Part shown: positions 1 to 64,000 of the stretch, one piece after another
Layout of the letters: every line of letters begins with the position of its first letter
Position numbering within the stretch: the first letter of the stretch is position 1
Assembly: GCA_017355425.1 (NCBI GenBank)
Contig: CP070233.1
Location: 2,583,501 to 2,647,500 of the forward strand
DNA length: 64,000 bases
Source of the DNA: Dolichospermum sp. DET69
GTDB taxonomy: Bacteria > Cyanobacteriota > Cyanobacteriia > Cyanobacteriales > Nostocaceae
Reading direction: 5' to 3'
The notes under the pieces: generated by a model
Told to the model about the DNA's origin: nothing
The model's input: the letters and a program-made list of their open reading frames with translations, nothing else
Database searches by the model: none
Program-made: the position numbers and the translations under genes

Positions 1-373
1 CTTGTCCAGCCCCAAAGCGATGTTCACCAACAGCCGCAACATTAGCATCATTGTCTATACTGACAGGTGCGTCATAATCATCTTCCAGAATTAGTTTAAG
101 GGGAACATTTTCCCAGCCAGGAACATGATGAGATAGTCGAACTAAGCCAGTTGTGGCATCCACTGGACCGCCAAAGCTGACACCAATAGCATCCGGTTTC
201 CTTCCTCTTAACACAGAATCAATGAGCGATCGCATGATTTCTAGATCAGTCAAAGCATCACCATTTGGAGGAGAAAACCGTGATTCATAGTCCAACCACT
301 CTTTCGCACCATTCTTGACTGTCGCTGCTGCCAATTTTGTCCCGCCAAAATCCAAAGCTAAGATTAATGTCAT
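1..373 (-). CDS. ROK-family sugar kinase, N-terminal part (cut by window edge)
   Basis: The first 124 codons of a gene that runs off the left edge. The protein opens MTLILALDFGGTKLAAATVK, the DxGGTK phosphate-binding motif of ROK kinases and regulators (actin-like ATPase fold). Further on, IGVSFGGPVD and IDNDANVAAVGEHRFGAGQ are the other ROK family motifs, including the Asn-Asp of the active site. ROK kinases phosphorylate glucose or related sugars such as N-acetylmannosamine in the cytoplasm. There is no helix-turn-helix in front of the motif, so a kinase is more likely than a ROK repressor. The substrate cannot be read from this part. The ATG at 373 is chosen because the phosphate motif follows directly, as in the family. 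Confidence 0.85.
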   Translation of the reverse strand, partial: MTLILALDFGGTKLAAATVKNGAKEWLDYESRFSPPNGDALTDLEIMRSLIDSVLRGRKPDAIGVSFGGPVDATTGLVRLSHHVPGWENVPLKLILEDDYDAPVSIDNDANVAAVGEHRFGAGQ

Positions 374-769
374 ATAATTAAAAATAAGGAATTTACGAAA
401 CAACTATCAAGCATTCACCATTATTACTTAACAAGTATTTTACTGTAGTTCATGATGAAACCGTCTTCACTATTTGGATATAAAATATTTCTGCCTTAAT
501 TATCCTTATGTCATATATATAACCTAATCTATCACATTTGTGAATCCTATGATAATCATCATAACTTTTGGTTAAATAATGGAAATCGTTAAGTTTCATG
601 AACAATAAATTAATACAAGGAGGTATTTTTGAAGAATTTACCTAAATTATAGAAATAGCTGCTTTAATAATTATGTTGGGTTAGGCTAAACTCAAAATAC
701 TTGACCAATTGAAAATAAAGTCTTATGGCTTTATATTTTTTTTACAAATAATTGAGAATATTTCTCAAT
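374..769. other. AT-rich intergenic region with a 7-bp inverted repeat
   Basis: No convincing gene is seen. The only clear structure is a perfect inverted repeat TTGAGAA-TAT-TTCTCAA at 752-768, ending one base before the ATG of the small gene at 770. It could be an operator or an mRNA hairpin that hides the start. A good Shine-Dalgarno-like AAGGAGGT near 618 leads only into a few codons. Confidence 0.4.
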
Positions 770-1012
770 ATGAACAAATTAAGATATAATTTACCAACTA
801 GTGAATCTATGCCACGGAGTATACAGACAAAAAATAGAAAATTCTATTTAGATTATGTAAAGCTAAAAATTCAACAGTTAAAAGTGAGGATTGATCATAT
901 CTATCAAACAAGTCATAAATTAGCCTCAAATATTCCAGAAATTATTCCTGTAAAATCTAAAAAAATGCTGTATTTTAACTTATTGGATCTTTTTTTAAAA
1001 GTATTTATTTAA
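770..1012 (+). CDS. Small hypothetical protein (80 aa)
   Basis: An open frame of 80 codons starting MNKLRYNLPTSESMPRS. The middle (residues 20-60) is lysine-rich and predicted helical, and the last 15 residues are hydrophobic. I do not recognise a family. An upstream TTG at 752 would extend the frame by six codons, but the ATG at 770 is preferred. There is no clear Shine-Dalgarno site; instead a 7-bp inverted repeat lies directly in front. The composition is very AT-rich, so this may be a chance frame. Confidence 0.35.
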   Translation: MNKLRYNLPTSESMPRSIQTKNRKFYLDYVKLKIQQLKVRIDHIYQTSHKLASNIPEIIPVKSKKMLYFNLLDLFLKVFI

Positions 1013-1105
1013 CCAGAGGCATTTTAAAAAACAAGATTTTTATTAAGTGCTTACCTAAATTGTTCCGAACCATTGTCCATAAAACCTCTATTCGAGTCAG
1101 TATAA

Positions 1106-2080
1106 ATGAACAAATTTTTTTGTGCGGATAATTCACGAGAAATAGAAGAAGATATAATTGGTACTGCCACCAACTACCAAACCTATATTTTAGTAGAATG
1201 TCCTACCCCTTGGGTTTATGAAGCCTTTAACTCTAAATGGGTTCCAGATAACTTACGAAGTTTAGTAGAAGAGATCCAAAATGCCAAACTACCAATTCAA
1301 TTTTTACTAGTTGCCAATGATGAATCCCATAAAGGAGAGGAAACAACCTTATTAATTTATCAGCAGCAAGAGGGATTCAGCCAAGGATACCGAAAGCGAG
1401 AATTTAAGTTACCAAATATTGAACAAGTAGCAGGATTTGTTAGTAAATGGTTAGCAGGTGTAAGTGTTGATTATGAAATAGAATCTGGTATCACCAGAGA
1501 TATATTAATATGTACTCATGGTAGCCATGATCAATGTTGTGCTAGATATGGCAATCCTTTTTACTTTTACTCTCAAAATACCATTGCTAATTTACAATTA
1601 AATCAGACAAGAATTTGGAAATCAAGTCACTTTGGGGGACATAGATTTGCTCCCACAGCTATAGATTTTCCTCAAGGCAGATATTACGGACTTCTTGATC
1701 AAGATACTTTTAAATCAATTCTCACCCACACTGGGGATATACAATGCTTGGATAAAGTTTATCGTGGTTGGGGAATTTTACCAAATCCGCTGCAAATTTT
1801 GGAAAAAGAACTAATGCTGCGCTTAGGATGGAATTGGTTTAACTATCAGGTAACAGGGAAAATTCTCGAAAAAAGCTTAGATAATCAGACAATTCTGGGT
1901 GAATTAAGCTTTGAAAAACCTTCTGGTACTCACTATACCTATCAAGCCAAACTTGTCAAGGATGATGTAAAAACACAACCATTAAAAATTTCTTGTCATG
2001 TGCCAGGAAAGGTAGTATGTGTGAAATATGCTGTATCTCATCTTTGGCTGGTGGCTAAGAAGGTGGCAACTTATAGCTAA
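1106..2080 (+). CDS. Sucrase/ferredoxin-like family protein
   Basis: A 324-residue protein of the sucrase/ferredoxin-like family (Suc_Fer-like, thioredoxin-like ferredoxin fold). The diagnostic block is CTHGSHDQCCARYG at residues 136-149, with Cys136, Cys144 and Cys145 as candidate iron-sulfur ligands, followed by SSHFGGHRFAPT at 173-184, where the histidines probably complete the cluster site. Family members are thought to carry a [2Fe-2S] cluster in a thioredoxin-like fold; the electron partner in cyanobacteria is unknown to me. Despite the name, sucrose cleavage is not established for this family. It stands alone on the plus strand, 63 bp before a YtxH gene that could be co-transcribed. 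Confidence 0.8.
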   Translation: MNKFFCADNSREIEEDIIGTATNYQTYILVECPTPWVYEAFNSKWVPDNLRSLVEEIQNAKLPIQFLLVANDESHKGEETTLLIYQQQEGFSQGYRKREFKLPNIEQVAGFVSKWLAGVSVDYEIESGITRDILICTHGSHDQCCARYGNPFYFYSQNTIANLQLNQTRIWKSSHFGGHRFAPTAIDFPQGRYYGLLDQDTFKSILTHTGDIQCLDKVYRGWGILPNPLQILEKELMLRLGWNWFNYQVTGKILEKSLDNQTILGELSFEKPSGTHYTYQAKLVKDDVKTQPLKISCHVPGKVVCVKYAVSHLWLVAKKVATYS

Positions 2081-2143
2081 GATATAGCAAGAATAGAAAA
2101 TAAATATATAAGATTAAGTTTTATGGAGTAGAAAACCCAAAAA

Positions 2144-2512
2144 ATGTCTAATAATCGTTCTGGAATCTTTATTGGTGGTTTGATGCTAGGAGCAGCTATT
2201 GGTACTTTAGCCGGTTTACTAGTTGCTCCGCGCACAGGACGCGAAACCCGTAAACTAATTAAAAAATCCGCCAATGCTATCCCTGAATTAGCAGAAGATA
2301 TTACTACCAGCGTCCAAATTCAGGCAGATCGTCTTTCTACTAGCACCCTGGAAAATTGGGATGAAACCGTAGACAGATTACGGGAAGCGATCGCTGTTGG
2401 CATAGATGCTACCCAGCGCGAAAGCCAATATTTAAATAAACAAAATACTGTAGATGTCAGCAGCACAGCAGACAACACCGATCCTCTGACTGAAAAATTA
2501 GAACGTTCATAA
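2144..2512 (+). CDS. YtxH-domain small membrane protein
   Basis: A 122-residue protein. Residues 7-29 form one glycine/alanine-rich membrane helix (GGLMLGAAIGTLAGLLVAP), directly followed by PRTGRETRK, the signature of YtxH proteins, then a charged helical tail predicted to be amphipathic or coiled-coil. YtxH proteins are small membrane proteins of uncertain function, often called general stress or gas-vesicle-like proteins. The next gene starts 11 bp downstream and also encodes a single-span protein with a helical tail, so the two are probably co-expressed and may work together at the membrane. Confidence 0.8.
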   Translation: MSNNRSGIFIGGLMLGAAIGTLAGLLVAPRTGRETRKLIKKSANAIPELAEDITTSVQIQADRLSTSTLENWDETVDRLREAIAVGIDATQRESQYLNKQNTVDVSSTADNTDPLTEKLERS

Positions 2513-2523
2513 ATGGCATAACC

Positions 2524-2979
2524 GTGATTGATCCTTTATTTTGGCTGGGACTATCCATCCTCTTAGTTGCTGCCAGCCTAACAGCCGTTTTGGTGGCAGC
2601 CATACCCGCTTTGCAGGAATTAGCCCGTGCTGCTCGCAGTGCCGAAAAATTCTTTGACACCCTTTCACGGGAGTTACCACCTACTCTCAGTGCTATCCGT
2701 AACACCAGCTTAGAAATCACAGACTTAACAGATGATGTTAGTGAAGGTGTCAAAAGCGCAGGTCAAGTTGTCAAACAATTTGATCAAAGCCTAGATAGCG
2801 CCAAAAAACAAGCAGAAAATATGCAAATCAGCACCCGTAGCGTCCTGATTGGCTTTAAAGCTGCTTGGAAGAGTCTTTCGCGGAAAAAACCCACTCAGAG
2901 AAATACTGAACGTTTGCCAACCAATGACAAACCATCAATGAAGAAAAATTCAGGAGTTAGGAGTCAGGAGTCAGAATGA
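2524..2979 (+). CDS. DUF948-type membrane protein
   Basis: A 151-residue protein that starts with GTG, 11 bp after the YtxH gene. Residues 5-28 form a membrane helix, followed by a long helical region with DLTDDVSEGVKSAGQVVKQF, typical of DUF948 (YtxG-like) proteins. YtxG- and YtxH-like genes are also neighbours in Firmicutes, which supports the pairing seen here; the function is unknown. The last nine codons (SGVRSQESE) and the stop lie inside a GGAGTCA heptanucleotide repeat, so the original C-terminus may have been replaced by repeat-derived sequence. Confidence 0.7.
   Translation: MIDPLFWLGLSILLVAASLTAVLVAAIPALQELARAARSAEKFFDTLSRELPPTLSAIRNTSLEITDLTDDVSEGVKSAGQVVKQFDQSLDSAKKQAENMQISTRSVLIGFKAAWKSLSRKKPTQRNTERLPTNDKPSMKKNSGVRSQESE
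2951..2974. repeat. Short heptanucleotide repeat (GGAGTCA type)
   Basis: About three units of GGAGT(T/C)A in tandem. They cover the 3' end of the DUF948 gene. An inverted relative, GACTCCTG, occurs near 3085. Such seven-base repeats are common in heterocystous cyanobacteria. Confidence 0.6.
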
Positions 2980-3245
2980 ATCAGTGGTGGATCAGAATCC
3001 CTCACTGATTGAAGACCACAAAATCTACAATTTGGTGGGGGTATTAAACCCGCTTATTCATGCACTAGTCATACAGATTGAATCTGACTCCTGTTAAATA
3101 TTCACCCGTCCCAATTTCCCATCAGGTTTTGTTAAGATACCGAATATTAGAGTAAAGTAAAGAAGTGTAAAGAAATATCACTTTTACATTACGCTTTAAA
3201 AAGCACTCGTTACATTCTTCTCTTAATAATAGTATAAAAACGTTC

Positions 3246-4055
3246 ATGCACCTGTGTTATTGGCGAAAAATTCTAGTATCAATTGCCGTATTTTGCTTTA
3301 TTGGCTCGATCTGGGCAATTAATTCCCCATCTGCCCTAGCTTATGAAAATCCCGATTTACTACCCAGCTTTGTAACACCAGTAGTAGATTTAGCAAAAAC
3401 TCTCCCTGACCCCCAGGAAAAAAAGTTAGTTCAAGAATTAGAACAATTTGAAACTGATACTGGCTGGAAATTGCGCGTCTTAACCCAATACGACCGTACC
3501 CCAGGGAGAGCAGTAATTAAATATTGGGGTTTAGATGATAAAAGCATTCTCTTGGTAGCAGATGCCCGTGGAGGCAATATTCTCAGCTTTAGTGTTGGTG
3601 ATGCGGTTTATGAATTCTTACCCCGCACCTTCTGGATTGAACTACAAACCCGCTTTGGTAACTTATACTTTGTGCGTGAAGAAGGAGAAGATCAAGCCAT
3701 TCTCCAAGCCCTAAATTCAGTCAAAGGTTGCTTACTCAAAGGTGGTTGTAACGTCGTTCCTGGACTGCCTAGAGAACAATGGATACTCACCCTTGTTACT
3801 TCCGCTGTTGGTGGGATTATTTGTGGTTTTGCGGGTCAATCCCGTGGTGACAAGAAAATACTTGGTTGGCAATGGGCATTAATTTTCTCACCTTTATGGG
3901 GAATTTTATTTATTGCCTTCGGTATTGCTCCAGTAATTACCCGTACAAGCGATTGGGTGCCTCTAGTTCGCAATATTTCCGCTTTTGTCATTGGCGCTTT
4001 AGTAGCTTATTTATCCCCCACGTTTAGTCGGCCTTCCTCCGGCGCTGAATCCTGA
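3246..4055 (+). CDS. psb32: Photosystem II repair protein Psb32 (TPM domain)
   Basis: A 269-residue protein. Residues 1-32 are a signal/anchor segment ending SALAYE, which points to the thylakoid lumen or periplasm. Residues 40-165 form a TPM domain (TLP18.3/Psb32/MOLO-1 family), recognised by the opening VTPVVDLAKTLPDPQEKKL and the segment DDKSILLVAD. Two or three membrane helices follow (about 180-260), unlike shorter family members. In Synechocystis and plants this family helps repair photosystem II after light damage. The upstream region (3150-3200) has several AGTAAAG/TGTAAAG direct repeats that could be regulatory. The gene stands alone. Confidence 0.75.
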   Translation: MHLCYWRKILVSIAVFCFIGSIWAINSPSALAYENPDLLPSFVTPVVDLAKTLPDPQEKKLVQELEQFETDTGWKLRVLTQYDRTPGRAVIKYWGLDDKSILLVADARGGNILSFSVGDAVYEFLPRTFWIELQTRFGNLYFVREEGEDQAILQALNSVKGCLLKGGCNVVPGLPREQWILTLVTSAVGGIICGFAGQSRGDKKILGWQWALIFSPLWGILFIAFGIAPVITRTSDWVPLVRNISAFVIGALVAYLSPTFSRPSSGAES

Positions 4056-4196
4056 AAAGTTTTCACCACAGTTTGGGGATTAGGAAAGGGAATTTTGGCT
4101 TTTAGAGAACTCAAATCTTCATAGTTCAAAATCCCAAATTTCCTGATCCAAAAGACTGATAAGCTGAGAACTAATATATTAAGAAGCTAAATAGCA

Positions 4197-4826
4197 ATGG
4201 AATGGCACGTGACTGATGCTCAAAGTTTGGCAATTATTGATAGTGAAATTGGTGATCATATTTTTTCACCAGCAGAGTATGAAATCGTCCGCCGCGTAAT
4301 TTATGCTACGGCTGATTTTGAATATCAATCCTTAATTCGATTTTCAGAACACGCATTACAAGCTGGAGCAGCCGCCTTAGCTGCACGAATCACTATTGTG
4401 GTAGATGCACCAATGGTACAGGCAGGTATATGCTCCGATATTCAAAATACATTTGCTAATCCAGTGTATTGCAGTATGGAAGCACTAACACGACCCCAAA
4501 AAGAAAAAACCCGTGCTGCTTGGGGCATTGAAACTCTAGCTCGGCGTTATCCAGAGGGGATATTTGTAGTTGGTCAAGCACAAACAGCATTAACTGCACT
4601 AGTTGAATTAATTGAATCCGAAGAAATTAGACCCGCTTTAATAGTTGCTACTCCACCAGGGTTTATAAATTTAGAAACGGCAAAAGAACGATTACAAGAA
4701 TCTCTAGTTCCTTATATCACTATTGAAGGTCGCAAGGGTAACGCTGTCGTCGCTGCTGCCATTGTTGACGGCTTAGTGGATTTGGCTTGGCAAGCCTATG
4801 GACAAGATCGGAATACGGGGGGTTGA
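4197..4826 (+). CDS. cobH: Precorrin-8X methylmutase
   Basis: A 209-residue enzyme that moves a methyl group from C-11 to C-12 of precorrin-8X to give hydrogenobyrinate in cobalamin synthesis (cobH/cbiC). The family block FSEHALQAGAAALAA contains the histidine thought to act in proton transfer. VDAPMVQAGI and VGQAQTALTALVELI are other family segments, and the length is as expected. It is a single gene on the plus strand. The gene for the membrane protein on the opposite strand converges on it, with only a short heptamer repeat between. Confidence 0.9.
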   Translation: MEWHVTDAQSLAIIDSEIGDHIFSPAEYEIVRRVIYATADFEYQSLIRFSEHALQAGAAALAARITIVVDAPMVQAGICSDIQNTFANPVYCSMEALTRPQKEKTRAAWGIETLARRYPEGIFVVGQAQTALTALVELIESEEIRPALIVATPPGFINLETAKERLQESLVPYITIEGRKGNAVVAAAIVDGLVDLAWQAYGQDRNTGG

Positions 4827-4841
4827 AGATTATTTTTCCCG

Positions 4842-4876
4842 ATTACCTATTACCCATTACCCATTACCTATTACCT
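4842..4876. repeat. ATTACC(C/T) heptamer repeat, five units
   Basis: Five head-to-tail units of ATTACC(T/C), exactly 35 bp. The array lies between two convergent genes and reaches the stop codon of the minus-strand gene. Confidence 0.8.
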
Positions 4877-5558
4877 ATCTCTGTGTCTTCGGTGAACGGC
4901 GGCGGGGTTTTCTTTCCTGGTCTGCACGCAAGCGAATACTAACTTCATTGAAAAAGTCTTGGCGAACATAGGGATAATCACTTACCCACAGGTCACGACT
5001 AGGAATATATATATCGCTGAATTCTGCAATTGTGCTTAAATCAGAACTATTTGACATCACCACCATTTCGGCTATTTGACCACGAGCGATAACTTTGTGT
5101 TCGTTGCGGAGTGGGGCTTCAAACTCAACACTAAATCCTGTATCGTCGCCTATTTCTAAGTTAATCCGCTTTTCGCGGTTTTCGATGATTACTAACTCAC
5201 CTTTACCATTAACGGTTTCCTGTTTACCCATTAATTTATCTGTAATCCACCAATCTAAGACTCGTCCCCGGAAAAAGCCACTGTATTTGTAACGGCGGCA
5301 TTTTCCATTGCGGATACTTGCTTGGAATATGGGATACCAAAGCCAAAAGAAAGCCCCAAATATCCCAAAAAAGAAGATTAACCCAAATTCCAACCTAAAC
5401 AAGAATTGAATGAGCAATAGCACAGCTAAGGTAACTACGGAAATTAGTATTCGCTGCAAAAAACTGCTTAACTTCCCCCAATAGTATTTATATTGTGGTC
5501 CAGAGGCAACCAGGGGGATGATTTGTTCAAATTTTTGGCGAGTTAAGGGAACGAGCAT
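4875..5558 (-). CDS. Conserved cyanobacterial membrane protein of unknown function
   Basis: A 227-residue protein opening MLVPLTRQKFEQIIPLVASG. Two close hydrophobic segments (about 35-55 and 58-75) form a membrane hairpin, followed by a soluble beta-rich part with a basic C-terminus (RKPRRRSPKTQR). Relatives are found in most cyanobacteria and are sometimes labelled phosphate ABC transporter permease; nothing here supports that. It lies 39 bp downstream of dapB on the same strand, so the two are probably one transcript. The function is unknown. Confidence 0.7.
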   Translation of the reverse strand: MLVPLTRQKFEQIIPLVASGPQYKYYWGKLSSFLQRILISVVTLAVLLLIQFLFRLEFGLIFFFGIFGAFFWLWYPIFQASIRNGKCRRYKYSGFFRGRVLDWWITDKLMGKQETVNGKGELVIIENREKRINLEIGDDTGFSVEFEAPLRNEHKVIARGQIAEMVVMSNSSDLSTIAEFSDIYIPSRDLWVSDYPYVRQDFFNEVSIRLRADQERKPRRRSPKTQR

Positions 5559-5597
5559 ATTTTTGGCTTTTGGCTTTTAGATGGGAAAATCGCAATT

Positions 5598-6434
5598 TTA
5601 AAGAATTTTTTCTAATCCATATACTAATGACTTTAGCTGGTTAACTTTGCGAATGGCTAATAATACTCCTGGCATATAACAGGCGCGATCGCTGGTATCA
5701 TGACGTAAGGTATAAATTTGCCCTGCTGCTCCAAAAATCACCTCTTGGTGGGCAATTAGTCCTGGTAAGCGGACACTATGAATTCTAATCCCTTCATCTG
5801 CTAAACTGCCTCTAGCTCCGGCTATTTTCTCCGTTTCTTCCACAATAGCAGCGTTAAAAGTTTTACCCAGTTCGCCTAATAATTGAGCAGTTTGAATGGC
5901 TGTACCGCTAGGAGCATCAGCTTTTTGATTATGATGGAGTTCGATAATTTCTACATGATCAAAATACTGGGAAGCTCTGACAGCGGCTTCTTGCAGTAGT
6001 ACCATCCCAATGGAGAAGTTAGGAATAACTAAACAACCTGTACTGGCTTTTTCGGCAAAATCGGCTAATTCTTGGAGTTGTGCGGGACTTAAACCTGTAG
6101 TTCCCACAACTGGACGAATTCCATAGGCGATCGCACTGCGAATATTATTATACACTGCATCAGGATGGGTAAAGTCAACTAATACCCCTGGTTGCATCTG
6201 TCTTTCTCCAGCTACATACCCCAACATGGGTTCTAATTGATTGGTAATGGGTACTTCTAAGGGTTCACTTAAACCCGCTAGTTCCCCAGCGTCTTTACCT
6301 TGATGTTCGGGAGTCGTATCAATTGCACCCATTAAAGTTAAATCAGATGCTTGGGCTATTGCTTTAATTACCTCACGTCCCATTTTACCAGCAGCACCGT
6401 TGACAATGACTGGGATAGTAGATTGATTGCTCAT
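5598..6434 (-). CDS. dapB: 4-hydroxy-tetrahydrodipicolinate reductase
   Basis: A 278-residue cytoplasmic enzyme that reduces hydroxy-tetrahydrodipicolinate with NAD(P)H in the lysine/diaminopimelate pathway. The nucleotide-binding loop NGAAGKMG is at residues 12-19. The catalytic block [15 protein letters not shown] lies at 166-180, with His167/His168 and Lys171 as the known proton donor and substrate-binding positions. The full family length is present. It probably leads an operon with the membrane protein gene 39 bp downstream. Its upstream side faces the 199-bp repeat array. Confidence 0.95.
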
Positions 6435-6556
6435 AGATTTAACTATTTTTAATTCAACAATGAAATTGTCTCACAAATGCAAGTTTTATAAAAATATACT
6501 GGCAGTAAAGTTATCCAAAATGAATAATAATCCTTCTAATTCACTACCGTGTATAC

Positions 6557-8129
6557 ATCCTCAAATCCTGGATATCCTGATTCAGACTAAATATTCAAAG
6601 AAAATGTCAGAATCAGGATGCCCAAGATTAAAGGATTAACAGGATATGTTTTGATAAATTATGGTTTTATTGAATGATAGATGAATATATTTTTATTGTT
6701 CAAAAAAACAACTCATTAACTATTCACCGAAAATCTATAAATTGCCATCCTGTAAATCCTCAAATCCTGGATATCCTGATTCAGACTAAATATTCAAAGA
6801 AAATGTCAGAATCAGGATGCCCAAGATTAAAGGATTAACAGGATATGTTTTGATAAATTATGGTTTTATTGAATGATAGATGAATATATTTTTATTGTTC
6901 AAAAAAACAACTCATTAACTATTCACCGAAAATCTATAAATTGCCATCCTGTAAATCCTCAAATCCTGGATATCCTGATTCAGACTAAATATTCAAAGAA
7001 AATGTCAGAATCAGGATGCCCAAGATTAAAGGATTAACAGGATATGTTTTGATAAATTATGGTTTTATTGAATGATAGATGAATATATTTTTATTGTTCA
7101 AAAAAACAACTCATTAACTATTCACCGAAAATCTATAAATTGCCATCCTGTAAATCCTCAAATCCTGGATATCCTGATTCAGACTAAATATTCAAAGAAA
7201 ATGTCAGAATCAGGATGCCCAAGATTAAAGGATTAACAGGATATGTTTTGATAAATTATGGTTTTATTGAATGATAGATGAATATATTTTTATTGTTCAA
7301 AAAAACAACTCATTAACTATTCACCGAAAATCTATAAATTGCCATCCTGTAAATCCTCAAATCCTGGATATCCTGATTCAGACTAAATATTCAAAGAAAA
7401 TGTCAGAATCAGGATGCCCAAGATTAAAGGATTAACAGGATATGTTTTGATAAATTATGGTTTTATTGAATGATAGATGAATATATTTTTATTGTTCAAA
7501 AAAACAACTCATTAACTATTCACAGAAAATCTATAAATTGCCATCCTGTAAATCCTCAAATCCTGGATATCCTGATTCAGACTAAATATTCAAAGAAAAT
7601 GTTAGAATCAGGATGCCCAAGATTAAAGGATTAACAGGATATGTTTTGATAAATTATGGCTTTATTGAATGATAGATGAATATATTTTTATTGTTCAAAA
7701 AAACAACTCATTAACTATTCACAGAAAATCTATAAATTGCCATCCTGTAAATCCTCAAATCCTGGATATCCTGATTCAGACTAAATATTCAAAGAAAATG
7801 TTAGAATCAGGATGCCCAAGATTAAAGGATTAACAGGATATGTTTTGATAAATTATGGCTTTATTGAATGATAGATGAATATATTTTTATTGTTCAAAAA
7901 AACAACTCATTAACTATTCACAGAAAACCTATAAATTGCCATCCTGTAAATCCTCAAATCCTGGATATCCTGATTCAGACTAAATATTCAAAGAAAATGT
8001 CAGAATCAGGATGCCTAAGATTAAAGGATTAACAGGGTATGTTTTGATAAATTATGGCTTTATTGAATGATAGATGAATATATTTTTATTGTTCAAAAAA
8101 ACAACTCATTAACTATTCACCGAAAATCT
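6557..8129. repeat. Tandem array of eight 199-bp repeats, each with a long hairpin
   Basis: The same unit restarts at 6561, 6760, 6959, 7158, 7357, 7556, 7755 and 7954, a constant period of 199 bp; the last unit stops about 25 bp short. The copies are nearly identical, with single changes such as CACCG/CACAG and GTCAG/GTTAG. Each full unit contains two 40-base arms in inverted orientation separated by 18 bases (6747-6786 and 6805-6844 in the second unit); 33 of 40 positions pair. The hairpin core is ATCCTGATTC / GAATCAGGAT. No gene is seen inside, and the unit is far too long for a CRISPR repeat. Confidence 0.95.
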
Positions 8130-8212
8130 TTCAAAATAGTCAAAGTTAATAATAATTAGGTCAGTAACCCAGCCCTAAAGAGACTGAGTTTCCTAGATAC
8201 CGCGAGGTCTTA

Positions 8213-8235
8213 TGAAAAGGCGGGGAAACCCCGCC
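8213..8235 (-). terminator. Rho-independent terminator of gnd
   Basis: On the minus strand, a perfect 7-bp GC stem (GGCGGGG/CCCCGCC) with a 3-base loop is followed by TTTT. It lies about 65 bp past the gnd stop codon. Confidence 0.6.
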
Positions 8236-8298
8236 CCTACAAGCAATTTTGCCGGAATAAATGGCAAGAACTAACTTTAAAGCTTAACCAGAAGGATC

Positions 8299-9729
8299 TT
8301 ACTTCTGAGCTTCAGCAATGGGAACCCACTCAGTGTGGAAACTGCCTTCTTTGTCAGTCCGTTTGTAGGTGTGAGCGCCGAAGTAGTCGCGTTGTGCTTG
8401 TGTTAAGTTTTGTGGCAAGCGATCGCGGCGGTAACTATCGAAGTAATCTAAAGAAGCACTAAAAGCAGGAACAGGAATACCCAACTTAGCAGCGGTCACA
8501 ATTACTTCCCGCCAAGCAGCTTGTCTATCCAGAATTGTTTGCTTAAATTCAGGTGCTAACAACAGGTTAGGTAAAGCTGGATTTTCGTCAAATGCTTTCT
8601 TAATCTTATTCAAGAAGCCAGCCCGAATAATACAACCACCTTTCCAAATCCGCGCCATTTCGCCCAAATTCAATTCCCAATTGTAAGTTTTGGAAGCTGT
8701 AGATAACAGAGCCATACCTTGAGCATAAGAACAAATTTTGGAACAATAAAGAGCATCACGCACCATGTTCACAAAAGCTGCAATGTCGCCACCATACTTA
8801 GCGTTAGGTCCAGTGATGATCTTAGAAGCAGCAATCCGTTCATCTCTAATAGAAGACATAATCCGGGCATTTACAGCGGCTGTAATTGTCGGAATCGCTA
8901 CACCCAATTCTAAAGCAGTTTGTACAGTCCAACGACCTGTTCCCTTTTGACCGGCTGCGTCAACAATCAAGTCAACAAGCGGAATCTTGGTATCTGGATC
9001 AACGTAGGGGAAAATATTGGCGGTAATCTCAATCAAGAATGAATTGAGTTCGTCAGTTGTATTCCATTGAGCAAACACTTCATGAAGTTGTGCTGCATTT
9101 AAACCACCCACATTTTTCAGCAAGTCATAGGCTTCTGCAATTAACTGCATATCACCGTACTCAATACCGTTGTGAACCATTTTCACATAGTGACCAGAAC
9201 CACCGGGTCCAATGTAGGTTACACAAGGACCGTCATCAACTTGAGCCGCTATTTTATTGAAAATTGGGGATAGGTACTCGTAGGAGCTTTTTGTCCCACC
9301 AGGCATGAGAGAAGGACCATTTAACGCGCCTTCTTCACCACCACTCACACCCATACCGACATAGCGTAAACCAATGGGTTCTAATTCTTGAGTCCGTCTG
9401 TCGGTATCTTCAAACCAAGAGTTACCACCGTCAATAATGATATCGCCCTCTTGTAATAAAGGCTTAAGCTGTTGAATTACCGCATCAACAGGCTTGCCAG
9501 CTTGTACCATCACCAAAATTTTGCGGGGACGTTCCAATGAAGCAACAAATTGTTCGAGGCTAAAAGCAGCTTTGACGTTCCGTCCTGGAGCGCGGTGTGC
9601 CATGAAGGCATCGGTTTTTTCACGAGAGCGGTTGTAAACTGTAATGGGGAAGCCATTTCTTTCCACATTGAGAGCGATATTTTCGCCCATAACCGCTAAT
9701 CCAATCACACCGAAGCTTTGTAGTGTCAT
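8299..9729 (-). CDS. gnd: 6-phosphogluconate dehydrogenase (decarboxylating)
   Basis: A 476-residue enzyme of the oxidative pentose phosphate pathway. It oxidises 6-phosphogluconate to ribulose 5-phosphate and CO2 with NADP. The Rossmann loop GVIGLAVMGENIALN is at the N-terminus. The substrate/catalytic segment GGSGHYVKMVHNGIEYG holds the lysine and His-Asn residues of the active site, and the C-terminal half is the all-helical dimer domain. The length is typical. It is transcribed alone and ends at a clear terminator. The pathway matters in cyanobacteria for NADPH supply at night and in heterocysts. Confidence 0.95.
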   Translation of the reverse strand: MTLQSFGVIGLAVMGENIALNVERNGFPITVYNRSREKTDAFMAHRAPGRNVKAAFSLEQFVASLERPRKILVMVQAGKPVDAVIQQLKPLLQEGDIIIDGGNSWFEDTDRRTQELEPIGLRYVGMGVSGGEEGALNGPSLMPGGTKSSYEYLSPIFNKIAAQVDDGPCVTYIGPGGSGHYVKMVHNGIEYGDMQLIAEAYDLLKNVGGLNAAQLHEVFAQWNTTDELNSFLIEITANIFPYVDPDTKIPLVDLIVDAAGQKGTGRWTVQTALELGVAIPTITAAVNARIMSSIRDERIAASKIITGPNAKYGGDIAAFVNMVRDALYCSKICSYAQGMALLSTASKTYNWELNLGEMARIWKGGCIIRAGFLNKIKKAFDENPALPNLLLAPEFKQTILDRQAAWREVIVTAAKLGIPVPAFSASLDYFDSYRRDRLPQNLTQAQRDYFGAHTYKRTDKEGSFHTEWVPIAEAQK

Positions 9730-9970
9730 AGTTCAGTTCAAATCTTTTGTTTAGGTTTGGCTCTTCTGCTTGCAGATCCTTTCCCTTTAAGGGTAGTCTG
9801 AGATTTTGGCTTCACTCCTAAAGAAGATATTAAGAGTTTTTCAAGAATTTTAAAAAAATTAGAAGTAACATCAATAATTGATTTTAATTTGTATCCAAGT
9901 CCACAATTTAGTGACAAAATTTGCAAAATTAAAATACTAGCACAATTGCAATAGTAAGGAGTATGAAAAA

Positions 9971-10978
9971 ATGCTGGCTTATCTTCTAGCTTTGGTAGTC
10001 GCTTTTGGTAGTCTCACCATTTATCTATCAGCCTTCTTTTTTCCAGAAATCCATCGCAAGAATGATTTCATCTGGAGTGGAGTTGGGCTATTCTACGCTT
10101 TAGTATTATGGATTTTTACACCTCGAATTACTGGGGGTTTGTTACTGGGTCATGTAGCTAGTGTGACGCTTTTGGTCTGGTTTGGCTGGCAAACCCTCTC
10201 ATTACGGCGACAGTTAGTACCCGAAGGACAACAAACGCCTCTCCCCAGTCCTGAGCTAATTAAGGCAAGTTTCCAGGAACAAATGTCAAAATTTTCTGTG
10301 AAAGAGAAATTTGGACAATTAGCACAGTTCATTGGTAGTGTGTTTAGTGGTGCTAAAGCGGAGCTACAGCAGACTGTGAATAAAAAGCCAGTTATTAAAA
10401 CTGCTGAGGAGATTTTGCAAACAAGCACTACTGAAGTAGCACAACCGTCAAAGTTACCAGATGAGTCCGTAACTGTTACTCCAGTAATTGTAACTGAAGC
10501 TTTGTCTGAGGAAACTGTTTCCCAATCTCCTGTTTTGGAAATGGTAGAACTAGCACCGACACAACCGTCTGTGAGTGAGGAGGAAGAAAAAGAGGTAATT
10601 CCGTCCACAGAATCACCGATAACGGCGGAAACTGAAATTGTGCTAGAGATAACTCAAACTGAGGTTGTGATTTCTGAAACTCCTACAGCAGCAGAAACTG
10701 TGGTGGAGATAACTCAAACTGAGATTGTGATTTCCGAAACTCCTACGGGAACGGAAACTGAAACTGTGGTAGAGATAACTCAAATTGATGTGGTGGTTGC
10801 AATAGAAGAAACTAGCGAAACTGCAAGTGAGCCAGAAGTAAGTTCCTCAAATCCAGTTACATCGGAGTTATTAACTGTAGAAACAGCCGAAAAATCTGAT
10901 ATGACCGTTGAGGAAGTTAAACCAGAAGGGGAAGCATTGCCAGAACAGATACCACTTAATAAACCAGTCGGGGAGTAA
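9971..10978 (+). CDS. Ycf66 family protein with a long repetitive acidic tail
   Basis: A 335-residue protein. The first 85 residues carry three membrane helices and match the Ycf66 family found in cyanobacteria and some plastids. Residues 120-335 are a low-complexity Glu/Thr/Val-rich tail. It contains an approximate direct repeat built on VEITQTEIVISETPT (three degenerate units near residues 220-275), so the tail probably grew by tandem duplication. The function is unknown. The ATG at 9971 follows AAGGAG. It converges with the DRTGG protein gene, with only 36 bp between. Confidence 0.75.
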   Translation: MLAYLLALVVAFGSLTIYLSAFFFPEIHRKNDFIWSGVGLFYALVLWIFTPRITGGLLLGHVASVTLLVWFGWQTLSLRRQLVPEGQQTPLPSPELIKASFQEQMSKFSVKEKFGQLAQFIGSVFSGAKAELQQTVNKKPVIKTAEEILQTSTTEVAQPSKLPDESVTVTPVIVTEALSEETVSQSPVLEMVELAPTQPSVSEEEEKEVIPSTESPITAETEIVLEITQTEVVISETPTAAETVVEITQTEIVISETPTGTETETVVEITQIDVVVAIEETSETASEPEVSSSNPVTSELLTVETAEKSDMTVEEVKPEGEALPEQIPLNKPVGE

Positions 10979-11014
10979 TTAAGAGGATTTACGCTGCTGA
11001 TTCCTATAAGCAAA

Positions 11015-12109
11015 TTATGATAGTGCTGCCGCTGGATTGAATCCCAATTGGGATAATAAACGGTCAATATCAAAATGCTCAGACATTAATTGACGAATGC
11101 ACTCTATTTTAATGGGTTCATGGACACGAACTTGACCAAAGGTGCGATCAATTATCTCTACTGTGGTGAGAGTGTCTAAATCCACGGATAAAATCGGGAT
11201 TTCTAACTCTTCAGCCCGGTTGAGGATAAACGCAGGAGGTGGTAGTTGTCCAGTCAGGATGAGACATTGAGTCGATGTTTCTAAGGCTGCTTGTTGAATT
11301 TCAACGCGATCGCCTCCTGTCACTACTGCCATATTCCGGCGTTTACGGAAGTATTTGACGGCAGAGTTAACGTTCATCGCCCCAATGGCTAGACTTTCGA
11401 CTAATAAATCAAGGCGATCGTTTCGACAGAGAACCTCAGCGTTTAACTGCTTGACTAATTCCCCTACACTCACACTGCGGAGGATATCGCTTTTGGGCAA
11501 TGTTGCTAGTACGGAAATACCCTGTTTTTCTAGAAATGGGCTGAGGAGAGTTTGCACTAACTCCAATTTTTCGTGAGGAACTTCATTGATTACCACACCC
11601 ATTAACCGTTTACCTAATTGCTGTTTAGCGAATAACAACGCCTCCACAGAGGTTAGTGATTGATAACGGCTGATTAATAGTACAGGAGCATCTAATTTTT
11701 CTGCTAATTCCAGTAAGGATAATCCAAATAAATTTCCTTCTGATAAGTTAGCAGGGCCTTCTAAGAGTATCAAATTACTCTTTGGTATTTGTGAATACTT
11801 CTGTACTAGTAACTGTTGATAGTTGGTTGTATCTTCTCCCTCTAAGCGTTTCTGGACGGTAATTTCATCCAAAGACAATAAGGTGGGAGCAATGCGGTTG
11901 TCTGGAAGGTTGAGGTTATGAGTAATGAACTGGACATCTTCTTCAACTACTGTTCCGGCAGATGTCTTGACAAAATTACCCAAAGGTTTGCCATAAGCAA
12001 TATCCAAACCTTTTTGTTTTAGCTGATGAGACAAACCTAAAACTGTTGCAGATTTGCCACTATAAGCTTCAACTGATCCAACCAGCAAATATTTAGCAAG
12101 TGTTGGCAC
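11015..12109 (-). CDS. BioD-like/DRTGG-domain protein (phosphotransacetylase family)
   Basis: A 364-residue protein. Residues 1-200 resemble dethiobiotin synthetase-type P-loop ATPases: KYLLVGSVEAYSGKSATVLG contains the nucleotide loop, and LILLEGPANLSEG is a Walker B-like segment. Residues 210-330 form a DRTGG domain, as in the N-terminal part of some phosphate acetyltransferases. The catalytic acetyltransferase domain is absent, so the usual name phosphotransacetylase family protein does not mean acetyltransferase activity. Related cyanobacterial proteins have no known role. A nucleotide-sensing function is a guess from the domains. Confidence 0.7.
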   Translation of the reverse strand: MPTLAKYLLVGSVEAYSGKSATVLGLSHQLKQKGLDIAYGKPLGNFVKTSAGTVVEEDVQFITHNLNLPDNRIAPTLLSLDEITVQKRLEGEDTTNYQQLLVQKYSQIPKSNLILLEGPANLSEGNLFGLSLLELAEKLDAPVLLISRYQSLTSVEALLFAKQQLGKRLMGVVINEVPHEKLELVQTLLSPFLEKQGISVLATLPKSDILRSVSVGELVKQLNAEVLCRNDRLDLLVESLAIGAMNVNSAVKYFRKRRNMAVVTGGDRVEIQQAALETSTQCLILTGQLPPPAFILNRAEELEIPILSVDLDTLTTVEIIDRTFGQVRVHEPIKIECIRQLMSEHFDIDRLLSQLGFNPAAALS

Positions 12110-12332
12110 GTATGCACTCCTAATTTCAAAAGCTTGTAAAACTCAGCTAGGTGTCTACTAATTTTAGTGCAATAGGCGGAAGGTAAATAGCAATAGCTTT
12201 CCTAATCAAGTAAATTTTTAAAATTAAATGGGAATAAATCTAGCTGTGGTAGCTATTGTAGCGATTTTGATGAAGATAAAAATATCTGTTTAAATAAATA
12301 ATTTATGTTTCTTGGTATATAGAAGCGATTAT
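12110..12332. other. Intergenic, no gene seen
   Basis: AT-rich sequence upstream of the minus-strand DRTGG gene. I see no gene, strong hairpin or repeat. Confidence 0.4.
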
Positions 12333-12399
12333 ATTGAAGCTTTGATTTCTTCTCATGTCATTACATGATCTGGATTTGCTTCGTAATCAGTAATCCGAG
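12333..12399 (-). pseudogene. Fragment of an addiction-module antitoxin gene
   Basis: These 67 bp match, with a few changes, the 3' part of the intact antitoxin gene at 23311-23532 and the interrupted copy at 22929-23248. The shared stretch reads back as RITDYEANPDHVMTWEEIK. Nothing on either side belongs to the gene. It marks the left side of the Rpn/RecQ island, while the other copies mark the right side. Confidence 0.7.
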
Positions 12400-12445
12400 G
12401 CTTGATAGATACTGTACAATAAATTATGTAGCTGGCTAATAAAAT

Positions 12446-12663
12446 ATGCAAGATACCCTAACTATTACAATTAATCCAGAACTAAAAGCAGCACTTTTAT
12501 AAATTAAATTACTCAAGCTGAAGGTATATCTCCTGATAGTTTCATTGGTAAAGCTATTGAGGATTACATCTTTACCCACAAATTCCGCGCATTGCGTTCT
12601 TATTTAATGGAAAAGAGTCAAACAGTTTATACCGATGAGGAAATTTTTGAGATAATTTCATGA
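12446..12663 (+). pseudogene. Frameshifted antitoxin gene (VapB/RHH type)
   Basis: Translation from the ATG gives MQDTLTITINPELKAALL and then a stop at 12500. In another frame from about 12508 it continues ITQAEGISPDSFIGKAIEDY and ends YTDEEIFEIIS at 12663. Joined, the two parts form a normal 70-residue ribbon-helix-helix-like antitoxin; the joint needs a small insertion or deletion. Its stop overlaps the start of a PIN-type toxin fragment (ATGA), the usual layout of vapBC-like pairs. Confidence 0.65.
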
Positions 12664-12746
12664 AGCTAGTTCTAGATACTAATGTTCTGATTCAGAAAAT
12701 ATTAGACAGAGTTTTCTCAATACATAGTTATTCAGCGAGTATTTGA
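12660..12746 (+). pseudogene. Truncated PIN-domain toxin (VapC-like)
   Basis: The frame begins MKLVLDTNVLI, the start of a PIN-domain RNase toxin with its first acidic residue (Asp6). After codon 11 (at 12693) it runs straight into the repeated sequence that precedes every Rpn gene of the array, then stops. The rest of the toxin is missing. So the left end of the Rpn array was joined inside this toxin gene. Confidence 0.7.
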
Positions 12747-12771
12747 TTAAAATAATCTTGGAGGAGTAGTT

Positions 12772-13668
12772 ATGTCCGCAAAATACTTTAATCCTTATAC
12801 AGATTTCGGTTTTAAGAAACTGTTCGGAGAAGAGGGTAGTAAAGATTTACTCATTGATTTTCTCAACCAACTTCTACCAATACATCATCAAATTCAACAA
12901 TTAACCTTTAAAAATCCAGAAAATCTAGCCGATACCATAGCAGAACGTAAAGCCATATTTGATATTTACTGCGAAAGTAAAACTGGTGATAAGTTTATTG
13001 TGGAAATGCAAAAAGCAAAAATCAAACATTTCAAAGATAGAGCCTTATTCTATTCCACATTCCCCATTCGTGAACAATCAGAAAAAGGCGATTGGAATTT
13101 CTTTTTACTACCCGTCTATTTTATCGCCATTTTAGATTTCGAGTATGACGAAAATACAACATCTAAATTTAGGCGCGATGTATGTCTAAAAGATCAAGAT
13201 GGTGATATTTTCTTTGATAAGTTAAACTTTAAATTTTTACAAATGCCATTATTCAATAAACAGGAAAATGAATTAATAACGCATTTTGATAAATGGCTGT
13301 ATTTTTTGAAGAACCTAGAAAGTTTTAATCATATACCCGCGATATTAAATGAACCAATATTTCAGAAAGGGTTTGAAATAGCGGAAATATCTCACTTAAA
13401 TGTGGAGCAGTATGAACAATATAAGAAGAGTTTAGTGCAGTATTTAGAAGTGAAAAATGTATTTGATACAGCCTTTGAGGAAGGTGAAAAGGTCGGTATT
13501 GAGAAGGGGATTGAGAGGGGTATTGAGAAGGGGATTGAGAGGGGTATTGAGAAGGGTATTGAGAAGGGTATTGAGAAGGTTGCCAAAGCATTGAAAGAGC
13601 AAAATATAGCTATAGAAATTATTGCAGAATCAACTGGTTTATCTTATGAAGCTATTAAAAGAATTTAA
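12772..13668 (+). CDS. Rpn-family PD-(D/E)XK nuclease, array copy 1 (seven tetrads)
   Basis: A 298-residue member of the Rpn/PDDEXK_2 family (recombination-promoting nuclease, often labelled putative transposase). The N-terminal motif YFNPYTDFGFKKLFG is typical. The nuclease core is Asp64 with Glu78-x-Gln80 (KAIFDIY and VEMQKAK). From residue 242 there are seven four-residue repeats (GIEK or GIER, 13495-13578), then a 29-residue helix-turn-helix-like tail starting VAKALKEQNIAIE. Family work in E. coli shows that Rpn genes act as phage-defence toxins, and that a short C-terminal product translated from within the gene blocks the full-length toxin. Unique to this copy: GIER units and Ala190. 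The Shine-Dalgarno site GGAGGAG is strong. The cassette lacks the possible promoter present before copies 2-7. Confidence 0.9.
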   Translation: MSAKYFNPYTDFGFKKLFGEEGSKDLLIDFLNQLLPIHHQIQQLTFKNPENLADTIAERKAIFDIYCESKTGDKFIVEMQKAKIKHFKDRALFYSTFPIREQSEKGDWNFFLLPVYFIAILDFEYDENTTSKFRRDVCLKDQDGDIFFDKLNFKFLQMPLFNKQENELITHFDKWLYFLKNLESFNHIPAILNEPIFQKGFEIAEISHLNVEQYEQYKKSLVQYLEVKNVFDTAFEEGEKVGIEKGIERGIEKGIERGIEKGIEKGIEKVAKALKEQNIAIEIIAESTGLSYEAIKRI

Positions 13669-13793
13669 GCGAATTATACCAATTGATAGACTTGCGCCCA
13701 TTTTTTGTACTATACAGAAAATATTAGACAGAGTTTTCTAAATACATAGTTATTCAGCGAGTATTTCATTAAAATAATCTTGGAGGAGTAGTT
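13669..13793 (+). promoter_or_regulatory. Type A spacer of the Rpn array (also before copies 3 and 7)
   Basis: The 125-bp spacer contains GACTTG, 16 bases, then TATACA, a weak promoter candidate, and ends with GGAGGAG five bases before the ATG. The same form precedes copy 3 (14679-14803) and copy 7 (18581-18705). Copy 1 has only the right half. No terminator is evident, so read-through along the array is likely. Confidence 0.4.
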
Positions 13794-14678
13794 ATGTCCG
13801 CAAAATACTTTAATCCTTATACAGATTTCGGTTTTAAGAAACTGTTCGGAGAAGAAGGCAGTAAAGATTTACTCATTGATTTTCTCAACCAACTTCTACC
13901 AATACATCATCAAATTCAACAATTAACCTTTAAAAATCCGGAAAATCTAGCTGATACCATAGCAGAACGTAAAGCCATATTTGATATTTACTGCGAAAGT
14001 AAAACTGGTGATAAGTTTATTGTGGAAATGCAAAAAGCAAAAATCAAGCATTTCAAAGATAGAGCCTTATTCTATTCCACATTCCCCATTCGTGAACAAT
14101 CAGAAAAAGGCGATTGGAATTTCTTTTTACTACCCGTCTATTTTATCGCCATTTTAGATTTCGAGTATGACGAAAATACAACATCTAAATTTAGGCGCGA
14201 TGTATGTCTAAAAGATCAAGATGGTGATATTTTCTTTGATAAGTTAAACTTTAAATTTTTACAAATGCCATTATTTAATAAACAAGAAAATGAATTAATA
14301 ACACATTTCGATAAATGGCTGTATTTTTTGAAGAACTTAGAAAGTTTTAATCATATACCCGTGATATTAAATGAACCAATATTTCAGAAAGGGTTTGAAA
14401 TAGCGGAAATATCTCACCTAAACGTGGAGCAGTATGAACAATATAAGAAGAGTTTAGTCCAGTATTTAGAAGTGAAAAATGTATTTGATACAGCCTTTGA
14501 AGAAGGTGAGAAGGTCGGTATTGAGAAGGGTATTGAGAAGGGTATTGAAAAGGGCATTGAGAAGGGTATTGAGAAAGGTATTGAGAAGGTTGCCAAAGCA
14601 TTGAAAGAGCAAAATATAGCTATAGAAATTATTGCAGAATCAACTGGTTTATCTTATGAAGCTATTAAAAGAATTTAA
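13794..14678 (+). CDS. Rpn-family nuclease, array copy 2 (six tetrads)
   Basis: A 294-residue copy with six GIEK tetrads (14517-14588). The nuclease part differs from copy 1 only at position 190 (Val instead of Ala); the catalytic Asp64, Glu78 and Gln80 are unchanged. Most nucleotide differences from its neighbours are silent, and they are shared with different copies at different places, as expected from gene conversion. Codon 222, a possible internal start, is GTC here and GTG in copy 1. The Shine-Dalgarno site is GGAGGAG, the strong form. Confidence 0.9.
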   Translation: MSAKYFNPYTDFGFKKLFGEEGSKDLLIDFLNQLLPIHHQIQQLTFKNPENLADTIAERKAIFDIYCESKTGDKFIVEMQKAKIKHFKDRALFYSTFPIREQSEKGDWNFFLLPVYFIAILDFEYDENTTSKFRRDVCLKDQDGDIFFDKLNFKFLQMPLFNKQENELITHFDKWLYFLKNLESFNHIPVILNEPIFQKGFEIAEISHLNVEQYEQYKKSLVQYLEVKNVFDTAFEEGEKVGIEKGIEKGIEKGIEKGIEKGIEKVAKALKEQNIAIEIIAESTGLSYEAIKRI

Positions 14679-14803
14679 GCGAATTATACCAATTGATAGA
14701 CTTGCGCCCATTTTTTGTGCTATACAGAAAATATTAGACAGAGTTTTCTAAATACATAGTTATTCAGCGAGTATTTCATTAAAATAATCTTGGAGGAGTA
14801 GTT

Positions 14804-15676
14804 ATGTCCGCAAAATACTTTAATCCTTATACAGATTTCGGTTTTAAGAAACTGTTCGGAGAAGAAGGCAGTAAAGATCTACTCATTGATTTTCTCAACC
14901 AACTTCTACCAATACATCATCAAATTCAACAATTAACCTTTAAAAATCCAGAAAATCTAGCCGATACCATAGCAGAACGTAAAGCCATATTTGATATTTA
15001 CTGCGAAAGTAAAACTGGTGATAAGTTTATTGTGGAAATGCAAAAAGCAAAAATCAAACATTTCAAAGATAGAGCCTTATTCTATTCCACATTCCCCATT
15101 CGTGAACAATCAGAAAAAGGCGATTGGAATTTCTTTTTACTACCCGTCTATTTTATCGCCATTTTAGATTTCGAGTATGACGAAAATACAACATCTAAAT
15201 TTAGGCGCGATGTATGTCTAAAAGATCAAGATGGTGATATTTTCTTTGATAAGTTAAACTTTAAATTTTTACAAATGCCATTATTTAATAAACAAGAAAA
15301 TGAATTAATAACGCATTTTGATAAATGGCTGTATTTTTTGAAGAACTTAGAAAGTTTTAATCATATACCCGTGATATTAAATGAACCAATATTTCAGAAA
15401 GGGTTTGAAATAGCGGAAATATCTCACCTAAACGTGGAGCAGTATGAACAATATAAGAAGAGTTTAGTCCAGTATTTAGAAGTGAAAAATGTATTTGATA
15501 CAGCCTTTGAAGAAGGTGAAAAAGTCGGTATTGAGAAGGGCATTGAGAAAGGTATTGAGAAGGGTATTGAGAAGGGCATTGAGAAGGTTGCCAAAGCATT
15601 GAAAGAGCAAAATATAGCTATAGAAATTATTGCAGAATCAACTGGTTTATCTTATGAAGCTATTAAAAGAATTTGA
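14804..15676 (+). CDS. Rpn-family nuclease, array copy 3 (five tetrads)
   Basis: A 290-residue copy with five GIEK tetrads (15527-15586), followed by the common 29-residue tail. Residues 1-241 match copy 2. The active-site residues are kept, so a functional nuclease is expected. It has the strong Shine-Dalgarno site. Codon 222 is GTC, as in copy 2. The 3' flank switches here to the type B spacer used before copies 4-6. Confidence 0.9.
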   Translation: MSAKYFNPYTDFGFKKLFGEEGSKDLLIDFLNQLLPIHHQIQQLTFKNPENLADTIAERKAIFDIYCESKTGDKFIVEMQKAKIKHFKDRALFYSTFPIREQSEKGDWNFFLLPVYFIAILDFEYDENTTSKFRRDVCLKDQDGDIFFDKLNFKFLQMPLFNKQENELITHFDKWLYFLKNLESFNHIPVILNEPIFQKGFEIAEISHLNVEQYEQYKKSLVQYLEVKNVFDTAFEEGEKVGIEKGIEKGIEKGIEKGIEKVAKALKEQNIAIEIIAESTGLSYEAIKRI

Positions 15677-15795
15677 GTGAATAATTCCAATTGATAGACT
15701 TGCGCTGATTTTTTGTGCTATACAGGAAATATTAGACAGAGTTTTCTAAAGTTATTCAGCGAGTATTTCATTAAAATAATCTTAGAGGAATAGTT
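15677..15795 (+). promoter_or_regulatory. Type B spacer of the Rpn array (also before copies 5 and 6)
   Basis: A 119-bp variant of the spacer: six bases (ATACAT) are missing near the middle, and the ribosome site reads AGAGGAA instead of GGAGGAG. It precedes copies 4, 5 and 6. The weaker site predicts less translation of those three copies than of 1, 2, 3 and 7. Confidence 0.45.
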
Positions 15796-16644
15796 ATGTC
15801 CGCAAAATACTTTAATCCTTATACAGATTTTGGCTTTAAGAAACTGTTCGGTGAAGAGGGTAGTAAAGATTTACTCATTGATTTTCTCAACCAACTTCTA
15901 CCAATACATCATCAAATTCAACAATTAACCTTTAAAAATCCGGAAAATCTAGCCGATACTATAGCAGAACGTAAAGCCATATTTGATATTTACTGCGAAA
16001 GTAAAACTGGTGATAAGTTTATTGTGGAAATGCAAAAAGCAAAAATCAAACATTTCAAAGATAGAGCCTTATTCTATTCCACATTCCCCATTCGTGAACA
16101 ATCAGAAAAAGGCGATTGGAATTTCTTTTTACTACCCGTCTATTTTATCGCCATTTTAGATTTCGAGTATGATGAAAATACAACATCTAAATTTAGGCGC
16201 GATGTATGTCTAAAAGATCAAGATGGTGATATTTTCTTTGATAAGTTAAACTTTAAATTTTTACAAATGCCATTATTTAATAAACAAGAAGATGAATTAA
16301 TAACGCATTTTGATAAATGGCTGTATTTTTTGAAGAACTTAGAAACTTTTAATCATATACCCGTGATATTAAATGAACCAATATTTCAGAAAGGGTTTGA
16401 AATAGCGGAAATATCTCACTTAAATGTGGAGCAGTATGAACAATATAAGAAGAGTTTAGTGCAGTATCTAGAAGTGAAAAATGTATTTGATACAGCCTTT
16501 GAAGAAGGTGAGAAGGTCGGTATTGAGAAGGGTATTGAGAAGGGTATTGAGAAGGTTGCCAAAGCATTGAAAGAGCAAAATATAGCTATAGAAATTATTG
16601 CAGAATCAACTGGTTTATCTTATGAAGCTATTAAAAGAATTTGA
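15796..16644 (+). CDS. Rpn-family nuclease, array copy 4 (three tetrads)
   Basis: A 282-residue copy with three GIEK tetrads (16519-16554). It has the only change of this kind in the array, Asn166 to Asp, and shares Thr184 with copies 5-7 (Ser184 in 1-3). The catalytic residues are intact. The Shine-Dalgarno site is the weaker AGAGGAA. This is the one place where the tetrad count is out of order: copy 4 has three and copy 5 has four. Confidence 0.9.
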   Translation: MSAKYFNPYTDFGFKKLFGEEGSKDLLIDFLNQLLPIHHQIQQLTFKNPENLADTIAERKAIFDIYCESKTGDKFIVEMQKAKIKHFKDRALFYSTFPIREQSEKGDWNFFLLPVYFIAILDFEYDENTTSKFRRDVCLKDQDGDIFFDKLNFKFLQMPLFNKQEDELITHFDKWLYFLKNLETFNHIPVILNEPIFQKGFEIAEISHLNVEQYEQYKKSLVQYLEVKNVFDTAFEEGEKVGIEKGIEKGIEKVAKALKEQNIAIEIIAESTGLSYEAIKRI

Positions 16645-16763
16645 GTGAATAATGCCAATTGATAGACTTGCGCTGATTTTTTGTGCTATACAGGAAATAT
16701 TAGACAGAGTTTTCTAAAGTTATTCAGCGAGTATTTCATTAAAATAATCTTAGAGGAATAGTT

Positions 16764-17624
16764 ATGTCCGCAAAATACTTTAATCCTTATACAGATTTTG
16801 GCTTTAAGAAACTGTTCGGTGAAGAGGGTAGTAAAGATTTACTCATTGATTTTCTCAACCAACTTCTACCAATACATCATCAAATTCAACAATTAACCTT
16901 TAAAAATCCGGAAAATCTAGCCGATACTATAGCAGAACGTAAAGCCATATTTGATATTTACTGCGAAAGTAAAACTGGTGATAAGTTTATTGTGGAAATG
17001 CAAAAAGCAAAAATCAAGCATTTCAAAGATAGAGCCTTATTCTATTCCACATTCCCCATTCGTGAACAATCAGAAAAAGGCGATTGGAATTTCTTTTTAC
17101 TACCCGTCTATTTTATCGCCATTTTAGATTTCGAGTATGACGAAAATACAACATCTAAATTTAGGCGTGATGTATGTCTAAAAGATCAAGATGGTGATAT
17201 TTTCTTTGATAAGTTAAACTTTAAATTTTTACAAATGCCATTATTTAATAAACAAGAAAATGAATTAATAACGCATTTTGATAAATGGCTGTATTTTTTG
17301 AAGAACTTAGAAACTTTTAATCATATACCCGTGATATTAAATGAACCAATATTTCAGAAAGGGTTTGAAATAGCGGAAATATCTCACTTAAATGTGGAGC
17401 AGTATGAACAATATAAGAAGAGTCTAGTGCAGTATTTAGAAGTGAAAAATGTATTTGATACAGCCTTTGAAGAAGGTGAGAAGGTCGGTATTGAGAAGGG
17501 TATTGAGAAGGGTATTGAGAAGGGCATTGAGAAGGTTGCCAAAGCATTGAAAGAGCAAAATATAGCTATAGAAATTATTGCAGAATCAACTGGTTTATCT
17601 TATGAAGCTATTAAAAGAATTTGA
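16764..17624 (+). CDS. Rpn-family nuclease, array copy 5 (four tetrads)
   Basis: A 286-residue copy with four GIEK tetrads (17487-17534). Its DNA is closest to copy 4 in the first half (TTTGGCTTTAAG, GAAGAGGGTAGT) but shares AAGCATTTC with copies 2, 6 and 7, another sign of mosaic exchange. The active site is intact. It has a type B spacer and the weaker ribosome site. Confidence 0.9.
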   Translation: MSAKYFNPYTDFGFKKLFGEEGSKDLLIDFLNQLLPIHHQIQQLTFKNPENLADTIAERKAIFDIYCESKTGDKFIVEMQKAKIKHFKDRALFYSTFPIREQSEKGDWNFFLLPVYFIAILDFEYDENTTSKFRRDVCLKDQDGDIFFDKLNFKFLQMPLFNKQENELITHFDKWLYFLKNLETFNHIPVILNEPIFQKGFEIAEISHLNVEQYEQYKKSLVQYLEVKNVFDTAFEEGEKVGIEKGIEKGIEKGIEKVAKALKEQNIAIEIIAESTGLSYEAIKRI

Positions 17625-17743
17625 GTGAATAATGCCAATTGATAGACTTGCGCTGATTTTTTGTGCTATACAGGAAATATTAGACAGAGTTTTCTAAAGT
17701 TATTCAGCGAGTATTTCATTAAAATAATCTTAGAGGAATAGTT

Positions 17744-18580
17744 ATGGCTGCAAAATACTTTAATCCTTATACAGATTTTGGCTTTAAGAAACTGTTCGGA
17801 GAAGAAGGCAGTAAAGATCTACTCATTGATTTTCTCAACCAACTTCTACCAATACATCATCAAATTCAACAATTAACCTTTAAAAATCCGGAAAATCTAG
17901 CTGATACCATAGCAGAACGTAAAGCCATATTTGATATTTATTGCGAAAGTAAAACTGGTGATAAGTTTATTGTGGAAATGCAAAAAGCAAAAATCAAGCA
18001 TTTCAAAGATAGAGCCTTATTCTATTCCACATTCCCCATTCGTGAACAATCAGAAAAAGGCGATTGGAATTTCTTTTTACTACCTGTCTATTTTATCGCC
18101 ATTTTAGATTTTGAGTATGACGAAAATACAACATCTAAATTTAGGCGCGATGTATGTCTAAAAGATCAAGATGGTGATATTTTCTTTGATAAGTTAAATT
18201 TTAAATTTTTACAAATGCCATTATTTAATAAACAAGAAAATGAATTAATAACGCATTTTGATAAATGGCTGTATTTTTTGAAGAACTTAGAAACTTTTAA
18301 TCATATACCCGTGATATTAAATGAACCAATATTTCAGAAAGGGTTTGAAATAGCGGAAATATCTCACTTAAATGTGGAGCAGTATGAACAATATAAGAAG
18401 AGTTTAGTCCAGTATTTAGAAGTGAAAAATGTATTTGATACAGCCTTTGAAGAAGGTGAGAAGGTCGGTATTGAGAAGGGTATTGAGAAGGTTGCCAAAG
18501 CATTGAAAGAGCAAAATATAGCTATAGAAATTATTGCAGAATCAACTGGTTTATCTTATGAAGCTATTAAAAGAATTTGA
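17744..18580 (+). CDS. Rpn-family nuclease, array copy 6 (two tetrads)
   Basis: A 278-residue copy with two GIEK tetrads (18467-18490). The second residue is Ala (ATGGCTGCA) where the others have Ser. The rest of the nuclease domain, including Asp64, Glu78 and Gln80, is unchanged. It has a type B spacer in front and a type A spacer behind, so a spacer switch falls between copies 6 and 7. Confidence 0.9.
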   Translation: MAAKYFNPYTDFGFKKLFGEEGSKDLLIDFLNQLLPIHHQIQQLTFKNPENLADTIAERKAIFDIYCESKTGDKFIVEMQKAKIKHFKDRALFYSTFPIREQSEKGDWNFFLLPVYFIAILDFEYDENTTSKFRRDVCLKDQDGDIFFDKLNFKFLQMPLFNKQENELITHFDKWLYFLKNLETFNHIPVILNEPIFQKGFEIAEISHLNVEQYEQYKKSLVQYLEVKNVFDTAFEEGEKVGIEKGIEKVAKALKEQNIAIEIIAESTGLSYEAIKRI

Positions 18581-18705
18581 GTGAATAATGCCAATTGATA
18601 GACTTGCGCCCATTTTTTGTGCTATACAGAAAATATTAGACAGAGTTTTCTAAATACATAGTTATTCAGCGAGTATTCCATTAAAATAATCTTGGAGGAG
18701 TAGTT

Positions 18706-19530
18706 ATGTCCGCAAAATACTTTAATCCTTATACAGATTTCGGTTTTAAGAAACTGTTCGGAGAAGAAGGCAGTAAAGATCTACTCATGGATTTTCTCAA
18801 CCAACTTCTACCAATACATCATCAAATTCAACAATTAACCTTTAAAAATCCAGAAAATCTAGCTGATACCATAGCAGAACGTAAAGCCATATTTGATATT
18901 TACTGCGAAAGTAAAACTGGTGATAAGTTTATTGTGGAAATGCAAAAAGCAAAAATCAAGCATTTCAAAGATAGAGCCTTATTCTATTCCACATTCCCCA
19001 TTCGTGAACAATCAGAAAAAGGCGATTGGAATTTCTTTTTACTACCCGTCTATTTTATCGCCATTTTAGATTTCGAGTATGACGAAAATACAACATCTAA
19101 ATTTAGGCGCGATGTATGTCTAAAAGATCAAGATGGTGATATTTTCTTTGATAAGTTAAACTTTAAATTTTTACAAATGCCATTATTTAATAAACAAGAA
19201 AATGAATTAATAACGCATTTTGATAAATGGCTGTATTTTTTGAAGAACTTAGAAACTTTTAATCATATACCCGTGATATTAAATGAACCGATATTTCAGA
19301 AAGGGTTTGAAATAGCGGAAATATCTCACTTAAATGTGGAGCAGTATGAACAATATAAGAAGAGTCTAGTGCAGTATTTAGAAGTGAAAAATGTATTTGA
19401 TACAGCCTTTGAAGAAGGTGAGAAGGCCGGTATTGAGAAGGTTGCCAAAGCATTGAAAGAGCAAAATATAGCTATAGAAATTATTGCAGAATCAACTGGC
19501 TTATCTTATGAAACTATTAAAAGAATTTGA
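18706..19530 (+). CDS. Rpn-family nuclease, array copy 7 (one tetrad)
   Basis: A 274-residue copy with a single GIEK unit (19429-19440), the shortest of the set. It has its own replacements: Ile28 to Met, Val241 to Ala just before the tetrad, and Ala to Thr in the last helix (SYETIKRI). The nuclease residues are kept. The Shine-Dalgarno site is the strong GGAGGAG. The repeated cassette ends 25 bp after its stop codon. Confidence 0.9.
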   Translation: MSAKYFNPYTDFGFKKLFGEEGSKDLLMDFLNQLLPIHHQIQQLTFKNPENLADTIAERKAIFDIYCESKTGDKFIVEMQKAKIKHFKDRALFYSTFPIREQSEKGDWNFFLLPVYFIAILDFEYDENTTSKFRRDVCLKDQDGDIFFDKLNFKFLQMPLFNKQENELITHFDKWLYFLKNLETFNHIPVILNEPIFQKGFEIAEISHLNVEQYEQYKKSLVQYLEVKNVFDTAFEEGEKAGIEKVAKALKEQNIAIEIIAESTGLSYETIKRI

Positions 19531-19788
19531 GCGAATAATGCCAATTGATAGACTTTGCGATAGCGTAAGCGCTGCTGCAAGCAGTTCGCCTAATCACCGC
19601 CGAAGAAAAACACGCGATCTCATTACCGACTTTAACCCCACGGAAGGCGATTCCTAGGAATCGCACGCACCACATCCCAAACATCACTTCACGCTTATAG
19701 TAAGCATAAATATATTGATCGTCTTAATATAAATAGTGCTGGCTACCTTTTATGCTACAACATTATGGTAAACAGATGATTAACATAT
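19531..19788. other. Right flank of the Rpn array, with an 18-bp palindrome
   Basis: The cassette sequence ends at 19555. It is followed by a dispersed GCGATAGCGTAAGCGCTGC-type repeat, relatives of which appear near 23758 and 38570, and a perfect 18-bp palindrome GCGATTCCTAGGAATCGC at 19647-19664. No gene is seen. The last 100 bp should hold the promoter of the recQ-like gene. Confidence 0.6.
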
Positions 19789-21888
19789 ATGACAAGCATA
19801 CTCAAAGAACAAGCATTATTCCTTCTGCGTCAGGCTTTGAATAACCCAACTGCTAATTTTCGTGATGGACAATGGGAAGCTGTTGAAGAATTACTACTGA
19901 ACAAATCGCGGTTACTCGTCGTTCAACGCACAGGTTGGGGAAAAAGTCTAGTTTATTTTTTAGCAACTCGCTTATTAAGAGATCAAGGTGGTGGTTGCAC
20001 TCTTTTGATTTCCCCTCTCCTAGCATTAATGCGAAACCAAATTACAGCCGCACAACGCATTGGAGTAAAAGCCGAAACAATTAACTCTAGTAATCCAGAT
20101 GATTGGAGATTTATAGAAACAAAGTTGTTAGCAAATCAAGTAGATATCCTTCTAATTTCCCCTGAAAGATTAGCTAATGAAGATTTTAGAGACAATATTC
20201 TTTTACCATTATCTCAAAAAATCGGGTTATTTGTAGTTGATGAAGCTCATTGTATTTCTGACTGGGGACATGATTTTCGTCCTGATTATCGCCGGATTGT
20301 GAGAATTTTACAAGCATTACCGCAAAATATTCCTGTTTTGACTACAACTGCTACAGCTAATAATCGAGTAGTTGATGATATTAAAACTCAATTGGGAGAA
20401 AATTTGCGTATTTCTAGAGGTGATTTAACTAGAAAAAGTTTGCGTTTACAAAACATTTATCTTCCCAGTCAAGCAGCAAGATTAGCTTGGTTAGCTCAAC
20501 ATCTGCCTCAATTACCTGGAAGTGGTATTATTTACGCATTAACTGTCCGTGATGCTCAACGAGTTGCTGATTGGTTAAAAACCCAAGATATTAATGCTAA
20601 AGCCTATTATGGGGATGTAGATCCTGAGATTCGCATAGGATTAGAAGACGAATTACTCAACAATAAAATTAAAGTATTGGTCGCAACAACAGCTTTAGGT
20701 ATGGGTTTTGATAAACCAGATTTAGGCTTTGTCATTCATTACCAAAGACCTGGTTCTGTTGTCCACTATTATCAGCAAGTAGGACGAGCAGGTAGAGCGG
20801 TGGAAACAGCCTACGGTATTCTGTTAAACGGTGATGAAGATGATGAAATTACTAACTACTTCATTAATACAGCATTTCCTCCCCAAAGACATACAGAAGA
20901 AGTATTAGCTGTAATTAATTCTGCGGAAAATGGAATTTCTGTTAACCAAATAGAACAACAAATAAATCTTTCCCAAGGACAAATTAATAAAGTTTTGAAA
21001 TTACTATCTTTGGAATTTCCCACACCAGTTACTAAGAGAAATACTAACTGGTATGCTAACCCAGTTAACTATCAAATTGATCATCAGAAAATTGCAGAAA
21101 TAACCCAAATTCGCCGAAATGAACAACAGCGAATGGCAGATTATATGCAAAGTCAAAAATGCTTAATGGCTTTTTTAGCAGCAGAATTAGATGATCCAAA
21201 TCCACAAGAATGTGGTAAATGTGCTGTATGTTTGGGTAAGCCATTATTGCCAGAAAATTTTTCCAATGAACTTGTAAATCAAGCAATTTTATATTTACGT
21301 CGTAGTAATCAAATTATTGAACCGCGCAAAAAGTGGATTAAAGAATCATTAACAAATTATGGCTTTTCTGGAAATATTAAAGAAAATTTAAGAGCAGAGG
21401 AGGGAAGAATCTTATCTCTCTGGGGTGATGCAGGTTGGGGAGAATTAGTCAAGAAAGGAAAATATCGAGATAATCATTTTGATGATGCACTTGTACAGGC
21501 TACTTTTGAGATGATTCAACGTTGGAAACCTCAAGCTTTTCCCACTTGGGTAACTTGTGTTCCTTCCTTAAATCGGCCAGAACTTGTACCTGATTTTGCG
21601 AAAAGACTTGCTGAAAAATTAGGTTTACCATTTAAACCTGTTGTCCGCAAAATTCGTCCAACACTGTTACAAAAACAGATGAATAACAGTTATCAACAAG
21701 CTCATAATTTAGATGGATCTTTTGCAATTGATTATTGGGAAGGAATGAGTGGTAATGTATTCTTAATTGATGATATAGTAGATTCCCGTTGGACTTTTAC
21801 GGTCATTGCAGCACTTTTGCGTAATGCTAGAAGTGGATTAGTTTATCCTGTAGCATTAGCTCTTAATTCATTAGGTCAATCAGATTAG
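19789..21888 (+). CDS. RecQ-family helicase fused to a phosphoribosyltransferase-like domain
   Basis: A 699-residue protein. Residues 20-350 are a RecQ helicase core: Walker A TGWGKS (48-53), DEAH (151-154), QQVGRAGRA as motif VI. A RecQ-type zinc site (KCLMAF and ECGKCAVC) follows near residues 455-480. The last 170 residues are not RecQ: they end with NVFLIDDIVDSRWTFT (656-671), the phosphate-binding signature of type I phosphoribosyltransferases (also in ComF). It is in an operon with a DprA-like gene 6 bp downstream. A phosphoribosyltransferase-domain toxin with a DprA-like antitoxin is the make-up of the ShosTA phage-defence system; here the first partner also carries a helicase. A defence role is inferred from this and from the Rpn array next door. 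Confidence 0.8.
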   Translation: MTSILKEQALFLLRQALNNPTANFRDGQWEAVEELLLNKSRLLVVQRTGWGKSLVYFLATRLLRDQGGGCTLLISPLLALMRNQITAAQRIGVKAETINSSNPDDWRFIETKLLANQVDILLISPERLANEDFRDNILLPLSQKIGLFVVDEAHCISDWGHDFRPDYRRIVRILQALPQNIPVLTTTATANNRVVDDIKTQLGENLRISRGDLTRKSLRLQNIYLPSQAARLAWLAQHLPQLPGSGIIYALTVRDAQRVADWLKTQDINAKAYYGDVDPEIRIGLEDELLNNKIKVLVATTALGMGFDKPDLGFVIHYQRPGSVVHYYQQVGRAGRAVETAYGILLNGDEDDEITNYFINTAFPPQRHTEEVLAVINSAENGISVNQIEQQINLSQGQINKVLKLLSLEFPTPVTKRNTNWYANPVNYQIDHQKIAEITQIRRNEQQRMADYMQSQKCLMAFLAAELDDPNPQECGKCAVCLGKPLLPENFSNELVNQAILYLRRSNQIIEPRKKWIKESLTNYGFSGNIKENLRAEEGRILSLWGDAGWGELVKKGKYRDNHFDDALVQATFEMIQRWKPQAFPTWVTCVPSLNRPELVPDFAKRLAEKLGLPFKPVVRKIRPTLLQKQMNNSYQQAHNLDGSFAIDYWEGMSGNVFLIDDIVDSRWTFTVIAALLRNARSGLVYPVALALNSLGQSD

Positions 21889-21894
21889 AAAATT

Positions 21895-22902
21895 ATGTTA
21901 AATCATATCCTAGCACCAGATACTCAAGCAATTTTGCTGTTGTGCGCCAGTTTTGGACAAAATCGTCAAATTGAACCCCTACCTCTGACTCTGGGTGAAT
22001 ATAACTTGTTAACAGATTGGTTGCGGGAAAATCAAATGCGTCCAGCAGATTTATTGGAAACAACAGCAAAAGCGCAGTTACAAAAAATAACTCACAATAA
22101 ACTTAACCCTGATAGGCTTTTAGCTTTATTAGAACGGGGTGCAATGTTAAGTTTTGCAGTGGAAAAATGGACAAGTCGCGGTTTATGGATATTGGGACGC
22201 AGTGACGCTAAATATCCCAAACGTTTTAAGCAAATATTGAAACATTCAGCACCAGCGATAATTTATGGGGTTGGGAATGCAGAATTATTATCTTTAGGAG
22301 GATTAGCAATTGTAGGTTCTCGTGATGTAGATGAGGATATTATTCACTACACACGCAAAGTTGCCCAAACTTGTTCTCAACAAAGCATACAAGTTATTTC
22401 TGGTGGTGCAAGAGGAATAGATCAAGAATCAATGTTAGGTATTTTGGATCATGGAGGAACGTCTATTGGTGTGTTAGCTGATAATTTGACTAAAGCAGCA
22501 GTCAATAGTAAATATCGTTCTAGTATTCAAGAAGGTAGATTAACTTTAATTTCTAGCTATGATCCTGATGCTGGTTTTAACACAGGTAATGCAATGGGAC
22601 GGAATAAATATATTTATAGTTTAGCAGATTATGCCTTAGTTGTTAATTCTACTTTTGGAAAAGGTGGAACTTGGGCTGGTGCGGTAGAAGCATTATCTAA
22701 ACTGAAAGAAATTCCTATATTTGTAAAAATGGCATCTTCAGTACCAGAAGGAAATCAGCAATTATATAATCAAGGTGCAAAACCATTTCCTTCAGACTTT
22801 GAAAATGGTGATTTGCGGGAGATGTTAACAGAAACTATAGCTAATTTTGAATCTGTAAAAAATGAAGTTAATCAAGCAGATATTCAACTTTCTTTGTTAT
22901 AA
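21895..22902 (+). CDS. DprA/Smf-like protein paired with the RecQ-PRTase gene
   Basis: A 335-residue protein with a DprA/Smf Rossmann-like core: AIVGSRDVDED at 138-148 and SGGARGID at 169-176, the binding loops of the family. The usual C-terminal winged helix of competence DprA is not seen; the tail is short and acidic. It starts 6 bp after the RecQ-PRTase stop, so the two are co-translated. DprA-like proteins serve as antitoxins or partners in ShosTA-type defence pairs. That role is more likely here than transformation, because of the neighbours and the missing domain. Confidence 0.8.
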   Translation: MLNHILAPDTQAILLLCASFGQNRQIEPLPLTLGEYNLLTDWLRENQMRPADLLETTAKAQLQKITHNKLNPDRLLALLERGAMLSFAVEKWTSRGLWILGRSDAKYPKRFKQILKHSAPAIIYGVGNAELLSLGGLAIVGSRDVDEDIIHYTRKVAQTCSQQSIQVISGGARGIDQESMLGILDHGGTSIGVLADNLTKAAVNSKYRSSIQEGRLTLISSYDPDAGFNTGNAMGRNKYIYSLADYALVVNSTFGKGGTWAGAVEALSKLKEIPIFVKMASSVPEGNQQLYNQGAKPFPSDFENGDLREMLTETIANFESVKNEVNQADIQLSLL

Positions 22903-22928
22903 TTCAATAATATCAACAACCTTGTTGT

Positions 22929-23248
22929 CCTCTAATTGAAGCTTTAATTTCCTCTCATGTCATTACATTACAGCACTTCCTTTGTGTTATGAGGTACAAG
23001 AACCCCACCCCCAACCCCCTCCCCGCAAGCGATGAGGGGGCTAAGATGTACCTCATAAGAGCGGAAACCGCTGTATCTGGATTTGCTTCGTAATCAGTAA
23101 TCCGATGATCAAGTTCTCGTTTTTGCGCTGCTGTTAAATCGGGATAAGCTTATTCTGCTGCTATACTTTCTAAAATCTCTTGTACAATCTGAATTCTATC
23201 TGCAATACTCAGGGCTTTGATTTCATTTAAAGTTAAATTGATGTCCAT
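22929..23248 (-). pseudogene. Antitoxin gene broken by a stop and an inserted element
   Basis: A second copy of the antitoxin at 23311-23532, with the same start context (CAT at 23246-23248). A CAG to TAA change creates a stop where the intact gene reads AEQAYP. A 107-bp inverted-repeat element (22969-23075) splits its 3' end. It is dead, and lies just past the dprA-like gene. Confidence 0.8.
22969..23075. repeat. Fold-back element, TACAGC termini (copy 1)
   Basis: A 107-bp element with ends TACAGC and GCTGTA, internal complementary arms ATGAGGTAC/GTACCTCAT, and a hairpin around CCCCTCCCCGCAAGCGATG. It interrupts an antitoxin pseudogene, whose uninterrupted sequence is seen at 12333-12399. 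A sister copy lies at 51281-51386. Confidence 0.75.
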
Positions 23249-23310
23249 GTTAATTTACCTTAATAGGAAGATAAGGCATACATCTATTTTCTAGTGTAGG
23301 CGATCGCTCA

Positions 23311-23532
23311 TTATTTGCCTCTAATTGAAGTTTTAATTTCCTCCCATGTCATGACATCATCTGGATTTGCTTCGTAATCATTAATCCGACGATCAAGTTC
23401 TCGTTTTTGCGCTGCTGTTAAATCGGGATAAGCCTGTTCTGCTGCTATACTTCCTAAAATCTCTTGTACAATCTGAATTCTATCTGCAATACTCAGGGCT
23501 TTGATTTCATTTAAAGTTACACTGATGTCCAT
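23311..23532 (-). CDS. Addiction-module antitoxin-type protein
   Basis: A 73-residue protein opening MDISVTLNEIKALSIADRIQ and ending DVMTWEEIKTSIRGK, typical of the putative addiction-module component family (about 70 residues, unstable antitoxin type). Such proteins usually pair with a RelE-like toxin downstream; none is seen here, so this is an orphan. Two damaged copies of the same gene lie at 22929-23248 and 12333-12399. Confidence 0.75.
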   Translation of the reverse strand: MDISVTLNEIKALSIADRIQIVQEILGSIAAEQAYPDLTAAQKRELDRRINDYEANPDDVMTWEEIKTSIRGK

Positions 23533-24177
23533 GTTAATTTACCTCAATAGGAAGATAAGGTATTTATCTATTTTCTAGGATAAGCGATCGCTCATGGGAT
23601 TTTGAAAGTATTGATCAACTCCAGTTTTTCTGACGCTTGAGTCTAGAAAGTCCTTATTTTCAAGCATAGCTGATTGCTCTACACATTGAGTTAATTTAAT
23701 TGAGCGATCTCTTACTTCAACATCACTATCTTAGAGAACTCCACAAAAAAATGAACTGCTTGCAGCAGTGCTTCGCTATCCAATCTTGTGGGATGGGCAT
23801 CCTGCCCGTCCTTGTATTATTAGCAGGCAAGATGCCTGCTCCACAAGAGAATTTGGGATACTTTTTTTTTTGAAAGTCTCTTACAGTTAAAGTCTTCCTT
23901 GATGTTGGGTTTATTTATCCTTGTATAATCGTAAGAAATCTCAAATGTCTATGGCTCAACGTCATAGAGCATAATTAAAAGTAGTATTAATGACATTTTT
24001 TATCCCTTAATGATGAGAGACATTTATGTTATTACCTATTAGTAAATTCTGTACCTTGATTTGAGTTAGAATAAAAATTAATTTTCCCTTGATGTTTTTT
24101 AAAGACAATTCCATGAGTAATTGCTAACTCTAAACCAGTACAAAAACTTAATATATAAATACTAAATTTTATTATTC
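23533..24177. other. Intergenic with dispersed repeat hairpins
   Basis: No gene is seen. Around 23790-23855 there is a dispersed repeat (GGGATGGGCATCCTGCCCGT, then GGCAAGATGCCTGCTCCAC) made of two short hairpins; a relative is at 38773-38832. TGCTTGCAGCAGTGCTTCGC near 23758 belongs to another dispersed family. The last 250 bp are AT-rich and should hold the promoter of the GTPase gene. Confidence 0.5.
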
Positions 24178-25719
24178 ATGCCCTTATCCCGCATAGTTAC
24201 ACTGATTGTTGGCCTGATCGTCATTTTGGCGTTAACCCTATGGCTAATTGATTCTCTCTCCCGGCTTTACTGGCAGTTGTCCTATTCGCCATTGTTAGGT
24301 AATTTACTGTTATTACTGCTAGTTTTACTGATTGGTGGTTTAATTGCTGCTTTTGTTTATTATGTCTTGGTGCTGCGGAAAGGAGAGGAAAAATCCCGTC
24401 GGCAACGTCCCAGGGTGACTGCTGCCCAAATCCCTGCGGCTAAATCCGATGCAGCTTCTTCGACTTTGCAAGCTGTCCGTCAACAAGTAGCCCAAATTCA
24501 AGATGAAGTCACCCGTCAAGCTTTATTGAGTCGCACTAAGGAAATTGAGGCAAATTTAGCTAGAGGTGAGATTCAAGTTGTGGTTTTTGGCACAGGGAGT
24601 GCTGGAAAAACTTCTCTGGTCAATGCCATTATGGGGCGGATAGTTGGTGAAGTCAATGCGCCAATGGGAACAACTCAGGTAGGAGAAACCTATTGTTTAC
24701 GCTTGAAGGGTTTGGAACGGAAAATATTAATTACTGATACTCCAGGGATTTTAGAACCAGGGGTAGCGGGTACGGAACGGGAACAACTGGCCAGGGCTTT
24801 AGCGACGGAAGCGGATTTATTGTTATTTGTGGTAGATAATGATTTACGCCGTTCTGAATATGAACCATTGCGGGGTTTAGCGGAAATTGGCAAGCGATCG
24901 CTTTTAGTTCTCAATAAAACAGATTTATACACAGAGACTGATATAGAATCCATCTTGGCCAGATTGCGGGAACGAGTTCGGGGTTTTATTGCTACTAATG
25001 ATGTGGTAGCGATCGCTGCTAATCCCCAAATAGCACAATTAGAAACCGGCGAAACTTTCCAACCAGAAGCCGATATTATCCCCCTACTACGACGCATGGC
25101 TTCTATTTTACGCGCCGAAGGTGAAGACCTGGTAGCAGATAATATTCTCTTACAATCTCTGCGTTTAGGAGAAGAAGCCCGCAAACTGATAGACTCTCAG
25201 CGTCGCCGTCAAGCTGATAAAATTGTTGACCGTTATCAATGGATTGGTGCAGGCGTAGTTTCTGTCACCCCATTACCGATGGTAGACTTACTGGCAACCG
25301 CTGCCGTTAATGCCCAAATGGTCGTAGAAATTGGTAGACTCTACGGTTGTGATTTAAACATGGAACGGGGCAAGGAATTAGCCCTATCTTTAGGTAAAAC
25401 CATTGCCGGGTTAGGTATCGTTAAAGGGGCAATTGAATTATTATCAACGGCTTTACAACTGAATGTGGCTACTTTTATTGTAGGGAGAGCAATTCAAGGG
25501 GTGACAGCCGCATATTTAACCCGGATTGCCGGGAAAAGCTTTATTGAATATTTTCGTCATGATCAAGATTGGGGTGATGGGGGAATGACAGAAGTAGTGC
25601 AACAACAATTTCAAATTAATCGTCGAGATGAGTTTATCAAAGTTTTTATTCAAGAAGCGATCGCTAAAGTCGTAAAACCATTAACTGATACTTTTGCAGA
25701 AAAAGAAGATCATAAGTAA
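24178..25719 (+). CDS. Membrane-anchored GTPase with DUF697 domain
   Basis: A 513-residue protein. Two membrane helices at the N-terminus (about 5-25 and 40-66) precede a GTPase domain with P-loop GTGSAGKT (138-145), DTPG (187-190) and NKTD (246-249), which gives guanine specificity. The C-terminal 180 residues match DUF697, a hydrophobic domain found after Era-like GTPases. Such proteins are widespread in cyanobacteria; the role is unknown, perhaps in membrane organisation. Two HIP1 sites lie inside. It is a single gene. Confidence 0.8.
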   Translation: MPLSRIVTLIVGLIVILALTLWLIDSLSRLYWQLSYSPLLGNLLLLLLVLLIGGLIAAFVYYVLVLRKGEEKSRRQRPRVTAAQIPAAKSDAASSTLQAVRQQVAQIQDEVTRQALLSRTKEIEANLARGEIQVVVFGTGSAGKTSLVNAIMGRIVGEVNAPMGTTQVGETYCLRLKGLERKILITDTPGILEPGVAGTEREQLARALATEADLLLFVVDNDLRRSEYEPLRGLAEIGKRSLLVLNKTDLYTETDIESILARLRERVRGFIATNDVVAIAANPQIAQLETGETFQPEADIIPLLRRMASILRAEGEDLVADNILLQSLRLGEEARKLIDSQRRRQADKIVDRYQWIGAGVVSVTPLPMVDLLATAAVNAQMVVEIGRLYGCDLNMERGKELALSLGKTIAGLGIVKGAIELLSTALQLNVATFIVGRAIQGVTAAYLTRIAGKSFIEYFRHDQDWGDGGMTEVVQQQFQINRRDEFIKVFIQEAIAKVVKPLTDTFAEKEDHK

Positions 25720-25831
25720 AAATACTGGAATTATTATGAAATATTTCACATACTGAATTATTGTCTAGAATTCCGGAAAATAGCAGCCGATGTCAGAAAA
25801 GATATATAAGGATTTCTGAGTAATTAGGATC

Positions 25832-27604
25832 ATGAACAACCAGATGATCGGCAAAGTATTACAAGAGCGTTACCAAATTGTTCAACCACTTAGCAGCGGA
25901 GTGTTTGGACAAACATTTATCGCTATGGATATGTACCACCCAGAAAAACCTAGATATGTTGTCAAACAACTCAAGGTTAATAACTATCAATCTACCTCTT
26001 ATTTTGACTACCTCAGATTGCGGTTTTTAACAGAGACTGAAACCCTTAAACATTTAGGTCGTCATCCCCAAATTCCTGAACTGATTAACTGCTTTGAAGA
26101 AAATGAACGTTTTTATTTAGTCCAAGAATTTATTCCTGGAGAGTCTTTAGCAGCGGAATTACCAAGTAGCCCCCAAAGTCGAGGTAAGTGGAGTGAAATT
26201 GATGTGATCAAGTTTCTAGAAGATGCTCTATCTATTCTGGAATTTGTTCATTCTCAAGGCTTTATTCATTGCGATATTAAACCAGAAAATTTAATTAGAC
26301 GAGCTATAGATGCCAGATTAGTATTAATTGATTTTGGCTCAATTCAACCAATAGACTTTAGTATTGAAACAGAATTTTTCATAGATCAAATTCCTGTCAC
26401 ATCCTTGGGTTATATTCCTCCAGAACAATTCATTGGACAAACTCAACCCAATAGTGACCTGTATTCCTTGGGAATAATTGCGATTCAAGCTATTACAGGA
26501 CTTTTACCTCTGCAATTAGAAATTGATGCTGAAACTAATGAAATTATCTGGTGTGATGATGATACACATATTAATGATTATTTAGTTGCTTTCTTAAATC
26601 AAATGATCCGTTATCACCATCAGGAACGGTTTCAATCTGCTCATGAAGCACTATGGGTACTTAAGCATATAGAATGGGAAAATAACCCAGCAGAAATACA
26701 AATAGCCGAGTCTCAATTATCTTATAAAACTAATGAAAATACATATCAAAAATCACAACCACTACTAGCAGGATTGCGGTTAGGTTTATTGGTTAATTCC
26801 GTGCTGCTAGGATTGGGAGTATATTCTTTATTTAATAATTCGCAAGCTTACTCAGCTACAGAAACTTTATATAAAGCCATAGCCAGATATCAATCTGGAG
26901 ATCTACAAAAAGCGATTAATTTAGCTCGGTCAATCCCGCTTGATAGTAATGTTTATCCAGAAGCTCAAGCCTCAATTGAAGAATGGCAAAAACAATGGCA
27001 ACAAGAAGCAGCACATTATATTTTAGCTGAAAAAGCTCTCAAAGAAAGTCGGTGGACAGATGTATTATCTCATGCTCCTAAAGCTCCAATTAATTCCTAT
27101 TGGCAATCAAAAATCCAGCCCCTAGTTAAACAAGCAAAAGTAAATATTGAAGCACAAACACAAGCTTTATTAGCAAAAGCTTATGCAAAAGCCGAAGAGA
27201 GAGATTTCTCAACAGCTTTATATTACTTACAACAAATACCAGAAGAAAGCTCCGCTGGTGCTATGGTTAAACAGAAATTAGCTGAATACAATCAAAAACG
27301 TCAAGTTAGATCAGGATACTATTTATATCAGGCACACAATCAAGCATCTGTAGGTGACTTTTTTGGAGCTATTAAACTCCTCGAAAGAGTTCCCAAAGAT
27401 ACTCATGTCTATGCACAAGCAAAAGTTAAACTACAAGAATATGCCCAAAAATTGCGTTTACGTGATCAACAACAAGAATTAGCTACACTAAAAACAGTTC
27501 CCCTTGCTGAAGGGCAACACACACATACTGAAAAAAACACCATTCAGCGGAGAGTATCTTTTCAACCAGAAGATTATTTACAGGAAGTAAATATTCGTAA
27601 TTAA
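25832..27604 (+). CDS. Serine/threonine protein kinase with membrane span and helical repeats
   Basis: A 590-residue Hanks-type kinase. It has the glycine-rich loop LSSGVFGQTF (20-29), ATP-binding Lys45, catalytic loop HCDIKPEN (146-153) and DFG at 167-169. The residue before the catalytic Asp is Cys, so this is a non-RD kinase that may not need activation-loop phosphorylation. A membrane helix lies at 313-334. The C-terminal 250 residues are tetratricopeptide-like helical repeats on the other side of the membrane, probably a sensor. It is followed by sigF on the same strand, 212 bp away; a functional link is possible but not shown. Confidence 0.9.
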   Translation: MNNQMIGKVLQERYQIVQPLSSGVFGQTFIAMDMYHPEKPRYVVKQLKVNNYQSTSYFDYLRLRFLTETETLKHLGRHPQIPELINCFEENERFYLVQEFIPGESLAAELPSSPQSRGKWSEIDVIKFLEDALSILEFVHSQGFIHCDIKPENLIRRAIDARLVLIDFGSIQPIDFSIETEFFIDQIPVTSLGYIPPEQFIGQTQPNSDLYSLGIIAIQAITGLLPLQLEIDAETNEIIWCDDDTHINDYLVAFLNQMIRYHHQERFQSAHEALWVLKHIEWENNPAEIQIAESQLSYKTNENTYQKSQPLLAGLRLGLLVNSVLLGLGVYSLFNNSQAYSATETLYKAIARYQSGDLQKAINLARSIPLDSNVYPEAQASIEEWQKQWQQEAAHYILAEKALKESRWTDVLSHAPKAPINSYWQSKIQPLVKQAKVNIEAQTQALLAKAYAKAEERDFSTALYYLQQIPEESSAGAMVKQKLAEYNQKRQVRSGYYLYQAHNQASVGDFFGAIKLLERVPKDTHVYAQAKVKLQEYAQKLRLRDQQQELATLKTVPLAEGQHTHTEKNTIQRRVSFQPEDYLQEVNIRN

Positions 27605-27816
27605 GTTTAAATATGGGGAATAGAAGATAATTTTCCCAATTTCCCCCCATGATTTATTTTTACGTATTATAACTGAGCCTTGTATTGAGTTTGACGGAAA
27701 TTTCAGTAAAATAACTATAGCTTATTTAGCCTGAACTAAGGAGAATGTGGACAGGCATAAAAATAATATACGCAAATCCATTATTTGTACACAGAGATTA
27801 ATACAAAGGAATTAAT

Positions 27817-28602
27817 ATGACATTCAATGAGTTCTCTAGCCGTTCTGATGGTATTGATCTATTATACCTGTATCACCAAAATCCCTCTATTCAGCTACGT
27901 AACCAGTTAGTAGAATTACATAAGGGGTTAGTGCGAAAAATCGCCTCTAAATTTAGCCAAAAATGTTATGAACCTTATGAAGATTTGGAGCAAATCGGAT
28001 ATTTTGGCTTAATTAGAGCAATTGAACGTTTTGATCCTCATCAGGGATGCGCTCTTAGTTCCTTTGCTGTACCGTATATTCGTGGTGAAATTCTTCATTT
28101 TTTACGCGATAACTCTACTTTATTAAAAATTCCCCGTCGTTGTCAAGAACTTTACAATCAAGGGCAAAAAATTCGCAGAGAATTAGCCATATCTTTAAAT
28201 CATCCCCCCACAGAAATTGAAATTGCTAACAAGCTGCATATATCCCTGGAAGAGTGGCAAGAAACCAAGTTAGCAGCCCAAAATCGAATGCCTCTGAGTC
28301 TAGATAATACAACATCTAATTATGTAAATTCCCCAGTCACCTGGGTTGATTTGCTTCCCTGTCAACATACTACCGCACTTCAGCAACAACAAGAAGAACA
28401 ACAGCAGCTAGAAGGAGCAATAAGTATGCTAGATGATAAACCTAGAATGGCAGTGGAGTTAGTATTTGTTGAACAATTAACTCGCAAGGATGCTGCTAAG
28501 AAGATTGGGGCTACACCAATAACAGTAACACGATATCTGCAACAAGGTCTGCAACAGTTGATTACTTATTTACAACCAGCTACTATTGCTACTGGATCTT
28601 GA
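27817..28602 (+). CDS. sigF: RNA polymerase sigma factor, group 3, SigF type
   Basis: A 261-residue sigma-70 family factor. Region 2 reads EDLEQIGYFGLIRAIERF and FAVPYIRGEILHFLRD. Region 3 (IPRRCQELYNQGQKIRREL) and region 4 with the helix-turn-helix (AAKKIGATPITVTRYLQ) follow. The order and spacing match cyanobacterial SigF, which controls pilus and motility genes in Synechocystis. A poly-Gln patch (QQQQEEQQQQ-like) separates regions 3 and 4. The ATG at 27817 follows AAAGGAATT. A clear terminator lies about 120 bp downstream. Confidence 0.85.
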   Translation: MTFNEFSSRSDGIDLLYLYHQNPSIQLRNQLVELHKGLVRKIASKFSQKCYEPYEDLEQIGYFGLIRAIERFDPHQGCALSSFAVPYIRGEILHFLRDNSTLLKIPRRCQELYNQGQKIRRELAISLNHPPTEIEIANKLHISLEEWQETKLAAQNRMPLSLDNTTSNYVNSPVTWVDLLPCQHTTALQQQQEEQQQLEGAISMLDDKPRMAVELVFVEQLTRKDAAKKIGATPITVTRYLQQGLQQLITYLQPATIATGS

Positions 28603-28720
28603 AATACTGGCAAAAAATACGGAGGTTGATAGTTTTTGGCATTTTGGCATTTTTTCGACTTGGTGCATTGCTATTCTGGGTACGCGAATGTCTTTGTGCG
28701 ATAATTCCGACTTGCAGAAT

Positions 28721-28750
28721 CCCTCGGTCCACAACTGAGGGTCTTTTTTT
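28721..28750 (+). terminator. Rho-independent terminator after sigF
   Basis: The stem CCCTC(G)G / CT(G)AGGG with an eight-base loop is followed by TCTTTTTTT. Confidence 0.75.
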
Positions 28751-28757
28751 ATCTATT

Positions 28758-29002
28758 TAGGGCTTGCTGAATAAAGCAAAAGAGTTGATAGATAAAGGTT
28801 TGCAGGGTTTTATAACCAAGCAAGTGCAAGATTATTGACAATAGATGTTTAAAACCCTTGCATTTTCACTCTTCTATAATCGCGTAAATTTGAGGACTAA
28901 TTGTCCAACCTTCTCTTCCTTCTTCTTCCTCCTCTTTATTCCTCCTGACTCGGTGACTCCTGACTCCTAGTCCTTACGAAAAGACTTATTCAGCAAACCC
29001 TA
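28758..29002. mobile_element. MITE-like element with 17-bp terminal inverted repeats
   Basis: The left end TAGGGCTTGCTGAATAA (28758-28774) and right end TTATTCAGCAAACCCTA (28986-29002) are inverted copies with one mismatch. The 245 bp between them hold no gene; part is a GACTCCTGACTCCT-type repeat. It is probably a non-autonomous derivative of an insertion sequence with these ends. The transposase is not in this window. Confidence 0.75.
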
Positions 29003-29201
29003 TTTATATTTTACACCTTCTCAATAAGAGTTTGGTGGGCATTACCCACCCTACGAAATCATCATGGTATAAGAGGTGAATCTATTCAATTAGACAGAAA
29101 TGAATTAAATTTAAACTTGACTAGAGATAGAGATAATTATATAAAAATAAAGTTAAATTTATAAATAGAACTAGTCCACATTCTAATGTCTTTAATTATA
29201 G

Positions 29202-29237
29202 CCTCCAGTTATTTTTTAAGCTGGAGGTGATTTTTTT
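29202..29237 (+). terminator. Strong terminator with no obvious gene upstream
   Basis: A perfect 7-bp stem CCTCCAG/CTGGAGG with a 12-base loop is followed by TGATTTTTTT on the plus strand. sigF already has its own terminator 450 bp upstream, so this one may end a small RNA from the 29050-29200 region. On the minus strand there is no T-run after the stem. Confidence 0.55.
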
Positions 29238-29282
29238 GTCAATTTTTTCTGGCAAAGATTTGAGAAATAAATTTCTATCTCA

Positions 29283-30131
29283 TCATTGAAATACTTTTTC
29301 TAAATTATATTGTTCTTTTTGTAATAAAGTGGTTATTTCTATATATTCCTTAAATAAGGAGGCATGATTAAGATTATCTATTAATAAATCAAATTTATAT
29401 ACTTCTTTGGTGTCACCATGAGCTAAGACTAAAGGACGAATAGATAACCAAGTGCGACTTATTTTTTTCGCAGTTTTACTTAACCAGGGTTTATTTCCTG
29501 TGGGAATCCAGATTTCTAATTCTCGTTCATAGTAGTTCAACAAAGTAACTTCCACTGGTATTTTTTCTGGGAAATTTTTATTCATTTGAGCTACTACAAA
29601 AGTAATTTGATTAGAACTACGCATTGCTATTTGGAAATCTTTATTGGCAATAGCGTTATCTAATAGATAAATTTTAGCAATTAGTTTTTTGAACTGGAGT
29701 GTTTTGAATGGAAATGTTGTTTCTAAATCCTTAGTAAAGGTTTGGATTTTTTTGTTCTCAGCTTGGGCTTTTCTCCAATGGTGAACTTTTGCTAATTTAT
29801 AAATATGTTGACTGGATTGAGATATCTTAGTTAAATCATCTGCACAATGATTTTGATTTTTAGAACTATCAATATTTGGTAATTTTTCCAGGAAAAGGTG
29901 ATTGACTTGTATTTCTTGCTGTTTCGGTATATTGCTATATGTATAATTATTCTTAATTACTTCCCAATTATGAAAATTATCGCTAGTTTCCATATTATTG
30001 TCATGTTGAACCATAATTGCAATTGGCGATCGCACTTCGTTATTAAATATAACTTTTATGAAGCCATAAAATCCTAATATGACTAATAAATGTACAAAAA
30101 TAATTATTTTTACGAACTTTTTCATCGCCAT
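29283..30131 (-). CDS. Hypothetical membrane-anchored helical protein
   Basis: A 282-residue protein. One hydrophobic helix near the N-terminus (KIIIFVHLLVILGFYGFIK, about 7-25) would anchor it with the bulk outside the cytoplasm. Residues 95-280 are almost all helical with regular charged heptads, and could form a four-helix bundle. A single Cys is present (NHCADD). I do not recognise the family. ATG codons at 30131 and 30125 are both possible. It is divergent from the two small secreted protein genes. Confidence 0.55.
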   Translation of the reverse strand: MAMKKFVKIIIFVHLLVILGFYGFIKVIFNNEVRSPIAIMVQHDNNMETSDNFHNWEVIKNNYTYSNIPKQQEIQVNHLFLEKLPNIDSSKNQNHCADDLTKISQSSQHIYKLAKVHHWRKAQAENKKIQTFTKDLETTFPFKTLQFKKLIAKIYLLDNAIANKDFQIAMRSSNQITFVVAQMNKNFPEKIPVEVTLLNYYERELEIWIPTGNKPWLSKTAKKISRTWLSIRPLVLAHGDTKEVYKFDLLIDNLNHASLFKEYIEITTLLQKEQYNLEKVFQ

Positions 30132-30519
30132 AGATTAAAGACCAGTATTAACTAAATCGTAAATCATGATTGTCAAGAAGTTGAAAAGATTTCAGCTATA
30201 GAGTCTATGGCTTTCAATCAAGTCTCCGCTACTACACAAACAAAATCCAGATGGTGCGTAGACTTGATAGAACAAGCAGCATAGGCGTGTTTGCTCATGC
30301 ACTTAAGTCACTGATTTGGATACGGAAAGGGACTTTTACTGCTAATTTCCTCATGGGATAGCTATTAGCTAACGCCTGAATGCTGCGGTATAACTATACT
30401 TTCTGAATTTTTTAAAATATTTTAAAATCTTTCCGAATTCTTTACTTTTACTTCCTATAGTTAAAAGTAAGCAAGAAAACAACCTTGCACAAAATCAATA
30501 TTTAAGAAGAGATAAAACA
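30132..30519. other. Divergent intergenic region
   Basis: No gene is clearly supported. A short stop-free stretch (MAFNQVSATTQTKSRWCVDL, 30208-30285) looks like chance or a remnant. The AT-rich part 30400-30470 should hold the promoter of the small secreted protein genes. Their leader (CACAAAATCAATAT) is copied in front of the second gene. Confidence 0.4.
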
Positions 30520-30732
30520 ATGAAAAGCACAACTAAAGCAATTTTCAGTCTTGGTTTAATCAGTTTCTTAACTTTGGGTGGAATCTGTCAGAATGCTTTT
30601 GCTGCTGAAGCTCAACCTGGTAGTCACCACCATTCAATGATGAAAAAACACACAGTGAGAAGCCACAAACATAGACCAGCTCATGCCAAAAAGCATCGTT
30701 CTTCAGTTAAACATACTATGGTTAACAAATAA
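30520..30732 (+). CDS. Small secreted His/Lys-rich protein (copy 1)
   Basis: A 70-residue protein. Residues 1-28 are a clear signal peptide with likely cleavage after NAFA. The mature part of about 42 residues is rich in His and Lys (SHHHSMM, SHKHRPAHAKKHRSS), so metal binding is plausible; it has no Cys. It is one of a tandem pair with the gene at 30805. The signal peptides differ at one residue (Ser3/Ile3), but the mature parts have diverged almost completely. The family is not recognised. Confidence 0.7.
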   Translation: MKSTTKAIFSLGLISFLTLGGICQNAFAAEAQPGSHHHSMMKKHTVRSHKHRPAHAKKHRSSVKHTMVNK

Positions 30733-30804
30733 TTCTGTTTCCACTTTTTAGCATTTCAAAATTTATAGTCTTACACAAAATCAACATCAGGAAAGGATAA
30801 AACA

Positions 30805-31035
30805 ATGAAAATCACAACTAAAGCAATTTTCAGTCTTGGTTTAATCAGCTTCTTAACTTTGGGTGGAATCTGCCAGAATGCTTTTGCTGGTCAAACTCAC
30901 ACTAGTAATCATCATTCAGTTACGAAAAAAGCTAAACATAAAGCTAAAAAACCAGTTAAAACACCAGTTAAAACACCAGTTAAAACACCAGCAACTACAG
31001 CACCAGGAACTACAAAACCAGCACCAAAAAAATAA
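30805..31035 (+). CDS. Small secreted Lys/Thr/Pro-rich protein (copy 2)
   Basis: A 76-residue paralogue of the preceding gene. The signal peptide is nearly identical, and so is the leader before the ATG (ACACAAAATCAACAT, GGATAAAACA). The mature part keeps only a short HTSNHHS segment, then becomes a basic repeat of KTPV (PVKTPVKTPVKTP) and ends in a TTAPGTTKPAPKK tail. The repeat looks like slippage of a 12-bp unit. It is probably periplasmic or cell-wall associated. The role is unknown. Confidence 0.7.
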   Translation: MKITTKAIFSLGLISFLTLGGICQNAFAGQTHTSNHHSVTKKAKHKAKKPVKTPVKTPVKTPATTAPGTTKPAPKK

Positions 31036-31066
31036 GTTATTTTCCGGATATTATCCTTTCATTCTC

Positions 31067-31223
31067 TTAGAGGATGTTTGAAAAGTATCAGAATTAATCG
31101 AGATCCCCCCAACCCCCCTTAAAAAGGGGGGCTAAATTCCTCAAAGTCCCCCTTTTTAAGGGGGATTTAGGGGGATCTGCGGGTGTTAGATACCACACGA
31201 AAAAGTTTTCAAACAACCTCTTA
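31067..31223. mobile_element. MITE-like element, TTAGAGG family (copy A)
   Basis: The left end TTAGAGGATGTTTGAAAAGT and right end AGTTTTCAAACAACCTCTTAA are inverted copies with a few mismatches. The centre has two facing arms with CCCCCTTTTTAAGGGGG. Relatives lie at 40015-40185, 52658-52757, 38607-38743 (right end only) and 48235-48360 (left end only). Confidence 0.75.
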
Positions 31224-31384
31224 ACTACAGGACTAATATTTAATTTTTAAATATTATGTATGGTGAGAATTACTGGCGATATCATGGTTTTGGTGGGCAT
31301 TGCCCACCCTACATTACTTAAAGTTTTATCAAGTAATGCAATATTTTATTATATTAATTAGGTTGGGTAATTATTAAACTCAAT

Positions 31385-32629
31385 CTAATTTTTTAGTGAA
31401 GTTAATAATAAGCGTGTTGTAAAACAACTACCAAATCCTAATTCACTCTTGACAGTAATTAATCCACCATGTTTTCTGGCAATGGCTTGAGCAATAGCTA
31501 AACCCAAACCCGAACCCCCACAATTATAACTGCGAGATTCATCGGCTCGCCAAAATCTATCAAAAACTTTTTCCAAATTATCTGGAGAAATTCCTACACC
31601 TGTATCTTTTATACTGACGTAGACATGAGAACCTAGACTACGAGTTGTAATTTCAATTGTACCTGCTAAATAAGTATAGTTAATAGCATTTTCTAGCAAA
31701 TTAGTAAATAATCTTTTTAATTGTTCACAATCACCAAGTACATATAAATTTTGATCTAATTGTAATTTGATCTGAATTTGTTTAGTCTCAGCTTGAGGTT
31801 TATATAATTTATATAAGTTATCTAAAATTTCTATTAAATTAACAGGATTTGGCTCTTCATTGGGGATGATATCAGTCCGCGCTAAAAGTAATAAATCTTC
31901 GGTTAAACTAGACATTTGTTTAGTCGCGCTGAGAATAGCTTGAAATTTTTCTAAATCTGTTTCTCGAATTGCTTCTGGATATTTAATTGCTACTGAAGCA
32001 TTACTTTTAATTGCCATTAATGGACCTCTGAGTTCATGAGAAGCATCAGCAGTAAATTGTTGAAGTTTTCGTAAACTTTCTTCGATTGGTTGCATAGATT
32101 GACGAATTAACCATACTCCACCAATACCGCTAATTAGGAGAGCAAAACAAATTCCTCCTTCTAAACCCCAGTCAAGTTTATTTAAAGTTTGATTGAGATA
32201 TTCTAGTGATTCACTAGCTCTTACATATCCAATTAGTTTACCATCTTCACTCCCAATTATTGGTAATGTAATAGCAATAATGGGATTTTTACCTGATTGA
32301 ATTTGTTTTTTCACATGAGGATAAAGAGGTAAATTTGCCAAATTTTCACCTTGTTGTTGCAGAAAATTGCCGTCTTTGTTAAACCATTGTAAACCTTGAT
32401 GTCTATTGGTAATATCTTGAATAGGAAAATCATTATCTAATTTAATTTTACCATTAGTGTATTCTGAATTAGCAGCAGCAAGTTCTCCTAAATCAATTAA
32501 CTTTTCGGTAATTTCTTGTTCAAGACTTTGAGTTACAAAAATTCTGACTGCTGATGTAAATACTCCTAATACTGAACCAACTACTAATAAATAAGATAAT
32601 AATAAGCGATACTTAATTATCCACAACAT
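31385..32629 (-). CDS. Sensor histidine kinase
   Basis: A 414-residue membrane kinase. There are membrane helices at 8-30 and 158-176 with an extracytoplasmic sensor loop of about 125 residues between. The H-box DASHELRGP has His198 as phosphorylation site. The ATP-binding domain has the N-box NLLENAINY, DTGVGIS and GGSGLGLAI. Its ATG overlaps the stop of the response regulator gene (TAATG), so the two are translationally coupled. The domain make-up is like RppB/NrsS-type sensors; the signal cannot be read from the sequence. Confidence 0.9.
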   Translation of the reverse strand: MLWIIKYRLLLSYLLVVGSVLGVFTSAVRIFVTQSLEQEITEKLIDLGELAAANSEYTNGKIKLDNDFPIQDITNRHQGLQWFNKDGNFLQQQGENLANLPLYPHVKKQIQSGKNPIIAITLPIIGSEDGKLIGYVRASESLEYLNQTLNKLDWGLEGGICFALLISGIGGVWLIRQSMQPIEESLRKLQQFTADASHELRGPLMAIKSNASVAIKYPEAIRETDLEKFQAILSATKQMSSLTEDLLLLARTDIIPNEEPNPVNLIEILDNLYKLYKPQAETKQIQIKLQLDQNLYVLGDCEQLKRLFTNLLENAINYTYLAGTIEITTRSLGSHVYVSIKDTGVGISPDNLEKVFDRFWRADESRSYNCGGSGLGLAIAQAIARKHGGLITVKSELGFGSCFTTRLLLTSLKN

Positions 32630-33303
32630 TAGTTATTCCCTAAACGATATCCGACACCATAAACAGTTTCAATAATTTTTTCAGATGCCCCAACAGCTTT
32701 TAATTTTTTACGTAAATTATTAATATGGGTTTTGACAGTATCTTCACCAGAAATTTTATCAAATTCCCATAATTTATCTAAAATAGATGTGCGAGTTAAG
32801 ACTTGCTGGGGATTTTTCATAAAATACTCTAAAATCATATATTCCTTAGGTGTTAATAACAGAGTTTTATCTTGATAGCTAATATGAAAACTACCAGGAT
32901 CTAGTTGTAAGTTACCATAAACTAATATGGATGGACGAACTTCTAAATTCCTCCGAGATAAAGCGCGAACACGGGCTGTTAATTCTTCTAAATCAAATGG
33001 TTTAATTAAATAATCATCAGCCCCTGCATCTAATCCAATTACTTTGTCTGCTGTAGTATCTCTGGCTGTGAGCATTAAAATTAGGGCATTATATTTAATA
33101 GATCGTAAGCGTTTACATAAACTAATTCCATCTAACTTTGGCAGCATTAGGTCTAATAAAATTATGTCATATTGTGTTGATTGACTATATTCCCAACCTT
33201 CAATTCCATCCTTAGCAATATCTACAACATAACGTTGATGTTTTAAATCTTCTGCTAAGGGTTTGGCAATACGTTCATCATCTTCTACAAGTAAGATTCT
33301 CAT
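32629..33303 (-). CDS. OmpR-family response regulator
   Basis: A 224-residue regulator, first gene of a two-gene operon with the histidine kinase. The receiver domain has the acidic pair in LLVEDDE, phospho-acceptor Asp51 (IILLDLMLP) and the Lys in LIKPFDLEEL. The C-terminal half is a winged-helix DNA-binding domain (LTPKEYMILEYFMKNPQQVL; VYGVGYRLG). The start at 33303 gives the usual N-terminus MRILLVEDD; an upstream start would add four residues. It belongs to the RppA/NrsR type by order and length. Targets are unknown. Confidence 0.9.
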   Translation of the reverse strand: MRILLVEDDERIAKPLAEDLKHQRYVVDIAKDGIEGWEYSQSTQYDIILLDLMLPKLDGISLCKRLRSIKYNALILMLTARDTTADKVIGLDAGADDYLIKPFDLEELTARVRALSRRNLEVRPSILVYGNLQLDPGSFHISYQDKTLLLTPKEYMILEYFMKNPQQVLTRTSILDKLWEFDKISGEDTVKTHINNLRKKLKAVGASEKIIETVYGVGYRLGNN

Positions 33304-33332
33304 AATTAATGGCAAGATTAGAACTAAAAAAT

Positions 33333-34310
33333 TTATTTTAACAAAGTAGAAGTAGTATTAATTATAATTTGTGCTGCACCTGTAAAAAATTCCCTTTGAA
33401 TATTTTTGGGAACATCACTAGGTTGATGATAATGAGGACTACGTAAATTAGCAGTATCCGTTACTAGCACAGCCCCCACTCCTTGATACCAAAATGGGGC
33501 ATGATCACTGCGGAGGGTATCTGGTGTTAATAAACCTTTGAGGGGAATAGGTATTTTGAGGATCTTGGGGAGGTTCTCGCTAGAGTTGGCAAAAGCTTTT
33601 AATAAAGATAAGTTTTCTAGATCACCGACTACGGCTAAAAAATCTCCCTTGTCACCAAGTGGAGTTACAGGCAACCCAGCGGGATATTTTTGACAGCCAG
33701 GAATGTAACAAGCATAACCCACCATATCCATAATAATTACGCCTTGGAGATTTTTTAAATGGGCTGGTTGATTAACAAAAGCCTTACTGCCTAAAAGTCC
33801 TGCTTCTTCTTGATCAAAAAAAGCTAATTGTAATGTTTTTGGTGTGGAAACAGAACTAAAAAGTCTGGCAATTTCTAATATTACAGCTATACCAGTGGCG
33901 TTATCATCTGCACCAGGAGAGGCCGGAACTGTGTCATAATGAGCAGCAACCAGAATTGCCCCAGCGGTTTTGTCTGTTCCTAATCGTTGGGTAAAAATAT
34001 TCACACCGTCCGTAAATTTTTCTAGCTGAGGTTGCCAACCAAATTTTTGTAGTTCCTTTCTGATATATGTACGGGTACGTAATCGCTCCATTTGTGAATA
34101 ACGCCGAAAATTCAACTTTTGAACATGAGCAAAAAGTTGCTCACCATCAACCAATAGAGTATTATTCACATTTCTGGGTGGTAACTGAGGTGGAGACAGT
34201 TGTACAGGAGTATTTTTAACTATTGGTACAATCTCCGGTTGGTGAAAAAAACCACCTATAGCCATAAAGACTATTATCCCTATCAGCACCCATAGCCATT
34301 TTTTGATCAT
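33333..34310 (-). CDS. M28-family zinc aminopeptidase, secreted or membrane-anchored
   Basis: A 325-residue protein. Residues 5-24 form a signal anchor. The M28 metal site is complete: HYD (AAHYDTVPASPGADDNATG), the second Asp in GADDNATG, Glu-Glu in FFDQEEAGLLGS, Asp in IMDMVGY, and the last His in RSPHYHQPSD. Such enzymes cut single residues from peptides in the periplasm. It ends 30 bp upstream of the response regulator on the same strand, so it may be in the same transcript. Confidence 0.85.
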   Translation of the reverse strand: MIKKWLWVLIGIIVFMAIGGFFHQPEIVPIVKNTPVQLSPPQLPPRNVNNTLLVDGEQLFAHVQKLNFRRYSQMERLRTRTYIRKELQKFGWQPQLEKFTDGVNIFTQRLGTDKTAGAILVAAHYDTVPASPGADDNATGIAVILEIARLFSSVSTPKTLQLAFFDQEEAGLLGSKAFVNQPAHLKNLQGVIIMDMVGYACYIPGCQKYPAGLPVTPLGDKGDFLAVVGDLENLSLLKAFANSSENLPKILKIPIPLKGLLTPDTLRSDHAPFWYQGVGAVLVTDTANLRSPHYHQPSDVPKNIQREFFTGAAQIIINTTSTLLK

Positions 34311-34451
34311 GATTTAACTCGACCTAGAGGTAATACAATATCAAAGCTCCACCAAGTTTGACAGGTTGTCTTTTGACATTGGCGGACATCATGGTAAGAG
34401 TTCATAAAGGTATGCTTTCCCAATTGCCAATTCCCAGTTCCCATAATTAAT

Positions 34452-35675
34452 ATGCTAGATTTATTACTCATTATGCTTCTTGGGTTTCTGGGCAGTTTTG
34501 GCCATTGCTTTGGGATGTGTGGACCTTTAACAGTAGCTTTTTCTCTTTCTCAGCAGGAAAATCCGACTTGGCAACAACAATTAAAATTTCATACCTTGCT
34601 CAACTTGGGGCGAATGTTAAGTTACGCTTTAGTTGGTGCTGGTATTGGCGCAATCGGTTCGGTATTAGTAGAAAGTGGACAACTGGCAGGAGTTGGTAGT
34701 GATTTGCGGCGCTGGATAGCTATCATTACAGGTATGATGCTGATTTGGTTTGGTTTAGGACAGGTAAAACCAGATTTTTTACCGCATATTCCCTTGTTAC
34801 ACCCCATATTAAAAGGGAATTTACATAACCGTCTCAGTGCGGGGATGATGAAGTTATCTGCACAAACTCAATGGTGGACACCGGCACTTTTAGGTATGAC
34901 TTGGGGATTAATGCCCTGTGGTTTTTTATATGCGGCTCAAATTAAGGCTGCGGCTACAGGGAATTTGTGGGAAGGTGCAGCGACAATGTTAGCTTTTGGG
35001 ATGGGGACGCTACCCATTATGCTAGGTGTAGGTGTTTCCACGGCGTTAATTAGTAAAGATCAGCGTAGTCAATTGTTTCGCTTGGGTGGGTGGGTAACTC
35101 TGATCATTGGTGCTATTACTCTGTTGCGAACGGGGGATACCATGACAGATTATAGTGGACACGCGTCCCTATTTTGTTTAATTCTCTCATTAATTGCCCG
35201 ACCTGTGCATAGTTTTTGGTCTGCACCTCTGCGTTACCGTCGGGCTTTGGGAGTGGGGGCTTTTGTTCTCGCGGGGGTGCATACTATCCATCATTTTGAA
35301 CACGCACTGAATTGGAATTTCACCGCTGTTTGGTTTTTACCGTTAGAATTACAATGGGGAATGGGTGCAGGGGCTTTGGCATTGGTGTTAATGATTCCCG
35401 CTGCTTGTACAAGTTTTGATTTTCTGCAAAATTCTTTAGGTAAGCGTTGGCGACAAATTCATCTTTTGACTGTACCCGCTTTGTTATTGAGTGCTATTCA
35501 TACGGTGATGATTGGTTCTCATTACCTGGGTGCTTTTAGATTAAGTTGGCAAAACCAGTTAGCAGCCGTGTTGCTGGGGATAATTATTTTTGGTGTATTA
35601 TTAGTGCGCTCACGGTATTTTTGGTTATATTTACATCTAGAAAAATTTTATGTTCCTCCCAATAAGTCGCGGTAA
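34452..35675 (+). CDS. TauE/SafE (UreH_2)-like membrane protein fused to a ferric-reductase-like domain
   Basis: A 407-residue membrane protein. Residues 1-215 carry six helices of the UreH_2/TauE-like type, with the conserved GHCFGMCGP (17-25) that may bind a metal in the first helix. Residues 230-400 carry further helices with spaced histidines (HTIHHFEHAL, LLSAIHTVM), which fit a haem-binding ferric-reductase or cytochrome b domain. This points to metal or electron transport across the membrane; copper and iron are both possible. The next gene overlaps its end by 26 bp, so the two proteins probably act together. Confidence 0.75.
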   Translation: MLDLLLIMLLGFLGSFGHCFGMCGPLTVAFSLSQQENPTWQQQLKFHTLLNLGRMLSYALVGAGIGAIGSVLVESGQLAGVGSDLRRWIAIITGMMLIWFGLGQVKPDFLPHIPLLHPILKGNLHNRLSAGMMKLSAQTQWWTPALLGMTWGLMPCGFLYAAQIKAAATGNLWEGAATMLAFGMGTLPIMLGVGVSTALISKDQRSQLFRLGGWVTLIIGAITLLRTGDTMTDYSGHASLFCLILSLIARPVHSFWSAPLRYRRALGVGAFVLAGVHTIHHFEHALNWNFTAVWFLPLELQWGMGAGALALVLMIPAACTSFDFLQNSLGKRWRQIHLLTVPALLLSAIHTVMIGSHYLGAFRLSWQNQLAAVLLGIIIFGVLLVRSRYFWLYLHLEKFYVPPNKSR

Positions 35676-36279
35676 ATTGACTCTTTCGACTTCATGTAAC
35701 AGCAAAATCAGATATCTATTATTATTAATTTTATCTAGTTTGATAGTTACTACAAATACTCAAGTTCTAGCCCACACGGTGAAAATATCCGCAGATGTGG
35801 GTGGTACTGTCCATTTAGAACCTAATGATAATCCCCGCGCTGGGGAAGTTACTCAAACTTGGTTTGCCCTGACGCGAAAAGGTGGTAAGGTAATTCCTTT
35901 AAAAGATTGTAATTGTCGGTTAGCTATTTATGCTGAACCTCATGTAGCCGGAGAACCAGCCTTAATTGAACCTCGATTAAAGTCTCTTCAGGTTGAACGC
36001 TATGAAGGTATACCAGGGGCAGAAGTTACTTTTCCCAAACCAGGAGCTTATCAATTGCAATTGAGTGGTAAACCTGTGACTGAGGGCAGTTTTAAACCTT
36101 TTGAGTTAAAGTTTGTTGTCACTGTAGCTACAGGAAAGGCTGTAGATATTTCTCAACCGGGGCAAAATGTCAACGAGAATCAGCAAGGAACAACCATTGG
36201 GTTAGCACAACCTTTAATTGGGTTGGGAGTTTTGTTAATTTCTGGAGGTATTGTAGTTTTTTTGAGACAAATTAAGTAA
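35650..36279 (+). CDS. Periplasmic beta-sandwich protein, partner of the TauE-like protein
   Basis: A 209-residue protein whose ATG lies 26 bp inside the previous gene, in another frame. Residues 16-41 are a signal peptide. The mature part opens HTVKISADVGGTVHLEPNDN, and CNC at 92-94 and several His could bind metal. A C-terminal helix (about 185-203) anchors it in the membrane. Related proteins occur in other cyanobacteria beside similar transporters; an Ig-like fold is likely from the strand pattern. The function is not known. Confidence 0.65.
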   Translation: MFLPISRGKLTLSTSCNSKIRYLLLLILSSLIVTTNTQVLAHTVKISADVGGTVHLEPNDNPRAGEVTQTWFALTRKGGKVIPLKDCNCRLAIYAEPHVAGEPALIEPRLKSLQVERYEGIPGAEVTFPKPGAYQLQLSGKPVTEGSFKPFELKFVVTVATGKAVDISQPGQNVNENQQGTTIGLAQPLIGLGVLLISGGIVVFLRQIK

Positions 36280-36343
36280 GTTGGCGTTAAAAATTGTCGT
36301 TGGCATAAGACAGGGAGCAGGGGAAAAAGGGTTTTAGCATCAA

Positions 36344-36930
36344 TTAAGGATTCGGTAGTTTTAAATTTAATTCTTGCAAAGTAGGAAAATCTGAATTAAT
36401 TGTCATCCTATTTGGTTCAACGGATTTATTATTAACTTTTAACTCATAAGTTCCTTGTCGCAACTGTTCCAAATAGAAAACACCTGAACTATTTGTAATA
36501 GATGCAAATGATGATTTAGTATTATCAATAGCTTCAACCCTAGCGCCAACAATGGGTTTTCCTTCAGCATCTTTCACAGTTCCCGCTAAAGTATAAGAAG
36601 CTTATTATTTTTATCTAAAAAAGGTTGAATAAATATACCACCTTCACTGCGTAAACTTTCAGATTGAGAGTCTCCAAATCTTAAATTAGGACTGAAATTA
36701 ACTACTGAACCAATTTCAAGCCGATAAGAAGTTGTATCTGATGTCATAGAAATTCCGTCATAACGCAAACGCAGAGATAAACCGGGAATGAAAAAAGTAG
36801 AAACAGAAGCTAATAAACCACTACCTTGAGAACCGATACCATAACCAAGATCAAAATCCCAGAGACGAAGTTGATTAATATAGGGTGATTGATATTTCCA
36901 TTTTAATGTTAATAAACTATTACTACTTAT
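36344..36930 (-). pseudogene. 3' fragment of an outer-membrane usher-like beta-barrel gene
   Basis: On the minus strand, about 110 codons of beta-barrel sequence (YQSPYINQLRLWDFDLGYG, SLRLRYDGISMTSD) run to DKNNK at about 36600. There a frameshift breaks the frame, and the next frame continues ASYTLAGTVKDAEGKPIVGA, a carboxypeptidase-type regulatory domain, to the stop. The order barrel then regulatory domain matches the C-terminus of usher-like outer membrane proteins. The 5' part is gone: at about 36935 the sequence changes to an NRPS gene fragment. Confidence 0.7.
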
Positions 36931-37175
36931 TGAAGTGCGGAATGTGGGTTAGAAGTGTAGGTGGTACGGAGAATAGGATGACGCGCAATAATTTTTTTCC
37001 AGGCATGACGCAAAGCTTCAATATCTAATTTTGAGCTAATTCGCACAGTTGTAAAAATATTGTAAGCAACGCTTTCTGGGTCAATTTTGTAAAGAAACCA
37101 CAGAGATTGCTGACCAGAAGAAAGAGGATAAAAGGCGGAGCTTTGCGGATTATCTAAGAGAGATGTTTCAGTCAT
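36931..37175 (-). pseudogene. N-terminal fragment of an NRPS condensation domain
   Basis: The frame starts MTETSLLDNPQSSAFYPLSS and reads GQQSLWFLYKIDPESVAYN and HPILRTTYTSN, the first 80 residues of a condensation domain of a non-ribosomal peptide synthetase (normally 430 residues per domain, in a protein of 1000 or more). It then joins foreign sequence (usher fragment) and stops. The start context looks intact, so this was the first module of an NRPS gene that has been deleted. Confidence 0.75.
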
Positions 37176-37233
37176 AATTTTTTGTTTTTAGAGTATTTCA
37201 ACTAAAAAAATGCCCAATAATCATGATCTAGAA

Positions 37234-37326
37234 TCAATACTATTGCCAATTTTCCCAAATATGTCTGAAACCCAATAAAATCGTGACGATATCACTAGGG
37301 TTTCAGGGTTTTGGCAATAGCATTGA
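37234..37326. mobile_element. MITE-like element, TCAATACT family (93 bp)
   Basis: The ends TCAATACTATTGCCAA (37234-37249) and TTGGCAATAGCATTGA (37311-37326) are inverted copies with one mismatch. A larger relative with the same ends lies at 38093-38348. Confidence 0.75.
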
Positions 37327-37338
37327 GAATAGAACAAA

Positions 37339-37728
37339 CTAGACGACCGCTCCAAAGGAGAAAACCGCATCATTAAAATCGTAGTCACTTACCCCCACAC
37401 CCGCAGGTAAATCTTCAAAACCAAAGGTATTATTCCCAAAACTTCTCAAATGAGCCGCACCGTCCGGGTTAGCTACCCCAAAGCTAAAATAGGCTCCGTT
37501 GGCTTTGTCTAAGATGCTGCTGTTGAGGATTTCAATCGGCGGTAAGGTACTAAAGTTCCCTGCTTGCCATTCTTGTTGTAAGGTTTGGGCAAGGACGGAG
37601 TTGTAGTTTGTGCCGAAGATGCTATTAAGAATTGTCCAATACTCCGGGGATTGGGCAACGGTGTTGAGTTGGTTGTAGGCGAGGTTGAGGGCAAGCTGGA
37701 GGTTCATATTCATATAAGTTAGGGTCAC
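37339..37728 (-). CDS. Short DUF4114 protein, apparently an internal deletion product
   Basis: A 129-residue frame. Residues 8-78 match the N-terminal segment of cyanobacterial secreted calcium-binding proteins (NLAYNQLNTVAQSPEYWTIL; WQAGNFSTLPPIEIL; ANGAY). Residues 84-129 match the end of a DUF4114 domain (FGNNTFGFEDLPAG, then DYDFNDAVFSFG). In the full proteins these parts are separated by hundreds of residues, so an in-frame deletion is likely. Start codons at 37728, 37713 and 37707 are all possible. Whether it is made is uncertain. Confidence 0.5.
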   Translation of the reverse strand: MTLTYMNMNLQLALNLAYNQLNTVAQSPEYWTILNSIFGTNYNSVLAQTLQQEWQAGNFSTLPPIEILNSSILDKANGAYFSFGVANPDGAAHLRSFGNNTFGFEDLPAGVGVSDYDFNDAVFSFGAVV

Positions 37729-37815
37729 TTAGGTAGCAATGGATTATTAGGTATGCAATAGGACTTACGCACTGACAGAATCAACCAAATATAGAACAGT
37801 ACCGTTATCAGCAAT

Positions 37816-37847
37816 ACTAGTGGCATGGTCAAGACCATGCCACTAGT
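37816..37847. repeat. Perfect 15-bp palindromic stem, 2-base loop
   Basis: ACTAGTGGCATGGTC, then AA, then its exact complement GACCATGCCACTAGT. It lies within a gene-free stretch with remnants of dispersed repeats (TAGGACTTACGCACTGAC near 37757). Confidence 0.85.
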
Positions 37848-38092
37848 GTGAGTAATATTTAAGACTGCTGGTTTAGGGTCATCACCTGCCAAATTTGCGT
37901 TAAGAGAACTCCATAGAATGATTGATCCTGTTTTAATATCATTCTCCTCAAGCTTATTGCCGCGAAAGTAGGGGTAATTCATGAATTACCCCTACGCTAT
38001 TGGATAATGTTTTTTATGGAGTTATCTAAGAGTCTTCTGAATAGAACCAGAACTGGTGCTGTTAATCCTGAAGACAGATGGTATCGTACCTA

Positions 38093-38348
38093 TCAATACT
38101 ATTGCCAAATTACGAGGGTGAGATGATAATGCTTTAACCATGAACTCCCGTTTCTCACTCTTGCTTGGCAAAAACAATCAGCCTTAAAAATTCCTTAAAG
38201 GTTTCCGACAAGGATTTTTTAAATGTATTGACGGGGTAGATAAGGGTTTTAGATTCTAAATTACCTTTTCCTCAAAACGCTTATGTATGCTTATTTTTGC
38301 CGTTTTTGCCAAAAATTATCAAGGCTCTTATTTTGGCAACAGTATTGA
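38093..38348. mobile_element. MITE-like element, TCAATACT family (256 bp)
   Basis: The left end TCAATACTATTGCCAA (38093-38108) and right end TTGGCAACAGTATTGA (38333-38348) are inverted with one mismatch. It has no coding capacity. The shared ends with 37234-37326 show one transposase once moved both. Confidence 0.75.
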
Positions 38349-38606
38349 GAGACGGGAGTTCCTCAACAAATTGAGAAAGTTCAAAAAGCAATTCAAAAAC
38401 AATAACCCCCCAAGGGGAAGTCTTGTAGGTTGACGGAGTGCGGGAGCGAAATCCCCCTGAAAAGAAGGATTTAGGGCAATATTTGTCGGTTAAGGAAATG
38501 TAGGTTGGGTTGAGCGAAACCCAACAAAATCCTTGATAATCTTGGGTTATGGCTAATGCCTCTGGCTCCCGCAGGGATACGCCACGCTACGCTATCAGCA
38601 AACCCT

Positions 38607-38743
38607 AAATAAACCCCTCTCCAAACCTCTCCCCGAAGCGGGGAGAGGCTTTGACTCCCCCTTCCCTGGTAGGGAAGGGGGTTGGGGGGTTAGGTTTCTG
38701 GAGATTATCTGTTTCATCTAATACTTTTCAAATAACCTCTTAG
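38607..38743. repeat. TTAGAGG-family element, right part
   Basis: It contains the CCTCTCCCCGAAGCGGGGAG hairpin and CCCTTCCCTGGTAGGGAAGG hairpin, and ends AATACTTTTCAAATAACCTC TTAG. It matches the element at 40015-40185. The left terminal repeat is not seen. Confidence 0.6.
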
Positions 38744-38901
38744 GGAACACCAAAAAATAAATTACCCAATTTTGTGGGATGGGCATCTTGCCCGTCCTTG
38801 ATGATTAGCGGGCTTTTCGGCCCGCACTACAAGAAATTTTTGGGTATTTTTTTAATTGGAAGTCCCTTAATTTTGACTTCCGCTCTGCGGTACTAGGGTT
38901 T

Positions 38902-39900
38902 TTATTTATGCCTTTGTTGATGCCATTGCCAAGCGTGAGAGACGATATCTTTAATACCTGGATATTGGGGTTGCCAATTTAAGATTTTTCTGGCTTTTTC
39001 ACTTGTACCAATTAAGGCTGGAGGATCTCCAGGACGGCGATCGCATTCTTCTACTTTTATGACCATACCTGTTACCTCTTCAGCCGCAGCAATGACTTCT
39101 CGGACTGAGAAACCGTTACCATTCCCTAAGTTAAAAACGTCACTATCTCCACCATTCAATAAATATTCTAAACCCAAAATATGGGCATCTGCTAAATCAT
39201 TTACATGAATATAATCCCGAATACAAGTACCATCAGGAGTAGGATAATCAGTACCAAAAATACTAATAGCTTCTCTTTGACCTAACGCTGTTTGTAAGAC
39301 TAAAGGGATTAAATGGGTTTCGGGATGATGATCTTCTCCTAGTAATCCTTCTGGGTTAGCACCAGCAGCATTAAAGTAGCGGAAACGCACTGATTTAAAA
39401 TTGTATGCCACATCAAAATCAGTTAATATCCTTTCTACCATTAATTTAGTTGCACCATAGGGATTAATGGGATTTTGGGGATGATCTTCTGTAATCGGAA
39501 TAAAATTTGGGACACCATAGGTAGCACAGGTGGAAGAAAAGACAAAATTCTTAATAGAAGCTGTCAACATTGACTCTAGTAGTGTCAGTGTTCCTAAAAC
39601 ATTATTACGGTAATACTTGGCTGGATCAGTTACGGATTCGCCTACATAAGCATAGGCGGAAAAGTGCATAACTGCGGCAAAATGGCGACTCTGAAAAAGA
39701 TTATCTAATAAAGTGCGATCGCTCGTATCCCCTTCTATCAATTCTACCTGTAAAACCTCTTCTACCAAATCCCGATGTCCATATACCAAATTATCCAGGA
39801 TTACCACCTCATAACCAGCTTGCTTGAGTGCTAACACCGTATGAGAACCAATATATCCTGCTCCCCCTGTTACCAAAATACTAGGCTTTTCCGCTGACAT
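38902..39900 (-). CDS. galE: UDP-glucose 4-epimerase
   Basis: A 332-residue short-chain dehydrogenase-type enzyme that interconverts UDP-glucose and UDP-galactose. The NAD loop TGGAGYIGSH is at 11-20. The catalytic Tyr148 and Lys152 lie in NPYGATK, and Ser123/Thr124 in FSSTCATYG. The family length is complete. It supplies galactosyl units for polysaccharides and galactolipids. A HIP1-like site lies near 39720. The gene is alone between repeat-rich flanks. Confidence 0.93.
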   Translation of the reverse strand: MSAEKPSILVTGGAGYIGSHTVLALKQAGYEVVILDNLVYGHRDLVEEVLQVELIEGDTSDRTLLDNLFQSRHFAAVMHFSAYAYVGESVTDPAKYYRNNVLGTLTLLESMLTASIKNFVFSSTCATYGVPNFIPITEDHPQNPINPYGATKLMVERILTDFDVAYNFKSVRFRYFNAAGANPEGLLGEDHHPETHLIPLVLQTALGQREAISIFGTDYPTPDGTCIRDYIHVNDLADAHILGLEYLLNGGDSDVFNLGNGNGFSVREVIAAAEEVTGMVIKVEECDRRPGDPPALIGTSEKARKILNWQPQYPGIKDIVSHAWQWHQQRHK

Positions 39901-40014
39901 AGTTTCTCCTTGATAGTTATTTTATTGATCTAATTTAGCTTAATACCATTTCTATATGAAGATACATCTATGAGATTTTTGTAAAGTTGCACTTTAGATT
40001 TCAATACTTTTTAG

Positions 40015-40185
40015 TTAGAGGATGTTTTAAAAGTTTTCAAGGTATAAATTAACCCCTCTTGTAAACCTCTCCCCGAAGCGGGGAGAGGCTTTGAAACCCC
40101 CCTTCCCTCGTAGGGAAGGGGGGCAGGGGGGTTAGGTTTTTGGAGATTATTGGTTTTATTTAATACTTTTCAAACACCCTCTTAA
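40015..40185. mobile_element. MITE-like element, TTAGAGG family (copy C)
   Basis: The left end TTAGAGGATGTTTTAAAAGT and right end ACTTTTCAAACACCCTCTTAA are inverted copies. The middle contains hairpins CCTCTCCCCGAAGCGGGGAG and CCCTTCCCTCGTAGGGAAGG. Confidence 0.75.
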
Positions 40186-40291
40186 GGAGTGTAGAGATGT
40201 TCCATGGAACGTCTCTACAAGGGTTTTAGGTTCACGAATTTAGTATTGCATTAAATTTCACTAAAGTATGCTCATATAGCCGCCCCAGTAT

Positions 40292-40687
40292 CTATACTAA
40301 TTGCTTACTCATATTTACACCTGCTGCAATAGCGTCAAAATTTGGGGGAAAATGGGTATTAGGATCGCAATCTGCTTTTTCCAACTGCGTTCCCTGTAAA
40401 TTAGCTTGACGCAAATTCGCAGAAAATAGCATTGCACCGCGCAAATCTGCATCTTGTAAATTAGCTTCACTTAAATCAGCATAACTCAAATCACATCCTC
40501 GCAGATTTGCCCCACGTAGGTTAGCCGTACTTAAATCAGCATAACTGAAATTAGAGCCTTTCAAGTCCAAGTTTTGTAAATTAGCCTCTGCTAATTCTGC
40601 TTTTTCAAAGTCTCGTTTTCCGACTGAATATTCTTCTATAATCCTAGCAGCACTATTAATTGACTGTTGAAAATTCAATTTAGGCAT
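40292..40687 (-). CDS. Pentapeptide-repeat protein
   Basis: A 131-residue protein. Residues 28-108 consist of about 16 pentapeptide units of the A(D/N)Lxx type (for example EANLQ NLDLK, ADLST ANLRG ANLRG), which form a right-handed quadrilateral beta helix. The N-terminal 25 residues are helical. Cyanobacteria have many such small proteins of unknown function. No signal peptide is seen. The frame is intact, and the start at 40687 follows an AT-rich region. Confidence 0.85.
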   Translation of the reverse strand: MPKLNFQQSINSAARIIEEYSVGKRDFEKAELAEANLQNLDLKGSNFSYADLSTANLRGANLRGCDLSYADLSEANLQDADLRGAMLFSANLRQANLQGTQLEKADCDPNTHFPPNFDAIAAGVNMSKQLV

Positions 40688-40957
40688 AAAACAGCCTCAC
40701 AATTTATCTCAAGTTTTTACAGAGTCTTCACACTACCCACACTGATCATATAACTAATAAGCTAGAAAATAAATACCCTGTTTACATAAGTTTGCATTTC
40801 ACTTTTTTATGTTTATTGATAAATTTCTCCCATTTTTCCGCTATTTATCAAGTTAATGATAAATTATGGTTCTACTGCAAGAGCCGTAAAAATCAAACTG
40901 TGACGTACTGCCTTATGGTTACGAATGAGGATTCAGACCGGGAATAAAACTTAATTC

Positions 40958-41109
40958 CTAATTTTGTGGTATTTGATCAAATTCAATTTTGCCATAGTCT
41001 AGTTTAATAATTCTATCGGCTAAATGAAAATAATGATCATCATGGCTAATTACTAAGATAGTTTTTCCCTGTGATTTCAATTCTGGCAACAATTGAGTAT
41101 AGAATATAT
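40958..41109 (-). pseudogene. C-terminal fragment of an ABC exporter gene
   Basis: The last 50 codons (IFYTQLLPELKSQGKTILVI to FDQIPQN) match the end of the intact exporter at 45292-46920 almost residue for residue, including the H-loop ISHDD. The 5' side is unrelated sequence. It is one part of a rearranged duplication that also includes a DUF2237 fragment (41600-41781). Confidence 0.8.
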
Positions 41110-41221
41110 GTTCGCAGAGATTAAGAAATAAACAGCAAGAATCACTATACAATATTTTCCTGTATATATATCAAAAGAAACATTGTATAGTGATACAGTT
41201 TACTCAGGGGGCTTACAATCT

Positions 41222-41452
41222 TCAACCAATGGGCAATTTTATATCTAATCCTGCAATATTTAAGGATTCTTGCAAGTCAAAAAGATTAAAATTGAATGCC
41301 TCTAAAAAACCATTTATTGCTGGGTTTAGAGGAATATAACTGGGTAAAGGATTTGTTATGCCAGGTGTAGTCACACCACCTACTATATTTTCTTGTTGTT
41401 CAATAGCTATATCTGTGAATACAGTTATATCTGTGATTAATATATTAGACAT
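41222..41452 (-). CDS. Candidate secreted peptide precursor with double-glycine leader
   Basis: A 76-residue protein. Residues 1-26 look like a leader: MSNILITDITVFTDIAIEQQ followed by ENIVGG, with the double glycine at 25-26 where C39-type peptidases cut. The 50-residue core is hydrophobic, Pro/Asn-rich (PGITNPLPSYIPLNPA) and has no Cys. The setting fits a RiPP or bacteriocin-like precursor: fragments of an ABC exporter gene lie beside it, and a complete exporter is 4 kb away. That exporter lacks a peptidase domain, and no modifying enzyme is recognised. The identity is inferred from the leader only. Confidence 0.5.
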   Translation of the reverse strand: MSNILITDITVFTDIAIEQQENIVGGVTTPGITNPLPSYIPLNPAINGFLEAFNFNLFDLQESLNIAGLDIKLPIG

Positions 41453-41599
41453 TGTGGAAATATCCTTAACTTTGATTAGTCCCGCTAAATTTCACGGTTA
41501 ATTTAAATAGTAGAAAAACTAATCACAGCAAGTCAATAGGATAAGCAACTACAAACAACACAATTTTATACAATATAGCAACAGATTAGTCCCATTTGT

Positions 41600-41781
41600 T
41601 TAATTACGAATTACTCGATGTTTTTGCAAATCTACTAAATTAGAAACTTCTAATGCTCTAGCATGGGTAGCTTCTAAAACTACGTTCGGTGCAAACCCCA
41701 TCTTCTAGGGCTTCTTGCCATCTTGCAGCGCATAAACACCAACAATCACCGGGTTTTAAACCGGGAAAACTAAAATGAGGT
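41600..41781 (-). pseudogene. Fragment of a DUF2237 gene
   Basis: This matches the 3' half of the intact DUF2237 gene at 44813-45184 with scattered changes and one inserted base (near 41695) that shifts the frame. It ends abruptly at the inverted-repeat element at 41781. Confidence 0.75.
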
Positions 41782-41872
41782 ACAGCACTTTGCGCGACTG
41801 AGACAGGTTTCATCTTGATTTTTCAAATTATTCCTTTAATTATTGTATTTAACTGTTACGCAAAGTGCTGTA
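41781..41872. mobile_element. Fold-back element, TACAGCACTTTGCG ends (92 bp)
   Basis: Perfect 14-bp terminal inverted repeats TACAGCACTTTGCG (41781-41794) and CGCAAAGTGCTGTA (41859-41872). It lies at the joint between the DUF2237 fragment and the STAND ATPase gene, and supplies the last codons and the stop of the latter. Confidence 0.8.
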
Positions 41873-43129
41873 ATCATGAAGATATAACCGGAAACTGTGA
41901 TGATATAATTGATATTTAGTTTCTTTATTTGTGTGTATTTCTTGCAGAAATTCTAACCAAGTTTCCATAATTTCGGCTACATCAAAAACATCAGCTTTGA
42001 TAATTTGACTAATAGCTACCGTTGACATCGCTGGAGTTTCTTCAGCAGTTAAAACCCGCAATATATCCATCGCAACATCAGAGAAACCCTGACCTTGCAT
42101 CTTTTGCCAATGTTGTTGATAATAGGTTTCTAAATCTGGGGGAATTTGCTCAAAATCATTTGCAGAATAAAAACCATTAGCCATAGCTTTTAAAACTTGC
42201 TGCACATACATGAAATTATCTTCATTTTCCTTAAACCTCTCCCCCAACCCCTCTCCTGCGAGGAGAGGGGAGTTAGAAAATTCTTGTTCCCCCCTTCCCT
42301 CGTAGGGAAGGGGGGTTAGGGGGGTTAGGTTTATCTGAATATATGCTTTAATATCTTCATTTTCAGCAAGCAGATTTGACCTCTCCCCCAACCCCTCTCC
42401 TGCGAGGAGAGGGGAGTTAGAAAATTCTTGTTCCCCCCTTCCCTCGTAGGGAAGGGGGGTTAGGGGGGTTAGGTTTATCTGAATATATGCTTTAATATCC
42501 TCCCGATTTTCCACCGGATAATCTGCTAAATCTAAAATCTGTGAAGGTGCTTCAATTAACAAACCAGAATGAGATTTTTGATAGGGACGACGAGCGAAAA
42601 TAAAATAAATTTGATCGGGTAAATATCGCGGTAGATAAAATAAATTCGTGCCTACAGCTTGACTATTTATATCAATTCCATCCAAACCATCAATAACAAT
42701 AATTATTTTCTGATCTGGTAAATTCTCGCTGACTTGTTGCAATAAATTAGAAAATAACCAACTTCCCTCATTTGCATTGATAAATCCTGTCTCTGTCATC
42801 GTTTGCGGGGAGGGTTGGGGAGGGGTGCTAGATAAATTCTCTAACAATAAATTTAACTGTGTACAAACCTCTGGAAAAAATGCCTCAACTCGATTTTTAC
42901 CGGACATTTGGGCATTGTAATAAATAGTATGGGGATTTTGGCGCACAAATTGGGCAAGAATGGCACTTTTACCGCTACCGGGAACACCCACAATGGTAAA
43001 ATAACCCTTGGGGTAACGGTGGAGAAAATTATTAATTGCAGTGAAGACAAAATCACGACCAACAAAATTTTCTGTTTTGCTGAGGATGATTGATTGTAAT
43101 TCTGGGGAAGAGAAAGATAAGGTATTCAT
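41849..43129 (-). CDS. STAND/AAA-type ATPase with repeat-derived insert, truncated C-terminus
   Basis: A 426-residue P-loop protein. Walker A is VGVPGSGKS (48-56) and Walker B IIIVIDGLDGID, followed by a helical arm, as in the nucleotide-binding part of NACHT/STAND proteins that normally end in WD40 repeats. A 48-residue segment (DIKAYIQINLTPLTPLPYEG and so on) occurs twice in a row, encoded by a 144-bp repeat (42212-42499). The last residues (YSTLRNS) and the stop come from the 92-bp inverted-repeat element, so the original C-terminus is lost. The start at 43129 follows AAGGAAAG and lies 2 bp after a WD40 fragment stop. It may be non-functional. Confidence 0.65.
   Translation of the reverse strand: MNTLSFSSPELQSIILSKTENFVGRDFVFTAINNFLHRYPKGYFTIVGVPGSGKSAILAQFVRQNPHTIYYNAQMSGKNRVEAFFPEVCTQLNLLLENLSSTPPQPSPQTMTETGFINANEGSWLFSNLLQQVSENLPDQKIIIVIDGLDGIDINSQAVGTNLFYLPRYLPDQIYFIFARRPYQKSHSGLLIEAPSQILDLADYPVENREDIKAYIQINLTPLTPLPYEGRGEQEFSNSPLLAGEGLGERSNLLAENEDIKAYIQINLTPLTPLPYEGRGEQEFSNSPLLAGEGLGERFKENEDNFMYVQQVLKAMANGFYSANDFEQIPPDLETYYQQHWQKMQGQGFSDVAMDILRVLTAEETPAMSTVAISQIIKADVFDVAEIMETWLEFLQEIHTNKETKYQLYHHSFRLYLHDYSTLRNS
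42212..42499. repeat. Two tandem 144-bp units inside a coding region
   Basis: Each unit contains CCTCTCCTGCGAGGAGAGG and CCCTTCCCTCGTAGGGAAGG hairpins, related to the centre of the TTAGAGG-family elements, plus flanking gene sequence. The length of 144 bp keeps the reading frame. Confidence 0.85.
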
Positions 43130-43131
43130 TT

Positions 43132-43388
43132 TCACTTTCCTTGCAGACGCAGAAAATGTAACCTTCCTGATTCTTCTCCTGCTACGATTGTGACACCATC
43201 GGGAGCAACTGCACAGCATAATATAGGACTTTCTCCTGTGAAAGTTGCTATTTCTTCACCTGTTCCCAAATCCCATATTTTGATAGTAGAGTTAACTTTT
43301 TTCTTCCTATTGCTAAATTCCAGATTTTGATAGTCTTGTCAAGTGAACCAGAAATCACGGTTTTTCCATCGGGTGTCAGTATTTTCAT
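43132..43388 (-). pseudogene. WD40-repeat gene remnant
   Basis: The frame starts MKILTPDGKTVISGSLDKTI and KIWNLAIG, then shifts, and continues STIKIWDLGTGEEIATF to GRLHFLRLQGK and a stop. These are the last two WD40 blades of a larger protein. The 5' part is missing and a frameshift lies near 43300. Confidence 0.7.
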
Positions 43389-43393
43389 AGATA

Positions 43394-43933
43394 TTACATA
43401 TTGTTAGAAAAAACGAGTTCTTGGAATTGTTTTTGCATCTCATGATCTAACTTTTTGGACTCTTTGATAAAATTTAAATTCCTCGTGGTTTTAGCAATTT
43501 CTAACAGAGATTGATCAATATTATAATCCTTAGACTCAATCAACCAAGTAAGAATTTCAAAAAGATGCCAGACCAATTGCGATCCTTCGTAAACAGTTAA
43601 AGGAAGGTTTGAATTACTTTTTGATAGTAATTTTTGGATATTTTGTCTCGAACATCCTATAAGTTTTGCAACATCCGTTATACCAACAAAATCAGGTGAA
43701 GCTTCTATAAATTCTGCTTGTGGAATTGCTTTTCTTACATCTTTTATTGCACTGGACATCGCCTCACACGCAGATGATGCCTCACGAATAAAATCAAGTC
43801 CAATAAAACCTTTCATACCAATACCAATAATTGCATCATCACAGCCTGATTCATAAAGGACTTCAATGTACATATCAGGATCAGTAACAGGGTTGGGAAG
43901 TTTGAATTTTAGAGTGAATTCATATTCTTGCAT
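43394..43933 (-). CDS. HicB-like antitoxin candidate with helix-turn-helix
   Basis: A 179-residue protein. Residues 1-70 (YEFTLKFKLPNP to SACEAMSSAIKDV) resemble the partly degraded RNase-H-like fold of HicB antitoxins. Residues 83-108 (VGITDVAKLIGCSRQNIQKL) are a helix-turn-helix. It starts 6 bp after the stop of a small HicA-like gene, with GAAGGA as ribosome site. A DNA-binding antitoxin that represses its own operon is the likely role. The assignment rests on layout and pattern, not on a known family name. Confidence 0.55.
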   Translation of the reverse strand: MQEYEFTLKFKLPNPVTDPDMYIEVLYESGCDDAIIGIGMKGFIGLDFIREASSACEAMSSAIKDVRKAIPQAEFIEASPDFVGITDVAKLIGCSRQNIQKLLSKSNSNLPLTVYEGSQLVWHLFEILTWLIESKDYNIDQSLLEIAKTTRNLNFIKESKKLDHEMQKQFQELVFSNNM

Positions 43934-43939
43934 TTTGCA

Positions 43940-44212
43940 TTATCCTTCATTAGAAGTAGTCGGTTGTTTTTCCTCTAAACGAATACACTTATCAACTACT
44001 TTCCGAATTAGTTTTGCGTGATTAGTAGGATTTCTAGGTGTACTCCAAATACTATTGATACAAAATTGTCCACATCTGCATTCAGAATCATTGTAAGGGC
44101 AATAAATTTTACCCCAAGCGTGAGAACCTCCTACTTCTACAGACCAGCCTTTCGTAACCGCATACTCCAATGCAGCTTGTATTTCTTTATTAGGATGTTG
44201 TTTATTTGCCAT
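43940..44212 (-). CDS. HicA-like toxin candidate
   Basis: A 90-residue protein opening MANKQHPNKEIQAALEYAVT. The segment GWSVEVGGSHAWGKIYC has the histidine in a G-SHxxG setting seen in HicA mRNA interferases (double-stranded-RNA-binding fold). CPYNDSECRCGQFC adds three or four Cys that could bind zinc, which ordinary HicA lacks. It is the first gene of a pair with a HicB-like helix-turn-helix protein. The ATG at 44212 is preferred over an upstream GTG. Confidence 0.55.
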   Translation of the reverse strand: MANKQHPNKEIQAALEYAVTKGWSVEVGGSHAWGKIYCPYNDSECRCGQFCINSIWSTPRNPTNHAKLIRKVVDKCIRLEEKQPTTSNEG

Positions 44213-44812
44213 TATTCTAGACACCTATAATCTTAGTCTGTAAAAAGTAGGTTGTCAACTGACAACTTACTTTAATTGTTTTATTTAACAATACCTTATA
44301 GCGGTATGCACTTGAGTGGGCGTAGAGAGCGGGTGGGGAATACCGAAAAATAGAGGAGATAAGCAAGAAAGTTAGATAACCTAAGCGATCAGGGCTATTT
44401 CATTAATGCAAAAGGAAACAGGTGATTTTCAAGTAATTCGTTAATTATAGGTAAAATTTATGACCATCACAGAAGGCTTCTAGAGGTGATTATTTAAGGC
44501 ACAGGGATAGCATCAATCATAAAATAGCAAAAGCTCTATATGAGATGAAAATGCCTGAATCAATTGAATTACCTGGATTACAAGCCCTGTAGGGCTTAAT
44601 TAAATCTTGCGGGTTAAAAATGAGCGAACGGACAGTGAAATAGCCCTGGTATCAGCAATTTTAACATTATTTGATGTGGGTATTCTTTCTAGGTTAATAA
44701 TTTTTAAATCTACAAATGAGTACAACACCATTAATCAAGTTTAGTGTGCGTTACGCCTTTGCCTAACACACCCTACAAATACTATATTTACTAATAATTA
44801 TTAACCATTTTC
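44213..44812. other. Gene-free region with a transposon remnant
   Basis: No intact gene. It contains the 259-bp element at 44390-44648 and, at 44740-44780, a GTGTGCGTTACGCCTTTGCC-type dispersed repeat. Confidence 0.5.
44390..44648. mobile_element. Small element with 13-bp perfect inverted ends
   Basis: CAGGGCTATTTCA (44390-44402) and TGAAATAGCCCTG (44636-44648) are exact inverted copies. The interior reads KALYEMKMPESIELPGLQAL and then a stop, but no recognisable transposase. It is probably a non-autonomous or decayed insertion sequence. Confidence 0.7.
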
Positions 44813-45184
44813 CTAATTACGAATTACCCGATGTTTTTGCAAATCTGCTAAATTACAAACTTCCAAAGCCCTAGCATGAGTAGCTTCTAAAACTACAGGA
44901 GGTGCAACACCATCTTCTAGGGCTTCTTGCCATCTTGCAGCGCATAAACACCAACAATCACCAGGTTTTAAACCAGGAAAGCTAAAATAAGGTGCTGGTG
45001 TACTCAAATCATTGCCTTGGGATCTAGTATATTGCAAAAATTCCTCTGTCACTTGAGCGCAAACAACGTGCATTCCCGTATCTTGTCCACCGGTGCTACA
45101 AAATCCGTCACGGTAAAAGCCAGTCATGGGAGAAGTGCAGCAAATTTCTAATTTTGTTCCCAGTACGTTTTTAGGTTCTGTCAT
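44813..45184 (-). CDS. DUF2237 family protein
   Basis: A 123-residue protein with the family pattern: NVLGTKLEICCTSPMTGFYR at the start, DTGMHVVCAQVTEEFL in the middle, and GLKPGDCWCLCAARWQEA with three of the conserved cysteines, then EATHARALEVC. DUF2237 proteins are small cytoplasmic proteins with no known function; the many Cys suggest metal or redox chemistry. It lies 107 bp downstream of the ABC exporter on the same strand. A partial copy of this gene is at 41600-41781. Confidence 0.85.
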   Translation of the reverse strand: MTEPKNVLGTKLEICCTSPMTGFYRDGFCSTGGQDTGMHVVCAQVTEEFLQYTRSQGNDLSTPAPYFSFPGLKPGDCWCLCAARWQEALEDGVAPPVVLEATHARALEVCNLADLQKHRVIRN

Positions 45185-45291
45185 GATTAATTCCTCACAA
45201 TTCTAATTTATTACGGAAAAACGAACCACAGAGGCACAGAGTTCACAGAGAAAAGAGGGTTTGAGAGATATTTTGGGTAAGTCCTGATTTT

Positions 45292-46920
45292 CTAAGTTTG
45301 TGGGAGTTGATCAAATTCAATTTTGCCATAGTCTAGTTTAATAATTCTATCGGCTAAATGAAAATAATGATCATCATGACTAATTACTAAAATTGTTTTT
45401 CCCTGGGCTTTCAATTCTGGCAGTAATTGAGTATAGAATATATCTTTGAACAATGGATCTTGATCAGCAGCCCATTCATCAAATAAATAAATTTGCCGAT
45501 TTTCTAAATATGCTGTTAGTAATGCGAGGCGTTTTCGTTGTCCTTGGGAAAGGGACGTAGTGGAAAGTTGCCCATTTTCGATTTTGACTTTATGATCAAG
45601 TTGCAATTTCTCTAAATATTTTTGGGCTTGAATATCTAAGTTATTATTTTCTAATCCTAGTAGTTCTTCAAATAAATAAAAGTCAGAAAATACTACAGAA
45701 AAATGTTGACGATACCATTCACGGTTATTTTCTGTAATCAAATTTTCATCTAAGATAATTTCGCCATTTTCAGGAATGTATAAACCAGTAATGAGTTTAG
45801 CTAAAGATGATTTACCACTACCGTTACCACCAACAATAAAAACTAATTCTTGGGGATAAAGGGTAAGATTAATTGGACCAAGAATAAAACTACTATCTTC
45901 TTTATCTGTGTAATAAGTGTGAGTAACATTTTTGAGTTGTAAACTGTGCCAATTTGTGAGAGCATGAGGCGGTGCAGTAGCAACTTCTGCACGACTGGCT
46001 AAAGACAAACCCAAGGATTCGATTTTTTGTAAAGCTACGCTGGCTTTACTAATTAGGGGTAAATTATTGGAAATATTATCCATAGGCAACATTAAATAAG
46101 TAAAGGTGAGAATGTAACCAGATAAAGTTTCGGCATCAATGGCAAATAAATGTGGTAAAATGAAGAGAACAAAACCAATGGCAAAGAAAAATACTAATTT
46201 CCCCCAACTGGTAGTTGTGGCAAATAAAGTTAAACCTTGAACATTGTGATTTCTAAATCTGCTGGCTGTGGCTTCTAAACGATTAGTTAAGAAAAATTGC
46301 CGGCGTTGATAGTGCAGTTTGAGTTCTTTAATTCCTGCTGTAATAGTGCTAAAGTTATTAAATAACGCATCTTGATCTTCACGGGCTAAAGCTAATAATT
46401 GTTCTCCTCTATCTAATAACAATTTGCAACTACCAATAGCTAGGATCATTAAAATCACAACCATGATAAATACTAACCAAGATAGCCAAGTTATATATAG
46501 TAAACATCCCAACGCCATGGATATATCAATACATAAAAATGGGATGACATAGACAGCATTTGCTACTGCTTGCACATCTTCTGTTAAAGTTGCTAATAAG
46601 CGGGAATTTCCTACTTGTTCTAAATGACTTAATTCAGATGCTAATATTTGCCGACTTAACTGCATTCGTAGTTGCAAAACGGCATTTTGAGATAAACGAA
46701 TTAACATGATTTGGGAAATCACGCCGGTAATTAAGGCCACGGTAACTAAACCGACGAAACCCCAGGCTATAGTTGTCAGAGGTGCAGCATTGCTTTTACT
46801 CGCAGCACTACTAATAAGGGCTATTAATCCCGCGCTACTACCACCACTCAAAAAACCTGTGGTAATAGCGATCGCTACCATTGTCCACGAAGAACGTAAA
46901 AGAAAGTAAATTAGATTCAT
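45292..46920 (-). CDS. Cyclic-peptide-type ABC exporter
   Basis: A 542-residue half transporter of the SyrD/PvdE/McjD-like type. There are six membrane helices in residues 10-290, then an ATP-binding domain with Walker A VGGNGSGKS (364-372), signature LSQGQRKRL, Walker B IYLFDEWAAD and the H-loop ISHDD. There is no N-terminal C39 peptidase. Such exporters move siderophores, lipopeptides or cyclic and lasso peptides. Nearby are an NRPS fragment (36931-37175) and a double-glycine peptide candidate (41222-41452), either of which may once have been its cargo system. Confidence 0.85.
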   Translation of the reverse strand: MNLIYFLLRSSWTMVAIAITTGFLSGGSSAGLIALISSAASKSNAAPLTTIAWGFVGLVTVALITGVISQIMLIRLSQNAVLQLRMQLSRQILASELSHLEQVGNSRLLATLTEDVQAVANAVYVIPFLCIDISMALGCLLYITWLSWLVFIMVVILMILAIGSCKLLLDRGEQLLALAREDQDALFNNFSTITAGIKELKLHYQRRQFFLTNRLEATASRFRNHNVQGLTLFATTTSWGKLVFFFAIGFVLFILPHLFAIDAETLSGYILTFTYLMLPMDNISNNLPLISKASVALQKIESLGLSLASRAEVATAPPHALTNWHSLQLKNVTHTYYTDKEDSSFILGPINLTLYPQELVFIVGGNGSGKSSLAKLITGLYIPENGEIILDENLITENNREWYRQHFSVVFSDFYLFEELLGLENNNLDIQAQKYLEKLQLDHKVKIENGQLSTTSLSQGQRKRLALLTAYLENRQIYLFDEWAADQDPLFKDIFYTQLLPELKAQGKTILVISHDDHYFHLADRIIKLDYGKIEFDQLPQT

Positions 46921-46921
46921 T

Positions 46922-46999
46922 AGTTAGTAGGGGCGCAGGGCCTGCGCCCAGTCATTAGTTAGTAGGGGCGCAGGGACTGCGCCCAGTCATTAGTCATTA
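46922..46999. repeat. 35-bp tandem repeat with GC-rich palindrome
   Basis: Two units of AGTAGGGGCGCAGGG-CTGCGCCCAGTCATTAGTT, 35 bp each, differing at one base. Each contains the palindrome GGGCGCAGG/CCTGCGCCC (perfect in unit 1). They lie between the divergent exporter and glycosyltransferase genes. Confidence 0.8.
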
Positions 47000-47019
47000 G
47001 AAAAAATTTTCCTGTGTTT

Positions 47020-48141
47020 ATGTTCATTTTCTGTTTATCAGCCGTTCTATTTTACACCTATGGGGTTTATACAGCGATCGCATTTTTGCGTTCCGCTCCT
47101 CCCATAAACCCAGAATTTCATCCCCCTGTCACCATCCTTAAACCGCTGTGTGGTGTGGATAAGGGGACTTACACCAACTTAGCTTCATTTTGTCAACAAG
47201 ATTATCCACAATATCAAATTATTTTTGGTGTCCGCAGTTCTACAGACCCTAGTATAGAAGTAGTTGAGAAACTAATTCAACAATTTCCAGAAATAGATAT
47301 TAGTTTAGTAGTGAAAGATCATACTATCGGGGCAAATTTGAAAATCAGCAACTTAGCTAATGCTGTCACCGCTGCCAATCATGCTATTTTATTAATTGCT
47401 GATAGTGATATTCGTGTTAGTTCAGACTATTTGCAAACAGTTGTTCAACCATTACAAGATGAAAAAGTTGGCGTTGTTACCTGTTTATATCGTTCCACAG
47501 CCGAAGGAATAGCTACTATTTTAGAAGCTATTTGTACAGCCACAGATTTTCAACCTGGTATTTTAGTTAGTACACAATTAGAAGGAATAAAATTTGCTTT
47601 AGGTTCAACCATTGTTATTCGCAAAACTACATTAACAAAAATTGGCGGTTTTGTAGCCGTAGCTGATTATTTAGCAGATGACTATCAACTCGGATATTTA
47701 CCAACCCTAGCAGGTGAGAAAGTAGTATTATCTAACTATATTGTAGAACACGGATTAGGACACAGTAGTTTATTAGATTCTATCAATCGCCAAATCCGTT
47801 GGGCGCGTTGTATTCGTGTTTCTCGTCCTTGGGGTTACACGGGATTAATATTTACTTTCGGCACAGTTTCTAGTTTAATATTATTAATAACTAGCAGTGG
47901 TTCTATTTTTTCTTGCTTAGTTTTCTCCATAACTTTACTCATGCGCTTGATCATGGCTTGGGTAATAGGAATAAAAGTCCTTAATGATGCAGTTACTCAA
48001 AAATTCTTTTGGCTGATTCCTGTTGCGGATATAGTTAGATTTATAATTTGGTGTTGTGGGTTCGTGGGTAATACTATTGAATGGCGAGGGACAAAATTTA
48101 AATTGGTGAAAGATGGTAAATTGGAAATAATCAAAAGTTAA
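47020..48141 (+). CDS. hpnI: GT21-type glycosyltransferase, HpnI-like
   Basis: A 373-residue membrane glycosyltransferase. An N-terminal helix (about 2-22) is followed by a GT-A domain: VTILKPLCGVDKG, ADSDIRVS as the DxD-like site, and QIRWARCIRV as the (Q/R)xxRW motif. Three membrane helices close the protein. This order fits ceramide glucosyltransferase-like enzymes and HpnI, which adds N-acetylglucosamine to bacteriohopanetetrol. The hopanoid assignment is by family resemblance; no other hpn gene is in the window. A GTG at 47014 is an alternative start. Confidence 0.7.
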   Translation: MFIFCLSAVLFYTYGVYTAIAFLRSAPPINPEFHPPVTILKPLCGVDKGTYTNLASFCQQDYPQYQIIFGVRSSTDPSIEVVEKLIQQFPEIDISLVVKDHTIGANLKISNLANAVTAANHAILLIADSDIRVSSDYLQTVVQPLQDEKVGVVTCLYRSTAEGIATILEAICTATDFQPGILVSTQLEGIKFALGSTIVIRKTTLTKIGGFVAVADYLADDYQLGYLPTLAGEKVVLSNYIVEHGLGHSSLLDSINRQIRWARCIRVSRPWGYTGLIFTFGTVSSLILLITSSGSIFSCLVFSITLLMRLIMAWVIGIKVLNDAVTQKFFWLIPVADIVRFIIWCCGFVGNTIEWRGTKFKLVKDGKLEIIKS

Positions 48142-48564
48142 GAATATTTTTTTAATGGGAAGTCTCTAACGTAAAACCATAACCCAACTGGGAATGAATT
48201 CTCAGTCTCATAGCAGAAGTCATCTGAAGATGACTAAGAAGATGTTTGAAAAGTTTTTAATGTATAAATAAACCCCTCTCCAAACCTCTCCAGTATTAAA
48301 TGTTATTCCTTTTCCCTCTCCTCGGGGAGAGTCTTTGAAACCCCCCTTCCAGCTAAAAAAAGTTTTTTCCTTTTCCCTCTCCTTTTAGGAGAATTCCACA
48401 GGAGTTAAACTCACAACTTCAGCTATGGAAGAACTGGAAACACAGATTCACCGCCTTCCTGATCTCAAAAAATGGGTTGTGGAAATTTTTGCTAACCCAG
48501 CATAGTTATTGGATCATATTTTTTGTGGAGTCCTCTAAATTTGATAACATTATAGGAAAGAATA
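48142..48564. other. Intergenic with element debris and a short coding remnant
   Basis: The left end of a TTAGAGG-family element (48235-48254) is followed by its CCCCTCTCCAAACCTCTCC body, without a right end. At about 48398-48505 an open stretch reads STGVKLTTSAMEELETQIHR and on to EIFANPA and a stop. It looks like the 3' end of a lost gene, but I cannot name the family. The last 60 bp lead into xisH. Confidence 0.45.
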
Positions 48565-48984
48565 ATGTCTAGAAGAGATGATTTACATTTTCCTTTACGC
48601 CGTACCCTTGAAAAAGATGGATGGATAATTACCAGTGATACCTTAATCTTAGTGCTTGGACAAACACTCTTAAAAGCTGATTTAGGAGCAGAAAAACTAT
48701 TCACAGCCGAAAAAGAAGGACGTAAAATAGCTGTTGAGATCAAAGATTTTGATGCTTCTTCGGTAATCAGTGAACTGGAGAAAACAATGGGACAACTTCA
48801 ACTTTACCAATGGGCATTAGAAGGACAAGAACCAGAGCGTCAATTGTTTTTGGCTATAAGTCAAGCAGTATATATCAAACATTTTCAAAAGCCAATCTTC
48901 CAAATTGCCATCCAGCGCAGTAAAATTAATTTATTAATCTATGCTCCAGAGCAGGAGGTAATTATCCAATGGATAACTCACTAA
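48565..48984 (+). CDS. xisH: XisH protein
   Basis: A 139-residue protein of the XisH family, first known as a factor controlling excision of the fdxN DNA element in Anabaena. It opens MSRRDDLHFPLRRTLEKDGW; the core has D and E-x-K (ADLGAEKLF and AVEIKDF), which fits a restriction-endonuclease-like fold. xisI overlaps its end by 16 bp. Many cyanobacteria carry several xisHI pairs far from any excised element, so a mobile or toxin-antitoxin-like role is as likely as a role in excision here. Confidence 0.85.
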   Translation: MSRRDDLHFPLRRTLEKDGWIITSDTLILVLGQTLLKADLGAEKLFTAEKEGRKIAVEIKDFDASSVISELEKTMGQLQLYQWALEGQEPERQLFLAISQAVYIKHFQKPIFQIAIQRSKINLLIYAPEQEVIIQWITH

Positions 48985-49274
48985 ATTATGCAGAAATAAT
49001 CAAAAAAACAGTGAATGCTGCCACCATTGATCAACCTAGTATTCAAGCAATTAAACTCTATCCAGTTTGTGACGTTGAATCTGGTAACTTTGTTGTTCTT
49101 GCTACAGGCTTTGATAAACAACAATGGATGGATAATGTAATATTTCATGCCAGACTCATCGAAAAAGATAACTGCGATCGCCAAATTATCATCGAAGAAG
49201 ACAACTTTGAGGAAGGATTAGTTGATACACTCATCGAAGCAGGAATCAAAAAAGAGGATATCGTTATCAGTTAA
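48969..49274 (+). CDS. xisI: XisI protein
   Basis: A 101-residue partner of XisH. Its ATG lies inside the xisH 3' end in another frame. The segments LYPVCDVESGNFVVLATGFD, QWMDNVIFHARLI and IIEEDNFEEGLVDTLIEAGI are the XisI family pattern. Known only as an fdxN-element excision controlling factor. The tight overlap implies a protein complex made at a fixed ratio. Confidence 0.85.
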   Translation: MDNSLNYAEIIKKTVNAATIDQPSIQAIKLYPVCDVESGNFVVLATGFDKQQWMDNVIFHARLIEKDNCDRQIIIEEDNFEEGLVDTLIEAGIKKEDIVIS

Positions 49275-49629
49275 CAACAAGCGAGGAAAGAAAGTTTTGC
49301 GCGGCTTCAGGAAACATCAAAGAGATTAAGAGAGGGTGAGACTACGTTTATACAATAACAATTGGGCATTTTTTTATTTGGAATGCTCTAACACTATAGA
49401 ACGCAAAAGATAAATTCTCTGATCTTTTTAACCCACCTTTGCTAAAAAGAAACTCTATGCGGTTAAAACCCGCTCGTGTCGCTTATATCTCAGCGGCTTT
49501 AGCCACTGAGCTTTACGCTTACCGGATATTCCTGTCACAAGAATGAATTTTGAACAAAGTCAGAGTATAGAGCAAATTGTGATTTAATTTTTACAGTCCC
49601 CGCTGCGGCTTTTGTTTGATTTTCTTAAT
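49275..49629. other. Intergenic with a possible antitoxin tail
   Basis: Directly after xisI, 49275-49354 reads QQARKESFARLQETSKRLRE and then GETTFIQ and stop without its own start; this may be a gene remnant. The rest is non-coding and should contain the promoter of the siroheme genes. Confidence 0.35.
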
Positions 49630-50373
49630 ATGCAACTTACCAACATTACAGCTTATCTTTTAGTATCTCATGGGAGTCGTGATCCGCGTCCAGATGTATC
49701 TATGCAGCAATTAGCCAGGCTGTTAAGTGAGATATTACCCCAAGGGAAAAATTTCCTAGGTATTGCTACCTTAGAAGCAAATATCCAACCTTTACATCTG
49801 CAAATTCAAGATTTTGCCGATCGCGTTCAGGCTTTTGGCTGTAAAATGGTGCAAATTATCCCCCTATTTTTGTTACCGGGATTTCATGTTATGACTGATA
49901 TCCCCGCCGAAATCACCCTTGCAGAACAGGCTATCAGTGAAGGAATGACAATAGAATTGCGTCCTTATATTGGCAGTTATCCTGGATTAGAAAGGTTTTT
50001 TGCGAAGATGATGATGACAGTAAAATCGGATATATCAATTATTTTGGCTCATGGTAGCCGTCGGGCTGATTCTCATACCCCTGTGGAAAATATAGCAGCT
50101 AGTGTGAACGCAGTTACCGCTTATTGGTCTGTACCTCCTAGTTTAGAAGTAAGAGTACAGGAATTAATCGCCGCTGGTTATGGACAAATTGCGATTTTCC
50201 CATACTTTTTATTTACAGGTGGCATAACTGATGCGATCGCTTTGGCAGTAGAAACGCTAAAATTACAATTTCCATCAGTAAGTTTTCAACTCGCACCACC
50301 TTTAGGAACAAGTCCAGAATTTGCTAATTTACTGTGGGATTTAATTAAAGAAGAGGAAAAAGTTGTTGGGTAA
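49630..50373 (+). CDS. Sirohydrochlorin chelatase (CbiX/SirB type)
   Basis: A 247-residue protein from the ATG at 49630. Two CbiX-like halves are seen: LLVSHGSRDPRP near the N-terminus and ILAHGSRRADS in the middle, each with the His of the metal-insertion site, plus VQIIPLFLLPGFHVMTDIP and IAIFPYFLFTGGI. It inserts iron (siroheme) or cobalt (cobalamin) into sirohydrochlorin. Its last codons overlap the start of cobA, whose product makes the precursor, so iron insertion for siroheme is the likely job. A TTG at 49612 would add six residues. Confidence 0.85.
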   Translation: MQLTNITAYLLVSHGSRDPRPDVSMQQLARLLSEILPQGKNFLGIATLEANIQPLHLQIQDFADRVQAFGCKMVQIIPLFLLPGFHVMTDIPAEITLAEQAISEGMTIELRPYIGSYPGLERFFAKMMMTVKSDISIILAHGSRRADSHTPVENIAASVNAVTAYWSVPPSLEVRVQELIAAGYGQIAIFPYFLFTGGITDAIALAVETLKLQFPSVSFQLAPPLGTSPEFANLLWDLIKEEEKVVG

Positions 50374-51142
50374 AGTTTATTTAGTCGGTGCAGGTCCTGG
50401 AGATCCTGGACTCATGACTCTCAAAGGAAAAGGTTTATTAGCTTGTGCAGATGTTGTTATCTATGATGCTTTGGTGAGTCCAGAAGTTCTGGAAATGATT
50501 AATCCCGAAGCCGAACAAATCAACGCGGGTAAACGCATGGGTAGACATTCCTTATTACAGGAAGTCACTACTCAATTACTAATTGAGAAAGCGGAAAATC
50601 ATGCTATTGTTATCAGGCTTAAAGGTGGTGATCCTTTTATCTTTGGTCGTGGTGGGGAAGAAATGGCGGAATTGGTAGCCGCAGGTATTCCCGTCGAAGT
50701 TGTCCCAGGAATTACATCAGGAATTGCCGCAGCGGCCTATGCTGGTATTCCTTTAACTCATCGTCTTTATAGTTCTTCCGTAACTTTTGTCACTGGACAT
50801 GAATCTGCTGGTAAGTATAAACCCCAGGTAAATTGGCAAGCGATCGCTCACGGTTCAGAAACTATTGTAATTTATATGGGTATTCACAATTTACCCTACA
50901 TTGTTGAACAGTTTACTCTAGCTGGGTTGAGTTTAGATACACCCATTGCCTTAGTCCGCTGGGGAACTCGGCCAGAACAAGAAGAATTAATTGGTGAATT
51001 GGGAACAATTATCAAACAAGTAGAAGAAAAAGGATTTCTTGCACCAGCGATAGCCGTAATTGGTGCAGTCGTTAAATTACACGATATATTATCTGGTTCT
51101 CGGATAGAACAGACATCTGGTGGGAATGAATGTATCCCGTAG
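50363..51142 (+). CDS. cobA: Uroporphyrinogen-III C-methyltransferase
   Basis: A 259-residue SUMT that methylates uroporphyrinogen III at C-2 and C-7 with S-adenosylmethionine, giving precorrin-2 for siroheme and cobalamin. KVYLVGAGPGDPGLMTLKG, the GRGGEE segment and VEVVPGITSG are the family blocks. Only TTG starts (50363 or 50366) are in place, overlapping the stop of the chelatase gene, so translation is coupled. The 3' end (codons for SGGNECIP and the following 60 bp) is repeated 99 bp further on. Confidence 0.92.
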   Translation: MLGKVYLVGAGPGDPGLMTLKGKGLLACADVVIYDALVSPEVLEMINPEAEQINAGKRMGRHSLLQEVTTQLLIEKAENHAIVIRLKGGDPFIFGRGGEEMAELVAAGIPVEVVPGITSGIAAAAYAGIPLTHRLYSSSVTFVTGHESAGKYKPQVNWQAIAHGSETIVIYMGIHNLPYIVEQFTLAGLSLDTPIALVRWGTRPEQEELIGELGTIIKQVEEKGFLAPAIAVIGAVVKLHDILSGSRIEQTSGGNECIP

Positions 51143-51280
51143 GGTGCATTAGCGCCAGCCTAATGCACCATTTATCAATATTAGGATGCGTTACGGCTAT
51201 GCCTAATGCACCCTATTGGTGGGAATGAATGTATCCCGTAGGGTGCATTAGCGCCAGCCTAACGCACCATTTATCAATAT
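51117..51280. repeat. 99-bp duplication of the cobA 3' end
   Basis: GGTGGGAATGAATGTATCCC starts at 51119, inside cobA, and again at 51218. Both are followed by the same GTAGGGTGCATTAGCGCCAG hairpin repeat. The second copy carries the cobA C-terminal codons outside the gene. Confidence 0.8.
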
Positions 51281-51386
51281 TACAGCAAATTGTCATCAAA
51301 CCTGGAACAAGAACCCCACCCCCAACCCCCTCCCCGCAAGCGATGAGGGGGCTAAGATGTACCTTATATGATTGGAAATCGCTGTA
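51281..51386. repeat. Fold-back element, TACAGC termini (copy 2)
   Basis: It starts TACAGC and ends GCTGTA. The core CCCCACCCCCAACCCCCTCC and GCAAGCGATGAGGGGGC is the same as in the element at 22969-23075; the arms are more degraded (AACAAG, GTACCTTAT). Confidence 0.7.
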
Positions 51387-51439
51387 GGATGCGTTACGGC
51401 TATGCCTAACGCACGCTACAAATACTGCCCAAAGTCAGA

Positions 51440-52507
51440 TTACACAATATGTTGAAAAATAATTTTCAGCAAATCTCCCTGAGAAAAAGGTTTTTCTAAA
51501 TAGCCATTAGCTCTCACAAACTTGGCTTTTGCTCTATCTCTCAATCCCATTCTTTCTGTCATCAAAATTACAGGAATATTTTGATAATGTGTGTGCTTCC
51601 GTAATAAAGAACAGATTTCAAACCCATCTAAATTTGGCATTTCTATATTTAGTAAAATAATATCAGGTTGCACGCGCAGAATTTCCATTAAAGCTTGGGA
51701 AGAATCCATAAATTTAATCACGGAAAATATTTGCTCATCTAAAAAATCTTCCACAGCATTTAATATGCTATAATCATCGTCTACACCCAAAATACTGTAT
51801 TTCTTTCTCTCTCTAACTTGAGGGTTATTCGGCTGATTTATATTTGGTTCAGAATCAACTTGATCAGCATTACTTCTGGGTAATTGTTCCTGATGTTTTT
51901 GATGTGACTGATGATTATTTTCAAAATTCAAATTTTCCTGAATATCAATCTTTACCCCTGATTGACATTTTTCCACTAGAGTTCTTAAATTCAAATGACA
52001 AAATTTAGGGAGATCATCTAAAAAAGTATTAGGAACAAATTCATAACTGCCATATTCTAAATTCAGTAATGATTGTAAAACTTCCAGTGCTAATTGCTCA
52101 ATTAGTAAAGCAGCCTGAAAATGACTAATATATTTTTGATTAACTAACCAACAAATTGCTAAATAATCTGGATTTGGGATTGACTGATTTTCAATATCCT
52201 GTTCAAAAATCATCCGTACCTGTTCATTGATACCCATAGGAAGAGTAGAAATTTGCTGACTCAATTGCTGTAAGTTCCGGTAAAGAGGTTCAAACGTTTC
52301 CTCAGAGTAACCAGCGTAAATTAGCTTACCCTGATCCATATATATTGACCATGCACCCGACTCACTAAATACTTGGAAACAACCAGTAAAAGAATTATTA
52401 GTAATCTTCTTTAATAAATTAATTGGTTGTATTTTTTGAAAAAATCTATATCTACTAATAGGAATTGTATTCATATGCTGAGATTGATCATTAGAATTTT
52501 CTCTCAT
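51440..52507 (-). CDS. PatA-like response regulator without phospho-acceptor Asp
   Basis: A 355-residue protein. Residues 20-185 are a PATAN/DUF4388-type domain (LLKKITNNSFTGCFQV, SIYMDQGKLIYAGYSEETFE), as in PatA and PixG. A Gln/Asn/His-rich linker (190-232) leads to a receiver domain with GVDDDYSI and the Lys in YLEKPF. The phospho-acceptor position is Asn (IILLNIEMP) instead of Asp, so it is probably not phosphorylated in the usual way. PatA-type regulators steer heterocyst pattern or phototaxis; which one applies here is open. It is transcribed alone. Confidence 0.85.
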   Translation of the reverse strand: MRENSNDQSQHMNTIPISRYRFFQKIQPINLLKKITNNSFTGCFQVFSESGAWSIYMDQGKLIYAGYSEETFEPLYRNLQQLSQQISTLPMGINEQVRMIFEQDIENQSIPNPDYLAICWLVNQKYISHFQAALLIEQLALEVLQSLLNLEYGSYEFVPNTFLDDLPKFCHLNLRTLVEKCQSGVKIDIQENLNFENNHQSHQKHQEQLPRSNADQVDSEPNINQPNNPQVRERKKYSILGVDDDYSILNAVEDFLDEQIFSVIKFMDSSQALMEILRVQPDIILLNIEMPNLDGFEICSLLRKHTHYQNIPVILMTERMGLRDRAKAKFVRANGYLEKPFSQGDLLKIIFQHIV

Positions 52508-52657
52508 AATCAGTTAATTACTGGATTTTATAAACGGTTTAAATTCTGATTCTGGAAGGCTTAACTTTTAGGTTACTATAGATTTTTTACAAGAAATAAA
52601 AAAGTATGTTAAACCGATTGTAAAAAAATGAAGTAGACAGATTTTCCCAAAAAGTCT

Positions 52658-52757
52658 CTAAGAGGGGAATTAGAGTCAAAGTCCCCCTTTTTAAGGGGGA
52701 TTTAGGGGGATCTGAAAATATATGATCCACCATAAGAGACTTTTAAAACATCCTCTA
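52658..52757. mobile_element. MITE-like element, TTAGAGG family (copy E)
   Basis: CTAAGAGG at the left and AAAACATCCTCTAG at the right are inverted. The centre GTCCCCCTTTTTAAGGGGGA and the following TTTAGGGGGATCT are identical to the element at 31067-31223. Confidence 0.6.
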
Positions 52758-52799
52758 GTTTTTCATCTCAATGTTTCTTAAATTACCCAATACTTAATC

Positions 52800-53732
52800 G
52801 TGTCTGCAATTAATATCCAAGTTCCAGAAAATAGCGATCGCCTAGATCGCTATTTATCCCAAGAGTTATCAGATTTATCCCGTGCGCGCATCCAGCAATT
52901 AATCCAACAGGGCTGTGTTCAAGTCAATGATACAGTTTGTACATCTAAGAAGATTAATCTGAAAACAGGCGATCGCATTATCCTAGAAATTCCCGCAATT
53001 CAACCTTTAGCACTAATCGCAGAAGATATTGCCCTAGATATTCTTTATGAAGACGACGAGTTAATCATTCTCAATAAACCCGCTGGTTTAGTAGTCCACC
53101 CCGCACCAGGACATCCGGATGGAACTTTAGTTAATGCTTTATTAGCACACTGTCCCAATTTACCGGGAATAGGTGGGGTTCAACGTCCGGGAATTGTCCA
53201 CCGTTTAGACAAAGATACAACGGGAGCCATTGTTATTGCCAAAACAGACCGAGCCTATCAACACTTGCAAGCACAAATACAAGCAAAAACCGCTAGAAGA
53301 GAATATTTAGGCTTAATTTACGGTGTCCCCAAAATGGAAACTGGGAGCATAAACTTACCCATTGGTCGGAATTCCCAAGACCGCAAAAAAATGGACATTG
53401 TTTCTGTAGAAGAGGGTGGACGCGCTGCAATTACTCATTGGCAAGTAAAAGAGAGATTTGGCAACTATACATTAATGCACTTCCAATTAGAAACAGGTCG
53501 TACCCATCAAATTCGTGTCCACAGTGCCAAAATCGGTCATCCCATCGTCGGCGACCCCATTTATAGTTCTGCTCATTCCGTCGGCGTAAATTTGCCAGGA
53601 CAAGCATTACACGCTTGGAAACTCCAGTTACAACATCCCGTCTCTGGTGACTTAGTAGAAGTGACCGCTCCTCTTCCCCGCAGCTTGACAACTTTACTGG
53701 AAGTATTGCGCCGTCGAAGTGGTATTTATTAA
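52800..53732 (+). CDS. rluD: RluA-family pseudouridine synthase, RluD type
   Basis: A 310-residue enzyme that isomerises uridines in 23S rRNA. An N-terminal S4 RNA-binding domain (RLDRYLSQELSDLSRARIQQ) is followed by the catalytic domain with GIVHRLDKDTTG, catalytic Asp137. RTHQIRVHSAKIGHPIVGDP is the other RluA-family block. The start is GTG at 52800. The length and domain order fit RluD, but RluC-type specificity cannot be excluded. It is immediately upstream of the cpc promoter region. Confidence 0.88.
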   Translation: MSAINIQVPENSDRLDRYLSQELSDLSRARIQQLIQQGCVQVNDTVCTSKKINLKTGDRIILEIPAIQPLALIAEDIALDILYEDDELIILNKPAGLVVHPAPGHPDGTLVNALLAHCPNLPGIGGVQRPGIVHRLDKDTTGAIVIAKTDRAYQHLQAQIQAKTARREYLGLIYGVPKMETGSINLPIGRNSQDRKKMDIVSVEEGGRAAITHWQVKERFGNYTLMHFQLETGRTHQIRVHSAKIGHPIVGDPIYSSAHSVGVNLPGQALHAWKLQLQHPVSGDLVEVTAPLPRSLTTLLEVLRRRSGIY

Positions 53733-54351
53733 GAATTTCTGAAAAAATAGCGATTTACTCTCAATTTGTGAATATAGGCCTTTGAGTATTTATATCCCCC
53801 CAGGGGGGAAAAAAAATAGAACATTTTTCAAATATCTAGAAATGTAAACTTAACATTTCTTAACAAAATTCAGCTAAATCATAGACAAGACAACACGGCT
53901 GTAATCCTTTTATAGTCAGAATTTTCCAGAAAATTAAAACAATCTTTAGTTACCTAATATTGCGGTTTCTTTCAAAAAATGTAAAGTTGTGTAACACAAA
54001 TATCAAATTTTTCTCAGCTATATGCCTTGTATATAATGAGTTTGAGGCTTCTTTTGGGTGATCATTTGATCTATTCATAATTTGTAACAAATAAAGGCTC
54101 TATGGCATTGTATAAACATAAACTGTAGGGGTTAAACAACAGAAGAAAGTTGAAAAAGCAGGCAATTCATTAAGTTTGCCGGTTTCTCATAAAATTCCCC
54201 TCTGACTCTCATAATTTCTGGTTTGAAAACTGTAGACTAGTAAATGAGAGAATAAATTGAGAAACGCTTTGATTTGACTCTGTTGCAAATCAATCCGAAT
54301 TAGTTTTAATTTAGAGATCTCTCAACTAAGTAATTTAGGAGATTAGAATCC
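53733..54351. other. Upstream region of the phycocyanin operon
   Basis: 619 bp without a gene. It should contain the cpc promoter and a long 5' leader, as is usual for cpc operons. Besides the candidate sites in 53987-54037 there is a good ribosome site (TTTAGGAGATT) before cpcB at 54337. Confidence 0.6.
53987..54037 (+). promoter_or_regulatory. Candidate cpc promoter with upstream palindrome
   Basis: A perfect inverted repeat TTGTG-TAA-CACAA (53987-53999) lies 33 bp before TATAAT (54032-54037). No good -35 box is seen at 17 bp, so activation by a regulator binding the palindrome is possible. It would give a leader of about 310 bases. Confidence 0.4.
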
Positions 54352-54873
54352 ATGACATTAGATGTATTTTCCAAAGTTGTTTCCCAAGCTGACGCTAGAG
54401 GCGAATTCCTCAGCACCGAACAACTAGATGCTTTAACCGCAGTTGTAGCTTCCGGCAACAAGCGTTTAGATGCTGTTAACCGCATTACAAGTAACGCTTC
54501 CGCTATCGTTACCAACGCTGCTCGTTCTTTGTTTGCAGAACAACCAAACTTGATCGCTCCTGGTGGAAACGCTTACACCAACCGTCGGATGGCTGCTTGC
54601 TTACGCGACATGGAAATCATCCTCCGCTATGTAACCTACGCAGCGATCGCTGGTGATGCTAGTGTTCTTGATGACCGTTGCTTAAATGGTTTGCGCGAAA
54701 CATACCAAGCTTTGGGTACTCCTGGTAGTTCCGTAGCAGTTGGTGTTGGCAAAATGAAAGAAGCAGCAATCGGTATCGTTAACGATCCTAACGGTATCAC
54801 CAAAGGTGATTGCAGTTCTTTGGTTTCTGAAATTGCCAGCTACTTCGACCGCGCTGCGGCTGCTGTTGCCTAA
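54352..54873 (+). CDS. cpcB: Phycocyanin beta subunit
   Basis: A 173-residue phycobiliprotein of the phycobilisome rods. Two chromophore cysteines are present: Cys83 in [12 protein letters not shown] (the Cys-82 site of mature numbering) and Cys154 in TKGDCSSL (Cys-153). Asn73 in GGNAYTN is the residue methylated in beta subunits. The sequence [19 protein letters not shown] identifies CpcB, not PecB, whose start differs. It has a strong ribosome site and is the first gene of the operon. Confidence 0.97.
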
Positions 54874-54976
54874 CAATTCGTGACAAATTAGCTCGAATCT
54901 CAATTGAGCTTTTCCCATAGCCTGCGTGGCGTAGCCATACAAAACAAGCAAGAAACTATCTAGGAGATTTTCACCA

Positions 54977-55465
54977 ATGAAAACACCAATTACCGAAGCA
55001 ATCGCATCTGCTGATACCCAAGGACGCTTTTTAAGCAACACCGAATTACAAGCAGTTAATGGTCGTCTAGTTCGTGCCGCTGCCAGCATGGAAGCTGCTC
55101 GTGGTTTGACAGCTAACGCTCAAAAATTAATTGATGGTGCTACCAGCGCCGTATACAGCAAATTCCCTTACACAACCTCCACACCAGGCAATCAATTTGC
55201 ATCTGATGCTCGTGGTAAATCCAAGTGCGCTCGTGACGTTGGTCACTACCTACGCATCATTACCTATAGCCTAGTTGCTGGTGGAACAGGTCCTTTGGAC
55301 GAGTTCTTGATTGCTGGTTTGACTGAAATCAACGGCGCGTTTGATTTGTCTCCTAGCTGGTACGTAGAAGCTTTGAAATCTATCAAAGCTAGTCATGGTT
55401 TGAGCGGTCAAGCTGCTAACGAAGCTAACACCTACATTGACTACGCAATCAACGCTCTTAGCTAG
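54977..55465 (+). CDS. cpcA: Phycocyanin alpha subunit
   Basis: A 162-residue phycobiliprotein, partner of CpcB. The single chromophore Cys84 is in [13 protein letters not shown]; CpcE/CpcF from the same operon attach phycocyanobilin there. The start [18 protein letters not shown] lacks the Val2 found in many relatives. It follows cpcB by 103 bp; that gap contains a GCCTGCGTGGCGTAGCC dispersed repeat and a weak hairpin. Confidence 0.97.
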
Positions 55466-55473
55466 ATAGCGTC

Positions 55474-55644
55474 ATGCCCGGAGAGGGATACAATTGTTAG
55501 ATGGAGTTACCCCTCAAGGGGTTCGCCAGTCGTTCATGGGGAGTCACTGCGTAAGTTGGAAAATATTCCGACGGGAAATTAAGTGGCGTTAAAATCTCCA
55601 AGATCACTCTGGTTCACCTAGCAATTGGATCTGGCTCCGGGCAT
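55474..55644 (+). promoter_or_regulatory. Structured region between cpcA and cpcC
   Basis: Ten-base arms ATGCCCGGAG (55474-55483) and CTCCGGGCAT (55635-55644) are exact complements 151 bases apart, and enclose further short stems such as ACCCCTCAAGGGGT. In cpc operons the mRNA for cpcBA is far more abundant than that for the linkers, and RNA structure after cpcA is a known cause. Here the element is a closed multi-stem domain rather than a simple terminator, since no T-run follows. Confidence 0.55.
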
Positions 55645-55742
55645 CGTTTTATCTCCAGATAACTAAAGTTGTTAATCAGAGCGTGAAAATCACTTTTTCA
55701 GGTGGTTTTGGATGGAAATGAAAACAATAAAGGGGAAAAAAC

Positions 55743-56603
55743 ATGGCAATTACAGCAGCAGCATCCAGACTAGGCACAGAGCCTTTTAGTGACGCCCGCA
55801 GAGTTGAACTGCGCCCTAACCCCAGCCGCGAAGAAGTCGAAGCGGTAATTCGTGCTGTTTATCGGCACGTTTTGGGAAATGACTATATATTGGCATCAGA
55901 TCGCCTGATTAGTGCAGAATCACTTCTGCGCGATGGCAATCTAAGCGTGCGGGAGTTTGTTCGCAGCGTTGCTAAATCAGAACTCTACAAAGCTAAATTC
56001 TTCTACAACAGTTTCCAAACTCGGTTAATTGAACTCAACTATAAACATTTGTTGGGTCGCGCACCATACAATGAGTCTGAAGTAACTTATCACTTAGACT
56101 TATATATTAACCAAGGTTACGAAGCAGAAATTGACTCCTACATTGATTCTGAAGAATATCAAAACAGCTTTGGTGACAATGTAGTTCCTTACTATCGCGG
56201 TTTTGATTCGCAAACAGGACAAAGTACAGCCGGTTTTACCCGGATGTTCCGTTTATATCGTGGTTATGCTAACAGCGATACTGCTCAAGTCGAAGGTGAT
56301 AAATCTCGTTTAGCGCGGGAATTAGCTAGTAATAAAACTTCCTCAGTTGTTGGAGCATCTGGTAGTAACGATAATTGGGGTTTCCGTGTATCTGCGGATA
56401 ACGCTCCTAAGCAAAATCTAGGTAATGCTGTAGGAGAATCAAATCGCACTTATCGAGTTGAAGTTACAGGTATTCGCAATCCAGGATACCCTAGCGTCCG
56501 CCGTAGTAGCACAGTATTTATTGTCCCTTACGAGCGCCTTTCTGAAAAAATTCAGCAAATTAACCGAGTTGGTGGCAAAATTGTCAGCGTAATTTCCACG
56601 TAA
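55743..56603 (+). CDS. cpcC: Phycocyanin rod linker (33-kDa type)
   Basis: A 286-residue rod linker. Residues 20-150 are a Pfam00427-type linker domain ([60 protein letters not shown]), and the C-terminal 55 residues a CpcD-type domain ([40 protein letters not shown]). It joins phycocyanin hexamers within the rod. It lies 277 bp after cpcA, behind the structured RNA region. Confidence 0.95.
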
Positions 56604-56652
56604 GATCCGGTGCTGTTCACCGACAAAACTCATCATAGGAGATATAGAAGTA

Positions 56653-56892
56653 ATGTTCGGTCAAACCACACTTGGTGCTGGTAGTGTTTCTTCATCTGCA
56701 AGCCGCATATTTCGTTACGAAGTTGTCGGCTTAACACAGAACCAAGAAACCGACAAAAATAAATTCGACATTCGCCGCAGCGGTAGCATATTTATTAACG
56801 TCCCCTATAAGCGGATGAATGAAGAAATGCGCCGGATTACCCGTCTAGGTGGCAGAATCGTCAAAATTGAACCTTTGACTGTAGCAGAATAA
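56653..56892 (+). CDS. cpcD: Rod-capping linker
   Basis: A 79-residue protein that consists of one CpcD domain: FRYEVVGLTQNQETDKNKFD, SGSIFINVPYKRMNEEM and RITRLGGRIVKIEPL. It caps the outer end of the phycocyanin rod and limits its length. The ribosome site AGGAGA precedes the ATG. It sits 49 bp after cpcC and 16 bp before cpcE, clearly within the operon. Confidence 0.95.
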   Translation: MFGQTTLGAGSVSSSASRIFRYEVVGLTQNQETDKNKFDIRRSGSIFINVPYKRMNEEMRRITRLGGRIVKIEPLTVAE

Positions 56893-56908
56893 GCATAACG
56901 CCCTGGCA

Positions 56909-57739
56909 ATGATAGAAACCAGTGGAGAAGAATATTCTGTAGAGAATGCACCAAATCTGACACCAGAGATAGCGATCGCTAACCTGCAATCATCAGATTT
57001 AAGTCTCCGCTATTATGCTGCTTGGTGGTTGGGTAAGTTCCGGATCAGTCAGCCAGAAGCCATTGACGCACTCATTGCAGCGTTAGAGGATGAAGCCGAC
57101 AGAACAGAACTAGGTGGTTATCCCTTACGGCGTAATGCCGCGAGGGCGCTTGGTAAATTAGGCAACTTAAAAGCCGGACCAGGTTTAATTAAGTGTTTAG
57201 AATGTGCTGATTTTTATGTCCGCGAAGCAGCAGCCCAATCTCTAGCTATGCTCCGGGATAGAACAGCATTACCAGCCCTGATTAAACTGCTAGATGGGGG
57301 AGTTGCCAATGCCGTCCAAGTCCCTGGTTTTCCCCACCTTGCCCAACCCTATACAGCAGTATTAGAAGCCTTGGGAGCTATGGGTGCAACTGAAACTATT
57401 TCCCTTGTTCAGCCTTTTCTCCAGCATTCAGTTCCTCGATTGCAATGCTCCGCAGCGAGAGCCATGTACCAACTGACACAAGACTCTACTTATGGTGAGT
57501 TATTAGTGACAACCTTGGCAACAGGTGATTTGAAAATGCGTCGCGTTGTGTTAGGAGACTTGGGAGCAATTGGGTATTTAGGCGCAGCCGAAGCGATCGC
57601 CTTTGCACAAGTAGAAAATAGCTTTAAACTTATTGCTTTGAAAGGATTATTAGAGTATCAACTGCCAAAACAGTCTGATACTTTTGGTATATCTGAACAA
57701 GCTATCCGAGTAATGAATCTCATGGATTCGCTTTTGTAG
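56909..57739 (+). CDS. cpcE: Phycocyanobilin lyase subunit CpcE
   Basis: A 276-residue protein made of HEAT-like repeats (for example RYYAAWWLGKFRISQPEAID; YVREAAAQSLAML; LQCSAARAMYQL). With CpcF it forms the lyase that attaches phycocyanobilin to Cys84 of CpcA, and can also remove it. Start and length agree with the family. A long heptamer repeat tract separates it from cpcF, which is unusual because the two subunits act as a 1:1 complex. Confidence 0.94.
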   Translation: MIETSGEEYSVENAPNLTPEIAIANLQSSDLSLRYYAAWWLGKFRISQPEAIDALIAALEDEADRTELGGYPLRRNAARALGKLGNLKAGPGLIKCLECADFYVREAAAQSLAMLRDRTALPALIKLLDGGVANAVQVPGFPHLAQPYTAVLEALGAMGATETISLVQPFLQHSVPRLQCSAARAMYQLTQDSTYGELLVTTLATGDLKMRRVVLGDLGAIGYLGAAEAIAFAQVENSFKLIALKGLLEYQLPKQSDTFGISEQAIRVMNLMDSLL

Positions 57740-57921
57740 TCATTAGTCATTAGTCATTAGTCATTAGTCATTAGTTATTAGTCATTAGTCATTAGTCATT
57801 AGTTATTAGTCATTTGTAAAACTACTGACAACTGACAACTGACAACTGACAACTGACCACTGACAACTGACAACTGACAACTGACAACTGACAACTGACA
57901 ACTGACCACTGACAACGGAAA
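57739..57921. repeat. Heptamer repeats between cpcE and cpcF
   Basis: Two adjoining arrays with a 7-bp period: about ten units of AGTCATT (some AGTTATT), then about a dozen of ACTGACA (with two ACCACTG variants). A smaller mixture of the same two heptamers occurs between cpcG1 and cpcG2. Confidence 0.9.
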
Positions 57922-57922
57922 A

Positions 57923-58522
57923 ATGGATGAACTAATTCGGGCTATTACCGTAGCAGAAACACCTTCCCAAATGGTGACAGCGGTGAAAAATCTGGCAGCA
58001 GTCACAGATCCATTGGCAATTCCCACCTTAATTGCCGTCTTTGGTTATAACAATCCAGAAGCGGCGATAGTGGCAGTAGCAGGATTGACGGAGTTGGGAG
58101 AAATAGCAGTTCCACAATTGCTAGACCAAATTGATGATTATAACTATGGCGCCCGGTCTTATTCAATTCGCACACTAGCTGCGATCGCAGATCCCCGGGC
58201 TTTGGATATTCTCATCACTACTACATTGACTGACTTTGCCCCCAGTGTTCGCCGTGCTGCTGCCAAGGGACTAGGAAAATTACAATGGCACAAATTAGAA
58301 ATTTCTGAAGCTGAAATAGCTATTAACCAGGCCTTAGAAACACTTCTGTTTATCTGCGAAGATACAGATTGGTCAATTCGTTATGCTGCTATTGTTGGGT
58401 TACAAGCCTTAGCAAAAATAGCGATTGTGCAAGCGTCTATTTCGGCTAAATTTAAATTAATACTGACTAACGACACAGAAAAAGCAGTTCGCGCTCGCGT
58501 TCAGTTGGCCTTAGGTCAGTAA
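57923..58522 (+). CDS. cpcF: Phycocyanobilin lyase subunit CpcF
   Basis: A 199-residue HEAT-repeat protein, partner of CpcE. Repeats include [20 protein letters not shown] and [14 protein letters not shown]. The ATG at 57923 directly follows the heptamer array and has only a weak ribosome site (CGGAAAA), so translation may be low or depend on the repeat tract. It lies 37 bp before cpcG1. Confidence 0.92.
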
Positions 58523-58559
58523 ACTGATTTATATACCATATAACAAGGTAAAAGTAAAG

Positions 58560-59396
58560 ATGTCAATACCACTACTAGAATATGCGCCCAAAACGCAAAA
58601 CCAGCGAGTAGAAGGTTATGAAGTTCCTAACGAAGACACTCCCACCATTTATCGTTTAGATCGTGCTACCTCAGATCAAGATATTGATAGCACCATTTGG
58701 GCTGCATACCGACAAATTTTCAGCGAACATCTGATTTTAGCCAGCTATAAGCAAAGCGCTTTAGAATCACAACTGCGAAATCGGGCGATTACCCTGCGTG
58801 ATTTTATCCGCGGTTTAGGTAAATCAGAAGTTTACCGGACCCAAGTAGCGGATACAAACACCAATTATCGTTTAGTTGACATCACCTTAAAAAGGTTCTT
58901 AGGCCGGGCTGCTTACAACAAAGCGGAAGAAATCGCTTGGTCAATTGTCATTGCTACCAAAGGTTTGCACGGTTTTATAGATGCTTTGTTAGCATCAGAT
59001 GAGTATATAGATAACTTTGGTGATGACATTGTCCCCTTCCAACGTCGTCGTTTTGGCGATCGCCCATTTAACCTAGTTAACCCCCGTTATGGTGCTGACT
59101 GGCGCGATACTCAAAACATTCGTGGTATAGCTGGTAGTTCCTACTACAGCATCCGCACATCAGGACAACTGACCACAGCCGATATCCGTCGGGCAATTCC
59201 GGGCAACTTCTTCGTTATGGCTGGATCAATTATTCCCAACGAAGTTAACTACCAACGCAGTTTAGCTACCGCCCAATCTTACGTTAGTAACACAGAAATC
59301 CCTGATACTAGCAAAGATAGTGTCGAACAACCCACCATTAAACCTGTAGCAGTTTCCTTACCTTATCGTTACATTCCTGCTAACGCCAAAAATTAG
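58560..59396 (+). CDS. cpcG1: Phycobilisome rod-core linker CpcG1
   Basis: A 278-residue rod-core linker. The linker domain covers residues 15-180 ([54 protein letters not shown]). The longer C-terminal part ([20 protein letters not shown] onward) is the region that docks into the allophycocyanin core. It is the first of four cpcG genes in a row and the longest of them. Confidence 0.92.
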
Positions 59397-59497
59397 TTAT
59401 TAGTCATTAGTCATTGGTCATGGGTCATTAGTAAGAACAACTGACAACTGACAACTAACAACTAACAACTGACAACTAACAACTGACAACTAATAAA
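59395..59497. repeat. Heptamer repeats between cpcG1 and cpcG2
   Basis: AGTCATT-type units followed by about nine ACTGACA/ACTAACA-type units, the same two heptamers as between cpcE and cpcF. The array touches the cpcG1 stop codon and leaves cpcG2 without a clear ribosome site. Confidence 0.85.
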
Positions 59498-59498
59498 C

Positions 59499-60242
59499 AT
59501 GACAATACCTTTACTAGAATATAAACCCAGTTCTCAAAACCAGCGTGTTGCTGGTTATGAAGTTCCTAACGAAGATACACCGACAATTTACCGCATTGAA
59601 GATTATGCCTCTGGTGGAGAAGTAGAAGGATTGATTTGGGCGGCTTATCGGCAACTTTTCAGCGAACACGTAATTCTCAAATTTTACCGCCAAGTTCATT
59701 TAGAATCCCAGGTAAAAAACAAAGCCATTACCGTTCGTGATTTCATTCGGGGTTTAGCTAAATCTGAAGCTTTCCAAAGTTTGGTAATTCAGAGTAATTC
59801 CAACTACAGATTAGTAGAAATCGGACTAAAACGGTTATTAGGTCGCGCACCTTACAACAAAGAAGAAGAAATCGCTTGGTCAATTGTGATTGCTACTAAA
59901 GGTTGGGGTGGTTTTGTTGATACGTTGCTAGGTTCTGAAGAATATCAAAGCAACTTTGGCGAAAATATCGTTCCTTACCAAAGACGACGTTATAAAGATA
60001 GACCCTTTAATTTGGTAACACCACGATACAGCGACTACTGGCGCGACCAACTAGAAGAAACTCGTTATAAATGGGGCGACATCAAAAACTTTTTGGATAT
60101 GGCAAATTCCATTAAGATTAAAACAGTGACCTACACACCAGTTAGCACTGCCAATATCCAAATTCCTAACACTACAAGGGAAACTACATCAACAGGTATT
60201 CCTGTTTCTATTAGTCCTAGTGCTGGGTTTCCTGGACGCTAA
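59499..60242 (+). CDS. cpcG2: Phycobilisome rod-core linker CpcG2
   Basis: A 247-residue paralogue of CpcG1. The linker domain is well kept ([55 protein letters not shown]). It has NLVTPRYSDYWRD after the domain and a different, Thr/Pro-rich tail (IPNTTRETTSTGIPVSISPS). Different CpcG proteins dock rods at different sites on the core, or make different phycobilisome forms. It follows a heptamer repeat array. Confidence 0.92.
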   Translation: MTIPLLEYKPSSQNQRVAGYEVPNEDTPTIYRIEDYASGGEVEGLIWAAYRQLFSEHVILKFYRQVHLESQVKNKAITVRDFIRGLAKSEAFQSLVIQSNSNYRLVEIGLKRLLGRAPYNKEEEIAWSIVIATKGWGGFVDTLLGSEEYQSNFGENIVPYQRRRYKDRPFNLVTPRYSDYWRDQLEETRYKWGDIKNFLDMANSIKIKTVTYTPVSTANIQIPNTTRETTSTGIPVSISPSAGFPGR

Positions 60243-60382
60243 ATAGTTTTTTAACTAGCTGGGGAATTTCGGTGGCAAAAGTAACAAAGTTTGGATTTTT
60301 TTAAGGATTTTAATTCTAGTTAGTTTGCTAAATATTACGACATTTTAAGAGGCCAAATTTACCAAAAGGCAGGTTCTTTAAA

Positions 60383-61111
60383 ATGGCAATTCCTTTACTT
60401 GAATACAAACCTACAACTCAAAACCAACGAGTTAGCAGCTTTGGTACAGCAGATATTAACGAAGACAATCCTTATATCTACCGCATTGAAAATGCCAACT
60501 CTCCCAGCGAAATTGATCAACTAATTTGGGCAGCCTATCGCCAAATTTTCAACGAACAGGAGATCCTCAAATTTAACCGCCAAATTACCTTAGAAACTCA
60601 ACTCAAAAATAGGTCAATTACGGTTAAAGACTTCATTCGCGGTTTGGCCAAATCAGAGCGATTTTATCAGCTAGTTGTGACACCTAATAACAACTGTCGG
60701 TTGGTAGAAATGTTCCTAAAAAGGATCTTGGGTCGTTCTCCCTACAATGAGCAAGAAAAAATTGCCTGGTCAATTCAAATTGCTACTCTGGGCTGGGGAA
60801 AATTTGTGGATGTTCTAATTGATAGTAGCGAGTATGAACAAGCATTTGGCGAGCATACCGTACCCTATCAACGCAAACGCATGACCACAGACCGACCTAT
60901 CAGCTTTACCCCTCGTTATGGTGCTGATTACCGTGACCGAGCAGGTATTGTCCAAAAAGGTCGGTATATTAATCAATGGAATGGGTTTTTCTATCCAGGC
61001 TCAGGGCAAAATGTTGATTGGGGGGCGTTATCTGCTGTATTACTGGTAATAACCGCAGGCATCACTTTCTTATTTATCCTCAATTGGTTAGGAATTAGTA
61101 ATATTTACTAA
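60383..61111 (+). CDS. cpcG3: Membrane-tailed linker CpcG3 (CpcL type)
   Basis: A 242-residue CpcG paralogue whose last 30 residues are hydrophobic ([20 protein letters not shown] is the core), forming a membrane helix. This tail is the mark of CpcL proteins; in Anabaena sp. PCC 7120 CpcG3 is the CpcL that binds phycocyanin rods to photosystem I without an allophycocyanin core. The linker domain is intact ([34 protein letters not shown]). It should therefore feed energy to photosystem I. Confidence 0.92.
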
Positions 61112-61177
61112 CCTGCTGGGAAGACAATCAGGCAATACTTTTCGGTTAAGGGGAAAAGGGTAAGGGGTAAGAAGAAT

Positions 61178-61212
61178 ATTCCCTATTCCCTATTCCCTAT
61201 TCCCTATTCCCT
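61178..61212. repeat. ATTCCCT heptamer repeat, five units
   Basis: Five exact head-to-tail units of ATTCCCT in the gap between cpcG3 and cpcG4, after a GGGTAAGGGGTAAG stretch that is roughly complementary to ATTACCC-type heptamers. Confidence 0.85.
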
Positions 61213-61256
61213 ATTTCATCTTTAGTTTAATTTGATCATAAAAGGAGAAAAATAAT

Positions 61257-62018
61257 ATGGCATTGCCATTACTTCAATACAATCCCAGCAGTCAAAATCA
61301 CCGAGTGGGCAGCTTTGGCGTTGCTGACCAAAATGAAGATACACCTTATATCTATCGGATTGAAGATGTTAGTTCTTACACTGACATGACCAACATCATT
61401 TGGGCTGCTTATCGCCAAGTTTTCAGCGAACATGAAATTCTCAAATTTAACCGGCAAGGAACTTTAGAATCTCAACTTAAAAACGGTTCTTTGTCAGTTC
61501 GTGACTTTATCCGGGGTTTAGCTAAATCTGAAGCTTTCTATCGTTTAGTTGTCTCTGTTAACAACAACTACCGTTTGGTAGATATCACCCTCAAACGTTT
61601 ATTGGGTCGTTGTGCTTACAATAAAAAAGAAGAAATTGCTTGGTCAATTGTCATTGGTACAAAAGGCTTTAGTGGTTTTGTTGATGCTTTAATTGACAGC
61701 GAAGAGTATAACCAAAACTTTGGTGAAAATACTGTTCCTTACCAACGTAAGCGGTTTGTAGATCGTCCCTTTAACTTGGTAACACCTCGTTATGGTTCAG
61801 ACTTCCAAGAAACAGCCGGTACAGTCAAAACCGACTGGCGCTTTACCTTGGAAAACTTCTACAGTGCTAAAGCTAAAGAAAAGCGCATGGCAGAAGGAGA
61901 TCCTCGCAAGTTTGCAGCTATGGCAGCTTCTGTCTCTGGTAAAGGTAACTACGCTCAAAAGTTATCTTCTTTTGACATTGATTACTTAAATGCTGTTCCT
62001 TATCGTGGTAGACGCTAG
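61257..62018 (+). CDS. cpcG4: Phycobilisome rod-core linker CpcG4
   Basis: A 253-residue CpcG paralogue, last gene of the operon. It has the common core ([54 protein letters not shown]) and [16 protein letters not shown]. The tail is basic and ends [11 protein letters not shown]. The start [20 protein letters not shown] is closest to that of CpcG3, suggesting the two share a recent duplication. It has a good ribosome site (AAAGGAGAAA). Confidence 0.92.
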
Positions 62019-62056
62019 TACCGCAGGGCGGAATTAAAAGTTAATAATTAAAAATT

Positions 62057-62088
62057 AAAAAAGCAGATATTACCAGCTTTTTAGTTAT
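62057..62088 (+). terminator. Possible terminator of the cpc operon
   Basis: AAAAAGC and GCTTTTT pair over 11 bases and are followed by AGTTATTTTT. The stem is AT-rich and only moderate. Confidence 0.4.
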
Positions 62089-62193
62089 TTTTAATAGTTA
62101 GTTCACTTCCGCTTTTGTGTCCTAAGTTTACCAAAAAATTTTCAATTTATAGGGTGTGTTAGGAAGATAATTCTTGACGCACCCTAAAATTTT

Positions 62194-62532
62194 CTATAAC
62201 TCAATTAACTTAAAGCCCCAAATTTTGAGAACTGTGGTGGCTATTTCTGGATCTATGCCATCATAGGCTTCCCATTCAGACTGCGGATCTTTAGGATGCC
62301 CCTCACCGACATGACCTGCAATTTTTATGACTGGAATATTCACTAAGTAATCACGTTCCATTCCTTTAGGGAGTGCTAGTTGAATTCTGCGGCCTACAAA
62401 CTTTGATGCGCTGGATTCAGCCACAGATTCACGAACTAAACAAATATCACCAGCAGTCCCCCAAGTAGTTTGGTAGATGTGGAGAAATGATATATAACTT
62501 TCTGGCTTGATGGATCTTTTGAGAACTTGCAT
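62194..62532 (-). CDS. Conserved hypothetical protein (112 aa)
   Basis: A 112-residue soluble protein, no Cys except one (DICLVRES). Recognisable segments are SASKFVGRRIQLALPKGMER and VIKIAGHVGEGHPKDPQSEW. It has no signal peptide or membrane helix. I do not recognise a family. The region between it and cpcG4 contains a GCGTCAAGAATT/TAGGGTGTGTTAGG-type dispersed repeat. It is on the opposite strand from the cpc operon and converges with it. Confidence 0.55.
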   Translation of the reverse strand: MQVLKRSIKPESYISFLHIYQTTWGTAGDICLVRESVAESSASKFVGRRIQLALPKGMERDYLVNIPVIKIAGHVGEGHPKDPQSEWEAYDGIDPEIATTVLKIWGFKLIEL

Positions 62533-62603
62533 TATCTAATCCTTATTTATCCTTTTTTCCACAATTTCATGGAGATACTACCTGCTATATTACAGTTTTC
62601 CGC

Positions 62604-62640
62604 TTTTAATAAAATAAAACAAGGGGTTTAGACCCCTTGC
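62604..62640 (-). terminator. Rho-independent terminator of msrB
   Basis: On the minus strand, a perfect 8-bp stem CAAGGGGT/ACCCCTTG with a 4-base loop is followed by TTTTATTTTATT, just after msrB. Confidence 0.8.
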
Positions 62641-62671
62641 AAGAGTTTAAAAAGTGAACCGTATTAGTAAT

Positions 62672-63166
62672 CTACGCAGGTGTAAACTGTAAAGATACAC
62701 CATTCATACAGTAGCGGAGACCAGTTGGTTTAGGTCCATCATTGAAAACATGGCCTAAGTGTCCACCACAATTACTGCAATGAACCTCAGTTCTCGTCAT
62801 AAACAATGCTCTATCTGTAGTAGTAGCGATCGCTCCTTCAATGGGTTTAAAAAAGCTCGGCCAGCCAGTGCCACTATTAAACTTAGTATCTGAAGTAAAT
62901 AAAGCTTGTCCACAACCAGCGCAGACATAAGTACCAGGTTCATATTGTTTATCGAGGGGACTGGTATGGGAGCGTTCTGTACCATGTTTCCGCAACACCT
63001 GAAACTGTTCTGATGTGAGGATACTCTTCCATTCATCTTCCGTTTTAGTCACTGTAAACTCTGTATTAGAAAGTGCCATCGTTTCTGAACTCCAATTGAT
63101 ATAGCGGGAAAAAAAGGCTGTACCGATGATTACGGTACTAATTTGCAAAAAATAGCGTTTGTTCAT
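62672..63166 (-). CDS. msrB: Peptide methionine-(R)-S-oxide reductase
   Basis: A 164-residue enzyme that reduces the R form of methionine sulfoxide in proteins. Zinc is held by Cys82/Cys85 (CAGC) and Cys130/Cys133 (CSNC). The catalytic Cys153 is in LRYCMNG, where most relatives have RYCIN. Residues 5-22 are hydrophobic and may anchor or export the enzyme, without a clear cleavage site. An internal Met30 (MALSNTEF) would give a cytosolic form. A strong terminator follows. Confidence 0.93.
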   Translation of the reverse strand: MNKRYFLQISTVIIGTAFFSRYINWSSETMALSNTEFTVTKTEDEWKSILTSEQFQVLRKHGTERSHTSPLDKQYEPGTYVCAGCGQALFTSDTKFNSGTGWPSFFKPIEGAIATTTDRALFMTRTEVHCSNCGGHLGHVFNDGPKPTGLRYCMNGVSLQFTPA

Positions 63167-63433
63167 AATCTATTATTTGCTATTTTTCCTTTCTCGGACA
63201 ACCAACTCCAGAAAGTCCTGAAATTTTCCCGGAGAAATTAATGAAAATTACCTGGAAACGCCTTGCTTTGCTGAGAAAAATATGTAATGCTCTTAAAATA
63301 AATTCAAAAGTACGGTATCCCTATCGAGTTGTCGGTATTAATGGACGAAAGATTTCGTCAGGGTTAATTAACAGCTACTTGGGTATTACCTGACTACTAA
63401 TAGCTAAATGCCTACTACAAATTAAAAATTACC
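63167..63433. other. Intergenic, no gene seen
   Basis: No coding signal. Possible promoters for msrB and for the truncated gene at 63434 should lie here. Confidence 0.4.
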
Positions 63434-63550
63434 ATGAGACAAGAATCTGATTTATTATCTGAGCTATGTGATTTTCTCTATCCTCGCAGTTCATATTATG
63501 GTCAGTTCAAGCCAGAATATCTAGTTTTTAATGCCAGTCTCTGCATTTAA
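63434..63550 (+). pseudogene. Truncated small conserved gene next to iscB
   Basis: A 38-codon frame reading MRQESDLLSELCDFLYPRSS and YYGQFKPEYLVFNASLCI. The DFLYPRSxYYGxxKPExLxFNA pattern is, from memory, the start of a conserved cyanobacterial family of about 70 residues (DUF7219 type). It breaks off after FNA, 27 bp before the end of the iscB gene. The simplest reading is that the iscB element was inserted here. Confidence 0.5.
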
Positions 63551-63576
63551 TCTCATAAAATTGTAGTTTTCCGTAG

Positions 63577-64000
63577 TCAAAGGTAGCTATATCCGTCACT
63601 ACAATGAACCTTAGTAATATCTTTCATTGTTGAAAATTCAACTCTAAAACCATTGATAACAATCTCACATCCGTTTTTTGTGGGAGTTTTAACACGACTT
63701 ACATAGTTTCCAGAAGTTATGTTTTTACGATCTTTGTGCAAAGTAGCCTTAACAAAATCTCCTGTAGAAACATGAGTGAATATTTTTTTAGGCTCGGTGC
63801 AAGGAAAACCAAATTTATTGATCCTACAGAATCTTCTGCAACTATGCCCCGTGCTTTTTACTATTAAAATTTTTGTTGTAAGTATTTTGAGAGTTTCAAC
63901 TTTCCCTACACAAGCAGCATCAATCCAATGAGTTTTAGGCAATCCTAAACGAGTTCTATTAAACTTAGTTAAACCTCCTGAACCTGTTGTTATAGGTAAT
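63577..64000 (-). CDS. iscB: IscB-family RNA-guided nuclease, C-terminal part (cut by window edge)
   Basis: The last 141 codons of a gene that enters from the right. It contains TTGSGGLTKFNRTRLGLPKT and HWIDAACVG, the RuvC-III region of IscB proteins with the catalytic His-Asp pair. GHSCRRFCRINKFGFP, GDFVKATLHKDRK and VHCSDGYSYL form the C-terminal PLMP/target-motif-recognition-like part. IscB proteins are nucleases of IS200/IS605-type elements, guided by an omega RNA encoded upstream, which would lie beyond the window. The HNH and RuvC-I/II parts are also outside, so activity cannot be judged. Confidence 0.8.
   Translation of the reverse strand, partial: LPITTGSGGLTKFNRTRLGLPKTHWIDAACVGKVETLKILTTKILIVKSTGHSCRRFCRINKFGFPCTEPKKIFTHVSTGDFVKATLHKDRKNITSGNYVSRVKTPTKNGCEIVINGFRVEFSTMKDITKVHCSDGYSYL

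Follow-up and report, generated by a model that had tools for sequence, protein, structure and literature searches.

The window, i.e. the whole 64,000-nucleotide stretch of DNA analysed, contains at positions 12772-19530 seven Rpn-family nuclease genes arranged head-to-tail on the + strand, all in frame and with ATG starts (Table 1). Each carries an uninterrupted series of four-residue GIE(K/R) units, and in gene order the series comprise 7, 6, 5, 3, 4, 2 and 1 units, with each number present once. An initial annotation of this DNA had reported seven such genes with these unit numbers, and proteins of seven lengths from 274 to 298 aa, and both points are borne out by the open reading frames and repeat counts. 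The span it gave, 12693-19555, encloses the array with a margin of about 80 nt on the upstream side and 25 nt on the downstream side. The unit corresponds to 12 nt of DNA, which in the window array is mostly GGTATTGAGAAG, with few third-position variants; among the seven copies GIER units are confined to copy 1, which has two.

Table 1. Features of the array and its surroundings, in window positions
Feature	Position	Strand	Remarks
Apparent antitoxin/toxin pieces	12449-12700		upstream of copy 1
rpn copy 1	12772-13668	+	298 aa; 7 units, repeat 13495-13578; units 2 and 4 are GIER; PF12784 at 216.1 bits
Antisense open frame (example)	13325-13591	-	frames of 60-88 aa opposite each repeat
Intergenic spacer (example)	13669-13793	+	spacers about 120-125 nt
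rpn copy 2	13794-14678	+	294 aa; 6 units, repeat 14517-14588
rpn copy 3	14804-15676	+	290 aa; 5 units, repeat 15527-15586
rpn copy 4	15796-16644	+	282 aa; 3 units, repeat 16519-16554
rpn copy 5	16764-17624	+	286 aa; 4 units, repeat 17487-17534
rpn copy 6	17744-18580	+	278 aa; 2 units, repeat 18467-18490
rpn copy 7	18706-19530	+	274 aa; 1 unit, repeat 19429-19440; Ala before the repeat instead of Val
PsyrT and PsyrA matches	19789-22902		directly downstream of the array
Recurring stretches	23075-23500		
DUF697/GTPase gene and a further gene	24178-27604		

Every spacer has an SD-like GGAGGAG or GAGGAAT at its 3′ end before the ATG, and the spacers are of two sequence types, one before copies 4, 5 and 6 and the other before the remaining copies. 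Copy 5 is the nearest sister of copy 4, with 6 differences outside the repeat, and over the 21 pairs of copies the differences outside the repeat are mainly synonymous (280 against 48 nonsynonymous, pN/pS 0.040); the array copies are under purifying selection. The host genome, 6.04 Mb over two contigs, has no matches to PF12784 (PDDEXK_2) other than these seven. A promoter scan gave 9 hits compared with 34.3 in shuffles, i.e. fewer, and no terminator was found. The mechanical listing of open reading frames also holds minus-strand frames opposite each repeat (Table 1); their presence opposite each copy is expected because of the repeat and the high identity between copies.

Assignment to the Rpn family, also made in the earlier description, is confirmed by matches to two profiles. 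TIGR01784 (the Rpn family), the scan for which covered copies 1 and 7 (2/7), matched these at 127.6 and 113.2 bits against a curated cut-off of 52.1, over positions 2-273 of the 273 in the model, and the PF12784 nuclease domain is above cut-off over the full profile length in all seven copies. Residues D64, E78, Q80 and K81 of the nuclease core, which we take to be the catalytic ones, are present in all seven copies and in 22/22 full-length same-genus copies, and are invariant in 38 aligned proteins. The array proteins have a C-terminal domain with the RpnS fold, the repeats being in its first helix. For copies 1 and 7, a Pfam scan at E 0.001 gave PF12784 only and no match to PF04754 (YhgA-like Transposase_31). 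Comparison of a full-length structure model with PDB by Foldseek yielded no match at E 0.001 (the best, at 0.11, was EcoO109I), and phmmer against PDB yielded nothing at E 1. Hits of copy 1 to NCBIfam FliH and PADLOC C3a178 were set aside as low-complexity matches because both cover its repeat region.

Among the PMC literature found, RpnL/RpnS is treated in its own right by PMC10327210 alone. That paper describes a C-terminal short form of E. coli Rpn that blocks the toxic long form, and repeats in the first helix whose number varies between strains. With RpnC, one repeat added to either the short or the long form abolishes inhibition, which returns when both forms carry the addition. RpnP2 gives protection from some phages, and rpn arrays formed by tandem duplication, as well as number-dependent inhibition, are mentioned (PMC10327210). 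The likeness of the array proteins to E. coli RpnA-E and RpnP2, with their RpnL/RpnS gene-within-gene toxin-antitoxin (PMC10327210; PDB 7TH0), lies in the combination of a PD-(D/E)XK nuclease with a C-terminal three-helix domain, in first-helix four-residue repeats of variable number and in the existence of stand-alone rpnS genes. However, E. coli Rpn belongs to Pfam family PF04754 whereas the array proteins match PF12784, the array consists of near-identical paralogs with no shared number, and the stand-alone short genes considered below mismatch their neighbours. A different type of parallel is with EcoR124I and EcoR124II, where the number of a four-residue repeat (TAEL) also sets specificity, though there, as cited in PMC10327210, it is via the spacing between DNA half-sites and with two variants, whereas here there are up to seven numbers per genome and, by analogy with Rpn, the helix would be a protein-protein one.

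Matches were present in 21 of the 60 genomes searched for relatives. Same-genus arrays have, in gene order, 2,1,5,4,3 units (G005), 4,5,3,2,6,1 (G010), 3,4,1 (G008) and 1,3 (G012), with G005, G008 and G010 each being assembled in 1-2 contigs. Single copies have 1 unit in G003 and G011, 2 in G004, 3 in G002, 4 in G006 and 5 in G009, and 5/15 same-genus relatives (G001, G007, G013, G014 and G015) gave no match. In G008 the 4-unit copy (L049 6046-7772, minus strand) is broken in its nuclease part with the C-terminal part still open. Repeat number is thus variable between homologs, from 1 to 7 in the genus and from 1 to 4 in nine Pseudanabaena-type loci. Judged from upstream DNA, the window and 10 of the 13 relative loci examined have a chromosomal site in common, and, as the same-genus arrays are at one orthologous locus, their genomes are not independent draws. 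The earlier proposal that variants are kept side by side in one genome holds, with seven copies and seven numbers, and duplicate counts in related strains, checked as a possible refutation, are absent from the arrays of same-genus relatives.

With 29 copies from 11 genomes, a repeat number is shared by 0/50 within-genome pairs as against 59/356 between-genome pairs, counts that retain the broken 4-unit G008 copy, a G004 copy with an N run and a G009 copy cut by a contig end, and that exclude, from G002, a 1-unit fragment lying at a contig edge (C71) and, from G017 and G009 (C161), genes of 47-48% identity. When the numbers were shuffled over copies, arrays without any duplicate were obtained in 0 of 1,000,000 shuffles, in 331 when the window was removed, and in 504 with full-length genes only. 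If every count from 1 to 7 were equally likely, seven values would all differ with P 0.006, and the five arrays would be free of duplicates with a probability of 2 in 100,000. The duplicate-free arrays in the window genome and its relatives suggest that repeat number is an identity tag keeping copies apart. An artefact of assembly or counting, or chance, is hardly credible as the source: tandem repeats are error-prone, and several relatives are drafts with arrays cut by contig ends (G002, G009) or containing an N run (G004), but the pattern is found in four genomes of 1-2 contigs (G000, which is the window genome, G005, G008 and G010), and the window-free shuffles just given argue against it as well. 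Assembly error in particular is unlikely because the host genome is in 2 contigs, there are SNPs all along the copies, and arrays occur in three other 1-2 contig genomes. The arrangement is real, unusual, and within a known family.

The initial annotation had described an ordered ladder without duplicates, of which the absence of duplicates stands, given the 0/50 pairs, and the order does not. The window order is near-monotone rather than strictly so, with 3 standing before 4 (at most one inversion in either direction, P 0.0028), and is peculiar to this genome, G005, G010 and G008 being unordered; conserved order was therefore rejected. A possible but unlikely alternative is that mutation alone builds the ladder, with duplication or early slippage shifting the 12-nt repeat by one unit, so that neighbours would differ from the outset, and selection only keeping the frame. 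When duplication and slippage were simulated neutrally, with 300 runs for each setting and numbers from 1 to 8, no more than 3%, 10% and 24% of runs gave all-different arrays of 7, 6 and 5, and the orders in G005 and G010 are scrambled yet duplicate-free. Neighbours are nonetheless one unit apart in 10/17 steps, compared with 5.6 expected (P 0.017; for relatives alone 6/11, P 0.14), as mutation alone would have it, and in keeping with this the closest pair within the genome is one unit apart in G000 (3/4) and G010 (4/5), but 1/4 in G005; in G000, copies further apart in number are also more divergent (Mantel r 0.43, P 0.027), and near pairs from other taxa show the repeat to be a mutational hot spot. 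Single-copy relatives, on the other hand, keep their number: the nine Pseudanabaena-type loci have 2,3,3,3,3,3,4,1,3 units, i.e. 3 in 6/9, so that single copies tend to keep one number. We infer that selection, beyond mutation alone, keeps the numbers different.

In the nuclease-domain tree of the 22 full-length copies (4/19 inner branches well supported), grouping by genome requires 8 changes, the minimum possible (shuffled mean 13.9), and grouping by number 15, while the C-terminal tree, from the parts around the repeat, is grouped by neither genome (15 changes; 30/200 shuffles as low) nor number (16). The repeat DNA is identical in 3 of the 28 cross-genome same-number pairs with two or more units, these being the 5-unit repeats of G000/G010, the 4-unit repeats of G005/G006 and the 3-unit repeats of G000/G002. 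The five-unit repeat of G005 consists of five identical GGTATTGAGAAA, and that of G000 is a mixed series. Copy 3 of the window is identical to G010 copy 2 over its repeat and 60 nt on each side (120 nt around it), and their first 600 nt differ at 12 sites. From the grouping of nuclease domains by genome and the mere 3/28 identical repeats, it follows that the numbers mostly arose separately, with the three identical pairs indicating some shared history or exchange. An inherited set, in which there was one ancestral all-different array whose nuclease parts were later homogenised by gene conversion, the absence of duplicates then being a single old event, is quite improbable. It would accommodate the presence of all arrays at one locus and the three identical pairs, but is at odds with the differing repeat DNA of the other 25/28 pairs, with a number that is not conserved by position, and with two trees neither of which groups by number.

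The preferred reading, with a probability of roughly 0.6, is of a tandem array of RpnL-type genes in which GIEK number would serve as an identity tag, with redundancy avoided so as to keep every copy insulated from the others. The tag itself would be formed by the units that the RpnS-like C-terminal domain carries in its first helix. If the E. coli RpnC rule is applied, this region would pair toxin with inhibitor, a one-unit difference would break the pairing, and each number would mark an insulated unit, with the seven copies amounting to seven such units; pruning of redundant copies, or diversifying selection, would then account for the lack of duplicates. Number-specific pairing is made plausible by the RpnC experiment with one added repeat (PMC10327210), and by extension the same pairing rule presumably holds in this array. 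New copies would come from tandem duplication at the one chromosomal site, and a duplicate with the same number, being redundant, would be lost or shifted by 12-nt slippage, so that arrays would settle on non-repeating small integers. Some copies have shed their nuclease part and would survive as stand-alone genes of inhibitor type.

Five nuclease-less short genes (RpnS-like), with the start and C-terminal domain kept, are present in relatives, G005 and G010 among them. Their numbers match those of close full-length copies in their own genome in 0/16 comparisons, against about 2.7 predicted from the between-genome rate; taken alone, this mismatch is weak evidence. With mismatched numbers the short genes should not silence the full-length copies alongside, and, if the RpnC rule holds, they would have to avoid the numbers of resident nucleases. 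The mismatch also raises the question of immunity to foreign Rpn nucleases, and a speculative and rather doubtful extension is that diversifying selection acts on the number as an integer-coded compatibility tag, with each cell having an Rpn nuclease set free of repeated numbers and with short genes of otherwise absent numbers providing immunity to non-self Rpn nucleases, whether from incoming elements or neighbours. A tblastn search of 50,697 phage records with an RpnS-like query had no match at E 0.01, and the 8 pattern matches obtained when viral contigs were scanned with copy 7 include no relative; with none in either set, phage- or virus-borne inhibitors as the driver were rejected. Plasmid relatives (142 records) are all under 60% identity. 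As to a C-terminal product made from within the full-length genes, in-frame ATG158, TTG179 and GTG211 are kept in 22/22 full-length same-genus copies and GTG227 in 21/22, but the candidate starts GTG211 and GTG227 are without a good SD, and the lowest synonymous-diversity window was reached by 126-290 of 500 shuffles, a constraint that is not significant; by codon conservation, SD and synonymous diversity in the 22 copies, no internal start is convincing.

Beyond the genus, PF12784 genes of Pseudanabaena and Methylococcales have the same kind of repeat and are about 90-95% (Pseudanabaena) and 63-78% (Methylococcales) identical to copy 7, but, unlike the array, are mostly single or dispersed, sometimes being in pairs; Pseudanabaena G439 has a nuclease-less short gene of its own, as do same-genus relatives. 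In other cyanobacteria and gamma-proteobacteria, near pairs were taken where two matches stood close among the matches listed, which is a sample rather than a full census, and of the 17 so obtained from 15 loci, 15 differ in length, 8 of these 15 through one indel whose length is a multiple of 12 nt. The two of equal length are L240 (G454) and copies 2 and 3 of L169 (G287), at 95% and 98% identity, so that the pattern is not universal outside the genus and a universal no-duplicate law was rejected. Non-redundant numbers are strong in this genus, and common but not universal elsewhere. L169 (4761-7791) itself comprises three Rpn-type genes next to one another, of a different C-terminal type, copy 1 being longer than copies 2 and 3. 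In a Bacteroidia sample PF12784 was present in 16/119 genomes, with no adjacent pair among the loci examined. A further genome, G590 (that of L131), has 42 TIGR01784 matches, of which many are frames of about 60-140 aa with the C-terminal part only, so that stand-alone RpnS-like genes may be common there.

Three things are new: repeat numbers without redundancy, the return of this pattern in relatives, and short genes whose numbers do not match. Titles and abstracts found in PMC describe no non-redundant repeat-number array; the array figure of PMC10327210, SI Fig. S1B, may show repeat numbers. Earlier work (PMC10327210) had number varying between strains and one extra repeat breaking pairing in one protein; here there are up to seven nearly isogenic nucleases per genome, differing mainly in repeat number with none reused. 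On the more speculative reading of a compatibility tag, the locus would be a natural orthogonal toxin/inhibitor set differing in little but helix length, and counting helix turns would be a simple protein-level route to many orthogonal pairs. The array is in any event a ready-made set for a direct test of what drives repeat-number change, a specificity code or not.

The neighbourhood of the array has features of its own. Directly downstream, PADLOC identifies matches to PsyrT (699 aa, E 2e-303) and PsyrA (335 aa, E 5e-128), PsyrTA being an anti-phage toxin-antitoxin pair; among the relative loci examined this neighbour is shared with G002 only, at 98.5% over 3440 nt. Upstream of copy 1, pieces that by eye resemble a vapB-type antitoxin with a frameshift and the N-terminal beginning of a PIN-type toxin (MKLVLDTNVLI) are cut off at the array start. 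Farther downstream are a DUF697/GTPase gene, weakly matching LeoA, and a further gene with a strong match to the PD-T4-6 kinase. Between these and the PsyrTA matches, the stretches at 23075-23500 are found again close to the array in most relatives examined, often twice per locus, and may represent a small mobile repeat.
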